Shown piece after piece: positions 1 to 64,000 of a stretch of DNA of 64,000 nt (the stretch's first letter is position 1; the number at the start of each line of letters is the position of its first letter). Origin of the DNA: Limisphaerales bacterium (lineage in GTDB: Bacteria > Verrucomicrobiota > Verrucomicrobiia > Limisphaerales > UBA1096); NCBI GenBank assembly GCA_004213515.1, contig SHAK01000009.1, positions 1 to 64,000 on the forward strand. The letters run 5' to 3'. The notes below the pieces were generated by a model. The model was given only the letters and a program-made list of their open reading frames with translations, had not been told where the DNA came from and ran no database searches. A program made the position numbers and the translations under genes.

Positions 1-3000
1 TTACTGCCCAGTCAATACCTTGATCGTTATTTCCATCCAAAGTTACTTCTGCCAATAAAACTTGAATCAGCACTTGACGCTGAGGCTGATCGAGTTGATC
101 GATCATTTCTGAAACCTGCTCAAAATAACGAGGGCTAGCAGAAACAAGTAATGCGTTATTAGTTGGTTCTGCAACGATGGCAACCTCTTCGTCAAGCAGT
201 CTCTGCGCGGTGCCAACCGCCTCCGTACCAAGTACAGCTTGTACTCGTTGACGGGCCTGATCAAGAAATTGCGTAAGAGCCAATGCAATTTCTTCAGCCT
301 GTGCATTTTTCAAACGATAAACCTTAGTAATCCTTTCTTGAGCAGGGCTAGAATCAAGCTCCGTAATAATCTGTATTGCCAACGAGACATAGTGCTCAGA
401 CCCACCAACCAATAAACTATTTGTACGAATGTCAACCGTTACTGTAAGCGCGTTTTGCTCCGCTGTACCAATTGTGGGCTCGTTCTCTCCGCCAATTAAA
501 GGCTTTGATGGCTTAACTAATGTATAACGAATAGAACGAGAATTAGAATCCCCAGCTGCAGCCTCCAAACGAAATAAATTAGTCAACACTTCTGCCATTC
601 GTCCAGCATCTGCATTACTCAATTGAAGCACCTTGATTTGAGCAATCTGAGGCGAACTTGAATCAAGCTTCTTAATCACTTGCTCAATTAATTCCATGTT
701 ATCTACAGGAGCAGAGACCACTAGTGAGTTAGTTCGTGGATCTGGAGTAATTAAAACGCCTTCGCGTAATCCAGTAGCAACTAATTCATTATCCTCAATA
801 GTTCGAGTGATAAATTGCAACAGTTCTTGGCGGTCAGCACTCTGAGAAGTTAGGTTCAAAGGTTTGGTGTTAAGTGCAGTATTAAGAAGTAGTGCCAAGT
901 CAGTAGCACTGGCATGTTTTAGTGCAAAAACACGAATTTCAGACACTCGACTTACTTCATCAGTATCTAATTGCTGAGCTAGTTCTTCGATTCGCTTAAG
1001 GTCGTTTTCACCTGCTGAAACAACAAGCGCATTAATTCGCTCATCAACGCTGATAGCTACAGAAGGTCCAGTTGTTGAGCCTGTATCTCGATACAAACCC
1101 TGAATAATCTGAGACACACTAGAGGCATTTGCTTTTGAAAGAGATAAAACGGCTACATTTATATCTGGATCTGTTTGTTCAGAATCTAAACGTTTCACCA
1201 AATCACGAACCATAGGAAGATCCTCGGTTGTAGCACCAACAACTAAAGAATTAGCAATAGAATCAGCAATAATTGTAACCGGTTGAGGAGTTTGACCTCC
1301 TTGAGGAGTTGTTCGGCCAGCAAAAAGTCGATCAAGCATAGTTTTAAGTTTTACAGCAGAACCATTCTTTAAAGAAATCACTTCATATTGATTCAGAGCT
1401 ACAACCGCATCAGCATCTAATTTCTCAAGTAATTTATCGATAATGGAGAAACTTTCCTTTCCACCTGTTATCAGCAAAGTGTTAGTACGTTCATCCGGAG
1501 TTACAGCAACAGGAACAACAGCGTCAGCATCACCCACAGAGGCTTCTGCTGTTCTTTTGGATTTAAAAAATGAATCAATTGTTGCTGCTAAACGTGTAGC
1601 CGATGCATGTTGCAATTGATAAAGTTTTAATGCACCGGATTTGGCATAGTTTTGAGTATCAATTTGATTAACGACTTCACGTACAACAGCCAAATTTTCA
1701 GGACTAGCTGAGATGATAAGAGTATTAGTGGCAAGGTCCACTGAAATTGCGATACTCTCACGACTAGCCCGAGCCGCTCTTGATCGAGTAGACCCAGGAC
1801 GATACAAACCCTGCTTAATTAAAGAGCGCAACATAGCAGCTGCTCGCTGGGCATCAGCATAATTCAAAGGAATAATCGTTAACTGACTTGTCTCTGCCGT
1901 AGGTTCAATATCAATTTTCGCCACAAGTTCTCTAATCAATTCGAGGTTCTCATTACTTGCAGTAATAATTAGTGAATTAGTTAACCCGTCAGATTCAACA
2001 TTTACTCTCTCTTGTGCCTGACTTGGTTCACCTGGTTGAAGCAAGTTTCGGCGCCTAGCAGAAAAAACATCGTTAACCATTCCTGCAACTTGCGAAGAGT
2101 CATTGTGAACCAATGGCAATACTTCAACTTTTATCCCTGGATTATCAGATTTTTTATCTAATTTTAGAATCAAACTATTTACGATAGCTAGAGTTTTTGA
2201 AGAAGCTGAAATTATTAAAGCATTTGTCCTCCCATCCACAACGATGTTTGGAAGATCTTCTTGTCGAATTTGATCCCTCGACTGACCTTTATAAAGATTT
2301 TCGATTATATTCTGTATTGTAGAAGCATTTGCATAATCTAAAGGATAAATTTGAATTGCCTCCATACCTCCAACCGATGGAATATCCAAAGTATTAATGA
2401 TTTCTTTAATTAATGGCAATAAATCTGATCGAGCTGCCACAATAAGTGTATTTGAACGGTCATCCCCTTGAATTGACAATGCGTCACGAGCTGCAGGAGC
2501 ATCCGAGGTAATAACTCCCTCTTCCTGCATATGTAGCCTTAAGCGAGTTACTTGCCTACTTATTCCCTCACGTGAAGGGTCGTTGTTATTTTCATTAAAA
2601 ACAGATTGTAACATAGGAACTACTTGATCAGTAGAAGCATGTTTTAATTTAAAAACTTTCACATCGGTTACAAAATTTTCAACATCCTTATCTAAGTCAG
2701 TAATTAACCTTTCAGCTAAATCAACTGAATCAGGGTTGCCACTCATAATGATGCTATTACTTCGATCATCTACCCCAAAATTTAATTGATCTACTAAAGC
2801 TTTTCCTCCACTCCCCTCAGGCTCGGCTTTTCCTCCAGGGCCTTCTCCAAGAGATTGGCTTTGTGAAAAAATATTTTCTAAAGTATCACGAACATCTTCA
2901 GCATTTGCATAGCTTAAAGCGACAAGACGAACAGTTACCCCATCAATAATTGAAACTGAATCCATCAAACTCACAAACGCTTTTAACGCAATCATATTAT

Positions 3001-6000
3001 CAGGAGTAGAAGTGACAATAAGTCGATTAATACCATCTGAAGATTCACCAAAAATCTTAATTGGCTGAGTCAAATCTAATTGCACCGGCTGACCTTCATT
3101 GTTTGTAAGATTTAATTTCTGAATCTGCTCAACCAAGTTTTGTGCCTCTTCCGTAAGCCCCCCTTTACTGGCATCTGCACGAATCATCGTCTGCACAATC
3201 TCTGCTAAGTTTTCAGCATTAGCTTTGCGTAATTCAATGATTTCAACATCAGCCTCAGCAAAGGCTGCAGGGACATCAATACGTTCAATAATTTTGGAAA
3301 TTTGATCGAACATATCTGGTCTAGCCAAGACGACAACTGATTCCGTTCTAGCATCTGGCCTCACATCTAAAATTTCACCAGGACTAGTTACTTTCAACTC
3401 TTCAAAATACTCTTGAAGATATTCCACAGCATCATCAGGTTTTGCATTTCGTAATTCAAAAAACTTCATGTCAATTTGACTTAGACTGGGCTTATCCAGA
3501 TTTTCGACTAGCACATCAATATATTCAAAATCTAGCGCTTCTCCCCTAATGATAACTGATCGAGTTCGCAAATCAGGAACAGCCACGACCTTAGGTGGTT
3601 GAGGAACCTTTTTGGTCTTTCCATCTTCGACTACTGTTTTTTCAGGCCTTGAATAAATATCCAAAATTGCCTTAGCCAACCCTTCAGGATCGGCTTCCTT
3701 CAATACATATGTTCGAAACTCTGCATCACTTTCAATGATTGTATAATTTAAGTCATCTACAATACGGGATACTCGATCCAATTCATTTGACTTTCCTGAA
3801 GCTAAAATTGCATTAATTTTTTCATCTACCGCAATATATATAACACCTTCCTCTTCGGTAGAATCTTTCTGATTGTTTTGATCATCATCATTAATACCAG
3901 GCAGTTCATCTACTAATTTTATAGTTACCCCTGATAGCTTCGAATAAAATCCCGTTAAGGTTTCAGCAAGGTCTCTAGCGGGAACCCCCTCGGATGAAAT
4001 CACTCTAATTTGTAAAGTCTTATCAATAGCTGCTTCGTCCAAGCTAGCAATCATTTCGTCGATTTCGGTAATCTGATCTGATGTAGCAATCAAAGTTATA
4101 CTGTTAGTAAAAAGATCAGCCTGAATAATTGGCTGCTTTGCATCATCCAGCTCGCTAAAAAGTTGAGTGATTTGATCAGTCACTATAACGGCATCCGCAT
4201 TTTCAAGCAGGACATAATGTATCTGACGCGGCACTCTCTCTGGCTTAATATCAAGCATTGTTAATAGATTCGTTACCATCGGCAACTGTTCCTTAGGAAC
4301 CAATACAAATAAACTGTTCGTTTCAAGATTCGGCCATATCTCCACTAAGTCTCTTATCTGCCGGCTATTGATTTTAGATTTTGGATTTAAGGACAACACT
4401 TGCTCCACCATACTCTCAAGGATTTCACCAACAGCTTCGGCCTCAGTATGTTTTAATTTAAATAGCTGAATCTGTGCATTTTCTACAGCATCCTCTGGCT
4501 TCACATCCAGCATGCCAATTAGATTTTTGGCAACTGGTATTTGATCAGGAGGAACTAAAACAAAGATACTGTTTGTATCTCCATGGGGCCATATTCTTAC
4601 CAATCTGGCCATTTGACTGGTTGATAACCCGGGTCTCGGATTCAAATAAAAAAGCCGCTCCATCATGTCTTCCAACAAATTCGCAACCTCTTCCGCATCC
4701 CCAAATTTCAATGGAAATAACTGAATTTCACCTAGCTGTTCTTGCACTTCACTGGAAGTGTCCAACATTTTCACTAATCTCTCTGTTAATGGCTGAAGGT
4801 CAGGAGGAACAACACCCATTAAAGTATTACTTTCTTCATGTGTCCAAAAACGAACTGAATACCTACGCGCTCTTCGCTCCTCTTCAGAACCTGGTGCTAA
4901 TTGAGCCATACGATCTATTATGTCCTCTAATACCGTACCTAGCCTAGATGCACGGGCATGTTCTACTGGGTAAACTTTTAACTCACCACTTTGAAGTGCT
5001 TCCTCTGTCTTTTGGTCAAGTAATGGAATAAGTTTTTCAACTAAAGCAGTTTGTCTGGGTGGGACTAAAACAAACAACGTTTTTGTCGGTTCATCACCCC
5101 AAACTCGGACTTGATAACGCCTGCGTGAACGGTCTTCAGACGATCCGGGCATTAACATAAGCACTCGCTCAACCATATCCTCAAGTGTTTGACCTACAGA
5201 TTTTACCTCGCCATTTTCAAGTTTGTATATCTTGATATCAACACCGCCCTCTGTTTCACCTTTAATATCAAGTTGACGCACCAACTCAGTTACTGTTTTC
5301 ACCAACTCAACAGGTCCAACAATAAGCAAACTATTGGAATTAACCTCAGGAGTCACTGTGACTTCCGGGTTCTCATCACTTGAACTACTGCTTCTACTTC
5401 TAGACGAACTGCTATTTCTACTTCTAGACGAACTGCTGCGAGCACTGCCTCCACCTTGTAGCGCTCGATTAACAGCATCTGCAACAGAAGCCGCTTCGGC
5501 TTTTTCAAGATGAACAACTTCCATAACAGACGCCTCAGGTCGCTCCATCTTATCAAGTGTTTGCACTAAGTCTTCCGCCATCGAAAGCTGGGACGGGGTT
5601 CCTTGAACGATTACAGCATTTATTGCCTTTGCCGATGTCACCTTAGCTTTTGCCTGCTGAGTTGAACTTCTGCCATATCGAGAACGATAATAGCTACTAC
5701 TCCGGTAACTAGAGGACGAAGTGTCATCTGCCCCTAACATCTCACGTAAAACCTTGGCAATATCCTCCGATTCGCCTCTGACCAATCGGAAAGTCTTTAT
5801 TCCATGGGTCACTTCAGCAGCTGTCTGAAAATCTTTTATTAGTTTTTCTATTTTTTTAAACTGTTCCTGAGTTGCTGCTACCAATAAATGCTTCGTATCC
5901 TCATCCGCCTCAAATTTGGGCTGAATAGCACCACTCGGTGAACCATCTGAACTTTTAAAAATATTATTCAATGCTTGAGCCAAATCACCTGTATCTCCTT

Positions 6001-9000
6001 CCTTCAAACGATAGGATCTCACCTCCACTTCCCCAGAAAAAGTTGGAGCATCTAATTTGTTTACCAGTTCTTCAACTTTAGCCAAATCCTCTAGCTGCCC
6101 GGAAACTACCAGTGATTTATCATCTACAGAGGAAGTAACAGAAAGCTTCATAAGATTATCTGCCAGTTCTAATTCCGCAGAGAAAACGTTAGCAATAACA
6201 CTCATCATTGATGCTGCAGATCCATTTTTGAGTGGATAAACTACTGTCTTTCGATCTCCAACAATTGCTTCTTTATCAAGAGTATCTATAACTTCTTTAA
6301 TCAATGGAAACTGAAGTGTATTCGCAGTTACTATCAATCGATCTCCAATTGAATCAGCTATAATCATTGCATCGGATTCACCCAAATCATTTTTCCCCTT
6401 CATCTGATCAATATAAACCTCCTTTGCCTGAGTAGCCGTCAAATCAGCTTTAGAATTAGACAGAACAAAAACTTTAACCTCTCTATCTGGTTTATCAGAA
6501 ATATTGTCCAACTGCTCAATAATAACAGATGCCGCCTGTAAATTCTCCGGAGCACCAGATACTACCAAAGAATTACTCTTCGTATCTGGCGTAGCACTCA
6601 ATCCAGCAATAGAACCAGTCAAAATCGAAGCTACTTGAACAGGGTCATTAGCCTTCAACTTGAAAACACGAGTGCCTGCTGTTTGTAAGCTAATCTTATC
6701 TAGTTGGTTTATTAATTTTTCAAGCACATCGAATTCATTGTCAGGCGCCATTACAATGAGTCGGTTTCCTGTTGCATCAGCCAAAACTAAAGCCTGATCC
6801 GGGTCAGCTCCCGGTTGATCTTTAAGTTTCTCAGCATAAAGCTGAGTAACAGTTGGAGCGATAATTGAAGCCTCAGTGTTATTTAGATCATAAATTCTAG
6901 TAATTCTCGGACGTGACTTATTATTTTTTAGTCGCAGTTCAGCAATAATTCCTTCTATAGCCTTAACATGATCTTCGGTACCAGTAACAATTAGTGATGC
7001 AGCAGATGGGTCAGAAATAATCTGCGCATCAGCAGATTCCTTAATATTGTCTTTATAACGATCCACATAAACCTGCTCAACCAATGGCTGCAATCTTTCG
7101 ACTTCACTGACATCTCCTAATTCAATAATGCGGGACACTCGCTCCGATTCAATATTAGTTGGCGCCTCCAACTCAGAAACCATCTGTCTAATCTCTTCGA
7201 TTTGAGCAGGAGTGCCCATAACCACAACCTGCTTATCACTAGCACCAGATAAAATCGTTGCAGGATTCCCCGGCAGACCCTCAATTTTAGCCTGATAAGC
7301 ACTTGTAAGTACTGGAACGAGAATCTCTGCATTGCCTTGATTTAACTCAACAACAACAACTCCGCGCTTCGATGATTCCGGAGAAACTAAAAGACCACTT
7401 ACTACATTCTCTGCCTGCTTAATCATGTCTTTAGGCGCAACAATAATGAGGCGCTTTCCACTTGGCTCATGATTAAAACTCACATTGGTTGAGCCTTCCA
7501 CTCCTCTCATTTGCGATCCCCAAACCTGGCCAGCAAGCTTTGAAAGCGATTCTCCATTATCATTCGGAAGTTCAACTACTTTTATATCTTTAGGCTGAAT
7601 CGGATTTCCAACGTCTAATTGTTCCACAATCATTCCTACAGCAAGCAAATCTTCAGGTTTACCCGCCACGATAAGAAGATTACTAACTTCATCAGCTGCA
7701 ACACTTACTCGCCGTGTAATCCTGCCTCGATAATCAGTTGTAACAAATGTATTTTTAATTACTTCAGAAATCTTTTTTGCATCAGCAGACTTAACCTTGA
7801 ATACTCGATTTCCTGCTGACTGACGAGTAGTAGAATCTAATTGCTTAACCAACTTATCGATTTCATCTATTTCATCCTTGTTTCCGGTAATAATAATACG
7901 ATTAGCAGCAGCATCCACCGTAATTGTTGATCGTGGCTTATACGCGCTTCCTTTACGGTCTTTCATTAAAGCTGTAAACAGATCAGTTACCAATGGGCCT
8001 ACCTTACTGGCTTCACCTGCTCTCAACTCTAAAATCCTTAGCTCTAGTGGCTGCTGACGGTTATCAGTATCAAGTTGACGAATAACCCCCTCGGCAGCAG
8101 CAACGGATTTTTCAGCACCACTTAGAATAAGACTGTTACTTGAATCATCAACCAAAAGACTTACTTTGCCCCGATTAGATCCGGCATTGAAACTTTTCTC
8201 AATCAAGCCCGACATATTCTGCGCATTGGCGGAATTCAACCGGATAACCTGAGTCACTTTCTGACCACCACTTTTTCCATTTGATGGCCCAAGCATACGC
8301 ACCAACCCTTCTACTCTTCCTACTTCCTTCTGAGGTCCACTGATAATAACACGGTCATCATCGGAATCTGCTAAAATGGTGGCTGCATTAGCTTTACGCT
8401 CTGGATTATCTCGTAATTGAATTTCATACAACTTGCTAACCGAACTCACAAGTTCAGTTGCTTGTCCTTCAGTCACATCAACAAATTTAAATTGTTGAGG
8501 GCCAAGATCCATTCTGCCCTCGTTAAAATCTTTTGAGAATGCCTCTATTTGCTTATACTCGGGTTCGGTTCCCACAACAACTAACCTAGTACCATCTTGA
8601 TCACTAAAAATTTGCGGCCTACTTCCATCAGGTGAAATCTGGTTATCAAATAGACGTTTAGTTAGTTTTGCTAATTCTTGGCCATTACGATCCTTTAAGC
8701 GGATTACTCGCATTTCACGTTTGGCTGGCTCAGGAGCTGCCGTAACAGTTGCTACGATTTGATCAATGACTAAAAATTGCTCCTCAGTAGCAGTCAGCAC
8801 CATGCGACTTCCAGGTTCATCTGGAAGAATTAAGGGCCTTGGCATTCGTGAAAACTTAACTTCCTGCATTCTTTGATCGATCAGTTTTTGTATCGATTGA
8901 ACCATTTCATTAAATTTACCTCGCTCACGACGAGGCAAACTAATAGAACGTATTTCTCGCTCAAGAAGCAAAGAACTAGTGGATCGATATTCATCGAGAA

Positions 9001-10813
9001 ATACCATGATTCGCTTGTACTGATTTTCAGTCGATAAAACTATTAAACGTTTACCTCCGGTGTCCTCCACTACTTGAGGAAAAGGGCCCTCGCTTGGCTT
9101 ATCATTTTCAAACAAACGATTAATTAAAGGGGAAACCTTACGAGATTCAGCACCCTCAAGGTCAACAAAACGCATAGTGCGAGCTGGAATCGAAGGTAAA
9201 ACATCCAAAGACCTTACTACTTGCTCAACCACTTGATGCTGGTTTGAACTTGCAGTCACGATCACTCGATTATTGTCGCGATCTTGAATCATTCTAGGCT
9301 TGGGCTGCTCCTTAAAGGGAACCTCATTCATTCTTTCATTAACAAGTGATTCAATGTTGCGATAAATACGATCTATTTTGTGATTAACCAAAGTCAACAT
9401 CACTGTAGTGCGCGGCTCTGAGACCGGTTCTTTCAATCCTATTTCAAGTTGCTTTATAATAGTTTCTGCCGTTTCGACATCGCCAGGGGACCCCGTAATA
9501 ATAAGGCTTCGAGTTGAATCATCTTTTGAAATTGCCAAACGAGGCCTTGGATCACCAGAAGGAAAAATGTCTGATGTTGCATTCTTAACCGCATTACTAA
9601 GAGTTTCTAGATCAAGTGACTTAATTCTATAAACACGAGTAATATTAACTGAAGAACTTAACTTGGTAGGAGAACCTGCAGAACCAGTGCCGTCTACTTG
9701 TAATACAAATTTTTCAATTAACTCTAGCTGCCCTGAAACAGGGGCTGATGCAATAATACGATTCAGTTTACTGTCGACAATAATACGGGCTTTAAGCTTG
9801 GCTGCATCAGAAGTGTCACCCTTTTGAGCAACACCTTCAACACCCTCCCGAATCATGGAAGCAAGCTCTTCTGCAGTCATCTTAGCCGGATGGAAAATTT
9901 TCACATCGCCTGCCTTACCCTCACCAGTCTCGAACTGCATAAGCAGGGTGCTAGCCAATTCAACTTGCTCAGAAGGACCAAATAAAACCATAGTCCTAGA
10001 TGCCTCGTCGTAGACTGCAGTTACATAGGTCGCAGGTTCAGGATCAAAAGAATCATATCTCTTAGTCTTATCATTAAATTTAAGTCTTTTAGGAACTGAA
10101 GACTTACCAAATGTCTTATTTATGAGCTCCGCTACTACCGCCCCAGAAGAATGTTTTAATGAGTGTGTTTTCATCAGACGCTCTGCTGATGGACCGACAT
10201 CAATTTCAGCTAATAACTGACGAATCCGCTGAATACTTTCAAGTCGATCAGTAATAATTAGCCCCTTTCCTCGTGACAATGGAGCAATCGAACCTGCACT
10301 GGTTAATAATGAAGTTGCTGCAGTTGAGACCTCTGCTGCATCAAGGTACTGTAATTGTATAACAAAAGTAACGATTTGCCCTGGTCTTACATCGCCGGAA
10401 GCATCAGATCCTCGAAGAACTTTTAAAGGAAGTTTTTTTAAATTCTCTAACTTAGTTAATTGTAAGAATCGCCCATTCTCGACAAGAGCAACTCCCTTCA
10501 TCGATAGGATTACATTAAACACGTCCAAAGCTTCCCGATATGAATAAGGCTCTGGATCAAAAAACGTCAAAGTACCTTCTAATGAAGATTCTACAATTAA
10601 TGGTTTATTAGCCATCTGTGAGAACCTCTGCAAGGCATCCGAATATGATACACCTTCAAACTGAATACGGATGTCACGTTTTTGTTTTTCTTGACCACCC
10701 TTTTCTAAAAGTTGATCAGGTACTTTAGATTCTTCATCCAAAGCGATTATTTCGCTAAAAGGACTGGTGAAACTAAGCAAAAAAAATGTAATTAATCTAA
10801 AATGATTTATCAT
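1..10813 (-). CDS. Giant secretin-like protein with about 42 tandem N1-type modules (3' end outside window)
   Basis: The frame starts at an ATG at 10813 and stays open to base 1, giving 3604 codons without a stop. Residues 1-25 look like a signal peptide (hydrophobic ITFFLLSF). Residues about 45-125 resemble the secretin N0/STN domain. I then count about 42 consecutive modules of about 70-100 residues. Each has a strand (for example VKVFKLKHA), a helix, a variable loop, a second strand of the pattern D-x-R-T-N-S-L-I-V-x-A, and a helix ending in Q-L-D; this is the secretin_N (N1) fold pattern. The final visible residues, RQVLIQVLLAEVTL...GIDWAV, match the start of the GspD/PilQ barrel domain. 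Ordinary secretins carry two to four such modules, so the length is exceptional. Serine/arginine-rich inserts interrupt modules near residues 1695 and 1790. The role is probably an outer-membrane pore of a type II or type IV-pilus-like machine; this is inferred from the family. The barrel itself is not visible. Confidence 0.9.
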   Translation of the reverse strand, partial: MINHFRLITFFLLSFTSPFSEIIALDEESKVPDQLLEKGGQEKQKRDIRIQFEGVSYSDALQRFSQMANKPLIVESSLEGTLTFFDPEPYSYREALDVFNVILSMKGVALVENGRFLQLTKLENLKKLPLKVLRGSDASGDVRPGQIVTFVIQLQYLDAAEVSTAATSLLTSAGSIAPLSRGKGLIITDRLESIQRIRQLLAEIDVGPSAERLMKTHSLKHSSGAVVAELINKTFGKSSVPKRLKFNDKTKRYDSFDPEPATYVTAVYDEASRTMVLFGPSEQVELASTLLMQFETGEGKAGDVKIFHPAKMTAEELASMIREGVEGVAQKGDTSDAAKLKARIIVDSKLNRIIASAPVSGQLELIEKFVLQVDGTGSAGSPTKLSSSVNITRVYRIKSLDLETLSNAVKNATSDIFPSGDPRPRLAISKDDSTRSLIITGSPGDVETAETIIKQLEIGLKEPVSEPRTTVMLTLVNHKIDRIYRNIESLVNERMNEVPFKEQPKPRMIQDRDNNRVIVTASSNQHQVVEQVVRSLDVLPSIPARTMRFVDLEGAESRKVSPLINRLFENDKPSEGPFPQVVEDTGGKRLIVLSTENQYKRIMVFLDEYRSTSSLLLEREIRSISLPRRERGKFNEMVQSIQKLIDQRMQEVKFSRMPRPLILPDEPGSRMVLTATEEQFLVIDQIVATVTAAPEPAKREMRVIRLKDRNGQELAKLTKRLFDNQISPDGSRPQIFSDQDGTRLVVVGTEPEYKQIEAFSKDFNEGRMDLGPQQFKFVDVTEGQATELVSSVSKLYEIQLRDNPERKANAATILADSDDDRVIISGPQKEVGRVEGLVRMLGPSNGKSGGQKVTQVIRLNSANAQNMSGLIEKSFNAGSNRGKVSLLVDDSSNSLILSGAEKSVAAAEGVIRQLDTDNRQQPLELRILELRAGEASKVGPLVTDLFTALMKDRKGSAYKPRSTITVDAAANRIIITGNKDEIDEIDKLVKQLDSTTRQSAGNRVFKVKSADAKKISEVIKNTFVTTDYRGRITRRVSVAADEVSNLLIVAGKPEDLLAVGMIVEQLDVGNPIQPKDIKVVELPNDNGESLSKLAGQVWGSQMRGVEGSTNVSFNHEPSGKRLIIVAPKDMIKQAENVVSGLLVSPESSKRGVVVVELNQGNAEILVPVLTSAYQAKIEGLPGNPATILSGASDKQVVVMGTPAQIEEIRQMVSELEAPTNIESERVSRIIELGDVSEVERLQPLVEQVYVDRYKDNIKESADAQIISDPSAASLIVTGTEDHVKAIEGIIAELRLKNNKSRPRITRIYDLNNTEASIIAPTVTQLYAEKLKDQPGADPDQALVLADATGNRLIVMAPDNEFDVLEKLINQLDKISLQTAGTRVFKLKANDPVQVASILTGSIAGLSATPDTKSNSLVVSGAPENLQAASVIIEQLDNISDKPDREVKVFVLSNSKADLTATQAKEVYIDQMKGKNDLGESDAMIIADSIGDRLIVTANTLQFPLIKEVIDTLDKEAIVGDRKTVVYPLKNGSAASMMSVIANVFSAELELADNLMKLSVTSSVDDKSLVVSGQLEDLAKVEELVNKLDAPTFSGEVEVRSYRLKEGDTGDLAQALNNIFKSSDGSPSGAIQPKFEADEDTKHLLVAATQEQFKKIEKLIKDFQTAAEVTHGIKTFRLVRGESEDIAKVLREMLGADDTSSSSYRSSSYYRSRYGRSSTQQAKAKVTSAKAINAVIVQGTPSQLSMAEDLVQTLDKMERPEASVMEVVHLEKAEAASVADAVNRALQGGGSARSSSSRSRNSSSSRSRSSSSSDENPEVTVTPEVNSNSLLIVGPVELVKTVTELVRQLDIKGETEGGVDIKIYKLENGEVKSVGQTLEDMVERVLMLMPGSSEDRSRRRYQVRVWGDEPTKTLFVLVPPRQTALVEKLIPLLDQKTEEALQSGELKVYPVEHARASRLGTVLEDIIDRMAQLAPGSEEERRARRYSVRFWTHEESNTLMGVVPPDLQPLTERLVKMLDTSSEVQEQLGEIQLFPLKFGDAEEVANLLEDMMERLFYLNPRPGLSTSQMARLVRIWPHGDTNSIFVLVPPDQIPVAKNLIGMLDVKPEDAVENAQIQLFKLKHTEAEAVGEILESMVEQVLSLNPKSKINSRQIRDLVEIWPNLETNSLFVLVPKEQLPMVTNLLTMLDIKPERVPRQIHYVLLENADAVIVTDQITQLFSELDDAKQPIIQADLFTNSITLIATSDQITEIDEMIASLDEAAIDKTLQIRVISSEGVPARDLAETLTGFYSKLSGVTIKLVDELPGINDDDQNNQKDSTEEEGVIYIAVDEKINAILASGKSNELDRVSRIVDDLNYTIIESDAEFRTYVLKEADPEGLAKAILDIYSRPEKTVVEDGKTKKVPQPPKVVAVPDLRTRSVIIRGEALDFEYIDVLVENLDKPSLSQIDMKFFELRNAKPDDAVEYLQEYFEELKVTSPGEILDVRPDARTESVVVLARPDMFDQISKIIERIDVPAAFAEADVEIIELRKANAENLAEIVQTMIRADASKGGLTEEAQNLVEQIQKLNLTNNEGQPVQLDLTQPIKIFGESSDGINRLIVTSTPDNMIALKAFVSLMDSVSIIDGVTVRLVALSYANAEDVRDTLENIFSQSQSLGEGPGGKAEPEGSGGKALVDQLNFGVDDRSNSIIMSGNPDSVDLAERLITDLDKDVENFVTDVKVFKLKHASTDQVVPMLQSVFNENNNDPSREGISRQVTRLRLHMQEEGVITSDAPAARDALSIQGDDRSNTLIVAARSDLLPLIKEIINTLDIPSVGGMEAIQIYPLDYANASTIQNIIENLYKGQSRDQIRQEDLPNIVVDGRTNALIISASSKTLAIVNSLILKLDKKSDNPGIKVEVLPLVHNDSSQVAGMVNDVFSARRRNLLQPGEPSQAQERVNVESDGLTNSLIITASNENLELIRELVAKIDIEPTAETSQLTIIPLNYADAQRAAAMLRSLIKQGLYRPGSTRSRAARASRESIAISVDLATNTLIISASPENLAVVREVVNQIDTQNYAKSGALKLYQLQHASATRLAATIDSFFKSKRTAEASVGDADAVVPVAVTPDERTNTLLITGGKESFSIIDKLLEKLDADAVVALNQYEVISLKNGSAVKLKTMLDRLFAGRTTPQGGQTPQPVTIIADSIANSLVVGATTEDLPMVRDLVKRLDSEQTDPDINVAVLSLSKANASSVSQIIQGLYRDTGSTTGPSVAISVDERINALVVSAGENDLKRIEELAQQLDTDEVSRVSEIRVFALKHASATDLALLLNTALNTKPLNLTSQSADRQELLQFITRTIEDNELVATGLREGVLITPDPRTNSLVVSAPVDNMELIEQVIKKLDSSSPQIAQIKVLQLSNADAGRMAEVLTNLFRLEAAAGDSNSRSIRYTLVKPSKPLIGGENEPTIGTAEQNALTVTVDIRTNSLLVGGSEHYVSLAIQIITELDSSPAQERITKVYRLKNAQAEEIALALTQFLDQARQRVQAVLGTEAVGTAQRLLDEEVAIVAEPTNNALLVSASPRYFEQVSEMIDQLDQPQRQVLIQVLLAEVTLDGNNDQGIDWAV
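4290..5241 (-). repeat. Four closely related N1 modules inside the giant secretin
   Basis: Within the giant secretin, modules beginning near nt 5241, 4999, 4740 and 4485 are spaced 81-86 codons apart. They resemble each other more than the other modules do. Each has a long helix of the type LEDMVERVL, then V-R-x-W, then a strand such as NSIFVLVPP or close variants, and an ending close to MLD. This suggests recent duplication in place. Boundaries are estimated by eye from the translation. Confidence 0.7.
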
Positions 10814-10992
10814 AATTTAAAAAGATCGATATATTCAGTTATGCATAAATATAACTCAAGGTATCGAAACAATTACCCCACAAGAGTAAAGACCGTTCAA
10901 AACAACATGTCCATGTGTACTTATTCACAACTTTCCCACAAGTTGAACACAGCTTGGATATCAGGGTTAAATTTGATAATAAATGCCCAAGC
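10814..10992. promoter_or_regulatory. Divergent intergenic region between giant secretin and PQQ propeller gene
   Basis: These 179 bases separate two divergently transcribed genes and so should hold both promoters. The region is AT-rich. I could not assign -35/-10 boxes with confidence, and neither start has a strong Shine-Dalgarno sequence. One TTATTCACA (10921-10929) matches the DnaA-box consensus, but a single match is expected by chance in a window of this size. Confidence 0.35.
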
Positions 10993-12642
10993 ATGACTGA
11001 TTCACAGCATAAAGCATTCAATAAAAAACCTCGCTGGTGGCCAGCGATCATAATTTCCGCTGTTCTTTTAGTTATTATTTTCTTTACTGACCAAGATTTT
11101 AATTTAGGAACCACAGAAGGAGATAACCATCAAAAACAGGTTTTTAAGACGATTGGAACCACCGCAATAGGATTCTTATTACTTCTTATATGGGCACTCT
11201 TTTTTGCACGTTTTTCAGGAACTACACGCCTAAAAATACTTGGCAGTATTACTTTAGTAACAGGTGTTTTTCTTACATGCTTTCGGTTTAGCCAGTTCAG
11301 TGGAAATATGGTACCGATATTTGAATGGCGATGGTCGCAAAGAGAGCTTCCTACTGCAAAAAAAGAGCAACCTAATAATCCTAACAAAAAAACAGAACCT
11401 GATTATTTATCTACACTATCTTTTTCTCAGTTTTTAGGGACAAATCGAGATTGTAAAATAACAGGATCCGAACTCGCAACAGACTGGGTCAAAAATCCAC
11501 CCAAACAACTTTGGCGACAGGCAATAGGAGCCGCTTGGTCCGGTTTTTCAATTTCTGGTTATCGCGCAATTACTCAAGAGCAACGTGAAGAAAATGAATC
11601 TGTCACCTGTTATCATATTGAAACAGGAGAAGTTCTTTGGATCACAGAGAACTCTGGCCATTATAACACCGCAATCGCCGGAGAAGGGCCACGAGCAACC
11701 CCGACCATTGTTAAAAATAAAGTTTTCGCACTAGGAGCTGAAGGTGCATTAAGCTGCCTTGATCTCGAAAATGGTAAAAAAATTTGGCAACGTAATCTAG
11801 TATCCGATGCTGAACTAGACTCGAATGAACCAATAGATCAAACCGGCGCGTCAAAGCCTCGCAATAAAAGCAAAGAATGGGGGTTTAGCAGTTCTCCGCT
11901 TGTGATCGATGATAAAGTGATTGTTAGCGCTGGAGGTGAAAACGGAAAATCACTAATTGCATACGATATATATAACGGCAATCCAATCTGGAAAGGTGGC
12001 AGCAGTCCAGCAGGATACAGCTCAGCCATTTCTTTCAGTATCAACAAAGAACGACAGATATTAATATTTAATCATGATGGGCTCTCAGCACATTCACCTG
12101 AAAACGGTAAGGTTCTATGGACATTTCCATGGGCCACTTCAACTCCACATGTTGCAGTTCCACTAATAGTTTCGGAAAACCAATTATTAGTTAGCTTAGG
12201 CTATGGAAATGGAAGCAAACTTATTGAATTATCCCAGCAGGATGGAAATTATTCTGCTAAAGAACTTTGGCATTCACGCCGAATGAAAGCAAAATTCACA
12301 AATCTCATTTTTCATAACAATCATGTCTTTGGATTAGATGACGGCATTTTCTCTTGTATGGAGATGGAAAAAGGAAGGCCTAAATGGAAAGATGGACGCT
12401 ACGGACACGGACAGATCCTTCTACGCAATAATCATATTCTCGTTATGGCAGAAAATGGTGAATTAATTATGCTTGATGCAAATCCTGAAAGGCATATAGA
12501 GCGCACAAGATTCTCAGCACTTAATGGCAAAACTTGGAATCCACCGGCCTTGGCAGGAGAATACTTACTCGTTCGCAATCATCGAGAAGCTGCATGCTAT
12601 AAACTCCCGCTAAAATCCTCCCAGATCGTTATAGCTCAATGA
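10993..12642 (+). CDS. Membrane-anchored PQQ-type beta-propeller protein
   Basis: The chosen start is ATG 10993 (MTDSQHKAFN); an upstream in-frame ATG at 10915 would add 26 residues and hide the membrane-anchor layout. The 549-residue protein has three hydrophobic segments (about 15-33, 54-74, 80-98). A repetitive region from about residue 140 follows, with blades such as GEVLWITE, GKKIWQRN, GNPIWKGG and GKVLWTFP, typical of PQQ_2/BamB-like propellers. The propeller should lie outside the cytoplasmic membrane. Many PVC proteins of this shape are annotated as outer-membrane assembly factor-like, but nothing shows that it binds PQQ. Its TGA overlaps the ATG of the following molybdoenzyme (ATGA at 12639-12642), so the two are probably translated together, and the propeller may serve that enzyme. 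Confidence 0.85.
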   Translation: MTDSQHKAFNKKPRWWPAIIISAVLLVIIFFTDQDFNLGTTEGDNHQKQVFKTIGTTAIGFLLLLIWALFFARFSGTTRLKILGSITLVTGVFLTCFRFSQFSGNMVPIFEWRWSQRELPTAKKEQPNNPNKKTEPDYLSTLSFSQFLGTNRDCKITGSELATDWVKNPPKQLWRQAIGAAWSGFSISGYRAITQEQREENESVTCYHIETGEVLWITENSGHYNTAIAGEGPRATPTIVKNKVFALGAEGALSCLDLENGKKIWQRNLVSDAELDSNEPIDQTGASKPRNKSKEWGFSSSPLVIDDKVIVSAGGENGKSLIAYDIYNGNPIWKGGSSPAGYSSAISFSINKERQILIFNHDGLSAHSPENGKVLWTFPWATSTPHVAVPLIVSENQLLVSLGYGNGSKLIELSQQDGNYSAKELWHSRRMKAKFTNLIFHNNHVFGLDDGIFSCMEMEKGRPKWKDGRYGHGQILLRNNHILVMAENGELIMLDANPERHIERTRFSALNGKTWNPPALAGEYLLVRNHREAACYKLPLKSSQIVIAQ

Positions 12643-13271
12643 AAGAGGATTTCATTCGCAGAAAAGAACGATGGGCAAAAAAAATGTCCACTAAAGAACG
12701 TAGCATTCGCCCGAATGCTGGGAGGCTCCCCCCAGGCCAGCATGAAGTAAGCAATTTTCCAGTTTTAGACTTGGGAGTTCATCCGAAAGTTTCATTAGGT
12801 GATTGGCAATTAAAAATTCACGGTGAAGTCGAAAAACCTACAACACTAAATTGGAATCAATTTATGGAATTGCCTCAGTTTCGTGATACTAGCGACTTTC
12901 ATTGCGTCACTACGTGGAGCCAATTCAATATGGAGTTTGAAGGTGTTGCTTTTTACACTTTAGCAGATCTGGTTAAGCCAACAGCAAACGCCTCACATAT
13001 ATTTTTCATCGGATATGATGAATACACCACCAACACAACTCTCGAAGCCTGCATGGACGATGATGTAATGATCGCTCATTCATGGAACGGCCATATCCTT
13101 ACACTTGAACACGGAGGTCCAGCTCGAATGATAATACCAAAACTTTATGCATGGAAAGGAGCCAAATTTATTAAGGAAATAATTTTCCGAGACCACGACG
13201 AACTTGGCTTTTGGGAGAACCGGGGGTACTCCAATACAGCTAATCCATTTATTGAAGATCGGTTTGCTTAA
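12639..13271 (+). CDS. Sulfite-oxidase-like molybdopterin oxidoreductase
   Basis: The 210-residue protein matches the molybdopterin-binding (Oxidored_molyb, YedY/sulfite oxidase-like) family. Cys89 in DFHCVTTWS is the expected molybdenum ligand. GGPARMIIPKLYAWKGAKF near the C-terminus is the usual cofactor-binding segment. The length fits the short, single-domain branch without a dimerisation domain. No signal peptide or Tat motif is visible, which suggests a cytoplasmic enzyme; the substrate is unknown. The start overlaps the preceding gene by four bases, and the gene ends 11 bp from the convergent DUF1501 gene. Confidence 0.88.
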   Translation: MKEDFIRRKERWAKKMSTKERSIRPNAGRLPPGQHEVSNFPVLDLGVHPKVSLGDWQLKIHGEVEKPTTLNWNQFMELPQFRDTSDFHCVTTWSQFNMEFEGVAFYTLADLVKPTANASHIFFIGYDEYTTNTTLEACMDDDVMIAHSWNGHILTLEHGGPARMIIPKLYAWKGAKFIKEIIFRDHDELGFWENRGYSNTANPFIEDRFA

Positions 13272-13282
13272 AAATATTCAAC

Positions 13283-14722
13283 TCAAGCCAGTATGCCATC
13301 AACAATTTTTGGTGAATCCTCCGGTCCAATCAGTCTTTGATCCAAACCTTGATAGCGATAGCTAAATCTGAATGGGTCAAGCCCAAGTAAATTCAGAATA
13401 GTAGCCTGTAAATCATGAACATGAACAGGATTTCTCGCTACAGAATAACCTAGTTCGTCAGTTTCACCATAAGTAATTCCATGATTCAGTCCCCCTCCAG
13501 CCATCCAAACTGTAAAACAGTCTGGATGATGATCACGGCCGAGAAACTTTGATCCATTACGTTCCTCGTTCATTGAGGTACGACCGAACTCGCCACCCCA
13601 AACTACAAGTGTTTCATCTAACAAACCTCGCTGCTTGAGGTCCTTTAAAAGCGCTGTAACCGACTTATCATTCTCACCACATTTAATTGGCAATTGCTTA
13701 ACCAAATCGTTGCTAGCTCCAGTACCATGAAAATCCCATCCCCAATCAAATAACTGGACAAAACGCACACCTTGTTCGACTAAACGACGAGCCAATAGGC
13801 AATTATTTGCGAATGAGGCTTTTCCTGGCTGTGCGCCATACTGGTCAATTGTTGTTTTAGATTCTCTGGAAATATCCATAACTTCGGGCACACTAATCTG
13901 CATACGATAGGCCAACTCATATTGATTAATTCTAGACAATGTTTCAGGATCGCCAATTTCTCGGAACTCTTGTTCGTTCAACTTCTTCAAAGCATCTAAA
14001 CTACGTCGTCTAACCTCTCTACTCATTCCTTTCGGATTAGAAACATAGAGTATTGGATCACCTGTACTCCGACATTGAACACCCTGATAAACTGAAGGCA
14101 AATAACCGCTTCCCCACAAACTCTTACCTCCTGAAGGATCCGTGCCGCCTGAGATTAACACAACAAAACCTGGCAAATTCGCGTTCTCTGAACCCAAACC
14201 GTATGTTATCCAAGACCCCATCGAAGCTGCCCCGTTCCTAGGTGAACCTGTATATAATAGCATCTGTGCCGGAGCGTGATTGAACTGATCAGTGAACATT
14301 GACTTAATAAAGGTTAAGTCATCAGCCATCTCAGTTAATTGTGGATACATGTTACTTAACCACTGACCATTTTGACCATACTGCTTGAACTCATGTGGAG
14401 AACCGAGCAATTTAGGATGCCCTTTTATGAATGGCAATCGACGCCCTTCGATAAATTCCTTGGGACAAGGCGTATTGTTCAACTCATTTAGTTTTGGCTT
14501 GTAGTCAAAGAGATCCAATTGCGGAGGCGAACCAGCCATATGAAGATAAATTACATTTTTTATTTTGGCCTTCGAGTGAGATGAACGAGCCGCGAGAGGA
14601 TCAACTCCTGCACCCGCTTTATTCATTAAGGATCCAAGAGCCAAAGATCCAAGACCAACTTGACATCGATTCAAAAAGTGACGTCGAGTAATGAACTGAG
14701 CCTGTTGTGAATTAATATTCAT
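13283..14722 (-). CDS. DUF1501 family Tat-exported protein
   Basis: A 479-residue protein of the DUF1501 family (alkaline-phosphatase-like fold), abundant in Planctomycetes and Verrucomicrobia. Residues 13-14 are a twin arginine in TRRHFLNRC followed by a hydrophobic stretch, so Tat export is likely. Motifs include HMAGSPPQLDLFD, GWDFHGTG, VVWGGEFGRTS and GRDHHPDCF, which resemble metal-ligand regions of sulfatase/phosphatase-like folds. It lies 17 bp downstream of the cytochrome/DUF1549/DUF1553 gene; these two families almost always occur as a pair in PVC genomes. The biochemical role of the pair is not established, although glycan degradation at the cell surface is often proposed. Confidence 0.92.
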   Translation of the reverse strand: MNINSQQAQFITRRHFLNRCQVGLGSLALGSLMNKAGAGVDPLAARSSHSKAKIKNVIYLHMAGSPPQLDLFDYKPKLNELNNTPCPKEFIEGRRLPFIKGHPKLLGSPHEFKQYGQNGQWLSNMYPQLTEMADDLTFIKSMFTDQFNHAPAQMLLYTGSPRNGAASMGSWITYGLGSENANLPGFVVLISGGTDPSGGKSLWGSGYLPSVYQGVQCRSTGDPILYVSNPKGMSREVRRRSLDALKKLNEQEFREIGDPETLSRINQYELAYRMQISVPEVMDISRESKTTIDQYGAQPGKASFANNCLLARRLVEQGVRFVQLFDWGWDFHGTGASNDLVKQLPIKCGENDKSVTALLKDLKQRGLLDETLVVWGGEFGRTSMNEERNGSKFLGRDHHPDCFTVWMAGGGLNHGITYGETDELGYSVARNPVHVHDLQATILNLLGLDPFRFSYRYQGLDQRLIGPEDSPKIVDGILA

Positions 14723-14739
14723 TTTACAGTATTTATTTA

Positions 14740-17700
14740 TTAACCCTTCATTAATATTGCATCCAGATTCAGAAGGACATTAGCTAGGACTGTATAAGCA
14801 GCCATTTGCGAAAAATCCGCACCATTGGGTATTGGAGCAATTTTACCATATAAATTTTTAGCAGCCTCAGTCCTTTTACCGTAATAAGCCAACTCACTTT
14901 CATAAAGCTCCATTAGCGCCGACAATCGCTTCTCTTCTGGCGGTTTGGCTAATGTGAGTCTCAAAGCATACTTAATTCTATCTCTAACTGTCGCTCCTCC
15001 TTCGTTGAAAATTCGGTATGCCATTGCTTGTGCAAATTCAACATATGCTTCGTCATTCATTGTAACAAATGACTGTAATGGAGTATTAGTTCTAATTCTC
15101 CTAACGGCACAAATCTCCCTGCTTGGAGCATCAAATGTTGCCATCGAAGGATAAGGAACTGTTCGCCGAAGGAATGTATAAAAACCTCTGCGGTAACGAT
15201 CTTCACCACTACTAGTTGCCCAATTACGCTGACCATTAAATGCAGCCTGCCATAAATTCGGAGGTTGAGGAGGATAAACAGATGGGCCGTACATTTTCTC
15301 GCTCTTTAAACCACTCAACGCCAATGCTTGATCCCTAACCATTTCAGCCTCCAATCGAAACCTTGGACCACGTCCAAGACGAATATTTCGAAAATCACTT
15401 TCAGCCAATTTACCTTGCACCTTAGGCGACTGAGCATATGTAGCTGACATGACTATCGTCTTAATAAGATTTTTCATATCCCATCCGTTTGTTTGAAAAT
15501 CAACTGCTAGCCAATCTAACAATTCTGGATGATCGGGAATATTACCTTGAGTCCCAAAATCCTCCTCTGAATCAAGTAGTCCTCTACCAAAAAACTGCGC
15601 CCAAAAACGATTTACAGCAACACGAGCCGTAAGCGGATTATCTTCCTGCAACAACCATTTTGCGACACCTAAGCGATTGAACGGTGCACCCTTCTTTGGT
15701 TTATGAAAAGCCTCAGGAAAACCGGACTGGACCTGCTCACCTTTAGAAAGAAAATTCCCCTTAACCATAATATATGTTTTACGCCGCTTATCTTTTGGTA
15801 ATTCCTGCATATAAGGAGTAGTGACAATCGAATCACGAAATTTCTTTTCATCTTTTTTCTTTAATTCTATCTGCTCACGTAACGGATCCAGCTCTTTAGC
15901 AAAAGTGCGATAGTGCGACTCTATCTTTTCACGTTGAAAACTTGTGCGCTCGGATTCAGCTACAAGTAATATTGGTAAAATATCTTCGGGGAAGTCAGCT
16001 TCTTTCAAGCTAAAATAAAAACCACTTTTATTATCGTCATTAGCTATCTTTATCAGGATTTCATTCTCTCCCTTATCTAGTGAAACTGTCACTATCTCTT
16101 GGTCTGGTTGCGCATCTCGCTTAATTTTCTTTGACAAAACTTCACGGCCATTTAACCAGAGCTTTAATCCATCTCCACTTCCCAATGAAATTTTTTGTGA
16201 ACCCTCAATTTGAGGAGTCAACTTTCGACGCAAATAAATTGTTTCATTTGCCCCTAAATTCAAATCATGTACTTCAGCATCATTCCAATGAGGCTTATTC
16301 GTCCATTTAAAATCAGTTTTCCCAGAATCGGCAGATCGCGAAAAGACCTGAACTTCAGCAAGAGACAATATTGGTTCATTCCGATCTTTTATAGGCAACA
16401 ACTCCACCCGAACTATTGATACCTCTCTTTCCGTTTTAAACGGAATAGAAAATCCCTCATCAGCTTTAGGGTTACCCTTCTTGTCAGAAAAAAAATCTTT
16501 TTGAAATAGTACCTCTCGCTTCGAGTCTAACCCCAACACGCGGAATGCTGACAAGCGATCGGAAGCTTCAGCCCGATTCCAAAGAACAACCTGCGACACA
16601 TCAGTTGGCTTTAATAAAATCACTTCCCACCACGGTGATTTATCATCAGGGTTTTGTGTATGAGTTACAGAATTATTAGCATAAACCCCTGAAGTATTCC
16701 CATCTATAGCCAATTTAGCGAAACCATCGTAAGCTGTCGATGACTGCCTAGCTACTCCTTGAGGCGCAACGTTCAAACCGATAGCCAAACTTTCTGGTTT
16801 AAAAGAATAGCTAAAAGCAGAATCAAAAGAATCTGATTTAAAGGGCCCAATAGACTCCCAAACTGACTTTTTTGGCTTTGGTTTTGCTAAGTCTCGCAAT
16901 GATTTCAGCTCCCAATTCTGCTGCCCATTTGCCAATTCTGGCGTATGTACATTCAACATAGACTCAAGCGATTTAATCTCTTTTGAAATAACTTCCAATT
17001 TTTCAGTTTGCTCCTTACTAGGATAAGGCAAACGAGGAGAATCATCTCCTCTATCAGCATCTTGGCTCTGATTAAAAAATGAATAAAATTGGTAATATTC
17101 CTTTTGAGTAATAGGATCATATTTATGGGTATGACATTTTGCACAACCCATTGTCAAACCCATCCAAACTTGCATTGTGGTATCTACACGATCACGGACT
17201 GCCTCTGTTCTAAACTCTTCATCATCAGTTCCTCCTTCAGTATTGGTTTTGGTATTACGGTGAAATGCTGTAGCTAACAATTGGTCTCTGCTTGGTTTAA
17301 CTAATAGATCCCCCGCTAACTGATTAACAGTGAACTGATCATAAGGCATGTTTTGATTAAATGCATTAATCACCCAATCACGATATTTCCATATCACCCT
17401 CAGGGGATCTGATCCGTATCCCGCCGAATCCGCAAAGCGAGCTAAGTCGAGCCAAACACGAGCCCAACGTTCTCCGAAAGCTGGACGAGACAACAAATCA
17501 TCTACAAGTGACTCATATGCATTTGATCTCTTGTCATTTAAGAACCTCTCTACTTCTGCAGGACTTGGGGGAAGGCCATTTAGATCTAGGAAAAGCCTGC
17601 GAATGATCGTGTATCGATCCGCCAGCTTGTTGGGATGATGCCCGGTCGCTTCTAACTTCGATAAAATAAAATAATCAATAGCATTCTTCACCCAATCTTG

Positions 17701-18159
17701 ATCACTTACATCAGGGATCTTAGGACGTACAGGAGGAACAAAAGCCCAGTGTCTATCATAAGCAACCCCATCATCAATCCACTTGCCAATTAGCTCAATC
17801 TCTTCTGAAGTCAATTCATGACCACTGTCTGGAGGAGGCATGATTTCATCTTTATCGGAAACCAATAATCTGGCATATAATTCACTTTCATTCCTTTTTC
17901 CAGGAACCACTGCAGGAACACCCTTGCGTTCAGCAACAACAGCATCTCTAATATCTAAACGCAAACCAGCCTTACGCGTACCATCATCTGGTCCATGACA
18001 TGAAAAACAATTGCGAGAAAGGACTGGACGAATGTCACGATTGTAATCAATCGCTTCCCCAACGGCTGCTTGATTACAAAAACAAACGATAATGCAAAAT
18101 CCAAAAATAAGTTTCAGTTGTTTTAGAATAAAACTCACGTCTTTAAGAAAAAATGACAC
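14740..18159 (-). CDS. Planctomycete-type cytochrome c / DUF1549 / DUF1553 protein
   Basis: The 1139-residue secreted protein starts with a hydrophobic leader. A PSCyt1 haem motif follows (Cys51-Cys54-His55 in NCFSCHG), then DUF1549 (PSCyt2), including [18 protein letters not shown] and a second CxxCH in [14 protein letters not shown] middle region follows, and then DUF1553 ([26 protein letters not shown]). The middle region contains what looks like an F5/8 type C (discoidin-like) carbohydrate-binding domain ([18 protein letters not shown] ... [13 protein letters not shown]). Only GTG-type starts are available at the 5' end; 18159 is used, and 18138 is an alternative. It is transcribed just ahead of the DUF1501 gene. 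Function is unknown beyond the likely electron-transfer and glycan-surface context. Confidence 0.92.
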
Positions 18160-18219
18160 CGAATCAAGTGACGCACCAGTCTTTAGTTGCAGACTGATCT
18201 CAAATAATTAATTCGAAAA

Positions 18220-19035
18220 TCACTTCGGGCGCTGACCCGGAATTTTCCAGTTTTTATGCCAATGAAACTGCCAAAGTTTTTCGTTGGAAGCCATTTCAGC
18301 ATGGCCGTCAAAAAAAACCAGGTTGATTGCACCTGGTAAAATACTGTTTTTGAACCTGCTAGAAGGCAATGCTGTGTTTCCTGTTGAATATTTATGACGC
18401 GCTAATGTGATTCTTGCCATACCTGCATTTTGACCTGCATTACCATTAGCCAAATCACTCGCAGGGCGATCTTTTTCTTGAGGCCATGCATCAACCCACA
18501 TCGAGTCACAAAAAATCGGGCTCTCACTAGTGTAACGAACCTCAGAATCAAGTCTAAAAGCATTCTTAACGTTCGGATACAATCCTGCACCATCAGGCCA
18601 GTCCCCGGAGTAAAACCAACCATTTAAAGCATAACTTCCAGTCCATTTTGGCTCTCTGGTGCCTGGCCGCATTTCGTTTGACCAAACCCAAGCTGAAGTA
18701 GAAGTTCCTGGCTTGCCTTTTTTGTAAAGTGCCGAAGGACAAAGCCGCACTGCATCAACCTCTGCATAATACTTAGCTATAGAAGCCATCCAAAGCATAT
18801 TCTGCCCTCGACGAACGCCACCACTATATGAGGGAGTCCTTCCTGTTTCATTGGAGTATAAAAAAAATCCAAGGCCAAGTTGCTTTACATTATTTAGACA
18901 CTTAATTTCACCCGCCTTGCTTTTTGCTTTAGCTAAAGCAGGCAAAAGCAAACCAGCTAAAATCGCAATAATAGCAATCACCACAAGTAATTCAATTAAG
19001 GTAAAACCGTTATTATCAGAAAAATCCTTTTTCAC
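18220..19035 (-). CDS. Type II secretion pseudopilin-like protein (prepilin N-methylation signal)
   Basis: The 271-residue protein starts at a GTG. It has a class III prepilin leader: a short charged leader, the cleavage site [10 protein letters not shown], and one hydrophobic helix running into [12 protein letters not shown]. The globular part ends with the FFDGHAEM motif typical of the PVC H-x9-DG pseudopilin family. Such proteins are highly multiplied in Verrucomicrobia and occur without a full pilus operon. It lies upstream of the DUF1549/DUF1553 gene on the same strand, 60 bp away. The cargo or machine it belongs to cannot be read from the sequence. Confidence 0.9.
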
Positions 19036-19267
19036 TAAACTGGAATATCAAACAGCCCACTTATTTTAATTAATAAGACAAGACCAATAATAATATCTAT
19101 TATTAAAAAAGCATAATATAAAATTTATGTTAATTTTTAATAATTCCTCCTAATTTGGATAAATATTCAATCTGTATTAATCCGAATTATAATTTATTTT
19201 ATAAATCATTGGCAGAAAACCCATGACGTCAATAAAACCTTGATCTACTATTCCTCTCACTAATCAA
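19036..19267. promoter_or_regulatory. AT-rich divergent intergenic region
   Basis: A strongly AT-rich stretch of 232 bases lies between the divergent pseudopilin and DUF1080 genes. It must contain both promoters. I see several A/T tracts, but no operator, hairpin or promoter boxes that I can assign with confidence. Confidence 0.3.
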
Positions 19268-20017
19268 ATGAAATTAGAAAAGAAAATCACTTTAACTGCC
19301 ATAATTGCTCTCTTAGCCTTCCAAAATCAATCTGCCTACGCTGAAGAAAAGAAAACAATCGCTAAACCAATTACACAGGCAAACATAACCGGCACTGAGC
19401 TTGGTTGGCGCCCTATGACGAAGGATGATTTTGTAAACGTCAATTGTAATGATGACACATGGTCTTTTGAGAGTAATCTTATAAAATGCTCAGGCAATCC
19501 AGTTGGAGTAATTCGCACAAAAAAAATGGTTAAAAATTTGGAGCTTGTTGTTGAATGGAAACACAAAAAATACGGTGGAAACTCTGGTGTATTCCTTTGG
19601 GCTACTCCAGACAGCATCGAAAGACTTGAACAAGGAAAAGGCAGGCTACCCGCAGGAATAGAAGTTCAAGTACTCGATCTCGGTTACTCAGAGTTATACG
19701 AAAAACAGCATAAAAAACCGTCTGATTGGTTCACATCACACGGCGATGTTTTCCCCACACAAAACGCTAAAATGAAACCGTTCCCTCCAGTCGCTCCGAA
19801 CGGTAAGCGTAGTTTCCCTTCAAAAAACACAACTAAGGGCATCAATCAATGGAATCATTACTACATACGCGCAATCAACGGTGAAGTCCGATTATGGGTT
19901 AACGGTGTCGAAGTCTCCGGAGGTACAAACTGCCAACCAGCAACCGGCTATCTCTGCCTCGAATCCGAAGGTGCCCCAATCGAATTCCGAAACCTTCGCA
20001 TCCGCGAACTACCTTAA
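19268..20017 (+). CDS. DUF1080 (3-keto-disaccharide hydrolase type) secreted protein
   Basis: The 249-residue protein has a signal peptide (about residues 1-25, ending SAYA). It then carries a single concanavalin-like DUF1080 domain: GWRPMTKDDFVNVNCNDDTW, VVEWKHKKYGGNSGVFLW, GIEVQVLDLGY, NHYYIRAINGEVRLWVNG and a final EFRNLRIREL. Several family members hydrolyse 3-keto-glycosides; others may only bind glycans. It is followed 30 bp later by the acetamidase gene on the same strand. Confidence 0.9.
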   Translation: MKLEKKITLTAIIALLAFQNQSAYAEEKKTIAKPITQANITGTELGWRPMTKDDFVNVNCNDDTWSFESNLIKCSGNPVGVIRTKKMVKNLELVVEWKHKKYGGNSGVFLWATPDSIERLEQGKGRLPAGIEVQVLDLGYSELYEKQHKKPSDWFTSHGDVFPTQNAKMKPFPPVAPNGKRSFPSKNTTKGINQWNHYYIRAINGEVRLWVNGVEVSGGTNCQPATGYLCLESEGAPIEFRNLRIRELP

Positions 20018-20047
20018 GTAATTAACCTCACTTGGCCTCTCAATATC

Positions 20048-21010
20048 ATGAAACGCATTAGCAGAGACCATGCTCGAAAGTTTGCCTTTGACTGGCGCGA
20101 CGAACCGCTTCTTCAGGTTGACTGTGGGGAGTTGATCGAAATCGAGACTTGGGATGCAGGCTCCGGATTCTTCAAGTCGCCCGATAACAAGGCAATCCCA
20201 AAAAACCGGCCAGGGTTCGACAAGCATCCCCCACTGGCAAATCCCATCGGCGGCCCCGTTTACATTAAAGGAGCAGAACCAGGTGACATATTGAAAGTCG
20301 AAATCGAAGACATCCTCGTTGGCGACTATTCGTGGGTCGCAATCGGCCCAAACCGAGGCCCACTCGGGCAATCTACGCGCTGGCCTAAAGTTTCTGAAAA
20401 ATACACTACAAAAATTTTCCAACACACCCCTGGGCCAAGCGGCACAATGAGGGACGGCACGATGCAATTTAGCGACAATATTACCTGGCCTATTACCCCA
20501 TTCATCGGAACGATTGGTGTTGCACCAGAGCGCGAAGTTTGCACTAGCATAGATGGTCAGGGATCTTGGGGTGGTAATTTGGATATCCGTGATGTGGCGG
20601 TCGGCAACAGCATCTATCTACCAGTGTTTCATAATGGCGCGCTCTTTTACCTCGGAGATGTTCACGCAAGTCAGGGAGACACAGAATACACCGGCACAGC
20701 AGCAGAAACCTGCGCCACAGTTCGAGTCAAATTTCAATTAACCAAGCGCTCACGACTGACAAGTATGCGAATCGAAAAAAGCGACTCTATCATTTCTATA
20801 CAATCAGCACGACCGCTTGAAACCGCGGTAGATAAGGCAACGCAGCACCTCATGGAATGGTTGGTGGATGAGTACGCGTTTTCACAGGAAGACGCCTATT
20901 GTCTCATCAGTACCTGCCCCTATTTTCGTATTAACATATACCAGATGCTCATAGCTACTGATATGGGTTTCGTCGCCGGAGCAGAAATTCCAAAAGTATA
21001 CCTAAGTTAA
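20048..21010 (+). CDS. Acetamidase/formamidase family protein
   Basis: The 320-residue cytoplasmic protein matches the FmdA/AmdA family. It shows the N-terminal DCGELIEIETWDAG, the GPVYIKGAEPGDILKVEI segment, the central FIGTIGVAPE strand and the late GDVHASQGDTEYTGTA motif characteristic of the family. Enzymes of this family hydrolyse short-chain amides to ammonia and the acid. Base composition is visibly more GC-rich than in the genes to the left. It converges on the sialate-aldolase gene with a 21-bp gap. An amide substrate derived from N-acetylated sugars would fit the neighbourhood but is speculation. Confidence 0.9.
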   Translation: MKRISRDHARKFAFDWRDEPLLQVDCGELIEIETWDAGSGFFKSPDNKAIPKNRPGFDKHPPLANPIGGPVYIKGAEPGDILKVEIEDILVGDYSWVAIGPNRGPLGQSTRWPKVSEKYTTKIFQHTPGPSGTMRDGTMQFSDNITWPITPFIGTIGVAPEREVCTSIDGQGSWGGNLDIRDVAVGNSIYLPVFHNGALFYLGDVHASQGDTEYTGTAAETCATVRVKFQLTKRSRLTSMRIEKSDSIISIQSARPLETAVDKATQHLMEWLVDEYAFSQEDAYCLISTCPYFRINIYQMLIATDMGFVAGAEIPKVYLS

Positions 21011-21031
21011 CACAAAGTATTTTAAAAATAG

Positions 21032-21946
21032 CTATTTCAAAGCCCAATCAAAGAAACCCATCGCTTCAAGATCATATCGAAGCGCCGACTCTGCATCCCT
21101 CTTCAATCGAGTGATTGGAGGGCGAACAGGGCCACAGTCCACCCCCGCAAACTTTACCACCGCCTTGCATGCCCCACCGAATCCGCTTTTATACATACGT
21201 TTGATCATCTTTACCGATCTTGCCTGATCCGCATTGGCTGCATCAAAATCGCCTCTGTTGTAAGCTTCGATAATTCGAAGATAAAGTGGAGCAGCAAAAT
21301 TATAAGTACTCCCAACTCCTCCAACACATCCGAGAGCTAAACCCTCAATTAATCGCTCGTCAGTGCCAAACAGAATATCAATGTTCACTGTCTCGTGTGA
21401 CATACAGCGTTTCAACATATCCAAATCTGGATTCGTGAATTTGATTCCGGCAAATCCAGATAAACGCTCTTCCGCAATACTCATGAATGCTGCTGTATTA
21501 ACGCTAACCCCAGTCATTGATGGTATATCGTAAAAATAAAACGGCAAATTCGGAGCCGGTTTGATCATCTCCGAAAACCAATCACAAAGCACCTCTTCAT
21601 CATTCGGCTTAAAAAAAGTAGATGCCATCGCAGAGATAGCCACTGCTCCATTAGCTTCCGCGGCCCGCACCATCTCCTGGGTATCTGGCAAGCAATCACC
21701 TCCAACGTGAGCCACGTTAATCAATCCATGCCGCTCCGCCTCTCGCCCCCAAACCTCGAACAGCTTAATCCGCTCAGACGTCATCAGCGACAAAGACTCA
21801 CCTGTTGTTCCACCGACAAAAACACCTGCCACACCATTACTAGCTAAATGCTCCGCCTGTCGTGACACAACATCATAGTTTACAGAAAAATCATCATTCA
21901 TCGGCGTATGCACCGCCGCGATAAGCCCTTTAAGTTTCAATTTCAT
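21032..21946 (-). CDS. nanA: N-acetylneuraminate lyase-like aldolase (DHDPS superfamily)
   Basis: The 304-residue TIM-barrel class I aldolase has GGTTGES at residues 45-51 (carboxylate binding), Tyr139 in YFYDIPSMTG and the Schiff-base Lys169 in GFAGIKFTNPD. The wording of the last two motifs fits N-acetylneuraminate lyase better than dihydrodipicolinate synthase. The reaction would be cleavage of sialic acid to N-acetylmannosamine and pyruvate in the cytoplasm. It is the last gene of the seven-gene sulfatase/sialidase operon, 13 bp after a sulfatase, which supports the sialate assignment. No nanE or nanK homologue is seen in the window, and a related keto-acid aldolase remains possible. Confidence 0.82.
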   Translation of the reverse strand: MKLKLKGLIAAVHTPMNDDFSVNYDVVSRQAEHLASNGVAGVFVGGTTGESLSLMTSERIKLFEVWGREAERHGLINVAHVGGDCLPDTQEMVRAAEANGAVAISAMASTFFKPNDEEVLCDWFSEMIKPAPNLPFYFYDIPSMTGVSVNTAAFMSIAEERLSGFAGIKFTNPDLDMLKRCMSHETVNIDILFGTDERLIEGLALGCVGGVGSTYNFAAPLYLRIIEAYNRGDFDAANADQARSVKMIKRMYKSGFGGACKAVVKFAGVDCGPVRPPITRLKRDAESALRYDLEAMGFFDWALK

Positions 21947-21959
21947 TTTTTATTAAAAT

Positions 21960-23468
21960 TCAATTATCCAAATTACTACCAAAATACATTTTTCCGGTTT
22001 TTTTGTTTTTCCAACTGTACGAATTAGGATCGAATTCAAATTTATTTTTAGACAAAGCTGGTTCGGACCAGTTCTTAGGCAGCCACTTCGCTAAACGCTG
22101 TTTCACCATTTTATATTTACTTTTCGAAGCCAAATTCTCCCACTCGTTAGAATCAGTTTTGTGATCATACAACTCCTCAGAATCATCCGAATACCGAATA
22201 TACCTCCAACGAGCACTCCGCACAGCAGCGTTTCGTTTCCGGAATTCAATTACTACCGGCTGCCGTTTAGTTTTCGGCACACGAAGCTGTGGAAGCAAAC
22301 TCAATCCGTCGAATTGTTGATTACCTGAGATTCCACACAAATCCAAAAGTGTTGGATATAAATCCAAAAGGCTCACCGGCTGATCGCACACTCCCGGTTT
22401 TAATTTGGGCGCTGCTATAATCAACGGAATCCGTGTCGATTCTTCCCACAGAGTGGATTTATGCCAGTGTCGCTTTTCGCCTAAATGCCAACCATGATCT
22501 GACCAAAAAACTATCACTGTATTCGAATTATACTCACTCGATTCAAGCGCATCCAACATTCGTCCTAACTGTTCATCAGCATAACTTATACTTGCCAAGT
22601 ATGCTTGCACAGCGCGCAAAGTTGCCCCCTGTTCTTCTATCTTGTCGAGATCAGATCGACGTGCAGCGGCTAATCGTTTACCCGCCTCGGGAACATCTTC
22701 CAAATCCTCCTCTAATTTTTTTGGCGCTACAATTTTAGCTAACGGGTAAAGGTCAAAAAAACGACGTGGGGCATACCACGGCAAATGCGGACGAAACAAG
22801 CCGCAGGCCAAAAAGAAAGGATTGTCTTGTTTCGCTTTCAAAAAACGCACTGCAAAATCGGCTGTCCTTACATCGTCCAAATCATCATTAGCAACCGGAA
22901 TCACACCCCAATCATTTTCATGTGGTAAACCTTTCACTTCGCTGAACGGGAAGCCTTCGGGTTTGTGTGTGTTCTGAGTCCAAGGGTAGTTCAATTTGGA
23001 GCCGCGAAACCAAGGATCGTCACGAAACAAAAGTCGCTTAAAAGCATTCCATTGTCGCGGTGGGTTATTGCCAGCTGTGTGGTGGAAAATTTTTCCAGAC
23101 CCGTAAACTAAATAACCGCTTTGACGAAACCTAACAGGTATAGTGACCATTTTTGGAAAATTCGGATACCACCAATGCTGGTTTTCATACAGGCCGGTCG
23201 TTGAAGGCTTTAAACCAGTCATGATCGCCGCACGGGACGGTGCACATTTTGGAGATACGCAATGAGCGTTAGTAAAAAGCATCCCTCGCTTGGCCAAACG
23301 ATCAATGTTTGGCGTATACACATCACCCTCGTATCCCCCGAGGCAATTGACCCAATCTTTCATGTCATCCACCGCGATAAATAGCACATTGGGTCTACTC
23401 TCAATCGATGCCGCTTTGAGAAGCATAATCGAAGCAAAACTCAAAAATAAAACTAATAATTGTCTCAT
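21960..23468 (-). CDS. Secreted sulfatase (iduronate-sulfatase-like), operon sulfatase 4
   Basis: The 502-residue protein has a signal peptide (LLVLFLSFASIMLL) and the S1 sulfatase fold. Metal-ligand motif NVLFIAVDDMKDW is followed by the formylglycine site CAPSR with Cys75, then VFWSDHGWHLGEKRHWHKSTLWEES in the central region, which is the substrate/metal segment. It resembles the iduronate-2-sulfatase/choline-sulfatase-like branch. Its ATG at 23468 overlaps the TAA of the preceding sulfatase (TAATG), implying translational coupling. It should act in the periplasm or outside the cell after maturation by a formylglycine-generating enzyme not found here. Confidence 0.93.
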   Translation of the reverse strand: MRQLLVLFLSFASIMLLKAASIESRPNVLFIAVDDMKDWVNCLGGYEGDVYTPNIDRLAKRGMLFTNAHCVSPKCAPSRAAIMTGLKPSTTGLYENQHWWYPNFPKMVTIPVRFRQSGYLVYGSGKIFHHTAGNNPPRQWNAFKRLLFRDDPWFRGSKLNYPWTQNTHKPEGFPFSEVKGLPHENDWGVIPVANDDLDDVRTADFAVRFLKAKQDNPFFLACGLFRPHLPWYAPRRFFDLYPLAKIVAPKKLEEDLEDVPEAGKRLAAARRSDLDKIEEQGATLRAVQAYLASISYADEQLGRMLDALESSEYNSNTVIVFWSDHGWHLGEKRHWHKSTLWEESTRIPLIIAAPKLKPGVCDQPVSLLDLYPTLLDLCGISGNQQFDGLSLLPQLRVPKTKRQPVVIEFRKRNAAVRSARWRYIRYSDDSEELYDHKTDSNEWENLASKSKYKMVKQRLAKWLPKNWSEPALSKNKFEFDPNSYSWKNKKTGKMYFGSNLDN

Positions 23469-24883
23469 TATTTTTCGGATTGATACTCAGGATTTGTTCG
23501 CATCGGATCCGCCCCCACTTCCTGCTGCCACATTTTTAATTTCGATAGCAATAGCTTGGCTCGATTTGGCTTTTTTTTTGCAAGGTTCGTCGTCTCACCG
23601 CAGTCTTCCTTTAAGTTGAATAGCGACAATTCGCCAGTCTCAAAAGCCTGAATCAACTTCCAGTCGCCTGAACGAATAACGCCTGCCGGAAAACTTTGGG
23701 GATGATTGTTATAGTGAGGGTAATGCCAAAACAGAGAATCGCGATTCACCGCCCCAGCGCCCTTAAGCAATGGGGTTAAGTCAACCCCATCCTGATGCTG
23801 ATAAGGACGCAACGGCTGACCGATCGCAGCCAAAATCGTTGGATAAAAATCGGTGCTTGTTATCGGAACAGATGAAATTATTCCTCCTTTTCTACTCTCA
23901 GGCCACTTAATGATGGCTGGCACTCGTAGCCCACCTTCGTAATTAGAACCTTTATTTGCCCTGAGTGGTGAATTGTTAGTCGCCCCAGCAAAACCGCCGT
24001 TATCACTTGTTAATATAACCAAAGTGTTTTCCTCTAATCCCAACTCTCGTAGTACACCAGTCACTTTTCCAACACTGTCATCGACACTTTCGACCATAGC
24101 AGCATAGGCGGGCTTTCCCTGTTGCTTGAGCTTCGAAACCACGTCGTACTTGGCAATCTTGTTTGGCTTTCCCTGCAGCGGCGTATGAACAGCGTAGTGA
24201 GATAGCATAAGAAAAAACGGTTTCCCGGCATTACCCCGGATAAATCCCTCGGCCTCCGCCGCAAGACGGTCCACAAGATAATCTCCCTTTTTCCCGGAAA
24301 GCGGCTTTTTTTTATGCAGAGTTTTTCCGGTAGAAGGAATCCGCCATTTACCTGTGAAAGGGAAAAAATAACTTCCAGGTGCACCATAGTCGCGCCCTGC
24401 GATATTCACATCAAACCCTTGATGCTCAGGATAATAATAAGTTTCTGTCCCCAAATGCCACTTACCCATGAATGCTGTTGTGTAGCCGTTCTCCCGCAAA
24501 GCCTCTGCAATCGTTACCTCCTCTAGGGGCAGGTTGGATATATAACGCCCTTCTTTCATTTTGTGCCCGGTTCGACTCCAGCGCCCAGAGGGCAGCCATT
24601 GAGTCAATAGTAATCGGGCAGGATATTTGCCAGTCATGATCGCCGCCCGAGTAGGCGAACAAACCGTGCAAGCAGCGTAGGCGTCGGTGAATTGCGCCCC
24701 CTCTTTAGCTAATTTGTCAATGTTTGGCGTTTTATAATAGTTACTGCCATAGCAACCGAGATCTCGCCAACCCAAGTCATCAATTAGAATGAATACAACA
24801 TTAGTCTTGGGCTGATCGGCTTTTGTCGATGCTGCAAAGACAAAGAACAAAAAGATAAATAGAAAAGAAATTACAAGTTTCAT
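23468..24883 (-). CDS. Secreted sulfatase (arylsulfatase A-like), operon sulfatase 3
   Basis: The 471-residue protein has a signal peptide (FLFIFLFFVFAAST) and motifs NVVFILIDDLGWRDLGCYG, catalytic CSPTR with Cys75, GKWHLG, and VILTSDNGG followed by NSPLRANKGSNYEGGLRVP. This is a typical arylsulfatase A-type S1 enzyme. Threonine replaces the usual serine/alanine at the fourth position of the C-x-P-S/A-R motif, a variant common in this branch. It lies 6 bp after the preceding sulfatase and overlaps the next by one base. Confidence 0.93.
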   Translation of the reverse strand: MKLVISFLFIFLFFVFAASTKADQPKTNVVFILIDDLGWRDLGCYGSNYYKTPNIDKLAKEGAQFTDAYAACTVCSPTRAAIMTGKYPARLLLTQWLPSGRWSRTGHKMKEGRYISNLPLEEVTIAEALRENGYTTAFMGKWHLGTETYYYPEHQGFDVNIAGRDYGAPGSYFFPFTGKWRIPSTGKTLHKKKPLSGKKGDYLVDRLAAEAEGFIRGNAGKPFFLMLSHYAVHTPLQGKPNKIAKYDVVSKLKQQGKPAYAAMVESVDDSVGKVTGVLRELGLEENTLVILTSDNGGFAGATNNSPLRANKGSNYEGGLRVPAIIKWPESRKGGIISSVPITSTDFYPTILAAIGQPLRPYQHQDGVDLTPLLKGAGAVNRDSLFWHYPHYNNHPQSFPAGVIRSGDWKLIQAFETGELSLFNLKEDCGETTNLAKKKPNRAKLLLSKLKMWQQEVGADPMRTNPEYQSEK

Positions 24884-24889
24884 TTTAGA

Positions 24890-26341
24890 TTATTTTGGTA
24901 GTGCAGCTTTCCACCCATCGCCCAAGCGCTTGTTCATGCGAGCCACAATTAATTTAGAACCTTTTTCATTTACTATATTTTTCATCTCGTGAGGGTCGTC
25001 AATAAGACTATAAAGTTCGCGGGCAACCACGTCCTTAGTTCTCCAATTTTGCCACTGAACGAACCTGTATTTATTCGTTCGTATTGCATAGCCCATTACA
25101 TCGCCATGACGTGAATGCCTATTTCCCTCAAATGATCGAGGGTATTGGCTGAACACAGCAGTTTTCCATTTACGGTTCGGTTTTTTGAAAAGCGGAAGAA
25201 AACTTCGACCCTCAAGACTGCTTGGGACTGCCAATCCTGCCAATTCGCAAACCGTCGGAAATACGTCTACCAATTCCACAAGCGCATGCGAATTGCCCTT
25301 TGGTTGGCCGGGAGCAATAACTATAAGCGGAATGCGCGTCGATAATTCGTAATTATTGGCCTTGGTCCAGAGCCCCTGCTCTCCAAGATGAAAACCGTGA
25401 TCTCCATACAAGAGCACGATCGTGTTATCTTCCAATTTAAGCCGTTCGAGTTCTGCAATCAACCGGCCGACCAGTTCATCAATATAACTAACACAGGCAT
25501 AATAGCCGTGTCGCAATTCTCGGGCTTTGGCTTTCGTGATTTTACCGTCTACTGGGATATCCGTATAACCCTCCAGCTCACTCCAGCTTCGCGTCGCCCA
25601 ATCAGGAGAGTTCACCGGATGAGACCCGTGTTTAGGTATCTGAATTTCTTCCTTTTCATATAAGTCCCAATATTTTTTTGGTGCATTAAAGGGAAGATGC
25701 GGCTTACGAAAACCTACTGCCAAAAAGAACGGATTCTTATTAACAGCCAGCTCTCCCAAAACTCGGATTGATTCGTTCGCAACGATACCGTCAATGTAGT
25801 GATCATCGGACACTTCTGCCGACTCACTTGCAGCGCGTTTTAATCCTTTTCCATTAAGGTTTTTCTGCAAGGCATATCTTAACTTCGGATCACGAACATT
25901 ATCATACATCGGTGGGGAAGACCAAGATTCTGGGTCCTTTGAAGGAGCACCCCCGCCATGAAGTATTTTGCCAATGCTACGGCTTTGATACCCTGTATTT
26001 TTAAAATATTGGGGCAACGTTACTGCATTCGGTTTGGCCTCGCGGAAGTGTGTATTTAAATCCCAAACACGGATTGTATCCGGCCGCAACCCAGTAAGCA
26101 TCGAAAGTCGGGATGGACAGCAAACTGCTTGCTGACAATAAGCACGCTGAAGAACAATTCCTCGCTTGGCCAATCGATCGATATTCGGAGTTATAGCGGT
26201 TTGGTCCCCATAACATCCTAGGGCCGGCCGCAAGTCATCGACAGCTATCATCAACACATTCGGCTTCACTTGGCCAAGAACACTAGGATAAAAAGCAACT
26301 TCAAAAAACAAAAACAAAATAACCAAGCGACTCAAAAACAT
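24890..26341 (-). CDS. Secreted sulfatase (iduronate-2-sulfatase-like), operon sulfatase 2
   Basis: The start is taken as ATG 26341, giving a clean signal peptide (FLSRLVILFLFFEVAF); a TTG at 26350 would overlap the upstream gene by 8 bases. The protein has 483 residues. Motifs are NVLMIAVDDLRPALGCYGD, the active-site CCPSR with Cys74 as the formylglycine residue, SIGKILHGGG and LLYGDHGFHLGEQGLWTKANNYE. These are hallmark motifs of the iduronate-2-sulfatase group. One base separates its ATG from the TGA of the preceding sulfatase gene. Confidence 0.93.
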   Translation of the reverse strand: MFLSRLVILFLFFEVAFYPSVLGQVKPNVLMIAVDDLRPALGCYGDQTAITPNIDRLAKRGIVLQRAYCQQAVCCPSRLSMLTGLRPDTIRVWDLNTHFREAKPNAVTLPQYFKNTGYQSRSIGKILHGGGAPSKDPESWSSPPMYDNVRDPKLRYALQKNLNGKGLKRAASESAEVSDDHYIDGIVANESIRVLGELAVNKNPFFLAVGFRKPHLPFNAPKKYWDLYEKEEIQIPKHGSHPVNSPDWATRSWSELEGYTDIPVDGKITKAKARELRHGYYACVSYIDELVGRLIAELERLKLEDNTIVLLYGDHGFHLGEQGLWTKANNYELSTRIPLIVIAPGQPKGNSHALVELVDVFPTVCELAGLAVPSSLEGRSFLPLFKKPNRKWKTAVFSQYPRSFEGNRHSRHGDVMGYAIRTNKYRFVQWQNWRTKDVVARELYSLIDDPHEMKNIVNEKGSKLIVARMNKRLGDGWKAALPK

Positions 26342-26342
26342 A

Positions 26343-27794
26343 TCACTCAAAAAAATAATTCCAGTAGTTTAATTTAAGAAGTTTCTTGTCTGGCTTGCCG
26401 TCTCGAATACTCGCTTTAATTTCGGATTGAAGTTGTAAGATGTTTTTTGGATCCAAAAATGGATCGTTCGTTTCTCTTCGCCATTCTGCCAACTTATTTT
26501 TTAGAGACTGAAGCTGACTACGAAATTTTTTATCATCAGCCAGATTTCTAAATTCAAACGGGTCATTATTTAGATCATACAATTCAAACGCAGGAGGACG
26601 TCGCATTAAAGAGTAAGCGTCCCTCACATTATTACTTTCAGTAATAGTTTTTTGTAGACCATCAAAAAAACGATTTATTGTAAAATCATACCCAGGATTT
26701 AACAAACCAGACTGCAGGTTTTGGATTAGTTTAAATCGCTCTCCCCGTATAGTCCGCTGGGGGTAGAAATTGTGCGCCGAGTGAAGATTGAATTCGGTGA
26801 ATAAATATTCACGCCAACCTTTCACTTGACCTTGCAACATAGGAATTAGGGATTTGCCTGCCAAGCCTTTCGGCAATGCTGCATTCGCAGCACTCAAGAT
26901 GGTCGGCATCAAATCCAAAGTCGAAACCAGTTCGTTGCGAACCGACTTCCCAAATCCTTCTCTACCTGACCATTGAATTATCAAAGGAACTCGCACTCCG
27001 CCCTCGTATGAAGTTCGCTTACCTCGCAATAAGTCCGCACCATGATCGCCCATGTAAATGATCAGAGTGTTTTTTTGTTTGCCTGACTGGCTCAATGCTT
27101 CAAGCAAATCTCCGATTAGGGTATCCAGGCGGCTCATGCAATTATAGTAATCAGCGGTTTGATTCCTCAGTTCAGGAGTATCTATCCCAAAATAAGCTAG
27201 AGGCTTAACGTCATCTGCGCTTAAGGGGTTTTTTGGAATACCTTTGATTTGCCGAATAAAGGGGCGATGCGGATCTGGGTAATTAACACTTAGAAAAAAT
27301 GGTTTGTCTCCATCTGCCATAAACGATTTTGCAAACCTCGCATAATCACCAAGTTTTTTTCGGGAAAAGTTCGAGCTTGGTATTTTCTTATAGTCAAAAG
27401 GAAAGGCCGACGCTGGATTAACGTGCAATTTGCCTATGAGGCCTGTCCTATATCCGGACCTCTTCAAACTATGAATTAAGTTAGGAGTGTTTTCATTGTA
27501 GAGTCTAAACTTCCACGTAGCCAATCCGATCTGTCCGTTTTGGTGAGGATACAATCCAGTTAGTAGTGCTGCTCTTGACTGGCTACAACCAGCCTGAGGA
27601 ACGTATGCTCTATCAAAACGAACACCATTGCTCGCAAACCGATCCAGCACTGGGGTTTGAACGTAAGGTTCACCGTAACAACCCAATTCCGGTCCATTGT
27701 CCTCAGAAACGATGAGGAGGATATTCGGCCGCGAGTTAGCTTTAACAAACGCAACGAAGATAGTCAGAAAAAATAAAAACCTGAAACAAACCAT
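26343..27794 (-). CDS. Secreted sulfatase (heparan N-sulfatase-like), operon sulfatase 1
   Basis: ATG 27794 is preferred (MVCFRFLFFLTIFVAF signal peptide); a GTG at 27800 overlapping the sialidase stop is also possible. The 483-residue protein has NILLIVSEDNGPELGCYGE, then LLTGLYPHQNGQIGLATW and YMGDHGADLLRGKRTSYEGGVRVP, which place it in the N-sulfoglucosamine sulfohydrolase-like branch. The active-site sequence is C70-S-Q-S-R: glutamine replaces the proline of the canonical C-x-P-S-R motif. It is the first of four sulfatases in the operon. Confidence 0.92.
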   Translation of the reverse strand: MVCFRFLFFLTIFVAFVKANSRPNILLIVSEDNGPELGCYGEPYVQTPVLDRFASNGVRFDRAYVPQAGCSQSRAALLTGLYPHQNGQIGLATWKFRLYNENTPNLIHSLKRSGYRTGLIGKLHVNPASAFPFDYKKIPSSNFSRKKLGDYARFAKSFMADGDKPFFLSVNYPDPHRPFIRQIKGIPKNPLSADDVKPLAYFGIDTPELRNQTADYYNCMSRLDTLIGDLLEALSQSGKQKNTLIIYMGDHGADLLRGKRTSYEGGVRVPLIIQWSGREGFGKSVRNELVSTLDLMPTILSAANAALPKGLAGKSLIPMLQGQVKGWREYLFTEFNLHSAHNFYPQRTIRGERFKLIQNLQSGLLNPGYDFTINRFFDGLQKTITESNNVRDAYSLMRRPPAFELYDLNNDPFEFRNLADDKKFRSQLQSLKNKLAEWRRETNDPFLDPKNILQLQSEIKASIRDGKPDKKLLKLNYWNYFFE

Positions 27795-27799
27795 GCTCA

Positions 27800-28960
27800 C
27801 TATTTTAAAAAATCTTTCCGTTCAGCCATAGCATCCAACTCGCTAAGTTTTAATCGCACGCTGACGATGTAGGGAGATTCCCCCTTCGTCCAATGCCCAT
27901 AAGTGGTGGTGACGATTGTGTCGTCTGGCAATATTTCAACTGGCGGATAGGCGCAGTCGGCTGACTTGTGGTTGTCCATCAACCGAACGCGATACTGCCC
28001 TTCCCTGCCGTTAACGATATCACTATAAGTTCCAACCCAAGCAACCCAGTCGCCAAAAGTGCGAGTATCGTGTGTGCGATCCCGAAACGAGATGAATAAT
28101 CGACCGTCTTTCGAATATCGACCAGTGTGGCGGTCGCCCGTCAATGATGCAGGCAACTCTCTTGGATTAGTCCAATTTTCCCCTTCGTCGTTGGAAAAGA
28201 TCACGAACGAGTTTCGGCGGCGAGCGTTTTCGCGCAGCAAGACACAAAGCTGTTTTCCGTCAGGAGAACGGATGATCCCAGGTTCACAAAGATGCACATC
28301 GCTCCTAGCAAAGAGCGCCTCGGGGTAGGACCAGGTCAAGCCGCCGTCTTTGGAGAAGGTTTTGAAAAGAGTAAAAACTGGATTACTTTCCCTCTTCATA
28401 GCACCCTTAAAAAAACGGCCGTCGTCGTGAAACATAGCCATGTAATTACCTTTTCCTGTTTTTAATGGTTCAAGACATCCCATAACAACTATGCCTCCCC
28501 AATCGCCAGCTGGCTTCAATTCACTCCAGCTATCACCATCATTCTCACTAATAGCCAGTCGTGCAGGATAAAGCCCAGACCACATGATTAATCGTTTTTG
28601 CCCTGAAGCGTCAATTACTCGATGAAGAGTCGGCACCTCTTTACTTGTGCTCCAAGACTTTGGTGTTGGAATTCGACTACTCCATGTAAGCCCGCCATCA
28701 TTGCTTCTTTTATAAACAATCCCTCCCCGACCATGCCCCTTAGGATATACGATAAGCATTGTCTTTTTGTCTTCCAACAAAACTGTGGTCGGATGACCAA
28801 GGTATTGGCCTTTTTCACGATCTACTACAATTTGACGATGCGCTTGTTTGGACAGGTCAATTGTTGGAATCGAATAACCCTTAGACTGTATTTCATCTTC
28901 AGCTTGAACAAGCCTCACTGAAATACAAAAGCCTACAAAAATAATAAATAGTCGTTTCAC
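27800..28960 (-). CDS. Sialidase-like protein with BNR/Asp-box repeats
   Basis: The 386-residue protein starts at GTG 28960 and has a signal peptide (RLFIIFVGFCISVRLVQA). At least four Asp boxes are visible: SNDGGLTW, SENDGDSW, SKDGGLTW and SNDEGENW, which mark a six-bladed sialidase propeller. The first region, IVVDREKGQYLGHPTTVLL, matches bacterial proteins annotated as exo-alpha-sialidases. Assignment to GH33 itself is not certain, because the FRIP arginine motif is not seen. It sits 3 bp after the PhyH gene and touches the first sulfatase gene. Together with the terminal sialate aldolase it makes sialic-acid release and use the most economical reading of the operon. Confidence 0.85.
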   Translation of the reverse strand: MKRLFIIFVGFCISVRLVQAEDEIQSKGYSIPTIDLSKQAHRQIVVDREKGQYLGHPTTVLLEDKKTMLIVYPKGHGRGGIVYKRSNDGGLTWSSRIPTPKSWSTSKEVPTLHRVIDASGQKRLIMWSGLYPARLAISENDGDSWSELKPAGDWGGIVVMGCLEPLKTGKGNYMAMFHDDGRFFKGAMKRESNPVFTLFKTFSKDGGLTWSYPEALFARSDVHLCEPGIIRSPDGKQLCVLLRENARRRNSFVIFSNDEGENWTNPRELPASLTGDRHTGRYSKDGRLFISFRDRTHDTRTFGDWVAWVGTYSDIVNGREGQYRVRLMDNHKSADCAYPPVEILPDDTIVTTTYGHWTKGESPYIVSVRLKLSELDAMAERKDFLK

Positions 28961-28963
28961 CGA

Positions 28964-29719
28964 TTAAATTTTCCCTTTCAAAGTCAATTCTTTGTCCAGT
29001 TTTGATTTATAAATTTGGTGAGCTTCAATGTTTTCCTTGGCGCTTGCACCATAAAAAATAAAACCAAGAGCCCTTCGATTACGCGAAGAACTTCTATTCC
29101 TGTCTGCGCGATGAATTGTCATTGCTTGATGAGCAAGTAAATCTCCAGGTTTTGCATGGCATACAATTTCATTAGCCATATCATCCTGAGCCCCAAAGTC
29201 TTTAATCCCTTGTGAGAATCCAAGAGTACTTGTTCTTTTGTGAAGTCGCATCCCGTTCTTGTGAGAGCCTTTTATATATCGAACACATCCATTTTCCTCA
29301 TCAGCAGTATCTAAAGCTAGCCACATAGTTATTGCATGGCAAGGCTTGAGCATAAAATAGTAGCCATCTTGATGTGGTGGAGTTTCCACTCCAAGCAATG
29401 GAGGCTTATTAAAATACTGCAAATTTTTAGGAACTACTTCCTCCTCAAGCAATTCTTCAGCTAATCGTCTAGGCTTATCATTCATTAAATTAAAAAAATA
29501 TGAATCATGCTGATGCATTCGCTGGATTTGCTTCAGTGATTTATGGTTACATTTATCCTCATAATAAATTTCGGAAGATTCGAGGCAAGGCATGATTTCT
29601 TCTAGGAATCGGGATAATTCAAATTCTATTTCCTCAGACTCCTTCTTATCAAAAAAACTAGTAATAGCTACAAAACCATTACTGTTATATGAATCAATAA
29701 TTTGAGACTTTTTCTCCAC
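28964..29719 (-). CDS. Phytanoyl-CoA dioxygenase (PhyH) family Fe(II)/2-oxoglutarate oxygenase
   Basis: The 251-residue cytoplasmic protein has the iron-binding triad motifs: His-x-Asp in PPHQDGYYFM, the distal histidine in MTIHRADRN, and the 2-oxoglutarate arginine in NRRALGF. The fold and length fit the bacterial PhyH family, which hydroxylates diverse small molecules. It opens the seven-gene operon, 3 bp before the sialidase gene. The start is a GTG at 29719 with a weak ribosome site, so the N-terminus is uncertain. The substrate is unknown; a modified sugar or a nucleotide/lipid derivative is only a guess from context. Confidence 0.88.
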   Translation of the reverse strand: MEKKSQIIDSYNSNGFVAITSFFDKKESEEIEFELSRFLEEIMPCLESSEIYYEDKCNHKSLKQIQRMHQHDSYFFNLMNDKPRRLAEELLEEEVVPKNLQYFNKPPLLGVETPPHQDGYYFMLKPCHAITMWLALDTADEENGCVRYIKGSHKNGMRLHKRTSTLGFSQGIKDFGAQDDMANEIVCHAKPGDLLAHQAMTIHRADRNRSSSRNRRALGFIFYGASAKENIEAHQIYKSKLDKELTLKGKI

Positions 29720-29777
29720 TAATTAATAATTGGCAACTACAAGAAGCATTATCCCCAATAAATAAAAACCAAAGAAA

Positions 29778-29806
29778 AAAACGGCGACCAAAATGATCGC
29801 CGTTTA
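29778..29806 (-). terminator. Rho-independent terminator after the 88-aa protein gene
   Basis: A perfect 9-bp inverted repeat (AAACGGCGA ... TCGCCGTTT) encloses a 9-base loop. On the minus strand it is followed by a run of seven T, as expected for a terminator of the gene ending at 29825. It also insulates the PhyH-sialidase-sulfatase operon from upstream transcription. Confidence 0.85.
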
Positions 29807-29824
29807 ACAAAATTAAATAAAAAC

Positions 29825-30091
29825 CTAATTATCAGATGGTGGTGGTTGTTCCTGCAAGCCAACAGACTCGGCAATATCTCTAAACTCATTTTTTTCAACA
29901 GTATTGAGACACTTACCACGCTCATTTAGCTTTTCGTTAATCTTAACAACCTTTTCGGTCATTTGCTCATGAGTATCTTTAGTGCCACCAGCAAGAACAA
30001 AATTCTCTCCCTGGGTAAGGCGCTTATGCCCATCAGTGTCGAGCCCGACACCAAGCATCATAGCTTTTTTTTCATTACTATCCCTTGACAC
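29825..30091 (-). CDS. Small conserved hypothetical protein
   Basis: The 88-residue protein is soluble and has no signal peptide. The sequence MLGVGLDTDGHKRLTQGENF followed by LAGGTKDTHEQM and KLNERGK resembles a small conserved protein I recall from Verrucomicrobia and Planctomycetes, of unknown function. The longest reading starts at GTG 30091, and ATG codons 11-12 are alternatives. It stands alone, between its own strong terminator and the divergent NAD synthetase gene, so it is probably transcribed as a single gene. Confidence 0.75.
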   Translation of the reverse strand: MSRDSNEKKAMMLGVGLDTDGHKRLTQGENFVLAGGTKDTHEQMTEKVVKINEKLNERGKCLNTVEKNEFRDIAESVGLQEQPPPSDN

Positions 30092-30206
30092 GCCCTCAAT
30101 TTAACGCTTTTGAGAAAGTGGTCAAGGGACAAACTAAGTACTTTCAAGAAGTTTAGATTCTGGCTTTTGTAAATTAGCATTCGCCGATACTTTTCCTGAG
30201 CGGTAA

Positions 30207-31838
30207 ATGAAGATTGCCATTGCACAGATCAATACCACGGTCGGAGATTTTAGGGGGAATTCTGACAAGATTATCAATTCCTGGCTTCAAGCTGATGAAT
30301 TAGGAGCCGAAATTGTAGTTTTTCCAGAATTGGCACTGTGTGGTTATCCCCCTAGAGACCTCTTATTAAAGAAAAACTTTTTAATTGAAAATGAGCTGCA
30401 AATGGAGCGATTGACAAAAAAAGGTGGTAAAGCTGTAGCAGTAGTTGGATTTGCCTCGCAAAACAAAAATGGATCTGGTCGACCTGCTCATAATTCTGCT
30501 GCAGTTATAAAATCTTCTAAGATAATTGCCATTCGGCACAAATCTTTACTCCCAACTTACGACGTTTTTGATGAGGACAGGTATTTTGAGCCAGCTAATA
30601 ACATAGAACCAGTAGAAGTTCTCAATAAAAAAATAGGCATTACAATTTGTGAAGACATTTGGAATGATGATGTATTTATTCACGATAGAAAATATGACCG
30701 CAAGCCCGCAGATGAATTAGCCGCTGCAGGGGCTGATTTATTATTAAATCTTTCAGCTTCACCTTGGTCTCTTGGCAAAGAGCATAGTCGACATGTATTA
30801 CTTTCACAGTTAACAGCAAAGCATTGTTTGCCAATTGTTTATTGTAATCTTGTTGGAGGAAACGACGAACTAGTATTTGATGGAGGCAGCCAATACTACA
30901 ACAAGCATGGCGTACTAGGCGCCAATGCCGCAATGTTTTCTGAAGATTTACTTATTGTAGACACTGAAACAATTGAACCTAAATCGAATAATACAGACCA
31001 AGACAATGCAAAAATTTTTCATGCTCTCTCCCTTGGCGTAAAAGATTACTTACATAAATGCGGTTTTAAATCTGCCGTTATCGGCCTCAGTGGAGGAATA
31101 GACTCTGCCGTCACAGCTGCTATTGCTGTGGAGGCTTTAGGTCCAAATAATGTTCGAGGTGTTGCAATGCCTTCACAATATTCATCACAAGGAAGCCTTG
31201 AAGATGCCGAAAGATTAGCTAAAGCACTAAAAATTCAGTATGATGTAGTGCCAATTGAACCAATATTCGAACAACTAAAAGCTCAATTGGAAACTATATT
31301 TAAACAAAAAAAAGAGGATACCACTGAAGAAAACATGCAGGCTAGAATTCGTGGGAATATACTAATGTCAATGTCCAACAAATTCGGTTCTCTTCTTCTT
31401 ACAACAGGAAATAAAAGTGAACTGGCTGTTGGCTACTGCACTCTTTATGGTGATATGTGTGGAGGTTTAGCAGTTATTAGTGATCTACCAAAAACAAAAG
31501 TTTACAGCTTGGCCAGATGGATCAACCGCAAACAAGAAATTATTCCTGAGGCAACTATTACCAAGCCACCGTCCGCTGAACTTCGCCCTGATCAAATTGA
31601 CCAAGACTCTTTGCCAGACTATGAAGTTTTAGATGACATCCTCGAGTCATATATTGTGAATGGATCTGATTTAGAATCCATAATTTCTTCAGGCCATGAC
31701 CCTGCTGTTGTCCAACGTATAATTCAATTGATTAATAACAACGAATATAAACGTCGACAAGCAGCACCAGGAATCAAGATTACAAGCAAGGCCTTCGGTG
31801 TAGGCCGCCGGATTCCAGTTGCTAAAAGATATATTTAG
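30207..31838 (+). CDS. nadE: Glutamine-dependent NAD+ synthetase
   Basis: The 543-residue two-domain enzyme has an N-terminal nitrilase-fold glutaminase with Glu in VVFPELALCGYPP, Lys in HKSLLPTYDVFDEDRYF and Cys in GITICEDIWND. The C-terminal ATP-pyrophosphatase domain has SGGIDSA (P-loop), TGNKSELAVGY and a final RRQAAPGIKIT. It catalyses the last step of NAD biosynthesis, deamido-NAD plus glutamine plus ATP to NAD. ATG 30207 follows a GAGCGG site. Length and motif order are normal. Confidence 0.97.
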   Translation: MKIAIAQINTTVGDFRGNSDKIINSWLQADELGAEIVVFPELALCGYPPRDLLLKKNFLIENELQMERLTKKGGKAVAVVGFASQNKNGSGRPAHNSAAVIKSSKIIAIRHKSLLPTYDVFDEDRYFEPANNIEPVEVLNKKIGITICEDIWNDDVFIHDRKYDRKPADELAAAGADLLLNLSASPWSLGKEHSRHVLLSQLTAKHCLPIVYCNLVGGNDELVFDGGSQYYNKHGVLGANAAMFSEDLLIVDTETIEPKSNNTDQDNAKIFHALSLGVKDYLHKCGFKSAVIGLSGGIDSAVTAAIAVEALGPNNVRGVAMPSQYSSQGSLEDAERLAKALKIQYDVVPIEPIFEQLKAQLETIFKQKKEDTTEENMQARIRGNILMSMSNKFGSLLLTTGNKSELAVGYCTLYGDMCGGLAVISDLPKTKVYSLARWINRKQEIIPEATITKPPSAELRPDQIDQDSLPDYEVLDDILESYIVNGSDLESIISSGHDPAVVQRIIQLINNNEYKRRQAAPGIKITSKAFGVGRRIPVAKRYI

Positions 31839-31930
31839 TATTAAGCAAAAACATGTTAAGATATGGAAAGGTTCTTCTTGTCTTTAATTAATCTGCATGC
31901 AGTCTCTCGCGTTCTTTAGGTAAATTAAAT

Positions 31931-34147
31931 ATGATTCGAATTCATTCGCCCTGCCAATATACAATTAATATATTATCGCTAGTCATTGGATTAATCCTTT
32001 TATTTATTACCTGCCAGATTTCTGCTGAGGACATATCTATTGAAAAAATCAACCTAAAGCCGCGTCCCTCAATCAATGCGCTAAGAGTTGAAATTCCTCC
32101 AGTAATTGATGGATCTCTCGACGAAGCTGTTTGGGAAAATGCTTCTGTTGGCGGTGACTTTATTCAATTTGAACCAATCGACAACATTGCAATGTCTGAG
32201 AGGACAGAGTTTCGAATTTTATACGATAACAAGGCAATTTATATTGGAATTTGGGCTTTTGATTCTGAGCCTGAAAAAATATTAGCGCGAACAATGTCAC
32301 GCGACAATTTTCCAGATGAAGATGATTACATATTCATCGCAATTGATACTTTTTTTGACCGGCGTAACGGTTACTCATTTGCAGTAAACCCAAACGGAAT
32401 TCGTTATGATGCCTTAATTACTAATAATAGCTTTGCCGGAAGCAGTTGGGACACAATTTGGAGGTGCAAAAGTAGTATTTCCGAAAAAGGCTGGTTTAGC
32501 GAAATAGCTATTCCATTCGATTCCATCTCCTTTGCTCCTAACCAATCCACATGGGGTTTTAATATCTCAAGAACGATACGTCGTAAAAATGAAAAAGGTC
32601 GATGGCATAACGAAGGACGTCATTTACGTACATCGAGTATGGCTACTGCAGGAGAAATCCGAGGACTGAACAACTTGGTAAATGTTAGCAAATGGGAGTT
32701 CCTGCCTTATATTAAGGGCAAATTGAATTACGATCATGATAACAGTAGAAGCTCCACGTCAGGAGATTTTGGAGGTGACATTTCATATAAACTGGCTCCA
32801 AATCTAAATGCCAGCCTTTCAGCAAACACCGATTTTGCAGAAACTGAAGTGGATACTAGGCAACTAAACTTTACTCGCTTCTCTTTAATGTACCCAGAGA
32901 AACGCGACTTCTTTTTAAAGGACTCGGGGATATTTCAGTTCGGCCCAGGATCAAGGTCAACTCCACTACCCAGCACACCTTTTTTCAGCAGGCGCATCGG
33001 CCTAACTGCTGATGGAGATCCAACGCCAATTAATCTTGCTACAAAGGTTACAGGGCGGGTTGGCAAATATAATATCGGTATAATTGGAGCCATGCTTGAC
33101 GAGCAAGAGGACCTAAAGGCTCAGAACACCTATATAACAAGGGTGTCACGAAACATTCTAGACCAATCTACAATCGGCATTATAAATACAGTCGGCGATC
33201 CTAATTCCAATGATGACTCTTATATGATTGGAACTGATTTTAACTATAGAAACACTAAGTTTCTAAATGGAAAAACTCTTCGAGCAAGCCTTTACTCAAT
33301 GGCAAACTTTGATGAAGAAACAGACTGGAATTATGCTCATGGGGGAAGCATATATTATCCCAATGATATAATTTACACTGGTGTTTCTTATTACGAAATC
33401 GATGAAGATTTCAAACCCAAACTCGGTTTCACTAGACGAACTGGAGTTAGGCGTTATGGCTCTGCGTTTTCCATAAGTCCAAGAACTGAAAATATAAAAT
33501 GGCTAAGAAGATACTCTTTTGCATATTTCAACCACTTATACACTTCACTTGAAAATGAAATCGAGACGCAAAAGCATTCATTCTATATTCCAAGGCTAGA
33601 CTTCGAATCCGGATTGCAAATGGCTTTTGAAATTGAGCGAGAATTCGATAAACCTGATCAAGACTTTGAGGTTTCTGGGGGAGGAGTCGTGCCATCCGGC
33701 GAATATTGGATAACTGACTACAATCTAGATATCGACTTTCCGGATTCAGGTTTAATTAATGGTGGTTTAGGCTATGTATTCGGCGACTGGTATCATGGAA
33801 AAAAACAAACCGCCTATACTCGGATTGGATACGACCCTGCCAAATGGCTTAATACCAGCCTAAGTTATACCTACAACAATTTTGAACTTCCAAACAATGA
33901 ATTTGATGCTCAAATCGCTTCATTAAATGCACGAATTAATTTTACACCCGACATGGGATGGTCTCATTTATTTCAATACGATAACGTTTCCGAATCATTA
34001 GGGTATAATACAAGATTCTTTTGGGAATTTCAGCCTGGAAAAAAATTCTATGCCGTTTTAAGACAAAATTATGGTGATGAAAACCATCTATGGGATTTGA
34101 GAAGGAGCGAATTTTCTATAAAATTAGCGTCTACATTTCGTTTCTAA
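31931..34147 (+). CDS. CBM9-like / DUF5916 outer-membrane protein
   Basis: The 738-residue secreted protein has a signal peptide (ILSLVIGLILLFITCQIS). A carbohydrate-binding family 9-like domain follows: IPPVIDGSLDEAVWENA, ILYDNKAIYIGIWAFD, DRRNGYSFAVNPNGIRYDA, WFSEIAIPFDSI. The remainder, from about residue 260, is a DUF5916 region of alternating polar/aromatic strands that ends in EFSIKLASTFRF, consistent with an outer-membrane beta-barrel with a terminal phenylalanine. These proteins are common in Bacteroidetes and PVC bacteria. Ligand and role are unknown; carbohydrate binding is plausible for the N-terminal part. Confidence 0.87.
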   Translation: MIRIHSPCQYTINILSLVIGLILLFITCQISAEDISIEKINLKPRPSINALRVEIPPVIDGSLDEAVWENASVGGDFIQFEPIDNIAMSERTEFRILYDNKAIYIGIWAFDSEPEKILARTMSRDNFPDEDDYIFIAIDTFFDRRNGYSFAVNPNGIRYDALITNNSFAGSSWDTIWRCKSSISEKGWFSEIAIPFDSISFAPNQSTWGFNISRTIRRKNEKGRWHNEGRHLRTSSMATAGEIRGLNNLVNVSKWEFLPYIKGKLNYDHDNSRSSTSGDFGGDISYKLAPNLNASLSANTDFAETEVDTRQLNFTRFSLMYPEKRDFFLKDSGIFQFGPGSRSTPLPSTPFFSRRIGLTADGDPTPINLATKVTGRVGKYNIGIIGAMLDEQEDLKAQNTYITRVSRNILDQSTIGIINTVGDPNSNDDSYMIGTDFNYRNTKFLNGKTLRASLYSMANFDEETDWNYAHGGSIYYPNDIIYTGVSYYEIDEDFKPKLGFTRRTGVRRYGSAFSISPRTENIKWLRRYSFAYFNHLYTSLENEIETQKHSFYIPRLDFESGLQMAFEIEREFDKPDQDFEVSGGGVVPSGEYWITDYNLDIDFPDSGLINGGLGYVFGDWYHGKKQTAYTRIGYDPAKWLNTSLSYTYNNFELPNNEFDAQIASLNARINFTPDMGWSHLFQYDNVSESLGYNTRFFWEFQPGKKFYAVLRQNYGDENHLWDLRRSEFSIKLASTFRF

Positions 34148-34286
34148 ATAATTTAAACTTCTACTCATCAATTAAAAAACCATATTGACAGGAAAACTTC
34201 GTCTAGCTAACAAGTCTCTTCCCTTTAACACTGGGGATAACCGTTCCAAACGACGTTCCTCATAATTCATTATATAATTAAATAAA

Positions 34287-34922
34287 ATGGCACTAAGACT
34301 AGGTGACGAAGCTCCAAACTTTCAATCGGAGACAACTGAAGGACATATTGATTTTCATGAATGGATTGGAGACAGCTGGGCTGTACTTTTCTCTCATCCT
34401 GCTGATTACACACCTGTATGCACAACTGAACTAGGTTACACAGCAAAGCTAAAGCCAGAATTTGACAAACGCGGCGTAAAAACAATTGCTGTAAGTGTTG
34501 ATCCAATCGAAGATCATCATGGATGGATTAATGACATTAATGAAACCCAGAACACCACGGTTAATTTCCCAATAATTGCTGATCCTAATCGTGCTGTAGC
34601 TACAGCTTACGACATGATTCATCCAAATGCTGCCGAGAAATTTACTGTGCGATCAGTATTCATAATTGATCCTAATAAAAAGATACGCCTAACCATAACT
34701 TACCCTCCAGCAACTGGTAGAAATTTTGATGAAATACTTCGTGTTATAGACGCACTTCAATTAACAGATAATCACGCTGTTGCAACACCTGTGAACTGGA
34801 AAGATGGCGAAGATTGTATTGTTGTTCCAAATCTTTCTGATGAAGAAGCCGAAGCGAAGTTCCCAAAAGGATTCACAAAGATAAAACCTTATTTACGTAC
34901 TACCCCTCAACCTAATAAGTAA
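34287..34922 (+). CDS. Peroxiredoxin, 1-Cys (PRDX6) type
   Basis: The 211-residue cytoplasmic protein has the peroxidatic Cys45 in SHPADYTPVCTTELG. The Prx6-specific pieces FIIDPNKKIRLTITYPPATGRNFDEILRV and a C-terminal extension (NWKDGEDCIVVPNLSDEEA) are also present. No second conserved resolving cysteine is seen in the usual position, so it fits the 1-Cys class that reduces hydrogen peroxide and alkyl hydroperoxides. It is followed by its own terminator. Confidence 0.95.
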   Translation: MALRLGDEAPNFQSETTEGHIDFHEWIGDSWAVLFSHPADYTPVCTTELGYTAKLKPEFDKRGVKTIAVSVDPIEDHHGWINDINETQNTTVNFPIIADPNRAVATAYDMIHPNAAEKFTVRSVFIIDPNKKIRLTITYPPATGRNFDEILRVIDALQLTDNHAVATPVNWKDGEDCIVVPNLSDEEAEAKFPKGFTKIKPYLRTTPQPNK

Positions 34923-34937
34923 TTAAAACTTTCACTA

Positions 34938-34972
34938 AGAGGAGCTGCCAGATGGCGGCTCCTCTTTTTCTT
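34938..34972 (+). terminator. Rho-independent terminator after peroxiredoxin gene
   Basis: The inverted repeat GAGGAGC ... GCTCCTC, with additional inner pairing (GCC/GGC), is followed by a T-rich tract. It lies 16 bp after the peroxiredoxin stop codon and just ahead of the DUF971 gene. Confidence 0.85.
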
Positions 34973-34982
34973 TTCACCGATA

Positions 34983-35294
34983 ATGAAACCAACAGATATT
35001 CAAATCATAGGCAATGAAATGGCTATAAAGTGGGAAAACGGTGATGAATCATTCCTTAGCTTAGCCAAACTTAGAAAAGCATGCCCCTGCGCTGGCTGCA
35101 AAGGAGAAATGGATGTAATGGGTAATACATATAAAGGACCAGAGCGGCCATACAAACTCACCTCCTTTAGAATTCGATCTATTAAGTACGTTGGGGGATA
35201 TGCTATTCAACCTATCTGGGAAGATGATCACAGCACCGGCTTATATGCTTATGATTACCTTCGCGCCGTGGCTGATTCACCGGGGAGTGAGTAG
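34983..35294 (+). CDS. DUF971 (gamma-butyrobetaine hydroxylase-like N-terminal) protein
   Basis: The 103-residue protein matches the DUF971 family: IKWENGDESFLSLAKLRKACPCAGCKGE contains the two-cysteine pair followed by a third (CPCAGC), and the C-terminus has YAIQPIWEDDHSTGLYAYDYLR. Stand-alone DUF971 proteins are found near iron-sulfur assembly or Mrp/ApbC genes in other bacteria, but no such neighbour is present here. A role in metal handling is possible, but not shown. Confidence 0.9.
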   Translation: MKPTDIQIIGNEMAIKWENGDESFLSLAKLRKACPCAGCKGEMDVMGNTYKGPERPYKLTSFRIRSIKYVGGYAIQPIWEDDHSTGLYAYDYLRAVADSPGSE

Positions 35295-35339
35295 TAACAA
35301 ATTGTTTGAGGCTGTGTATCTAAGTGGCTAAATTTAGCT

Positions 35340-36584
35340 ATGCGTTTCGTAACTATTCTGCTTTGTCTATTATTACTTCACCTTAGCCAAAACTTAGGTC
35401 AGGCACGGATTTCCCTCGGCAATGAAGTCCTTGCCATGCACAGTTATAAAACACTACAAGGCAAACGTGTTGGACTTTTGACCAACACATCTGGAGTAGA
35501 CGGTCGTGGCCGTTCAATTATTGACATTCTCCATAAATCACCAAAAGTAAATCTCGTTGCATTATTTGGAGCCGAGCACGGCGTAGATGGTAAAGTTCCC
35601 GCAGGCAAGGAATTTCCTAATAGCACCCATCGGCGAACCGGCCTTCCCATTTATTCTCTTTACGGCCCAGGTCCAATTCGCAAACCAACTCCCGTAATGC
35701 TCCAAAAAGTTGATTGTCTTGTATATGATATTCAAGATACCGGAGCACGGTCATACACCTTCATCAGTACAATGGGTTTGTGTATGGAAGAATGTGGAAA
35801 GGCTGGAGTAGAGTTTATCGTACTAGACAGGCCCAATCCACTTGGGGGTGTTCGGGTCGAAGGACTCATTCTCAATCCACGCTTCAAATCACTAGTTGGC
35901 CAATGGAAAATTCCGTACGTATATGGAATGACCTCTGGTGAACTTGCTTATATGATTAGTGGCGAAGGATGGATTAGTCATCGACCTAAAATTTCCATTG
36001 TCAAAATGAAAGGATGGAAACGGTCCATGACATGGAAAGGCACTGGACTTAAGTGGGTTCCTACTTCGCCAAACATTCCTCATGGAGACTCGCCCATGCA
36101 CTATGTCTCTACTGGAGTACTAGGCGAACTTGGAGCAGGCAGTGGCCTAAGTATTGGCATAGGTGAAGGCATGCCATTTGAATGTGTCGTCTCCTCTTGG
36201 ATGAACACTGAGGGCATGGCTCGTTACCTAAATAATAAAAAATTACCCGGAGTTCGTTTTGAACCAATACGTTTCAAAAGCCGCCGCGTAAAAAATCGCA
36301 TTTACTCCGGGGTCAGAGTTCGTTTCACAAATCGTTCTATAGCTCCGCTCATGCCAATCAATTATCATATTATTGACGCTGTAAAAGTAATCTCTAAGCG
36401 AGACCTATTCGCTACACGCTCCAAGAGTGGCCGCAGTTTTAACATGTTCGACAAAGTCAACGGCACAGATATTATTCGACGCGACTTGGCAGCAGGCCGC
36501 ACTGGCGGGCAAATCGTCAAGTCTTGGAACAAGGATGAAGCGCGCTTTCGCCAACAACGTGCCAAATACCTGCTATATAACTAA
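35340..36584 (+). CDS. DUF1343 / NamZ-type exo-beta-N-acetylmuramidase
   Basis: The 414-residue protein has a signal peptide (FVTILLCLLLLHLSQNLGQA). It shows the DUF1343 motifs GKRVGLLTNTSGVD, LFGAEHGVDGKVPAG, VDCLVYDIQDTGARSYTFISTM, VLDRPNPLGG and SPNIPHGDSPMHY. Characterised members (NamZ) release terminal N-acetylmuramic acid from peptidoglycan fragments. Export suggests cell-wall recycling or digestion of foreign peptidoglycan. It has its own start 45 bp after the DUF971 gene. Confidence 0.93.
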   Translation: MRFVTILLCLLLLHLSQNLGQARISLGNEVLAMHSYKTLQGKRVGLLTNTSGVDGRGRSIIDILHKSPKVNLVALFGAEHGVDGKVPAGKEFPNSTHRRTGLPIYSLYGPGPIRKPTPVMLQKVDCLVYDIQDTGARSYTFISTMGLCMEECGKAGVEFIVLDRPNPLGGVRVEGLILNPRFKSLVGQWKIPYVYGMTSGELAYMISGEGWISHRPKISIVKMKGWKRSMTWKGTGLKWVPTSPNIPHGDSPMHYVSTGVLGELGAGSGLSIGIGEGMPFECVVSSWMNTEGMARYLNNKKLPGVRFEPIRFKSRRVKNRIYSGVRVRFTNRSIAPLMPINYHIIDAVKVISKRDLFATRSKSGRSFNMFDKVNGTDIIRRDLAAGRTGGQIVKSWNKDEARFRQQRAKYLLYN

Positions 36585-36703
36585 CTATTGCAGAGAAGAA
36601 CTTTCAAAAATACTTTTTTTTCCTGACAAAATCCTTAAAGTTTCTTGCCGTTTGATACCGCGAGAAAACTCGCCTCAATTGATCAAATTTATATCAAGAA
36701 TTT

Positions 36704-38956
36704 ATGAGTAAATATTCCCAAGAAGCCTGGAAAAATCAGCAGTACCGAAACGATCAACTTATCGAGAACTCGAAGTTTATGCGCTCGACTGTGACATCAA
36801 AGGTACTTCCTTTCAGTATTGACATCGCAAACACCAACGCGCTGGACCAAAAACAAATTGAAACACTACAGGCTCTAGAAATTGAAGCCGCCCGAATTTC
36901 AATTTCTTCACTAGCATCCCTAGCTACTATTGGAGAACTTGACCACTTAGGAGGAGGACTTGATTTAATTCCAAGTCTAATGCTTACACTCGCTGCAACA
37001 GATTACAAAAAAGTTCAGTACACAATTGAAAATGCTCATGCAAGTATTGGCTACTATGCCTCTCTAGCCACTTTGGGCTATGTGGATCGAGAATCGGTTA
37101 TTCATAAATTCCGACGTGGACTCGATATACCTGGTCATGTTTCTTGGGTTCCAGGAGGAACTCAGCTTAATGGAGGAAGGCTGGGAGTAATGATACCGGT
37201 TGCTGCCGGACAAGCAATGGGAATGAGAGCAAGAGATCCTCAATCATGGGTCGTTTGCCATTGTGGCGATGCTGGATGGATTGCTGGCCAAGCACTAAAT
37301 GGGTTTAATGCTGCTGACATTGGTAATCTTCCACTAACTTTTGTAATGCAACGCAACGGCATTCAACTGTCTGACTCAAATAAAAATGTAATGGATAAGG
37401 ATCCTAGAAAGATCATTGAAGCCATGGGTGTTGAGATAGTTGAATTAAAATCACTATTTGATACTAGTGAAATGTTTAAAGCCTACAAATATGCGCACAG
37501 CAAGGCCATGGAAGGTCGACCAACATTACTTTTTCCAACCGGCTATTCCTCATCCGAAGGAGAAAAAGTTGACTTTAAATGGCTAGCAAATCGATTTGAT
37601 ATAGAACCTGAAATTGAAACTATTACATCTAAAAATAAAATTAATATGGACCAGGAGATCTGGGTGCCTGGGGCCTTAATGAGTTATCGTGATACAGTGC
37701 CGATGCTTGAGTGTGTACTACTAGTTAACGACCTACCCGGAGGAGTTGGTCATCATGATGGTCATATGAAGGGACGAGATGAATCAGAAGTATTGGCCAA
37801 CGTGATGCTAACTCGTAATGAAGCACAACAAAATGCTTTCGATGAGATTTCTGTAGCAACTAAAAAAGAAGTAACTACTAACGCGCGACCTAAAAGTGGT
37901 TCAAATAATCTAATACTTAGCCCTGAGCAACTGAAAGAAATCAACCTACCCGAAGTTGGAAAAAAGAGTAGTGCCCGAGCCGGTTCAGAAGCTGGCTACG
38001 CCGCCGTAGCCAAAGCTTATCCAAATGACACATTCATTGTAAGTTGTGATCTCAATCCATCAACTAAACTTGGCAAAGCTGCTGCATTAATCCCATCTCA
38101 AAATCAAATTGAATTGAGCATTGAAGAACAAGTGGCTCTCCTTCTCGCCGACGGTTTAGCAATGAGCTCTTATAAACCACAGGTCAATATAGTCTCAACA
38201 TTCTCTGCTTTCTTTGAGGGTATCGCGCGCGAAGGCCTAGAGCTTTGGAGATATCAAAGGAATCTCAACGGAATAAACGAAGGTCTAAATGTAATTATGC
38301 ACATGAGTCACGTCGGCGCTTGCACAGGAAGAGATCACTTTTCTGGATGGAGTCTTGACTGGGTATCTCTTGCAATGGGTTATCTTCCATATACAGATCG
38401 TTTTTACGCCCCTGCTGATGCTAGAGGCGCATTTGTTGCCGTAAAAGATGCATGTGCCCGTTATGGGGCACATATAGTTGCTATACCAAGAGACAACTTA
38501 ATTGTTTTATCAGATGATCAAGGGGCCCCGCTTTACAACCCTGAAAGCGAATGGGAAGCCGTCACATTACTTCGCAAGTACGATAACGCGAAGACTGTGA
38601 TTTTGGCCCTAGGCGCAACAGCCGGTATTGCCCAACAAGCTGCAGAGGAGCTTGATGGGAAAGCTGACATTTATGTAATCAATGGTTTACCCCTGCCGAA
38701 TGATTTTCTTTCAAATATTTTTGATAAATACGACAACGTTGTGACTGCCGAAGACGGTATTATAGGAACTCGAGATTGCGGAATTCGAGGCTTCGCAAGC
38801 ATGGTGATCTCTGCGGCTAGCAATACTAACACTAAGACCGAGCACATCGGGATTATTGATCCGAAAATTGCACCATCAGAAGGACACGAAGAGGTTTGGG
38901 AGCACTTTGGTATCACTGCTAGCGCAATAGTTTCCGCAGTAAAATCATTGGAATAA
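36704..38956 (+). CDS. Transketolase-family thiamine-diphosphate enzyme
   Basis: The 750-residue protein has the three-domain order of transketolase/pyruvate-dehydrogenase-E1-like enzymes. A ThDP pyrophosphate-binding segment (CGDAGWIAGQALNGFNAADIGNLPLTFVMQRNG) lies near residues 185-225, with GDAG in place of the usual GDG. A pyrimidine-binding domain with ELSIEEQVALLLADGLA follows, and then a transketolase C-terminal domain (TVILALGATAGIAQQAAEEL). Sequence details do not match the canonical tkt gene, so the substrate is uncertain; I avoid a gene symbol. It appears monocistronic, with a strong terminator downstream. Confidence 0.72.
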   Translation: MSKYSQEAWKNQQYRNDQLIENSKFMRSTVTSKVLPFSIDIANTNALDQKQIETLQALEIEAARISISSLASLATIGELDHLGGGLDLIPSLMLTLAATDYKKVQYTIENAHASIGYYASLATLGYVDRESVIHKFRRGLDIPGHVSWVPGGTQLNGGRLGVMIPVAAGQAMGMRARDPQSWVVCHCGDAGWIAGQALNGFNAADIGNLPLTFVMQRNGIQLSDSNKNVMDKDPRKIIEAMGVEIVELKSLFDTSEMFKAYKYAHSKAMEGRPTLLFPTGYSSSEGEKVDFKWLANRFDIEPEIETITSKNKINMDQEIWVPGALMSYRDTVPMLECVLLVNDLPGGVGHHDGHMKGRDESEVLANVMLTRNEAQQNAFDEISVATKKEVTTNARPKSGSNNLILSPEQLKEINLPEVGKKSSARAGSEAGYAAVAKAYPNDTFIVSCDLNPSTKLGKAAALIPSQNQIELSIEEQVALLLADGLAMSSYKPQVNIVSTFSAFFEGIAREGLELWRYQRNLNGINEGLNVIMHMSHVGACTGRDHFSGWSLDWVSLAMGYLPYTDRFYAPADARGAFVAVKDACARYGAHIVAIPRDNLIVLSDDQGAPLYNPESEWEAVTLLRKYDNAKTVILALGATAGIAQQAAEELDGKADIYVINGLPLPNDFLSNIFDKYDNVVTAEDGIIGTRDCGIRGFASMVISAASNTNTKTEHIGIIDPKIAPSEGHEEVWEHFGITASAIVSAVKSLE

Positions 38957-39015
38957 ATCTTCCAATACTCCAGATTAGACTCATAAAAGAGAGTGTCTTA
39001 ATAAAATTAATAACT

Positions 39016-39051
39016 AAAATAGCCGGCTTTCTTATGAAAACCGGCTATTTT
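39016..39051. terminator. Bidirectional terminator between transketolase-like gene and tRNA-Tyr
   Basis: An 11-bp inverted repeat (AAAATAGCCGG ... CCGGCTATTTT) has a 14-base loop and A/T tracts on both flanks. It can end transcription of the plus-strand transketolase-like gene and of the minus-strand tRNA. Confidence 0.85.
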
Positions 39052-39059
39052 AAAAATAA

Positions 39060-39144
39060 TGGTGGTAGGAGCAGGACTCGAACCTGCGAAGGCGTAGCCA
39101 GCTGATTTACAGTCAGCCCCGTTTGACCACTTCGGTATCCTACC
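39060..39144 (-). tRNA. tRNA-Tyr (anticodon GUA), CCA encoded
   Basis: Read on the minus strand, the sequence begins GGTAGGA and ends TCCTACC + A + CCA, so the acceptor stem pairs perfectly and the CCA end is genomically encoded. The anticodon loop CTGTAAA sits between GCTGA and TCAGC, giving anticodon GUA (Tyr). The T arm is GCAGGTTCGAGTCCTGC, and a long variable arm, as in class II tRNAs, is present (GGCTACGCCTTC). Length is 85 bases including CCA. Confidence 0.96.
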
Positions 39145-39223
39145 ATCCCATAAAGGGCGGGCGGATTACGCCAAAATGTGGCGCGCTTGTCAAACCTCCA
39201 ATCCATACTTATCTTCTTCGCCC

Positions 39224-40594
39224 ATGTTTGAGTCTCTCAGCGAAAAGCTACAGAAAACTTTTAAAAACCTGCGCGGACTAGGAAAAATTTCTGAAACTAA
39301 TGTTTCAGAATCATTGCGAGAGGTCCGAATGGCACTGCTTGATGCTGACGTCAATTTCAAGGTCACAAAGCAATTTATCTCCAGAGTAAAAGAAAAGGCT
39401 CTAGGCGAAGAAGTCATTGCAAGCATTCAACCTGGCCAACAAATCGTCAAAATAATAAATGATGAATTAACCGGTCTTCTTGGCTCTGAACGAAGCGATC
39501 TAGATTTGCCTCGTGGATTTGCACAGCCTTTAAGCATGATGATGTGCGGCCTTCACGGAGCAGGCAAAACAACTTCAAGCGGCAAACTAGCAAGATTACT
39601 CGCAGCCGAAGACCGTAAACTATTACTTGTAGGAGCAGATGTCTACCGCCCAGCAGCGATGGATCAACTTGAAACCCTTGCTAAGCAACTCGAACTACCT
39701 TGCTTTCTTATGCGAGGAGAAAAAGATGTTATCAAAATTGCCGATGCGGCAATGAGCAAAGCAAAAGAAGATGGCATTGATGTAGTGATTTTCGATACAG
39801 CTGGCCGACTACAGATTGACGAACCGCTCGTACAAGAACTTGTTCGATTGCGGGATAAAATTGAACCTCGAGAAATTTTACTAGTGCTAGATGCAGCAAC
39901 AGGGCAGGAAGCTGTGAGTGTTGCGACCCACTTCGATGAAGCTCTTGGAATTACTGGGGCAATCCTAACAAAGCTCGATGGTGATGCCCGAGGAGGAGCA
40001 GCCTTGAGCTTTAGTGAAGTCACTGGAAAACCAATTAAATTCGCTGGAATCGGAGAAAAACTTGAAGATTTTGAACCATTTCATCCAGACCGAATGGCAT
40101 CACGGATCCTTGGTATGGGAGACGTAGTTAGCTTAGTTGAAAAAGCGGCTGAAGCTGTTGACGAAGAGTCCGCTCGCAAACTTGAAGAGCGGATGAAAAA
40201 AGGACAATTCACGCTAGAGGATTTCCTAGAACAACTTCGCCAATTAAAAAAACTAGGACCTTTAGAAGGAATTGTTGATATGCTGCCTGGAGGAGGCAAC
40301 GCCCTAAAAGGAGCTAATATAGCAAAAAGCGAAAAGGAATTTCGTCAGATGGAAGCTATGATTTGTAGCATGACTGTTAAAGAACGATGTAACCCATCAA
40401 TTTTAAATGCCCGCCGTCGTCGCCGGATTGCTAACGGAAGTGGAACAACTGTTGCCGCGCTTAACAGTCTACTTAAACGCTTTTCTCAAATGCAACAAAT
40501 GATGAAAAAAATGGGTAAATTTCAAAAAATGATGACAAAAATGGGCGGGGGAATGGGAGCAATGCCAGGAATGGACAAACTCCTTGGACGTTAA
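39224..40594 (+). CDS. ffh: Signal recognition particle protein Ffh
   Basis: ATG 39224 (MFESLSEKLQKTFKNLRG) is the family's normal start; an in-frame ATG 48 bp upstream adds an unrelated extension. The 457-residue GTPase has N domain, then G domain with GLHGAGKTTSSGKLA (P-loop), VYRPAAMDQL, DTAGRL, TKLDGDARGG and GIGEKLEDFEPFHP. The methionine-rich M domain carries the 4.5S RNA-binding RRRRRIANGSGT and a final M-rich tail. It targets nascent membrane and secreted proteins to the Sec translocon with FtsY. Confidence 0.97.
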   Translation: MFESLSEKLQKTFKNLRGLGKISETNVSESLREVRMALLDADVNFKVTKQFISRVKEKALGEEVIASIQPGQQIVKIINDELTGLLGSERSDLDLPRGFAQPLSMMMCGLHGAGKTTSSGKLARLLAAEDRKLLLVGADVYRPAAMDQLETLAKQLELPCFLMRGEKDVIKIADAAMSKAKEDGIDVVIFDTAGRLQIDEPLVQELVRLRDKIEPREILLVLDAATGQEAVSVATHFDEALGITGAILTKLDGDARGGAALSFSEVTGKPIKFAGIGEKLEDFEPFHPDRMASRILGMGDVVSLVEKAAEAVDEESARKLEERMKKGQFTLEDFLEQLRQLKKLGPLEGIVDMLPGGGNALKGANIAKSEKEFRQMEAMICSMTVKERCNPSILNARRRRRIANGSGTTVAALNSLLKRFSQMQQMMKKMGKFQKMMTKMGGGMGAMPGMDKLLGR

Positions 40595-40663
40595 TTGACT
40601 AATAAACAAATTAAATATTTTTTGATCTTCTGTTTATCACCTGAAAAATACTGATTACATAAT

Positions 40664-41137
40664 TCAGATATTTTTTGATTTAAAATTTAAAACACATACA
40701 AAGATAATAGCTCCAAACAATGCCCCTACTGTATCAATAGAGACATCCATTAATGAACCGATTCGATCGGCTGTCCATGATTGATGCCACTCATCAAAAA
40801 CTGCATAGATGAAACAAATAAGTACAGATTTAAACATTAACCCTGTTACGGAAAAATCTATCATGCGCCTAATAAAAGCATTGCAGAGAAGGATAGCTAA
40901 AATAGCATACTCAATAACGTGAGCTGTTTTTCGAAACAAAAACTGAATAAAAGAAACAGCTTCTGAAGAAATATCAGGTGTGATCCATTTTAATATTGGC
41001 CCAATAATCCTAGAGGTGTTTTCCCCTGAAAAAGTGCTCGTGGAAAACAAAAAGATAATCAACATCCAAAGTGCAACCCACAACCATGGATTAAATTGAG
41101 TTTTTTTCTTAGATTTTTTTTTACGGCAAAAAACCAT
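40664..41137 (-). CDS. VanZ-like family membrane protein
   Basis: The start is taken at ATG 41137 (MVFCRKKKSKKK); GTG 41143 would add two residues. The 157-residue protein has a lysine-rich N-terminus and about four hydrophobic helices. It has the VanZ-like motifs IIFLFSTSTFSGENTS, FRKTAHVIEYAILAILL and VFDEWHQSWTADRIGSLMDVSIDTVGALFG. The function of stand-alone VanZ-like proteins is unknown; teicoplanin resistance is known only for VanZ itself. Confidence 0.88.
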   Translation of the reverse strand: MVFCRKKKSKKKTQFNPWLWVALWMLIIFLFSTSTFSGENTSRIIGPILKWITPDISSEAVSFIQFLFRKTAHVIEYAILAILLCNAFIRRMIDFSVTGLMFKSVLICFIYAVFDEWHQSWTADRIGSLMDVSIDTVGALFGAIIFVCVLNFKSKNI

Positions 41138-41182
41138 AAACACGAGATAACTAATTAAGAATTATAGATTTTTATAACTTAA

Positions 41183-43177
41183 TCAATTTACAGCACGAAA
41201 GAATTGCTTTGAAGCACTTGCAGGCAAGATAATCTCTATTGCCCCATTGATAACACTCCACGGCCCGTTTAATTTTGATGCTGACTCCAGCTTTCCTTCA
41301 AACTGAATAACAATTTCACCGTTTTCCATACGTTGAATATTTAATTCAGGAGAGGTAGATGAACTTTTAATGACTAAAGATGACTCAGCTAATTGCTTAT
41401 AAGAATCATTTTCAAAAAATCTGATTACATAATTTCCTGCTGCTAAATTATCAGATAGAAAAACAGAACCTTTTTCTAACGGGGCACCAACTGTACGACT
41501 ACCACCAACATAAGCCCAAGAAAGACTAGGTAACTTTGAAGGATCTGTTTCAGGATAATATATGGCGATCCAATCACTTGCATTACCCGGGCCATAATCA
41601 AAATCTACAACCACTTTTTCTCTCTCGACAAAGTCCAGCTTAGCCGGCCCCACAACAGCAGGAGGAACTACTTTAAAACTGTAGCTCGCAAGCTCTCCAA
41701 AACCATCATTCTCTAAAAATCTTGCGAAATATTCTCCAATTGGTAATGGATCAGAAAAAACTATATTACCATTTGCAACCCCTTCTCCCGGAACCTTTGA
41801 CCCATTAACATAAGCCCAAGCTGGAGCAGCAACAGATTCCGGAATCATTTCCACGCCATAAAGACCCACCCAATCTTTAGGATTCTGCGGTCCATTTGCG
41901 AAAGAAACCTTGATAGACTCCCCCTCGATATATTTTTTTCTTTCAGTTGTAATAGAAGGGAATGAAGGAACCTTAGCCGCTATGCGTACACAGAAACCAC
42001 CTAAGACTTCATCGGTTTTTTCCAATTGCCAATTCGCATTATTTCCAGTTGTTATATTTCTCCAGCCAGATAATCTTTTACCAATTTTTGTTTTATTATT
42101 AGTTAATAATCCCGCTTTACTTATAAGCCCTAGCCCAGAAAATTCGACAGTCCATGTCGCATTCTTGATGTCTTCAGGTAATTCTATTGAAATATCACTA
42201 ATGGTTACCATGTTATAACCATTTCGCAGTGCAAAGGGTTCACTCTTATACAAAAGCGTTTGCGGAATATTACTTCCTTCCAGAATAATTCCGTCATTGG
42301 AATATACTCGAAGAACTCCCATCTGATTTTTTTCAAATGGATTCAGTGCCGCAAAATATTCAAACTGAATCTTTTTAACTTGGCGGTGTTCATTTTCAAT
42401 TGAAAATGAATCTCCTACTTCACCTTCAAAATAATAGATGTCTCCCTTCTCTCCTCTAGGATTATCGTAAACGATGATTTCCTTTGAACTTATCTCAAAA
42501 TCTCCACGTGGATCAACAGAAACTCCTTCAATATTAACACTCTCACCATCATTAAGATAAATTCGAATCTTTCCTTCTGGAGTTCCTCCTAAAGGTGACA
42601 GAGAGGCATAATATTCAAACTGAATACCAGTTAAATTACTGTTGGTTCCATTTAGAACAACCGTATCACCAACCTCTTGCCCGGATAGATATGTTTTACC
42701 TAGTGAAGTCTTCGCGTTCTCATAAACAATTTCTTCATTATTAGCTCCATCTGGCACACCAGCAAGTCGAGCTGCAAAATTAGCGTTTTCTTCAATCGAC
42801 TTTAACTCCCAAACTTCATCGACTTTCTCCCAAAAATCATCATAACTTGTCCCAAGAGTAGGAGGATCATAAAGCAATAGACCTGATTGCCCAGCTCCGA
42901 GGCCTGTAAACTCGACTGTCCAAGTCACCTCTTTAGTCCCTTCAGGAAGCTCAAGATTTAGACCTGTTACACTGACGGTATTATATTTATTAAGAAGATT
43001 AAATTTACCACTTTCATATAACAAAGTTCCTGGTTTTTTAGCGATTTCTCGGCTACCCAAAACGGTTTCAAAAGAAAATGAAGCCGTGTCTATAGACTCA
43101 GAAAATATTTTCTCCTGAAATATGAAAGTGGATAGAATAAGAAATAAAAATTTAAGTAAATTGAAAGTTTTAATCAT
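41183..43177 (-). CDS. Secreted repeat protein with duplicated beta domains and verrucomicrobial C-terminal domain
   Basis: The 664-residue protein has a signal peptide (NLLKFLFLILSTFIFQ). Three internal duplications are visible. One pair begins TLLYESGKFNLLNKYNTVS and TLLYKSEPFALRNGYNMVT. A second pair contains IQFEYYASLSPLG and IQFEYFAALNPFE. A third pair resembles SKICH-like beta domains: DWVGLYGVEMIP ... WAYVNGS and DWIAIYYPETDP ... WAYVGGS, each ending in GEYFARFLENDGFGELA or NYVIRFFENDSYKQLA. The last 50 residues (ASKLNGPWSVINGAIEI ... KQFFRAVN) look like a short C-terminal domain recurrent in verrucomicrobial secreted proteins. No catalytic motif is seen; an adhesive or binding role is possible. 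Confidence 0.75.
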   Translation of the reverse strand: MIKTFNLLKFLFLILSTFIFQEKIFSESIDTASFSFETVLGSREIAKKPGTLLYESGKFNLLNKYNTVSVTGLNLELPEGTKEVTWTVEFTGLGAGQSGLLLYDPPTLGTSYDDFWEKVDEVWELKSIEENANFAARLAGVPDGANNEEIVYENAKTSLGKTYLSGQEVGDTVVLNGTNSNLTGIQFEYYASLSPLGGTPEGKIRIYLNDGESVNIEGVSVDPRGDFEISSKEIIVYDNPRGEKGDIYYFEGEVGDSFSIENEHRQVKKIQFEYFAALNPFEKNQMGVLRVYSNDGIILEGSNIPQTLLYKSEPFALRNGYNMVTISDISIELPEDIKNATWTVEFSGLGLISKAGLLTNNKTKIGKRLSGWRNITTGNNANWQLEKTDEVLGGFCVRIAAKVPSFPSITTERKKYIEGESIKVSFANGPQNPKDWVGLYGVEMIPESVAAPAWAYVNGSKVPGEGVANGNIVFSDPLPIGEYFARFLENDGFGELASYSFKVVPPAVVGPAKLDFVEREKVVVDFDYGPGNASDWIAIYYPETDPSKLPSLSWAYVGGSRTVGAPLEKGSVFLSDNLAAGNYVIRFFENDSYKQLAESSLVIKSSSTSPELNIQRMENGEIVIQFEGKLESASKLNGPWSVINGAIEIILPASASKQFFRAVN

Positions 43178-43279
43178 AAAAATCGAAACCCTTAAAAAAA
43201 ATACATGTTATAAAAACTTGTAAGAATCAATACAAATCAATCTTTTCGCACCTCAAAAAATTAAATAATAGCTTATTTT

Positions 43280-45958
43280 TTATAACATAGTAATAACTCT
43301 ATTTAGTGCCTCATCAATTTTTGATGCATCCTTCCCCCCACCACGTGCTTGACTTGAATTACCACCACCTTTACCTCCTACAATAGGAGCAATTGTTTGG
43401 ATAATTTTCCCAGCCTGAATACGGTCTGTTAAACTATCAGAAACATTTGCTATTAAAACCACGCGACTTCCTTCACCGGCCGCTAGTGCTATTACACCGA
43501 CAAATTCTGTTTTTAATGCATCTACGATTGACTGCATCTGATCACTTTCCGAAAAATTGAGATTTGCAGTAATTATATTAACCCCATTGATTTCCTGAAT
43601 CTTATTCAATAATGCCTTTGCCTGACTCGCTGCTTGGCTTTGATGTAAAGATTTTAATTGTTTCTCAAGCTTCTTTGTTTGCTCCAAAGAACTGGTTATT
43701 TTTTTCTCAATTTCCCTAACAGGAGTATTTAATTGATCAGCTAAAACTTGAAGCCGTTCTGCATCCTTTCGAGCTTGATTAGAAGCCACCATTCCTGCAA
43801 TTGCTTCAATACGACGAACCCCAGAAGCAACAGCTGATTCTGATTGGATCCTAAACAAACCCAACTCACCAGTAGATCTTGTGTGGGTTCCTCCACACAA
43901 TTCCATTGAATAACCATCTAAAGTATTAGGCTTACCCCCAATTTGAACAATTCGAACTTTATCACCATACTTATCTCCAAAAAACTGTAATATATCAGCT
44001 CTACCAGCAATTTCGGTATGACTTGCCTCAACCCAGCTAACGCTGGAATTCTCCAAAATCCGCTCATTTACAAGCTGTTCAATGTCACGTAATTGTTTTG
44101 AAGTTAGTGGCTTGCTATTGAAATCAAATGTCAGTTTGTCTGGCCCTACATAGGAGCCCTTTTGAGAAGAATCAGGTGATGTTACCTCATGTAATGCCCA
44201 ATGAAAAAGATGAGTAACTGTATGGTGCCGCTGAATAGCTGCCCTTCGATTCATATCAACTCTTAATTCCACTTCAGATCCTTCCGAAGGAATGATTGCT
44301 CCTTTAATCAAATGAAGAAAAGCATCTCCGACTTTTTGGGTATCGGTCACCATTAGTCTTTGGTCGTTAAATACTAGAAGCCCTGTATCTCCCAATTGCC
44401 CACCCATTTCTGCATAAAAAGGCGACCTATCTAAAACAACTGCTGTTTGCTTTTCATTTTTAAGAACTTCAACAACTTTAGATTTAGTAGAATAAAAATC
44501 GAAACCGACAAATTCAGTTCTTGCTTCAGTTACCAAACTATTAACACTAATAATTTCTTTCTTTTGAGAAGAACGTGCACGATCACGTTGCTCAGCCATC
44601 AATTTCTCAAATCCTTGAACATCTATCAATAAACCCGCCTCACGTGCCATTAACTGAGTTAAGTCTAATGGAAAACCATAAGTATCATATAATTTGAATG
44701 CAAAATCTCCTGTGAACTTTTCATTATCAACTAGCTTGTTCGCCTCTTCCTTAAAAAGTTCAATGCCTCGGTCAAGAGTCTTATTAAACGATTGCTCTTC
44801 ATTACGAATAATTTCTTCCACCAGAGTTCTCCTTTGAGCGAGTTCAGGAAAAAAACCTCCCATAGACTCAACAACAACATTAACTAATTTGTAAAAGAAA
44901 GGCTCCGTGAATCCGAGAGTCCTTCCATACCGAACAGCTCGCCTAAGAATGCGTCGAAGCACATAATTTCTGTCAGTGTTTCCAGGTTGGATTCCATCCG
45001 CAATGGAAAAACTAAGTGTTCTTATGTGATCGCCTATAACTCTGAATGCAACATCAATTTTTTGCTGATCATTAGGCTCTATACTGGGTAATGTTGATTT
45101 ATATTTCTTGCCACTCTGCTTTTCAAGTTCTTTAAAAATCGGACTAAAAACATCAGTATCATAATTGGAAACTGTTTTTGTGAAATCAGAAAAATTATTG
45201 GTTGTCTGAATGATTGCTGCAACACGTTCAAATCCCATCCCTGTGTCAACATACTTTGCCGCTAAAGGAGAGAATCCTCCATCTGTGTCAGCGTTATATT
45301 GAATAAAAACAAGATTCCAAATTTCTATGCAATCGGCACTATCAGAGTTAACAAGCCCGCCTTTTGTGTCACCATCCGCAGTAAGGTCAACATGTAACTC
45401 GCTACAAGGACCGCACGGACCGGTGTCTCCCATCATCCAAAAATTATCCTTCTTGTTTCCATATACAATATGGACCTTGGGATCTAAGCCCGCTTTCTCA
45501 AAAATAGCCGTCCAATAATCGTAGGCCTCTTGATCAAACTCACCAGGATCTTCTTTACCCGGCTTGTAAACTGTTGCGTATATTCGTTCCTTTGGAAATT
45601 TCCATACATCAGTAATAAGCTCCCAAGACCATTCAATTGCTTCCTTTTTAAAATAATCTCCAAAAGACCAGTTACCTAACATCTCAAAAAATGTGTGATG
45701 ATACGTATCCATCCCAACATCCTCTAAATCATTATGTTTTCCCCCTGCTCTTATACATTTTTGAGAATCAGCCGCACGGCTTGGTGAATATGGGCAATTT
45801 TGCTCTCCAAGAAATATGGGAACAAATTGATTCATACCTGCATTAGTGAATAAAAGATTGGGAGCATCTGGCATCAAACTGGCAGAAGACACTATCGTGT
45901 GCTGTTTAGCTTCAAAAAAATCAAGGAATGATTGTCGAATCTCAGAACTAGTCATCAT
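43280..45958 (-). CDS. alaS: Alanyl-tRNA synthetase
   Basis: The 892-residue class II synthetase starts at ATG 45958 (MMTSSEIRQSFLDFFEAK). Motifs seen: LLFTNAGMNQFVPIFLG, RIRAGGKHNDLEDVG-type segment at residues 70-80, MGDTGPCGPCSE, GMGFERVA, the editing-domain zinc ligands HHTVTHLFHWALHE and CGGTHTRSTGELG, and the C-terminal DHHA1 domain with GGKGGGNSSQARGGGKDAS. Length and order are normal. It charges tRNA-Ala and clears mischarged Ser/Gly. Confidence 0.98.
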   Translation of the reverse strand: MMTSSEIRQSFLDFFEAKQHTIVSSASLMPDAPNLLFTNAGMNQFVPIFLGEQNCPYSPSRAADSQKCIRAGGKHNDLEDVGMDTYHHTFFEMLGNWSFGDYFKKEAIEWSWELITDVWKFPKERIYATVYKPGKEDPGEFDQEAYDYWTAIFEKAGLDPKVHIVYGNKKDNFWMMGDTGPCGPCSELHVDLTADGDTKGGLVNSDSADCIEIWNLVFIQYNADTDGGFSPLAAKYVDTGMGFERVAAIIQTTNNFSDFTKTVSNYDTDVFSPIFKELEKQSGKKYKSTLPSIEPNDQQKIDVAFRVIGDHIRTLSFSIADGIQPGNTDRNYVLRRILRRAVRYGRTLGFTEPFFYKLVNVVVESMGGFFPELAQRRTLVEEIIRNEEQSFNKTLDRGIELFKEEANKLVDNEKFTGDFAFKLYDTYGFPLDLTQLMAREAGLLIDVQGFEKLMAEQRDRARSSQKKEIISVNSLVTEARTEFVGFDFYSTKSKVVEVLKNEKQTAVVLDRSPFYAEMGGQLGDTGLLVFNDQRLMVTDTQKVGDAFLHLIKGAIIPSEGSEVELRVDMNRRAAIQRHHTVTHLFHWALHEVTSPDSSQKGSYVGPDKLTFDFNSKPLTSKQLRDIEQLVNERILENSSVSWVEASHTEIAGRADILQFFGDKYGDKVRIVQIGGKPNTLDGYSMELCGGTHTRSTGELGLFRIQSESAVASGVRRIEAIAGMVASNQARKDAERLQVLADQLNTPVREIEKKITSSLEQTKKLEKQLKSLHQSQAASQAKALLNKIQEINGVNIITANLNFSESDQMQSIVDALKTEFVGVIALAAGEGSRVVLIANVSDSLTDRIQAGKIIQTIAPIVGGKGGGNSSQARGGGKDASKIDEALNRVITML

Positions 45959-46151
45959 TATAACCTTAAAAGGCGCGAGAAAGAAAAACCACCATTGGCT
46001 AAGCCTGCAAGCTAAACCACAACAGAATTGAACAATTTAGACAATTAAGTCGTAAAAATTTTCGCTTAAATAATCGATTTGATATCATTTTTGCGTGCCC
46101 ATTTGGTATCAGTTTGGTTAATATTCAACCCCAAATTGTAAGGGAGGTACA

Positions 46152-47993
46152 GTGCATTTTGAATATTCACAAATTCTTTGGTTAACGTTATTAATAGTAG
46201 CCTTACTGGGGTTGTTTTTTAGATGGACATGGCTTAAACGCTCAAAACTATTGAATCAGTTCGTCCACTCTAATCTAGTCAAACAGCTCACCCTTGGCTT
46301 ATCCCCTAATCATCGTTTAACAAAAATAGGGCTGCTTATGGTAGCAGTAGCCCTACTTTTAACGGCAGTAGCAAGACCTAAGTTTGGATTTGAATGGCAA
46401 GAGATGGAGGTGAAGGGCCTAGACATCCTTATAGCAGTTGACACTTCCAAAAGCATGCTTGCCAGTGACCAAAGTCCAAACCGAATAGAGAGGGCCAAGC
46501 TTGCAGTGCAAGACCTCATGCATTTAGCTAAAAGCGACCGGCTCGGTCTTATCGCATTCTCTGGCACCGCATTTCTACAATGTCCACTTACTATCGATAG
46601 AAACGCTTTTATGCAAAGCGTCAATTCTCTTAACACAGAAATCATATCTCAAGGAGGAACAGCTATCGGTGAGGCTGTCAATGAGGCCGTGCGAGCATTT
46701 AAAAAAGAAGAAGATAACCATAAAGTATTGGTACTTTTTACCGATGGCGAGGATCACGAGGAAGGTATTGCTGGAGCAATTGAAAAAGCTAAGGAAATCG
46801 GATTGAAAGTTTTTACGGTAGGTGTTGGAACACCCGAAGGCGAATTGATTCAGATGCGAGATTCGCAAACAGGCAAACTTGATTTTCTTAAAGATGAAAG
46901 CGGCAATGTAGTAAAATCTCGACTAAACGAAAATTTTTTACGTAAGATTTCATCTGATACAGGTGCTTTCTATCTACCAATGCAAGGAGCAGATACCGCC
47001 GAACGTTTATATTCCTCAGGCCTTGAAAAATTGACACCTGGCCTTGTACAAAATCAAAAGATAAAACGCTTTACGGAGCAATATCGATGGCCTCTAGGAA
47101 TTGCTATACTTTTACTTCTAATCGAAAGAATTCTACCAGAAGTTAAAAGATTAAAACAAAAAAACAGCAACTCAATAAAACAACGTACTGCAGCTATATT
47201 GTTATTTTTAAGTATATCGAGCCTAATAAATGCTTCATCAAATGAAGCACTGTCTCATATGCAAAATAGGGATTTTTCAAAAGCATTAGAAGTATATGAA
47301 GAAATACTTCTCGAAAATGAAAATGACGACGCTTCAAAAGCTCGTTTACAATACAATGCGGGAACTGCAGCTTATAACGCAAAGGATTACTTGAAGGCCG
47401 AAGAATACTTTAGGAAAGCTCTCAATCAAACTGAAGCCCCACTTTCTTTACAGCAGCGAGCATTTTACAATTTAGGAAATTCCAAGTTTCGACTCGGCGA
47501 AACGACACAAAATCCAGATGAAAAAATAAAACAGTGGACCGAAGCCCTAAAACAATTTCAGGGAGCGCATAACTTAAGCCAACAGTTAGATGAATCTACC
47601 GAGGATAAAGATGCTTTATTTAATTCTGAATTAGTCAAAAAAAGACTCAAACAGCTCGAACAACAGCAGCAACAACAAGGAAACAAAGACCAACAAGATC
47701 AAGAGCAAAAAGAACAGAACTCAGAAGAGAACAAAGACCAACAAGACCAAGAACAAAAAAAACAGAACTCAGAAGAGAACAAAGACCAACAAGACCAAGA
47801 GCAAAAAAAACAATCCAAACCAAAACAATCTCAAGACCAACCGGATACTGGACAAATCAAAAAAGATGGAAAAATGACACAAGAACAAGTCGAGAGATTG
47901 CTAGACTCATTAAAACAACAAGAAAAGTCTCTAATATATAGACCATCGGAAAAAAGTAGATCTAAGAAGCGTGGTAAAATTCGCGACTGGTAA
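46152..47993 (+). CDS. BatB-BatC fusion: von Willebrand A membrane protein with TPR and Q-rich tail
   Basis: The 613-residue protein starts at GTG 46152, preceded by a strong AGGGAGG site at 46141-46147. Two N-terminal membrane helices lead into a von Willebrand A domain with the MIDAS motif DTSKS (residues about 97-101) and TDGEDHEEG. A third helix (GIAILLLLIERIL) follows. After about residue 340 a new hydrophobic leader (AAILLFLSISSLINASS) precedes TPR repeats and a Gln/Lys/Glu-rich tail, as in BatC. It is thus BatB and BatC in one chain. BatD and BatE follow. Bat proteins are linked to envelope stress and aerotolerance in other bacteria. Confidence 0.9.
   Translation: MHFEYSQILWLTLLIVALLGLFFRWTWLKRSKLLNQFVHSNLVKQLTLGLSPNHRLTKIGLLMVAVALLLTAVARPKFGFEWQEMEVKGLDILIAVDTSKSMLASDQSPNRIERAKLAVQDLMHLAKSDRLGLIAFSGTAFLQCPLTIDRNAFMQSVNSLNTEIISQGGTAIGEAVNEAVRAFKKEEDNHKVLVLFTDGEDHEEGIAGAIEKAKEIGLKVFTVGVGTPEGELIQMRDSQTGKLDFLKDESGNVVKSRLNENFLRKISSDTGAFYLPMQGADTAERLYSSGLEKLTPGLVQNQKIKRFTEQYRWPLGIAILLLLIERILPEVKRLKQKNSNSIKQRTAAILLFLSISSLINASSNEALSHMQNRDFSKALEVYEEILLENENDDASKARLQYNAGTAAYNAKDYLKAEEYFRKALNQTEAPLSLQQRAFYNLGNSKFRLGETTQNPDEKIKQWTEALKQFQGAHNLSQQLDESTEDKDALFNSELVKKRLKQLEQQQQQQGNKDQQDQEQKEQNSEENKDQQDQEQKKQNSEENKDQQDQEQKKQSKPKQSQDQPDTGQIKKDGKMTQEQVERLLDSLKQQEKSLIYRPSEKSRSKKRGKIRDW
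47682..47816 (+). repeat. 48-bp direct repeats in the BatB-BatC tail
   Basis: Nearly three in-frame copies of a 48-bp unit encode NKDQQDQEQKEQNSEE and variants (47682-47729, 47730-47777, and a partial copy to about 47816). The copies differ at only a few positions, so the tail is prone to gain or loss of 16-residue units without frameshift. Confidence 0.9.
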
Positions 47994-47994
47994 A

Positions 47995-49740
47995 ATGATT
48001 CGTTTGTCCACATTCATCTTAACTCTACTAATTGCAAATAGTGCATATGCGCAACGAGCAGTAGCAACTTTGGACCGCTCAACTGTGGCAGTTGGAGAAG
48101 GGGTCGGCTTCAGCATTGCGTGTGAAAATTTTCAACCATCAAGACTTCCTAGTTTACCGTCAATTTCTGGATTGCAAATTTCTAATTCTGGTTCTGGCCG
48201 TAGTTTTCAGCTCGGAGGGGGACAACAGATTAGCACTCTAACTTATAATTTTCTTTTAACAGCGAATAAAATTGGAACATTTGTTATCCCCGGAATATCG
48301 ATTAGATCAAACTCTGGAGTATTCAAAACACAATCACTAAAACTCCGGGTTGTAGCTTCCGACTCATCTGATAATAAAAGTCAAATATCTGATTACGCAT
48401 TTATACGCCTCATACCAATTAAAGATGAAGCATATGTTGGAGAATCAATTCCGATCGAAATTCAACTATTTCTACAAAATGGACAATTCAATATGCCAGA
48501 ACTTTCAGCTGAAGGATTTAACTTAACAGAATATCCAGAACCTCGTTCTTCTAGAGCTCAAAAAGGCAACACTATCTATCAAGTTCGAACCTTCCAAACT
48601 GCTGCAACTCCAGTAAAATCCGGAAATCTTAAAATTGGACCTGTTAAAATGGATGTGGTTTTGAAAATCAGACAAAACCAACGTCGAAGAAGTCCTTTTA
48701 GCGATCCATTTGATGGGCTTTTGACAAGATATCAAGATGTTCCAGTAAAGATTGAAGCCAAGGCACAAAACATCACAGTTAAACCACTTCCTACTAATGG
48801 TCGACCTGATAATTTTAATGGTGCTGTTGGCCAATTTTCTATAACAGCAAAGGCTTCTCCTCTTGAAGTTAATGTTGGCGATCCTGTCACGATCAATATC
48901 GAAATGTCCGGACAAGGCACTATAGAGTCACTTAGTCTCCCCAACCTAGAATGGCGCGGATTTAAGAGCTACGAACCATCTGTTTTATCCAAAAAAACTG
49001 ATCCTCTTGGTATAAACGGCATCAAAGTATTCGAACAAGTAATCATTCCTGAGAAAGAAACAATCAAAGAAGTACCAAGAATTGAAATAGCATACTTCGA
49101 CCCAAAAGCAGAAAGTTATAAAATATTATCTCAAGGACCATTTGCTTTAAAAGTAAAGCCAAGTACAAAATCTAATTTAATCTCAACCACTTCATTACCA
49201 GAAAATGACTCATCTGATTTAGAAGATGAAAAACTGAAACAATCTGAAATCATTTGGATTAAGTATGAAATTGGTCCCCTTGGTCAGGCAACTCCATTTG
49301 TAACGCATCCTACTTTTTGGTTATTACAGTCAATACCATTATTATTCTTTGTAGGAAGCCTTATTTGGCGTCGCAAAAAGAATGCATTAGCTGATAACCC
49401 AAAGTTGCGCCGCCAAATGCAGGTCGAAAGAAACACTAGGCAAAGTATAAAAAAATTAATTAATTTAGCTGAAAAAAACAAAACATTAGAATTTCACAAA
49501 GAGCTGGCAGTAGTTCTTCGAGAACAGATTGGACTGAAACTTGATATTCCTGCAGAGGGAATCACTGGCGACTCTATTAACGAGTCAATTGCAAAAAGTA
49601 ATATTAAACCCAAAGCACTCGACAAATTATACATGCTTTTTAATAACTGTGATGCAGCAAGTTATGCGGCCTCTCATTCAACCGCAGACCTGCGTAAATG
49701 CCTGATTGATTTGAAAGAAGTTATTGACGAACTAAAATGA
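47995..49740 (+). CDS. BatD-like membrane protein
   Basis: The start is taken as ATG 47995 (MIRLSTFILTLLIANSAYA, a clean signal peptide), one base after the BatB-BatC stop. An in-frame ATG at 47971 lies inside that gene. The 582-residue protein has repeated immunoglobulin-like beta domains typical of BatD (VGEGVGFSI, VGESIPIEIQLFL, VGDPVTINIEMSG). It has one C-terminal membrane helix (FWLLQSIPLLFFVGSLIW) and a cytoplasmic helical tail. It overlaps the next gene by the ATGA motif. Confidence 0.9.
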   Translation: MIRLSTFILTLLIANSAYAQRAVATLDRSTVAVGEGVGFSIACENFQPSRLPSLPSISGLQISNSGSGRSFQLGGGQQISTLTYNFLLTANKIGTFVIPGISIRSNSGVFKTQSLKLRVVASDSSDNKSQISDYAFIRLIPIKDEAYVGESIPIEIQLFLQNGQFNMPELSAEGFNLTEYPEPRSSRAQKGNTIYQVRTFQTAATPVKSGNLKIGPVKMDVVLKIRQNQRRRSPFSDPFDGLLTRYQDVPVKIEAKAQNITVKPLPTNGRPDNFNGAVGQFSITAKASPLEVNVGDPVTINIEMSGQGTIESLSLPNLEWRGFKSYEPSVLSKKTDPLGINGIKVFEQVIIPEKETIKEVPRIEIAYFDPKAESYKILSQGPFALKVKPSTKSNLISTTSLPENDSSDLEDEKLKQSEIIWIKYEIGPLGQATPFVTHPTFWLLQSIPLLFFVGSLIWRRKKNALADNPKLRRQMQVERNTRQSIKKLINLAEKNKTLEFHKELAVVLREQIGLKLDIPAEGITGDSINESIAKSNIKPKALDKLYMLFNNCDAASYAASHSTADLRKCLIDLKEVIDELK

Positions 49741-50486
49741 ATCTACTCCTAAAAAGTATGATTAACTATGCTTTGATAGTACTAATTTTTTCCTTATCAG
49801 AAACTACTGCACTTCATGCAAATTCAATAAAATTTAAAAATGCTAATGAACTTTTTGATAGCAAAAATTACACTGAGGCTATTCAGAACTATAATGATCT
49901 GAGCACCAATGGTGTTTCAGTCAATCTACTGTTTAATCTTGGAAACTCTTATTATAAAGCTGGAGAAGTTGGCAAAGCATTATCTAGTTATCAAAAAGCG
50001 TTAAAGCTAGCGCCTCGAAATCCAGATTTAATTAAAAATTTTAACTTCGTTCAAAAACAAGTCCCGACACCACCAATACCAATTACATTAAGTCAAAAAT
50101 TAATTAGGAAACTTTCCATTGATGAATGGATATTCATCACGGCTTTTTTAAGCTCACTATTTTTTATACTAATGGGAATTAAACAGTTTTATCCCAGCCA
50201 CATAAAAAACAGATTTTGGATGAAAATTTCTGGAGCAATTGCATTTATTTTTCTTCTGTTTTCTTTGTATTCATTGAGTGATTACTATGATGATAAACGA
50301 GCATTTGTTACTAAAGATATAGTTGTTCATACTGGCCCAGTTGAACAGTCACCTGAATCATTTATGGCAAAAGACGGAATGGAGCTATTCGTCCTTGGTC
50401 ATAACGGGAATTTTATAAATGTAAAATCAAGTTTTGGAACGGTTGGATGGATTGATACTGACGCAGTCGCATTCATCCTTCCTTAA
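49737..50486 (+). CDS. BatE-like protein: TPR, two membrane helices, SH3 domain
   Basis: The 249-residue protein begins inside the BatD stop (ATGA). It has a signal or anchor helix, then TPR motifs (FDSKNYTEAIQNYNDLST, NLLFNLGNSYYKAGEVGKA). Two hydrophobic segments follow (WIFITAFLSSLFFILMGI, AIAFIFLLFSLYSLS), and a C-terminal SH3-like domain (VVHTGPVEQSPESF ... GTVGWIDTDAVAFI). The architecture matches BatE. It closes the bat operon. Confidence 0.9.
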   Translation: MNLLLKSMINYALIVLIFSLSETTALHANSIKFKNANELFDSKNYTEAIQNYNDLSTNGVSVNLLFNLGNSYYKAGEVGKALSSYQKALKLAPRNPDLIKNFNFVQKQVPTPPIPITLSQKLIRKLSIDEWIFITAFLSSLFFILMGIKQFYPSHIKNRFWMKISGAIAFIFLLFSLYSLSDYYDDKRAFVTKDIVVHTGPVEQSPESFMAKDGMELFVLGHNGNFINVKSSFGTVGWIDTDAVAFILP

Positions 50487-50536
50487 ACACGAAAAATATA
50501 GATTATAGAAAATTAAACTAATTTAAATTATCTATA

Positions 50537-51148
50537 TCACCTATCTTTTTTCTTTAAGTCAGCTCTCGCAGAATCAAGTTCACTTTGACTCAATAGTCCA
50601 TCTTGATTGACGTCACTTTTGATAAATACTTTTAAACGCGCTTTTTCTCTAGGTTCCTCTCGCATATCTCGATTACGCCCACCACTTCTACTTGGTGGCC
50701 TGGTAATGTATTTCATCAACCAGTCCATAGTCTTGAACTTTCCAGATTCAACCTCTTTGGCAATTGCTGCTCTTTCGATAGTATTCAAACGACCGTCTTT
50801 ATTGAGATCATATTCATTATTAATTTCTTTGAAACGACGATCCACCCATTGACGCGCTTGGCTAAATTCTTGCTCGTTTAATTTATTATCTTCGTCCATA
50901 TCAAATTTAGCAATAATCGGATCAGGATAGCGAAACTGCCTCCGTTCAGGTCGACGACGTTCAGTTCTTTTCGGATTTAATTTATCATAACGAATTTTTT
51001 CACGTTCGATAGAGTCTAAACGTCCATCCTTGTTGGCATCATACTTTACCAAGAGCTGCTGTTGAAAATCAGACCTCTCCGAAGCCAAACCATATGGCTC
51101 AAAAACTGCACCGATGCATATTAAAATAATTACTTTTATCGCATTCAT
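50537..51148 (-). CDS. Secreted EF-hand protein
   Basis: The 203-residue protein has a signal peptide (VIILICIGAVFEPYGLA) and four EF-hand-type calcium loops: DANKDGRLDSIE, DMDEDNKLNEQE, DLNKDGRLNTIE and DVNQDGLLSQSE. Between loops it is rich in arginine, lysine and glutamate. It lies 2 bp downstream of the CotH gene on the same strand, so the two are probably co-transcribed. Such secreted EF-hand proteins are common in Planctomycetes and Verrucomicrobia; calcium binding is likely, and other functions are unknown. Confidence 0.85.
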   Translation of the reverse strand: MNAIKVIILICIGAVFEPYGLASERSDFQQQLLVKYDANKDGRLDSIEREKIRYDKLNPKRTERRRPERRQFRYPDPIIAKFDMDEDNKLNEQEFSQARQWVDRRFKEINNEYDLNKDGRLNTIERAAIAKEVESGKFKTMDWLMKYITRPPSRSGGRNRDMREEPREKARLKVFIKSDVNQDGLLSQSELDSARADLKKKDR

Positions 51149-51150
51149 TG

Positions 51151-53697
51151 TTATCTCAAATTTTTGACTATTTTTTTAGCTTTCATTTTAAAAGGAAGTT
51201 CATCAACAGCACTCCATTCCCCTTCGAAAAGAACCCGAGCCTTCAATACATATGTCTTATCAAAACTAATTGGTTTTAGATACTTCTTAGCTGCAGGTGA
51301 TATCCTACCTCCAACTAAACGAGGATCGGAACCATCTAAAGTAAAATATATATCTCCTTGATCTGAAGACATCTCCAATTCAAAACCAGGATCTATTACG
51401 CCACCTCTTTTAGAGAAATGCGGAGGCGCAAGATCAGGCAGAAGCCCATGCTCTGCCAACTGATCCACAATTATACTTGAACGCTTTGGAATAAACTCAT
51501 TAAACCAACGACCAACTTCTGGAAGCCAATCCTCATCCAATGTTCGAGGCCTCATATCTCCCGATTTACGATCTGGAGGCGCCCAACTATAAGGAGAAGG
51601 CTTACCCCAACGAGCTGATTCACAAATCACGGCCAATTCTATTTCGTTAACACGCTTATTGAGTAAATTCGCAATAGATTCCGGAGTTAAAGCTCCGCGA
51701 TTAAAAAAATGTTTGTGTAAACGATCTGCTACTGCTTGTCGAAATTCAGCATTATGAAGACATTGCTGCCATATCCATTGAGGGTTACTTCGAGCATACT
51801 CGTCGCCCGCCGGATACGGTCCAGTTCGATTCTCATCAAGTTTCAAGAAAGTGTGTTCTGCATCCCACACATAATATCGAAAACCTTCATCTCCTTTACG
51901 GTTCCGAATTCCATACCAATTATTTGCTGAACGATTTGCTCCAAAAGAAGTAATCGGAGCATCTAAATTTCCTCCGTAAAAAATAACCAACATATAATCT
52001 ATTAAATTTTCAACATCTAGAAACACTTCGTATTCGGTATTGCGCGTGCCATCCGAATTATTGCCAAGAAGTTTTTGATATGACTCATCAGACTCCAACC
52101 CAGCTTTGCAAATTTTCCAAAATCTCTCCCATGCATCCAGGCTTCCATCTGTTGCAAACAATCCATACTGCGTATTTCCTTCCCCCTTACCTTTTCCTCT
52201 CCCTATTTTAATTACATCAAAATCCTCTTGTTTACCCGTAAAGTATGACGCGCCAAAAGAAGCTTCAGGACGTTCACATACATTAAATAGGCCCCAATAC
52301 TGACCATTAATATAAAGATGACAAAAATATCCCTGAGCAGTTGATTGACCTAAAGACATTTGTAGATCTCTATTAAATTGATCCCTCATAAATGTACATC
52401 GGGGATCATCACTGAGGCTCCATGAATAATTACTAAATGTGCGTAGATCTATATTATCAAATTCCTTCGCTGCAGCTTGCCCAAACACAGGATAATTAAG
52501 TTTCCCAGGGCCATACTCATTTCGGAAAAAAAACCTAAACGCATGTTTAGCGTTAGCAGACATTCTACTAAAGCCACCTCGAATCCTTACTCCGCAGTTT
52601 TCTTGAAAACCAATTTTCCCTTTAGCACTAATAAGCTCTAGAGAACACTCCCTCTCCCACTCCCGACCATCATTTTTTGCATTGGCAAAAATTCCCGATT
52701 TTTCACCAAATAAATCATCAAGATCCATCACTAAAGAGTAACTAGGAATCGACTTTAAACCGTCAAAAATTTTCTCTTTGTAACGCTGATCATTTACCAC
52801 GCGCGGATCCATCCCGTAATCAACATAATTAAAACCCCAATCATAAGGAAAACCAACTGGAGGCAATCCATCAGAGGACTGACTGACTATATCTTTAGGA
52901 AATAAGTAGGTTTGAGTAACAACTTTTGACGGCTTAAAATTCTTCTTGAACCCAACAACTCGAAGAACGGTTGTTTTATTAATTTTAATTATACCATTCC
53001 CCGAAATCTTCTTGCTTGTTTCAGTCGGAACAGAACCATCAGTGGTATATCTCAAAACAGTCTCTGATGTTTTAGTAGAAATAAACAAATCAAAAGACTC
53101 TTCATAAAACCCATGTGATTGACTAAAACTTAGCTTTTCGACTACTCCAATCAAATTAACTTTGTTAGGAGCCCCCGGTGTAGGCTGCAGGAAACGAATC
53201 GCTCCTCCAATTAAAGTAGACTCAGAAGATTTAATTGAATCCAATGAAACAGGGAGACCATATGAAACATCATCCTGTTGTTTAGGATATTTCATTAAAA
53301 AGTGATGCGCCACGGTTTGTCCATCAGGCTTAACTAGACCAAGATATTCCCCGTTAGCATTTAATTTAAAATTTGCATGTAACTCTTCACTAGGGTTAGC
53401 GCGATTTTTTCCAGATGCAAAAATCAGCATATAACCACCTGCATCGATAGTTACAGATGGAAACTTCCAGCAACCTAAATCAGTAACATCGTCAGTTAAG
53501 CTCCAACCCGTAAGATTTACTTTTTCAATGCCAGTATTTCTAATTTCAATCCAATCAGAACGATCTCCATCTCGATCATTTATCCCCTTGTCATTCACTG
53601 CCAAAAATTCACTAATTATCACACGCGCCTCCATTTGAACAATGTGAAGACACAAATACACAAATAAAGTGAACAAAATAACATGAAAACGTTTCAT
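51151..53697 (-). CDS. Secreted lamin-tail / CotH kinase-like protein
   Basis: The 848-residue protein has a signal peptide. A lamin-tail domain follows (RVIISEFLAVNDKGINDRDG, DWIEIRNTG, LTGWSLTDD). Next is a chitobiase-type beta domain (VLRYTTDGSVPT), then a CotH-like kinase domain with SYSLVMDLDDLFG, GVRIRGGFSR, YINGQYWGLFNVCERP and the YYVWDAEHTFL segment matching the CotH metal-site region. A second chitobiase-like domain (DIYFTLDGSDPR) is near the C-terminus. In spore formers CotH phosphorylates coat proteins; the function of bacterial extracellular CotH proteins with lamin-tail domains is unknown. Confidence 0.9.
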   Translation of the reverse strand: MKRFHVILFTLFVYLCLHIVQMEARVIISEFLAVNDKGINDRDGDRSDWIEIRNTGIEKVNLTGWSLTDDVTDLGCWKFPSVTIDAGGYMLIFASGKNRANPSEELHANFKLNANGEYLGLVKPDGQTVAHHFLMKYPKQQDDVSYGLPVSLDSIKSSESTLIGGAIRFLQPTPGAPNKVNLIGVVEKLSFSQSHGFYEESFDLFISTKTSETVLRYTTDGSVPTETSKKISGNGIIKINKTTVLRVVGFKKNFKPSKVVTQTYLFPKDIVSQSSDGLPPVGFPYDWGFNYVDYGMDPRVVNDQRYKEKIFDGLKSIPSYSLVMDLDDLFGEKSGIFANAKNDGREWERECSLELISAKGKIGFQENCGVRIRGGFSRMSANAKHAFRFFFRNEYGPGKLNYPVFGQAAAKEFDNIDLRTFSNYSWSLSDDPRCTFMRDQFNRDLQMSLGQSTAQGYFCHLYINGQYWGLFNVCERPEASFGASYFTGKQEDFDVIKIGRGKGKGEGNTQYGLFATDGSLDAWERFWKICKAGLESDESYQKLLGNNSDGTRNTEYEVFLDVENLIDYMLVIFYGGNLDAPITSFGANRSANNWYGIRNRKGDEGFRYYVWDAEHTFLKLDENRTGPYPAGDEYARSNPQWIWQQCLHNAEFRQAVADRLHKHFFNRGALTPESIANLLNKRVNEIELAVICESARWGKPSPYSWAPPDRKSGDMRPRTLDEDWLPEVGRWFNEFIPKRSSIIVDQLAEHGLLPDLAPPHFSKRGGVIDPGFELEMSSDQGDIYFTLDGSDPRLVGGRISPAAKKYLKPISFDKTYVLKARVLFEGEWSAVDELPFKMKAKKIVKNLR

Positions 53698-53751
53698 AAA
53701 TAAAATATAGTTGTTTAGTGGATTCTCACTTCTGTGTTTAGTCTTGAAAAG

Positions 53752-53778
53752 AAAAAAGCGCCGATTAAAACCGACGCC
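53752..53778 (-). terminator. Rho-independent terminator after EF-hand/RGG protein
   Basis: On the minus strand GGCGTCGG-TTTTAA-TCGGCGC forms a stem of seven pairs, with two G-T wobbles. It is followed by TTTTTTC, directly downstream of the gene ending at 53803. Confidence 0.75.
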
Positions 53779-53802
53779 TTAATAAGATTTTTTAAGTAGA
53801 TT

Positions 53803-54468
53803 TTACTTTTTGCTGCGTCGACGACGATCGCCACCTTCGCTTCGTTCTCCTCCGCGACGACCACGTGAAGACCTCTCAGCTCCTTCTCCTCCGCGACGAC
53901 CACGTGAAGACCTCTCAGCTCCTTCTCCTCCGCGACGACCACTTGAAGACATCTCTTTGCGCAATGCTGCACGCTCTTTTTCATCAAGCTTACCGTCTTT
54001 ATTCTTATCAAACTCTTTCATGAGCTTTTCACGTGAACCGCGACTGCGTTCACTTTTATTATTATCGCTATTGGCTTGGGCCATACGCTTTCTCAATTGC
54101 CCCAAACGCTCACGTGCTTGTTCTTCGGTGATTTTCCCAGCCTTAACTTGTTCACGAAGATTCTTTGCAACTGCATCATAACGAGCTCTTCGTTGTTTTT
54201 GTTGATCTTGTCCAGCCTGAGGATTAGAACGACCAGATCGGCTTCCTAAAGCTTTTCTGGCTTCAGATCTCTCTGCCTCGCTTAATTTCCCGTCTCCGTC
54301 TTTGTCAAAACGTTTGATAAGAGATTCACGGGAAGGGCGATCTGTTGCACGCTTACTCTTCTTTACTGATGGCTTAGCTGTAGACTTTCCTTCTTCAGCA
54401 ATTGCTAAGTTCAAGCTAACGCATAGCATCGCAGTAGAAGCAATAATTCCAATATTCTTTATTTTCAT
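53803..54468 (-). CDS. Secreted EF-hand protein with Arg-Gly-rich repeats
   Basis: The 221-residue protein has a signal peptide (IGIIASTAMLCVSLNLAIA) and two EF-hand loops, DKDGDGKLSEAE near residue 56 and DKNKDGKLDEKE near residue 155. The long helical linker is rich in Arg, Lys and Glu. The C-terminal 50 residues are made of repeats of SSRGRRGGEGAER and end in RRRRSKK. The strongly basic tail could bind nucleic acid or acidic polysaccharide. It has its own terminator. Confidence 0.82.
   Translation of the reverse strand: MKIKNIGIIASTAMLCVSLNLAIAEEGKSTAKPSVKKSKRATDRPSRESLIKRFDKDGDGKLSEAERSEARKALGSRSGRSNPQAGQDQQKQRRARYDAVAKNLREQVKAGKITEEQARERLGQLRKRMAQANSDNNKSERSRGSREKLMKEFDKNKDGKLDEKERAALRKEMSSSGRRGGEGAERSSRGRRGGEGAERSSRGRRGGERSEGGDRRRRSKK
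53846..53957 (-). repeat. 39-bp tandem repeats encoding an Arg-Gly-rich tail
   Basis: Two exact copies of a 39-bp unit (53846-53884 and 53885-53923) are followed by a third, diverging copy. They encode 13-residue repeats (SSRGRRGGEGAER). The copy identity implies recent expansion and likely strain-to-strain variation in copy number. Confidence 0.9.
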
Positions 54469-54602
54469 ATTCTTATTTTTTGTATAGTTAAAATAACTGC
54501 TAACTTAGATAATAAACGCCACAAGTAATAATAAGTTACATAAATTTATTATTAAATAGTTTATCAGTTGACGCAGCATCAAACAAAAGACTTAATTCGT
54601 GC

Positions 54603-55379
54603 ATGAAGATAGTTAACAGAGGGTTTACATTGATTGAATTATTAGTGGTAATAGCAATCATAGCAATTCTAGCCAGTCTACTTTTGCCAGCTTTAGCTAA
54701 AGGCAAGCAACAAGCACTTAGTGCAACCTGCAAATCAAACCTTCGACAAATTGCACTTGGAACAATTTATTATTGCGAGGATCACGAAGACCGAATGCTT
54801 CCTGTACTTGGCCCTTCTAAACCATATTGGTTTCATGCTATTGCTCCATATCTCGGTGACAAACGTTATGTTGATGATCCTCAGGCCGCTTACAACGGAT
54901 CAATGAAAACTGTAATTTGCCCAGTAGTCAAAAAAAGATCAGATGGCGCTAGCAGAGGAAGCAACAATACAAGCTGGGCATATTGGTGGGGTAGCTTTGG
55001 AAAGTCCTATGCGGAAGGTAGTTATACTATAAACTCATGGATGCAAAACCCCGAGGGCAGCTACTATGCCCCTACTTCTCAAGAAGAAAAAAGAAAGTAT
55101 TGGTCTCAATATTCCAATGCCTCGTCAGATGTGCCAATTTACGGTGACGGCAACTGGGTAGATTCATGGCCCAGACCTAACGACAAGCCTCCAAGTAATT
55201 ATTCCGGCACATACTCCGAAAACGGAATGAGACGTTTTTTTGTTAACCGTCACAGCTTTGGAATTAACGCAGGTTTTGCAGATGGCCATGTCACCAAAAT
55301 AAAACTTCGCGGTTTATGGGATCAAAAATGGTATCGAGGTTATACTCTCACTAAAGAACCCAGACTTCCGAAACGTTAA
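54603..55379 (+). CDS. Pseudopilin-like protein (prepilin N-methylation signal)
   Basis: The 258-residue protein has the class III leader [19 protein letters not shown] and a hydrophobic helix running to [10 protein letters not shown]. The C-terminal H-x9-DG motif is exact: [14 protein letters not shown]. It is the second of three orphan pseudopilins in the window, and precedes a PQQ propeller gene by 34 bp on the same strand, so the two may be co-expressed. Confidence 0.9.
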
Positions 55380-55413
55380 ATTATAATCAATCGAGAACTT
55401 CAGCTCTAACACT

Positions 55414-56943
55414 ATGATTATGAAATTAATTTTTTTTATATTATCTGTGCTCGCTCTTTCTCTTTTCCAAGTAAAAGCAACTAATTGGAACCAGTATCGA
55501 GGCCCTAATGGGTCGGGAGTGGCTCAAGATTGCCAGCCTCCATATAAAATTTCTAAGAAAAATCTAATTTGGAAAACTTTACTAATCCCTGGCTTCTCAT
55601 CCCCTGCTCTTTCTGAAGATAAATTATTCCTAACCGGATTATCTGGCGATAGGCTTGTCACAATTGGGGTAAACAAATCTGATGGTAAAATTATTTGGAA
55701 AAGCCTAACACCAAAAGTCGAACTCGAAAAAGTGCATAAAGCTGGCCATCCCGCCTGCTCTACACCGCTTGTTGTGGATGATTGCGTATACTCCTATTTC
55801 GGTTCATATGGCCTCATTTGCTACAAACTTGACGGAACAGAACTTTGGAAGAAACCAATTCCGACTCCAAAAACACTATACGGAATGTCTTCTTCACCAA
55901 TTTCATATGGCGATAATATCATAATGGTACTCGATAATGATGCCAATCTTCCCAGCAGTTCTTTAAGCCAATCAAAAATTGTTGCATTCAATAAAAAAAA
56001 CGGCAAATCAGCTTGGGAAATAGCTCGCCCTCTCCATCGTAGTGGATGGTCTACACCTATGATATGGAAACATAATCAAGACACTGAACTTGTCGTTCTT
56101 GGCAATGGACGTGTAAGCGGATATGACATGAAAAGTGGTTCCAGAAAATGGTATGTTACAGGCTTCTCTCGAGAAACAATATCCATCCCCATCTCTGGAA
56201 ATAATCTCTTATATGTATCTTCTTCGAGACTAGGAGGGGGGGGGGATATTCAATTGGACCCATTACCATTTTGGGAGGCTGTCATCCAGTTTGATAAAAA
56301 TGCTGATGGAAAAATTGAACGTAAAGAGATGACTAAAAACTTCACTTTTCCAATACGCCCAGAACTTCCAATTGGTCACCCTGGTTTTGGAATCCCATTA
56401 CCAAAAGACAAAGAGCGTAAAAAATCCCGACTTGATGGAATGTTCAAAGGAGTAGATCGCAATCGAGACAATTTCTGGACCAAAGAAGAATTTATCGAAA
56501 ACATGCGCAGCGGTCGCGGCAAACCATTATTAATAGCTATAAATCCAGGAGGACAAGGCGATATCTCAAAAACGCATTTAAAATGGGAACTTAACCGAAG
56601 CATACCGGAGATTCCTTCCCCTCTTTTATATAAAGATCTCATCTATATGATTCGTAATGGCGGACTCTTAGCAGCTATTGAGGCGTCGACCGGCAAACTT
56701 ATCTATCGAGAACGAATAAACGCACCCGGCCATTATAGCGCCTCACCCATCGGTTCTAACAACCACATTTATCTTAGTTCCAACCGAGGAATTGTCTCTG
56801 TTGTAAGAGCTAATCGAAAATTTAAGATCATACACCAATATGATCTCCAATCGCCAATTCACGCTACCCCAGCAATAGATAAAGATAGCCTTTATATTCG
56901 AACTGAAAAGTCACTATGGGCTTTTAGAAACCAAAATAATTAG
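55414..56943 (+). CDS. PQQ-type beta-propeller with inserted EF-hand pair
   Basis: The 509-residue secreted protein has a signal peptide (LIFFILSVLALSLFQVKA). Propeller blades follow (WNQYRGPNGSG, GKIIWKSLT, GTELWKKPI, GKSAWEIARP, GKLIYRERI). Between two blades, near residues 295-370, lie two EF-hand-like loops: DKNADGKIERKE and DRNRDNFWTKEE. Calcium may therefore modulate the propeller. A run of ten G (56236-56245) lies in frame just upstream of the EF-hand segment. The stop overlaps the convergent sulfatase gene by four bases. Confidence 0.86.
   Translation: MIMKLIFFILSVLALSLFQVKATNWNQYRGPNGSGVAQDCQPPYKISKKNLIWKTLLIPGFSSPALSEDKLFLTGLSGDRLVTIGVNKSDGKIIWKSLTPKVELEKVHKAGHPACSTPLVVDDCVYSYFGSYGLICYKLDGTELWKKPIPTPKTLYGMSSSPISYGDNIIMVLDNDANLPSSSLSQSKIVAFNKKNGKSAWEIARPLHRSGWSTPMIWKHNQDTELVVLGNGRVSGYDMKSGSRKWYVTGFSRETISIPISGNNLLYVSSSRLGGGGDIQLDPLPFWEAVIQFDKNADGKIERKEMTKNFTFPIRPELPIGHPGFGIPLPKDKERKKSRLDGMFKGVDRNRDNFWTKEEFIENMRSGRGKPLLIAINPGGQGDISKTHLKWELNRSIPEIPSPLLYKDLIYMIRNGGLLAAIEASTGKLIYRERINAPGHYSASPIGSNNHIYLSSNRGIVSVVRANRKFKIIHQYDLQSPIHATPAIDKDSLYIRTEKSLWAFRNQNN
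56236..56245 (+). repeat. G10 homopolymer inside the EF-hand/PQQ propeller gene
   Basis: Ten consecutive G encode Gly-Gly-Gly plus the first base of Asp in LGGGGDIQL. Tracts of this length slip during replication; gain or loss of one or two bases would truncate the protein after its first half. It is also a place where assembly errors occur. Confidence 0.9.
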
Positions 56944-58340
56944 TTTAGAGTCTTTGGAATTAGTTGATCTGGAACCTCCTTAATTCCGGATTTCATTTTC
57001 TCTCCACGATTAATTAAATCTTTAATGATTTCAGGATGCTTACTTGCCAAATTATATTTTTCTGAAGGATCTTCACCTAAATGATATAATTCTGGCTTGG
57101 TTAATTTTTTTGGATTAATTCCATTCGCTTCACGAAGCTGCACCTTATAATTTTCAAACCGAATGGCACTTAATTTCGCACCGCCAAAATAATACATTTC
57201 TTTACGAGGGCTATTGCCTTGCGTTAACAAGACTTCACTCAAATCATAACCATCAATCTTTCGTTCTTCAGGAATTTTAGCTCCAGCTAGGCTAGCAAAA
57301 GTTGGTAAAACATCCAGTGTGCTGCCAAGGCCCTGCACCACTCCTGGCTTAACATTTCCAGGACCCCAAAATATTGCTGGCTCACGCATTCCTCCTTCTC
57401 GAGTCCCTCCCTTTGCTCCACGTAACAAACCAGATGAACCGCCGTGAGTTTTGAATACTTCCCATGGACCATTATCCGAAGTAAACATAACAATTGTTTT
57501 TTTATGTAAATCATGTTTTTTCAAAGCATTAACAACCTCCCCAACTGACCAATCTATTTCCTGAATTACGTCTCCATAAATACCGTTTAAACTTTTACCT
57601 TTGAAATTCTTTGATGCGTATAATGGAATATGAGGCATCGAGTGTGCAAGATACAGAAAGAAAGATGATTCCTTATTATTTGTTATAAACTTTACTGCCT
57701 CTTCTGTATAACGACGCGTAATAGTATTCTGATTAACAGGTCTCTCAACTACTGTCCCATTCTTAATTAAGGGCACCTGATATATCGACCATGGGGCAGT
57801 CTTTCCAATTTCAACCCAATCACCCTTAACATTCGAATCACGATCCATATCATTTGAATATGGTATGCCATAATAAGAATCGAAACCTTGGGTTGTCGGT
57901 AAATGCTGTGGCAGATGCCCCATATGCCATTTGCCAACCATACCTGTCTTGTAGCCAGCCCCCTTTAATATTTCCGCTATTGTAATCTCATTTTGCGGAA
58001 GGCCACCAGCTGAGTCTGGAAACAGCACTACTCTTTTACTTGAAGCCATTCCAGAGCGAACAGGAAGACGCCCCGTCATCAAAGCAGCTCGACTCGGGGT
58101 GCAGACAGCTGCTGCAGAATAAAACTGAGTCCATTTTTGTCCTTGGTAAGCCATTTGGTCTAGATTTGGGGTATGAATTGTTGGGTGACCATTACAAGAC
58201 ATGTCCCCGTATCCTTGGTCATCAGTAAAAATAATCACAAAATTTAATGGCTCTTTAGTTAATCCTGAAAACTCAACAATAAGTAATGAAATTAAACAAA
58301 ATACAAATCGCTTTATCCTATTTATAGAAACTAATAACAT
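56940..58340 (-). CDS. Secreted sulfatase (arylsulfatase A-like)
   Basis: The 466-residue protein has a signal peptide (FVFCLISLLIVEFSG). It shows NFVIIFTDDQGYGDMSCNGHP, active-site Cys80 in CTPSR, GKWHMGHLPQHLPTTQGFDSYYG, MFTSDNGPWEVFKTHGGSSG and LLRGAKGGTREGGMREPAIFWGPG. These are typical arylsulfatase A/N-acetylgalactosamine-6-sulfatase-like motifs. It converges with the EF-hand propeller gene. Its glycan substrate cannot be told from sequence. Confidence 0.94.
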   Translation of the reverse strand: MLLVSINRIKRFVFCLISLLIVEFSGLTKEPLNFVIIFTDDQGYGDMSCNGHPTIHTPNLDQMAYQGQKWTQFYSAAAVCTPSRAALMTGRLPVRSGMASSKRVVLFPDSAGGLPQNEITIAEILKGAGYKTGMVGKWHMGHLPQHLPTTQGFDSYYGIPYSNDMDRDSNVKGDWVEIGKTAPWSIYQVPLIKNGTVVERPVNQNTITRRYTEEAVKFITNNKESSFFLYLAHSMPHIPLYASKNFKGKSLNGIYGDVIQEIDWSVGEVVNALKKHDLHKKTIVMFTSDNGPWEVFKTHGGSSGLLRGAKGGTREGGMREPAIFWGPGNVKPGVVQGLGSTLDVLPTFASLAGAKIPEERKIDGYDLSEVLLTQGNSPRKEMYYFGGAKLSAIRFENYKVQLREANGINPKKLTKPELYHLGEDPSEKYNLASKHPEIIKDLINRGEKMKSGIKEVPDQLIPKTLN

Positions 58341-58443
58341 GAACTCGAAACTAACGGCCTCAATACCTAATTAAAAGACTTCAAAAAATAAGATTTAAAT
58401 TCTGATCCTTGACTTATGTCTAGGACAGGCACAGCATTTTTTT

Positions 58444-59283
58444 ATGCAGATCAAAACCTTTTTTAACCCCAAAAGAAATGGGTTCACTTTAATTGAACTG
58501 CTCGTAGTAATTGCTATTATAGCTATACTAGCCGGCTTACTTTTACCGGCATTAGCAAAAGCAAAGTCTAAAGCTACCGGGGCTTACTGCCTTAGTAATC
58601 ACAAACAGCTTCAATTATGTTGGACAATGTATGCTGGTGATCACGAAGATAACATGCCGGAAAACTCTCAACTGCCGGGAGGAGGAAATAGGGATGCTTG
58701 GTCTAGCCAAGGTCCGACATGGCTAAATGGTAATGCGTACACTGACACTGATGACAGCAACATTAGAAAAGGGGTTTTATTTAAATACAATGATTCGTCT
58801 GGAATATATAAGTGCCCAGCTGACAAAAGTACTGTGCGCGACAAAGGAGACATACCTCGAGTGCGTAGTGTTTCTATGAATATGTATATGAACTTCAGAT
58901 CAAATCCAGATAACGATTTGTACAAAAATTGCTGGCATAAAATTGGCGATATTAAGAATCCTTCAGCTTCCGATGCATTTGTATTTATTGACGAGCATAC
59001 AAAGAGCATACAGCAAAGTGCATTCGGATCGAATGCAGCTGATTGGACATTATTTGGCACAGGTAAATATTACTGGATTAGCTTCCCTGCCACTCGCCAC
59101 AACAATGGGACTGTTTTATCATTTGCCGATGGCCACGCTGAATCCTGGAAATGGGTTGAACAAAATACAATGGAAATATCTGATAAAGACGGCTGGATTG
59201 TTTTACAAAGAGGTAAAAGAGGTGGTGATCGTGATCTGGAAAAACTTTTTGGAGCAGTTCCACAAAACATTCCTGTAAAATAA
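58444..59283 (+). CDS. Pseudopilin-like protein (prepilin N-methylation signal)
   Basis: The 279-residue protein has a positively charged leader and [13 protein letters not shown], then [12 protein letters not shown], and an exact H-x9-DG motif ([14 protein letters not shown]). It is divergent from the neighbouring sulfatase gene and the third orphan pseudopilin of the window. The hairpin immediately after its stop codon may end its transcript. Confidence 0.9.
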
Positions 59284-59310
59284 AAAAAGCCCTCCTTTCG
59301 AAGGGCTATA
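59284..59310 (-). terminator. Terminator hairpin between pseudopilin and PQQ propeller genes
   Basis: AGCCCT (59288-59293) and AGGGCT (59302-59307) form a stem. On the minus strand the hairpin is followed by seven T, so it ends the propeller transcript; it may also act on the plus strand. Confidence 0.75.
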
Positions 59311-59334
59311 GATTAAATTCTTTTCTATCAGATT

Positions 59335-60669
59335 TCAGCTTTTTCCAATACAATAAAGCCGACTGTTTGTTCTAATAAAAAGTTTTCCATGTGCAACTGC
59401 AATACTTGCTCGGGTCTGATCGTCACCCTTTTCTCCCATCTCTGCCTTGTGTAATACTTTACCGTTATTAGCATCCACAACATGGACCAATCCTGCATGG
59501 TTTTGCACATAAATTTTACCATCTGCTCCAGTTGGTGAACCACGGAAAAGCGATCGGCTGTTGAGATTTGTTGCCCAATTAATTCGACCGCTCTTTGGAT
59601 CAACACAAGAAAGCATCTTATCGCGCCCTTCTCCGTACAAAACATAAAAATTATCCCTATAGAATAACGGTGTGCTAACATCGCTAGTAACTCCGTCACG
59701 ACTACCTTCGCTATTCCATGCTATGCTTTCAGATTCACTACTAACATCACCTTTGGCACCAGCCTTAATAGCAAAGACTGGAGCTCGTTTAGGACCGCAT
59801 GCAAGTATCACTCCTTTCCCTGCAACAGGAGATGGAACGAGGCGCCAATGAGTAATACGAGACGGATTCCAAGTTCCCCACCGCCAAATTTCATTACCCG
59901 TCTTCGGATCATGCCCAGTTAAACAATCACCTCCAACTATTACTATTTCATCTCTACCATCGTGACTAAAGGGAATGGGAGTGCTGAACGCTTCCAGAGA
60001 CTCTGAGCGAGCCTTAGCTGGACGATATGTTTTCCATAATTGCTTGCCAGTTTTAGGGTCCAAAGCCAAAAGGTAAGAACGATTATCGTCACTACCTTTT
60101 CCACTTACCTTGGTGTCCCGCTGTAGAACCTGCATATAAAGAGTATCATTGTGAATCAAAGGACTAGTGGAGAAGGTCCAAAGAAAAGCAAATTGGCCAT
60201 GCTTCTCCTGCATATTTAAATCCCAGAGCTTGTCTCCATCCACAGTAAATGTCGCTAACTCTCCTCCACCGTAAAAAAATGTAACAACTTCACCGTTGGT
60301 GACAGGTGAAGGCGAAGCATAATTGCTGCGATTATCTTGGTTATGTCCTTTAGCAACTTGATGAGACCACTTCAAAGCCCCTGTTTTTCGGTCATAACAA
60401 TTTGCAGATAATCGCTTCTGACTTGGGTTTGAAGAAGATACAAAAACATTTTCGCCCCAAACAATCGGAGTGCCTGCACTAGGACCGTCCATTTTAACAC
60501 TCCAAATCACATTCTTTGTTTTACTAAAATTAGTTGGCAGATTCTTTTCGTCTGTAGACCCATCATAATTGGGGCCTCGCCAGTTACCCCATTCACCAGA
60601 TTGCAGAACCACTGAAGACAAGGAGAATAAGCCAACAAACAATAATACTTTACTCATTTTCATGATCAT
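59335..60669 (-). CDS. PQQ-type beta-propeller secreted protein
   Basis: The 444-residue protein has a signal peptide (KVLLFVGLFSLSSVVLQSG). A full set of propeller blades follows, beginning WGNWRGPNYDGST and including VIWSVKMDGPSAGTPIVWG, GALKWSHQVAKG, GKQLWKTYRP, GNEIWRWGTWNP and GRINWATNLNSR. It has no membrane anchor after the leader and no enzymatic motif. Similar proteins are plentiful in PVC genomes and are annotated BamB-like by fold only. Confidence 0.88.
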   Translation of the reverse strand: MIMKMSKVLLFVGLFSLSSVVLQSGEWGNWRGPNYDGSTDEKNLPTNFSKTKNVIWSVKMDGPSAGTPIVWGENVFVSSSNPSQKRLSANCYDRKTGALKWSHQVAKGHNQDNRSNYASPSPVTNGEVVTFFYGGGELATFTVDGDKLWDLNMQEKHGQFAFLWTFSTSPLIHNDTLYMQVLQRDTKVSGKGSDDNRSYLLALDPKTGKQLWKTYRPAKARSESLEAFSTPIPFSHDGRDEIVIVGGDCLTGHDPKTGNEIWRWGTWNPSRITHWRLVPSPVAGKGVILACGPKRAPVFAIKAGAKGDVSSESESIAWNSEGSRDGVTSDVSTPLFYRDNFYVLYGEGRDKMLSCVDPKSGRINWATNLNSRSLFRGSPTGADGKIYVQNHAGLVHVVDANNGKVLHKAEMGEKGDDQTRASIAVAHGKLFIRTNSRLYCIGKS

Positions 60670-60949
60670 TTATTAATTAAATTATAAGAAAAGAAGATTT
60701 TGCCATCTGATCGATGGATAGGCTAGTCGAAATCAATCAAAAAAAATACTTTAGCCTAAGTAATCGCTAAATAGTGAACTAAAGTCCCAAAAAAACTAAG
60801 TCATTAGCAACTTATAAAGCATTACATAATATTCATAGATATTCTGCGCTACTAGACATGAGCTTAAATTATAGAAAAAAACATAAATCAGTATCCTACC
60901 GACATTTTTGATAGAGAATATATTAGGCAGTTAGATTCAAATGATATAA
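60670..60949. other. AT-rich intergenic region upstream of the PQQ propeller gene
   Basis: The longest gene-free stretch of the window (280 bases). It lies upstream of the minus-strand propeller gene and downstream of the sulfatase gene, so it should hold the propeller promoter. I see no convincing promoter boxes, hairpin or small reading frame. Confidence 0.4.
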
Positions 60950-62512
60950 TCAATCCAGTTTTTCTTTTTCAAAATCACTCGAAGAAACCCAACCAGCTTT
61001 AACTTTCTCTCCACTTTGATATCGCTGAAAAAAATTATCAGTCGATTTCCCAGAATACGGATAGTTATCAAACACATCTCCCTTACCAATCATTCTAGGG
61101 TCACCCTGTTTACGTAATTCTGCAAATAATTCTTCTTTTAATTTTTCTTTCAATTCCGAATGTCTTTCAGATCTTGCTAGATTGTTAATACAGTCTACAT
61201 CTTGCTTCAGATCAAATAACTCCTCTTTCTGCCTCTTACCAAAATTGAGGTTCCAAAAATGAGATATACCATTTCGACGTTGATTAAGAATAGTCGTTTT
61301 GGTTGGACTTCCATCACAATTCAAATATCCAGTTAAGGGGTGACCAGAAGGCCAACGATTCGGCTTAAAGTTATGCAAATAAAGCATATCTTTCTTAACT
61401 ATTCCTCGAATAGGATAACCCCAGTTATTTGGCCGGCCAATATCGTGCCGTTCCTTTCCGATTAAAACATGGTCACGATCAGGGATAACACGACCAGACT
61501 TATGGGAACGAAAAACCTCCAACAAGCTTCGACCAGTAATTGACTGCATAATTGGAGCAATCTGTCCTACCTTAGCTGCTTCGATAAATGTAGGAGCAAG
61601 ATCCGCAAAACTAACATAATCAGTTACCACTCGGCCTCGCCCATTAATTCCTTTAGGCCAACGAATTGCCAACGGAATGTGGTTCGATGACTCATAGGCC
61701 TGGCCTTTTACCCTCGGAAAAGGCATTCCATGATCCGATGTCGCAACTATCAATGTATTGTCTAACTCCCCATTCTTTTTAAGCAGATCTATAATTTTGC
61801 CTAAGTGTCTATCGTAATGCTCAACTTCTATAGAATAATCAAGCATATCATTTCTAATTATATCGTTATCAGGCCAATACTTCGGAACACGGTCTATGTC
61901 TTTCAATTTTTTCCCGAAACGTCTGCCAACACCATACTCATAGCCCCTATGAGGTTCAGTCGTACCATACCAAAAAACCCAAGGTTTGTTGGGATCTTGA
62001 TTGGCAGAATTTATAAAATCACCAAAGTTTGCAGCGTAATTATTATTTGATATCGCCTTAGCTGGCGGTTTAGACTTTCTACTTTGCCATGCGGTTCCAG
62101 TAATTCTTCGATTATTGCCATTAATGTCTTTGGCGAAACCTGGGCCCCATCCCTTACCCGTATAACCAGTGGTGTAACCGTTTTGCTCAAGTAATTCTAT
62201 CCAACCACCAAACTTAGCTGGAAAAAAAGTCATATGATTACCGGCATTTTCCAACTGCCAAGAAAATCTACCGGTCAAAATAATTGCTCTAGAGGGAGCG
62301 CATTTCGCATTGGGAGTATATGCACGTTGAAATAAAATTCCCTCTTTAGCTAATTGATCAAAATTCGGCGTCCTAATCCAATCACAACCATATGCTCCGG
62401 CATGCCCATAAGACCAGTCATCCGCAATCGCAAATAAAATATTAGGACGCTCCTCAGCTTTTGGAAACAAAAGCATTGTTGTTAAAAACAAACACTTAAT
62501 TAAGTATCGCAT
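60950..62512 (-). CDS. Secreted sulfatase (heparan-N-sulfatase-like)
   Basis: ATG 62512 is chosen because it gives a signal peptide ([18 protein letters not shown]); a longer reading from 62554 adds 14 residues. The 520-residue protein has [19 protein letters not shown], catalytic Cys71 in [30 protein letters not shown] and [21 protein letters not shown]. These motifs resemble N-sulfoglucosamine sulfohydrolase-like bacterial sulfatases. The laminarinase-like gene lies upstream on the same strand, about 140 bp away. Confidence 0.93.
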
Positions 62513-62652
62513 TATCAAACATCTCATCCATACGTGATACCCTTGGCAAGGCATCTGGCCAAGAGCAAAGAATTAGAAGATGCGCTAATTTGAAATTAAA
62601 GTGCTCATAATACAAATCACATATTATTATTTTTCGGCTCAAATCAGGAAAA

Positions 62653-63450
62653 CTACTTAGGCTGATATACTCGTATCCAATCGACCTCCATTTTAACTGG
62701 AAAATTAGTTTTTAAGGAAGGCGACCCAACAAATCCACCCCCTACCGCTATGTTGAGTATTAGATGAAACCTTTGATCAAAAGGAGCAGGAAAGGGAATC
62801 TTATCTACACTCCACTTTTTCTGTTTTTGCCAAGATTCCCCATCAAGCGTCCAATGTATTTCACCCTCAGCCCACTCAATACCAAAAACATGAAATTCAT
62901 CTGCAAATGTACCTTTAGACAATTTCTTCTTACTTCCAGACGAACGGTTTCGAGGCCACTGACCACCATAATGAAGAGTACCTAAAAGTTCAGAAGGATT
63001 GTTGCCATTTAATTCCATAATATCAATTTCACCACTTGCTGCCCATGATCCATATTTTTCATCAGTAGGAAGCATCCAAATGGCAGGCCAAATACCTTTT
63101 CCAATTGGCAATTTAGCTCGAATCTCTATTTTTGCATAACGCCAATCACCACGATGTTTAGTTCGAACCTTACCAGAGCTAAATTTCCTCGATGTTCCCT
63201 GAACATTGGGACTATCACGATGAGCCTCAATGATTAACTTACCGTTATCAACACGAACATTCTTAAGACGATCAGTATATAATTGAAGCTCTTGATTCCC
63301 ACCGCCGAAAGCATCTTCACAAATGTCCCACTTTGAGAAGTTAAGTTTAGGGGCATTAAATTCATCAGACCATACAAGTTTCCAATCAGATGACCTCAAT
63401 TCCATTGGAAGAAATAGAATAAAAATCATTTTGAATATAAATTGTTTCAT
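62653..63450 (-). CDS. Glycoside hydrolase family 16 beta-glucanase (laminarinase-like)
   Basis: The 265-residue secreted protein has a short signal peptide (FIFKMIFILFLPMELRS). A single GH16 jelly-roll domain follows, with WSDEFNAPKLNFSKW, the aromatic WPAIWMLPTDEKYG, and the catalytic motif EIDIME with Glu141 as nucleophile, Asp143 and Glu146 as acid/base. YDGG-type residues and DEFHVFGIEW follow. This motif spelling fits the laminarinase-like subgroup that cuts beta-1,3-glucans. No binding module is attached. With the neighbouring sulfatase it supports growth on algal polysaccharides. Confidence 0.94.
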   Translation of the reverse strand: MKQFIFKMIFILFLPMELRSSDWKLVWSDEFNAPKLNFSKWDICEDAFGGGNQELQLYTDRLKNVRVDNGKLIIEAHRDSPNVQGTSRKFSSGKVRTKHRGDWRYAKIEIRAKLPIGKGIWPAIWMLPTDEKYGSWAASGEIDIMELNGNNPSELLGTLHYGGQWPRNRSSGSKKKLSKGTFADEFHVFGIEWAEGEIHWTLDGESWQKQKKWSVDKIPFPAPFDQRFHLILNIAVGGGFVGSPSLKTNFPVKMEVDWIRVYQPK

Positions 63451-63556
63451 ATTTTATCCATAAAATTTTTCAGGCAACTATTTACAATTTTAGCTTGCCA
63501 ATTAGAAACGTTTTTCGTCGAATTAATAAAATTTTATTTTTTAATCATCTAATAAA

Positions 63557-64000
63557 ATGTGTAATCCTAATATAATCGAAAAAGTTCAAAAGCGAATTTC
63601 TCGTCGAAATCTACTCAAAGGCGGAGCGGCTTCCGCCGCAGGCATATTAGCTAGTGGGTGCAAATCCAACCCAAAATCAAAACCTAATGAAACAACTCCT
63701 GAATCTATTTCATTCAATCAAGTAGTAGATCTAACACACACTCTTCACCCTGAATTTCCAGCATGGTTCACCCCCGGAGTAGAGCGTAGATTCGGCACTA
63801 AGACCTTCCTCCCGCCAGCTATTGTTGAAGTCGAACGTGTTATGAAATTTGAAGAAATAAAAATTAATCTAAATAAAATTTCATACTGGGAACATGTGGG
63901 GACTCACATGGATGCGCCTAACCATTTTTCCGAAGGTAGTACCGCCGATAAAATCCCAGTGGAAGATTTAGTGTTACCTCTTGCTGTAATTGACATACAA
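63557..64000 (+). CDS. Cyclase-family (kynurenine-formamidase-like) Tat lipoprotein, 3' end outside window
   Basis: The 148 visible codons start with a twin-arginine signal (SRRNLLKGGAASAAG) ending in a lipobox-like LASGC, so the protein is probably a Tat-exported lipoprotein. The mature part begins the cyclase fold: VVDLTHTLHPEFPAW and the metal-binding HVGTHMDAPNHFSEG, followed by DKIPVEDLVLPLAVID. Family members hydrolyse N-formylkynurenine or act as related metal-dependent hydrolases. Export makes a kynurenine role unlikely; the true substrate is unknown. The frame runs off the window end. Confidence 0.88.
   Translation, partial: MCNPNIIEKVQKRISRRNLLKGGAASAAGILASGCKSNPKSKPNETTPESISFNQVVDLTHTLHPEFPAWFTPGVERRFGTKTFLPPAIVEVERVMKFEEIKINLNKISYWEHVGTHMDAPNHFSEGSTADKIPVEDLVLPLAVIDIQ

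Follow-up and report, generated by a model that had tools for sequence, protein, structure and literature searches.

At the start of the window, by which we mean the whole 64,000-nucleotide stretch of Limisphaerales DNA analysed here, lies a giant secretin gene, gspD, which occupies the reverse strand and comprises the following features.

2 to 10813, reverse strand: giant gspD, truncated at its 3' end by the end of the contig, with 3604 codons present
10739 to 10813, reverse strand: likely signal peptide (residues 1-25), judged by eye only
10370 to 10639, reverse strand: N0 domain (residues 59-148), from PF21305 and from a Foldseek search with a model of N0 and N1 modules
83 to 10369, reverse strand: 42 tandem N1 (Secretin_N) modules, the ring-building type (residues 149-3577)
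2 to 82, reverse strand: start of the secretin barrel (residues 3578-3604, QVLIQVLLAEV...), aligned with the complete barrels of relatives

The frame begins with an ATG at 10813, contains no stop in 3604 codons, as had been predicted from the DNA alone, and is still open at base 1 of the window. This base is the terminus of contig C93 in a draft genome of 103 contigs that is 77% complete. The original prediction also placed the first strand of the barrel at this edge and looked for the remainder downstream; the last 27 residues of the window protein (3578-3604) do form barrel strand 1, and the missing part was located on contig C14 of the same genome, which opens with a 189-residue barrel C-terminus (G000:C14:3-569). 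The top match of this piece elsewhere is the C-terminus of a 3899-residue frame from the same genus, with 84% identity; across 3596 codons that frame shares 90.7% identity with the window protein. In both the C14 contig and the same-genus relative a lipoprotein gene follows the end of the barrel. We infer that C93 and C14 carry the two ends of one gspD gene, with a gap between them that, by arithmetic from the lengths, holds about 100-115 residues of the giant protein. On the other side of the gene, at window positions 10915-18159, the neighbours are genes for a PQQ/BamB-like propeller protein and for an oxidoreductase that binds molybdopterin, and beyond these come DUF1501 and PSCyt1/PSCyt2/PSD1 genes. 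T2SS genes are absent from this side.

The N-terminal region and the repeat array were delineated with curated and custom profiles. The GspD N0 model PF21305 covers residues 59-114 with 28.0 bits against a cut-off of 27, in agreement with the N0-like domain originally proposed. PF03958 (Secretin_N) matches the window protein with E=0 and 1048 bits and is found along the chain in 38 separate stretches in Pfam, while a profile seeded with 12 modules chosen by hand, and then iterated against the same protein, resolves 42 modules that together cover residues 149-3577 with no sizeable hole between them. When a second HMM was made from 400 modules sampled from relatives it again returned 42, and thus the earlier estimate of about 42 proves to be exact. 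The modules recur with a mean period of 82 residues, and 37 of the 41 linkers are 6-9 residues long. Their number is far above that of characterised secretins, as first supposed.

The giant gene is widespread within one order. In six genomes of the same genus it is present whole and in one frame (3899-4317 residues, 42-47 N1 modules), and a scan of named genomes gave 61 loci, nearly all of them in verrucomicrobial metagenome-assembled genomes. With an N-terminal profile a clear orthologue (E below 1e-69) was detected in 64 of 196 genomes of the order Limisphaerales/Pedosphaerales, distributed over 22 families. Members of the class outside this order yielded no giant gspD orthologue at E<=1e-40, the window's own genome was the sole match in a phylum sample of 195, and the longest secretin frame among the matches listed for 69 phylum genomes was 1369 residues. 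The literature searched, in which subscription papers were thinly covered, held no description of giant or multi-N1 secretins in these phyla. Several records bearing the giant gene are labelled Klebsiella pneumoniae, Akkermansia muciniphila or Proteobacteria (L070, L055, L060, L062, L068, L069 and others), and these labels are probably wrong.

The frame is interrupted at a few loci: L064, L083 and L109 each have a single break, and on the megabase contig of L116 (G194:C38) the gene is split by many frame changes, which are probably long-read error. These broken frames, and the origin of the window in a fragmented, incomplete assembly that cuts the gene at a contig end, might suggest an artefact of assembly or a repeat gene in decay, but independent assemblies from the 22 families carry the gene, and a module resembles its orthologues far more closely than its neighbours in the chain. 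Between the window gene and its nearest relative (90.7% protein identity) the differences at the three codon positions amount to 8.1/3.2/32.2%, a pattern that indicates strong selection on giant gspD. Chance or artefact is excluded by this pattern together with the full-length genes of the six same-genus relatives, leaving aside the small C93-C14 gap, and we assign the artefact reading a negligible probability.

A total of 51 complete giant genes from Limisphaerales/Pedosphaerales, encoding proteins of 2646-5155 residues, were compared for the size of their arrays. The N1 counts are 25, 29 (two genes), 31, 33, 35 (two), 38, 39, 40 (four), 42 (two), 43 (26), 44, 45, 46, 47 (six) and 56; the module after N0, which the second profile often misses, leaving an 80-residue hole, is detected by the first and is counted here as one. 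The commonest count, 43, is held among proteins whose barrels are only about 50% identical. Within the window protein the modules share on average 24% identity, with a maximum of 50%, whereas orthologous modules from other families reach about 45-60% identity at both ends of the array. The far greater likeness of orthologues than of same-chain neighbours indicates that the array is old and has seen no recent expansion.

The giant protein is the outer-membrane secretin GspD of the type II secretion system. The C-terminal parts of two relatives score 430.7 and 386.5 bits with the GspD equivalog model TIGR02517 (cut-off 351.35), and the nearest solved chains are GspDs (5e-69). The PF00263 barrel is complete at the C-terminus in relatives, and its two ends are present on C93 and C14 in the window genome. 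The expected domain order, N0 followed by N1-type domains and the barrel, is found within a single chain, with PF21305 and PF03958 identifying the first two elements, and Foldseek searches with a model of N0 and the first modules match the N domains of PulD, XcpQ and GspD. Other secretin families were rejected: scores with the PilQ model TIGR02515 (239 and 222 bits, cut-off 284) and the type III secretin model TIGR02516 for SctC (199.6 and 194 bits, cut-off 238) fall short, as do those of the C-terminal parts with the MshL model, and the operon is that of a T2SS, E to M, and not a pil operon. The stalk of an ordinary GspD consists of N0 and about three domains of the N1 type. In the window protein 42 stand between N0 and the barrel, and in its relatives 25-56; this is a change in number with no defining part of GspD absent, and the protein is thus a variant of GspD. 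From this identity, export of folded proteins through a multimeric ring complex is predicted.

The genes around the giant secretin bear out this assignment. In other families it closes the run E-F-G-H-I-J-K-L-M, with a lipoprotein gene directly after it, while in part of the window's genus it opens the run, giving D-lipoprotein-E-F-G-H-I-J-K-L-M. The window genome has E and F on C1, the genes from G to M on C49, and D with the lipoprotein gene on C93/C14. The genes for H, I and M were assigned by gene order and BLAST, their Pfam matches being weak or absent. No GspC gene was found. In the giant system M is a protein of about 340 residues and has a C-terminal extension (L136:9271-10296, own-genome C49; L050:8768-9772), which by eye resembles GspC, as in an M-C fusion, and gave no Pfam hit. 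In nearly all loci the giant gene is followed by a conserved protein of 172-180 residues with a likely lipobox (for example L032:569-1099, L051:21709-22239 and L031:15394-15909); two of these proteins were tested and gave no Pfam hit. This lipoprotein is a candidate pilotin. The proposal of a new class of envelope conduit is thus replaced by a GspD with a full type II operon, present in 64 of the 196 genomes of the order.

A second T2SS-like operon occurs in the same order, and its secretin is divided over two genes with the break inside the last N module (L102:3740-6370, reverse strand; L105:4497-7291, forward strand; also L103 and L104). The first gene encodes N0 and three whole N1 modules and ends halfway through the next module; the second encodes the remaining half and the barrel, and both products have a likely signal peptide. 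The half modules were recognised by eye in the L102 and L105 sequences, and in the barrel genes Pfam covers only positions 35-69 of the N1 model. The giant and split kinds coexist in some genomes. The C-like protein of this second operon gave no BLAST match to the M extension of the giant system.

The likely signal peptide, the barrel in the outer membrane and N0 directed towards the inner-membrane platform would place the module array in the periplasm. We narrowly favour the view that the system is a type II channel whose periplasmic stalk of stacked rings is very long and adjustable in length. In the outer membrane about 12-15 chains would come together by way of their C-terminal barrels, aided by the neighbouring pilotin-like lipoprotein, and N0 would dock on the inner-membrane platform formed by L, M and the C-like extension of M. 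The modules between could pile up as successive rings to form a tube of well over 100 nm that would bridge an unusually wide or locally deep periplasm. In this scheme the conserved modules at both ends may make specific contacts, while those in the middle would set the length and could be gained or lost. The short and even linkers (6-9 residues in 37 of 41) favour regular stacking over a loose tether.

How far the array is drawn into rings is the main point on which the alternatives differ. Strong conservation between families is confined to modules 1-3 and about 31-42; the order and identity of modules 1-3 and of most of 31-42 are kept even in the shortest proteins, and the middle of the array diverges between families and varies in number. 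This pattern speaks for a type II GspD in which ring formation is limited to the conserved modules close to the barrel, and close to N0, while the middle modules are flexible or folded-back strands that serve as a variable-distance tether or bind substrate or peptidoglycan. Such an arrangement has no need of a tube of more than 100 nm, although the linkers are short and even throughout and 26 of the 51 genes keep 43 modules, which is unusual for a loose tether; we consider it a serious but distinctly less probable reading than the stacked stalk. AlphaFold2 predicts beta-alpha-beta-beta-alpha N1 folds for the modules, and models of N0 with N1 modules and of six N1 modules with the barrel show the expected secondary structure, with pTM values of 0.33 and 0.32. 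Of the structure prediction suggested at the outset, the N1 fold of the module was therefore borne out and the placement of modules relative to one another was not; pTM values of this order give no reliable inter-module geometry and have no bearing on ring formation. The lack of a fixed geometry between modules also counts in favour of partial rings.

Returning to the stacked stalk, we estimate that, at 3-4 nm for each ring, a stack of 42 N1 rings and N0 would come to about 130-170 nm. More tentatively than the stalk itself, and as a possibility that we stop just short of favouring, we propose that a ring-stacked tube of 100-180 nm traverses a periplasm-like compartment of very great width, and that the number of modules is an evolvable setting for its length. 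Against a tube of this kind stand its length, which is beyond any usual periplasm, and the need for the T2SS pseudopilus to act along so great a distance. We take strain Ellin514, of subdivision 3 of the phylum, to be Pedosphaera parvula. A ribosome-free compartment outside an inner membrane has been reported in Ellin514 (PMC2647929); it may be a wide periplasm, as is now argued for planctomycetes (PMC5394234). A long stalk has a precedent in the PilQ of Thermus, which stacks six N rings, measures about 35 nm and extends across most of a wide periplasm (PMC4463427, PMC5745081); its extra rings are read as a means of bridging that distance.

The frequent count of 43 also lies near 3 x 14-15, and by arithmetic an ordinary GspD 15-mer contains about 45 N1-type domains in total. 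On this basis the rings might be wound from successive modules of a single chain, some 43 modules making about three turns of 14-15 and replacing the N1-N3 rings of many subunits. We regard this as very unlikely. Each chain has one barrel domain, so that a many-chain barrel would bring many arrays with it; counts of 25, 29, 31, 33, 35, 38, 40, 47 and 56 do not suit whole turns; and the window genome showed no separate split-type barrel protein to supply the other barrel units.

If the stacked stalk is correct, the tube would be several times longer than that of any characterised secretin. An array of about 43 N1 modules, several-fold beyond Thermus PilQ, points either to a secretion tube of more than 100 nm or to a new use of N modules. 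The natural length variants, with 25-56 modules, allow the question of length to be tested by comparison between species, and the giant GspD offers a molecular way into the dispute over the wide compartment of PVC bacteria.

What is known in this system is a T2SS GspD with an ordinary operon; what is new is a stalk of 25-56 modules, compared with no more than about six in characterised machines. The closest relatives are the GspDs themselves (TIGR02517; PDB 5wq7, 6hcg and 5zdh), with which the giants share the order of N0, N1-type modules and barrel, a passed curated model and the operon partners, and from which they differ in having 25-56 N1 modules in place of about three and 2646-5155 residues in place of about 650. 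The split GspDs of the same order (L102, L105) belong to a sister operon, K-L-M-(C-like)-D, and barrels of that size class are about 40-52% identical to that of the giant, but they have N0 and three N1 modules, a barrel in the next gene and a normal total size. The PilQ of Thermus thermophilus, with extra N rings that serve as a long stalk, is the best precedent for the working mode, although it belongs to a type IV pilus system and has six N rings in 757 residues (PMC5745081).
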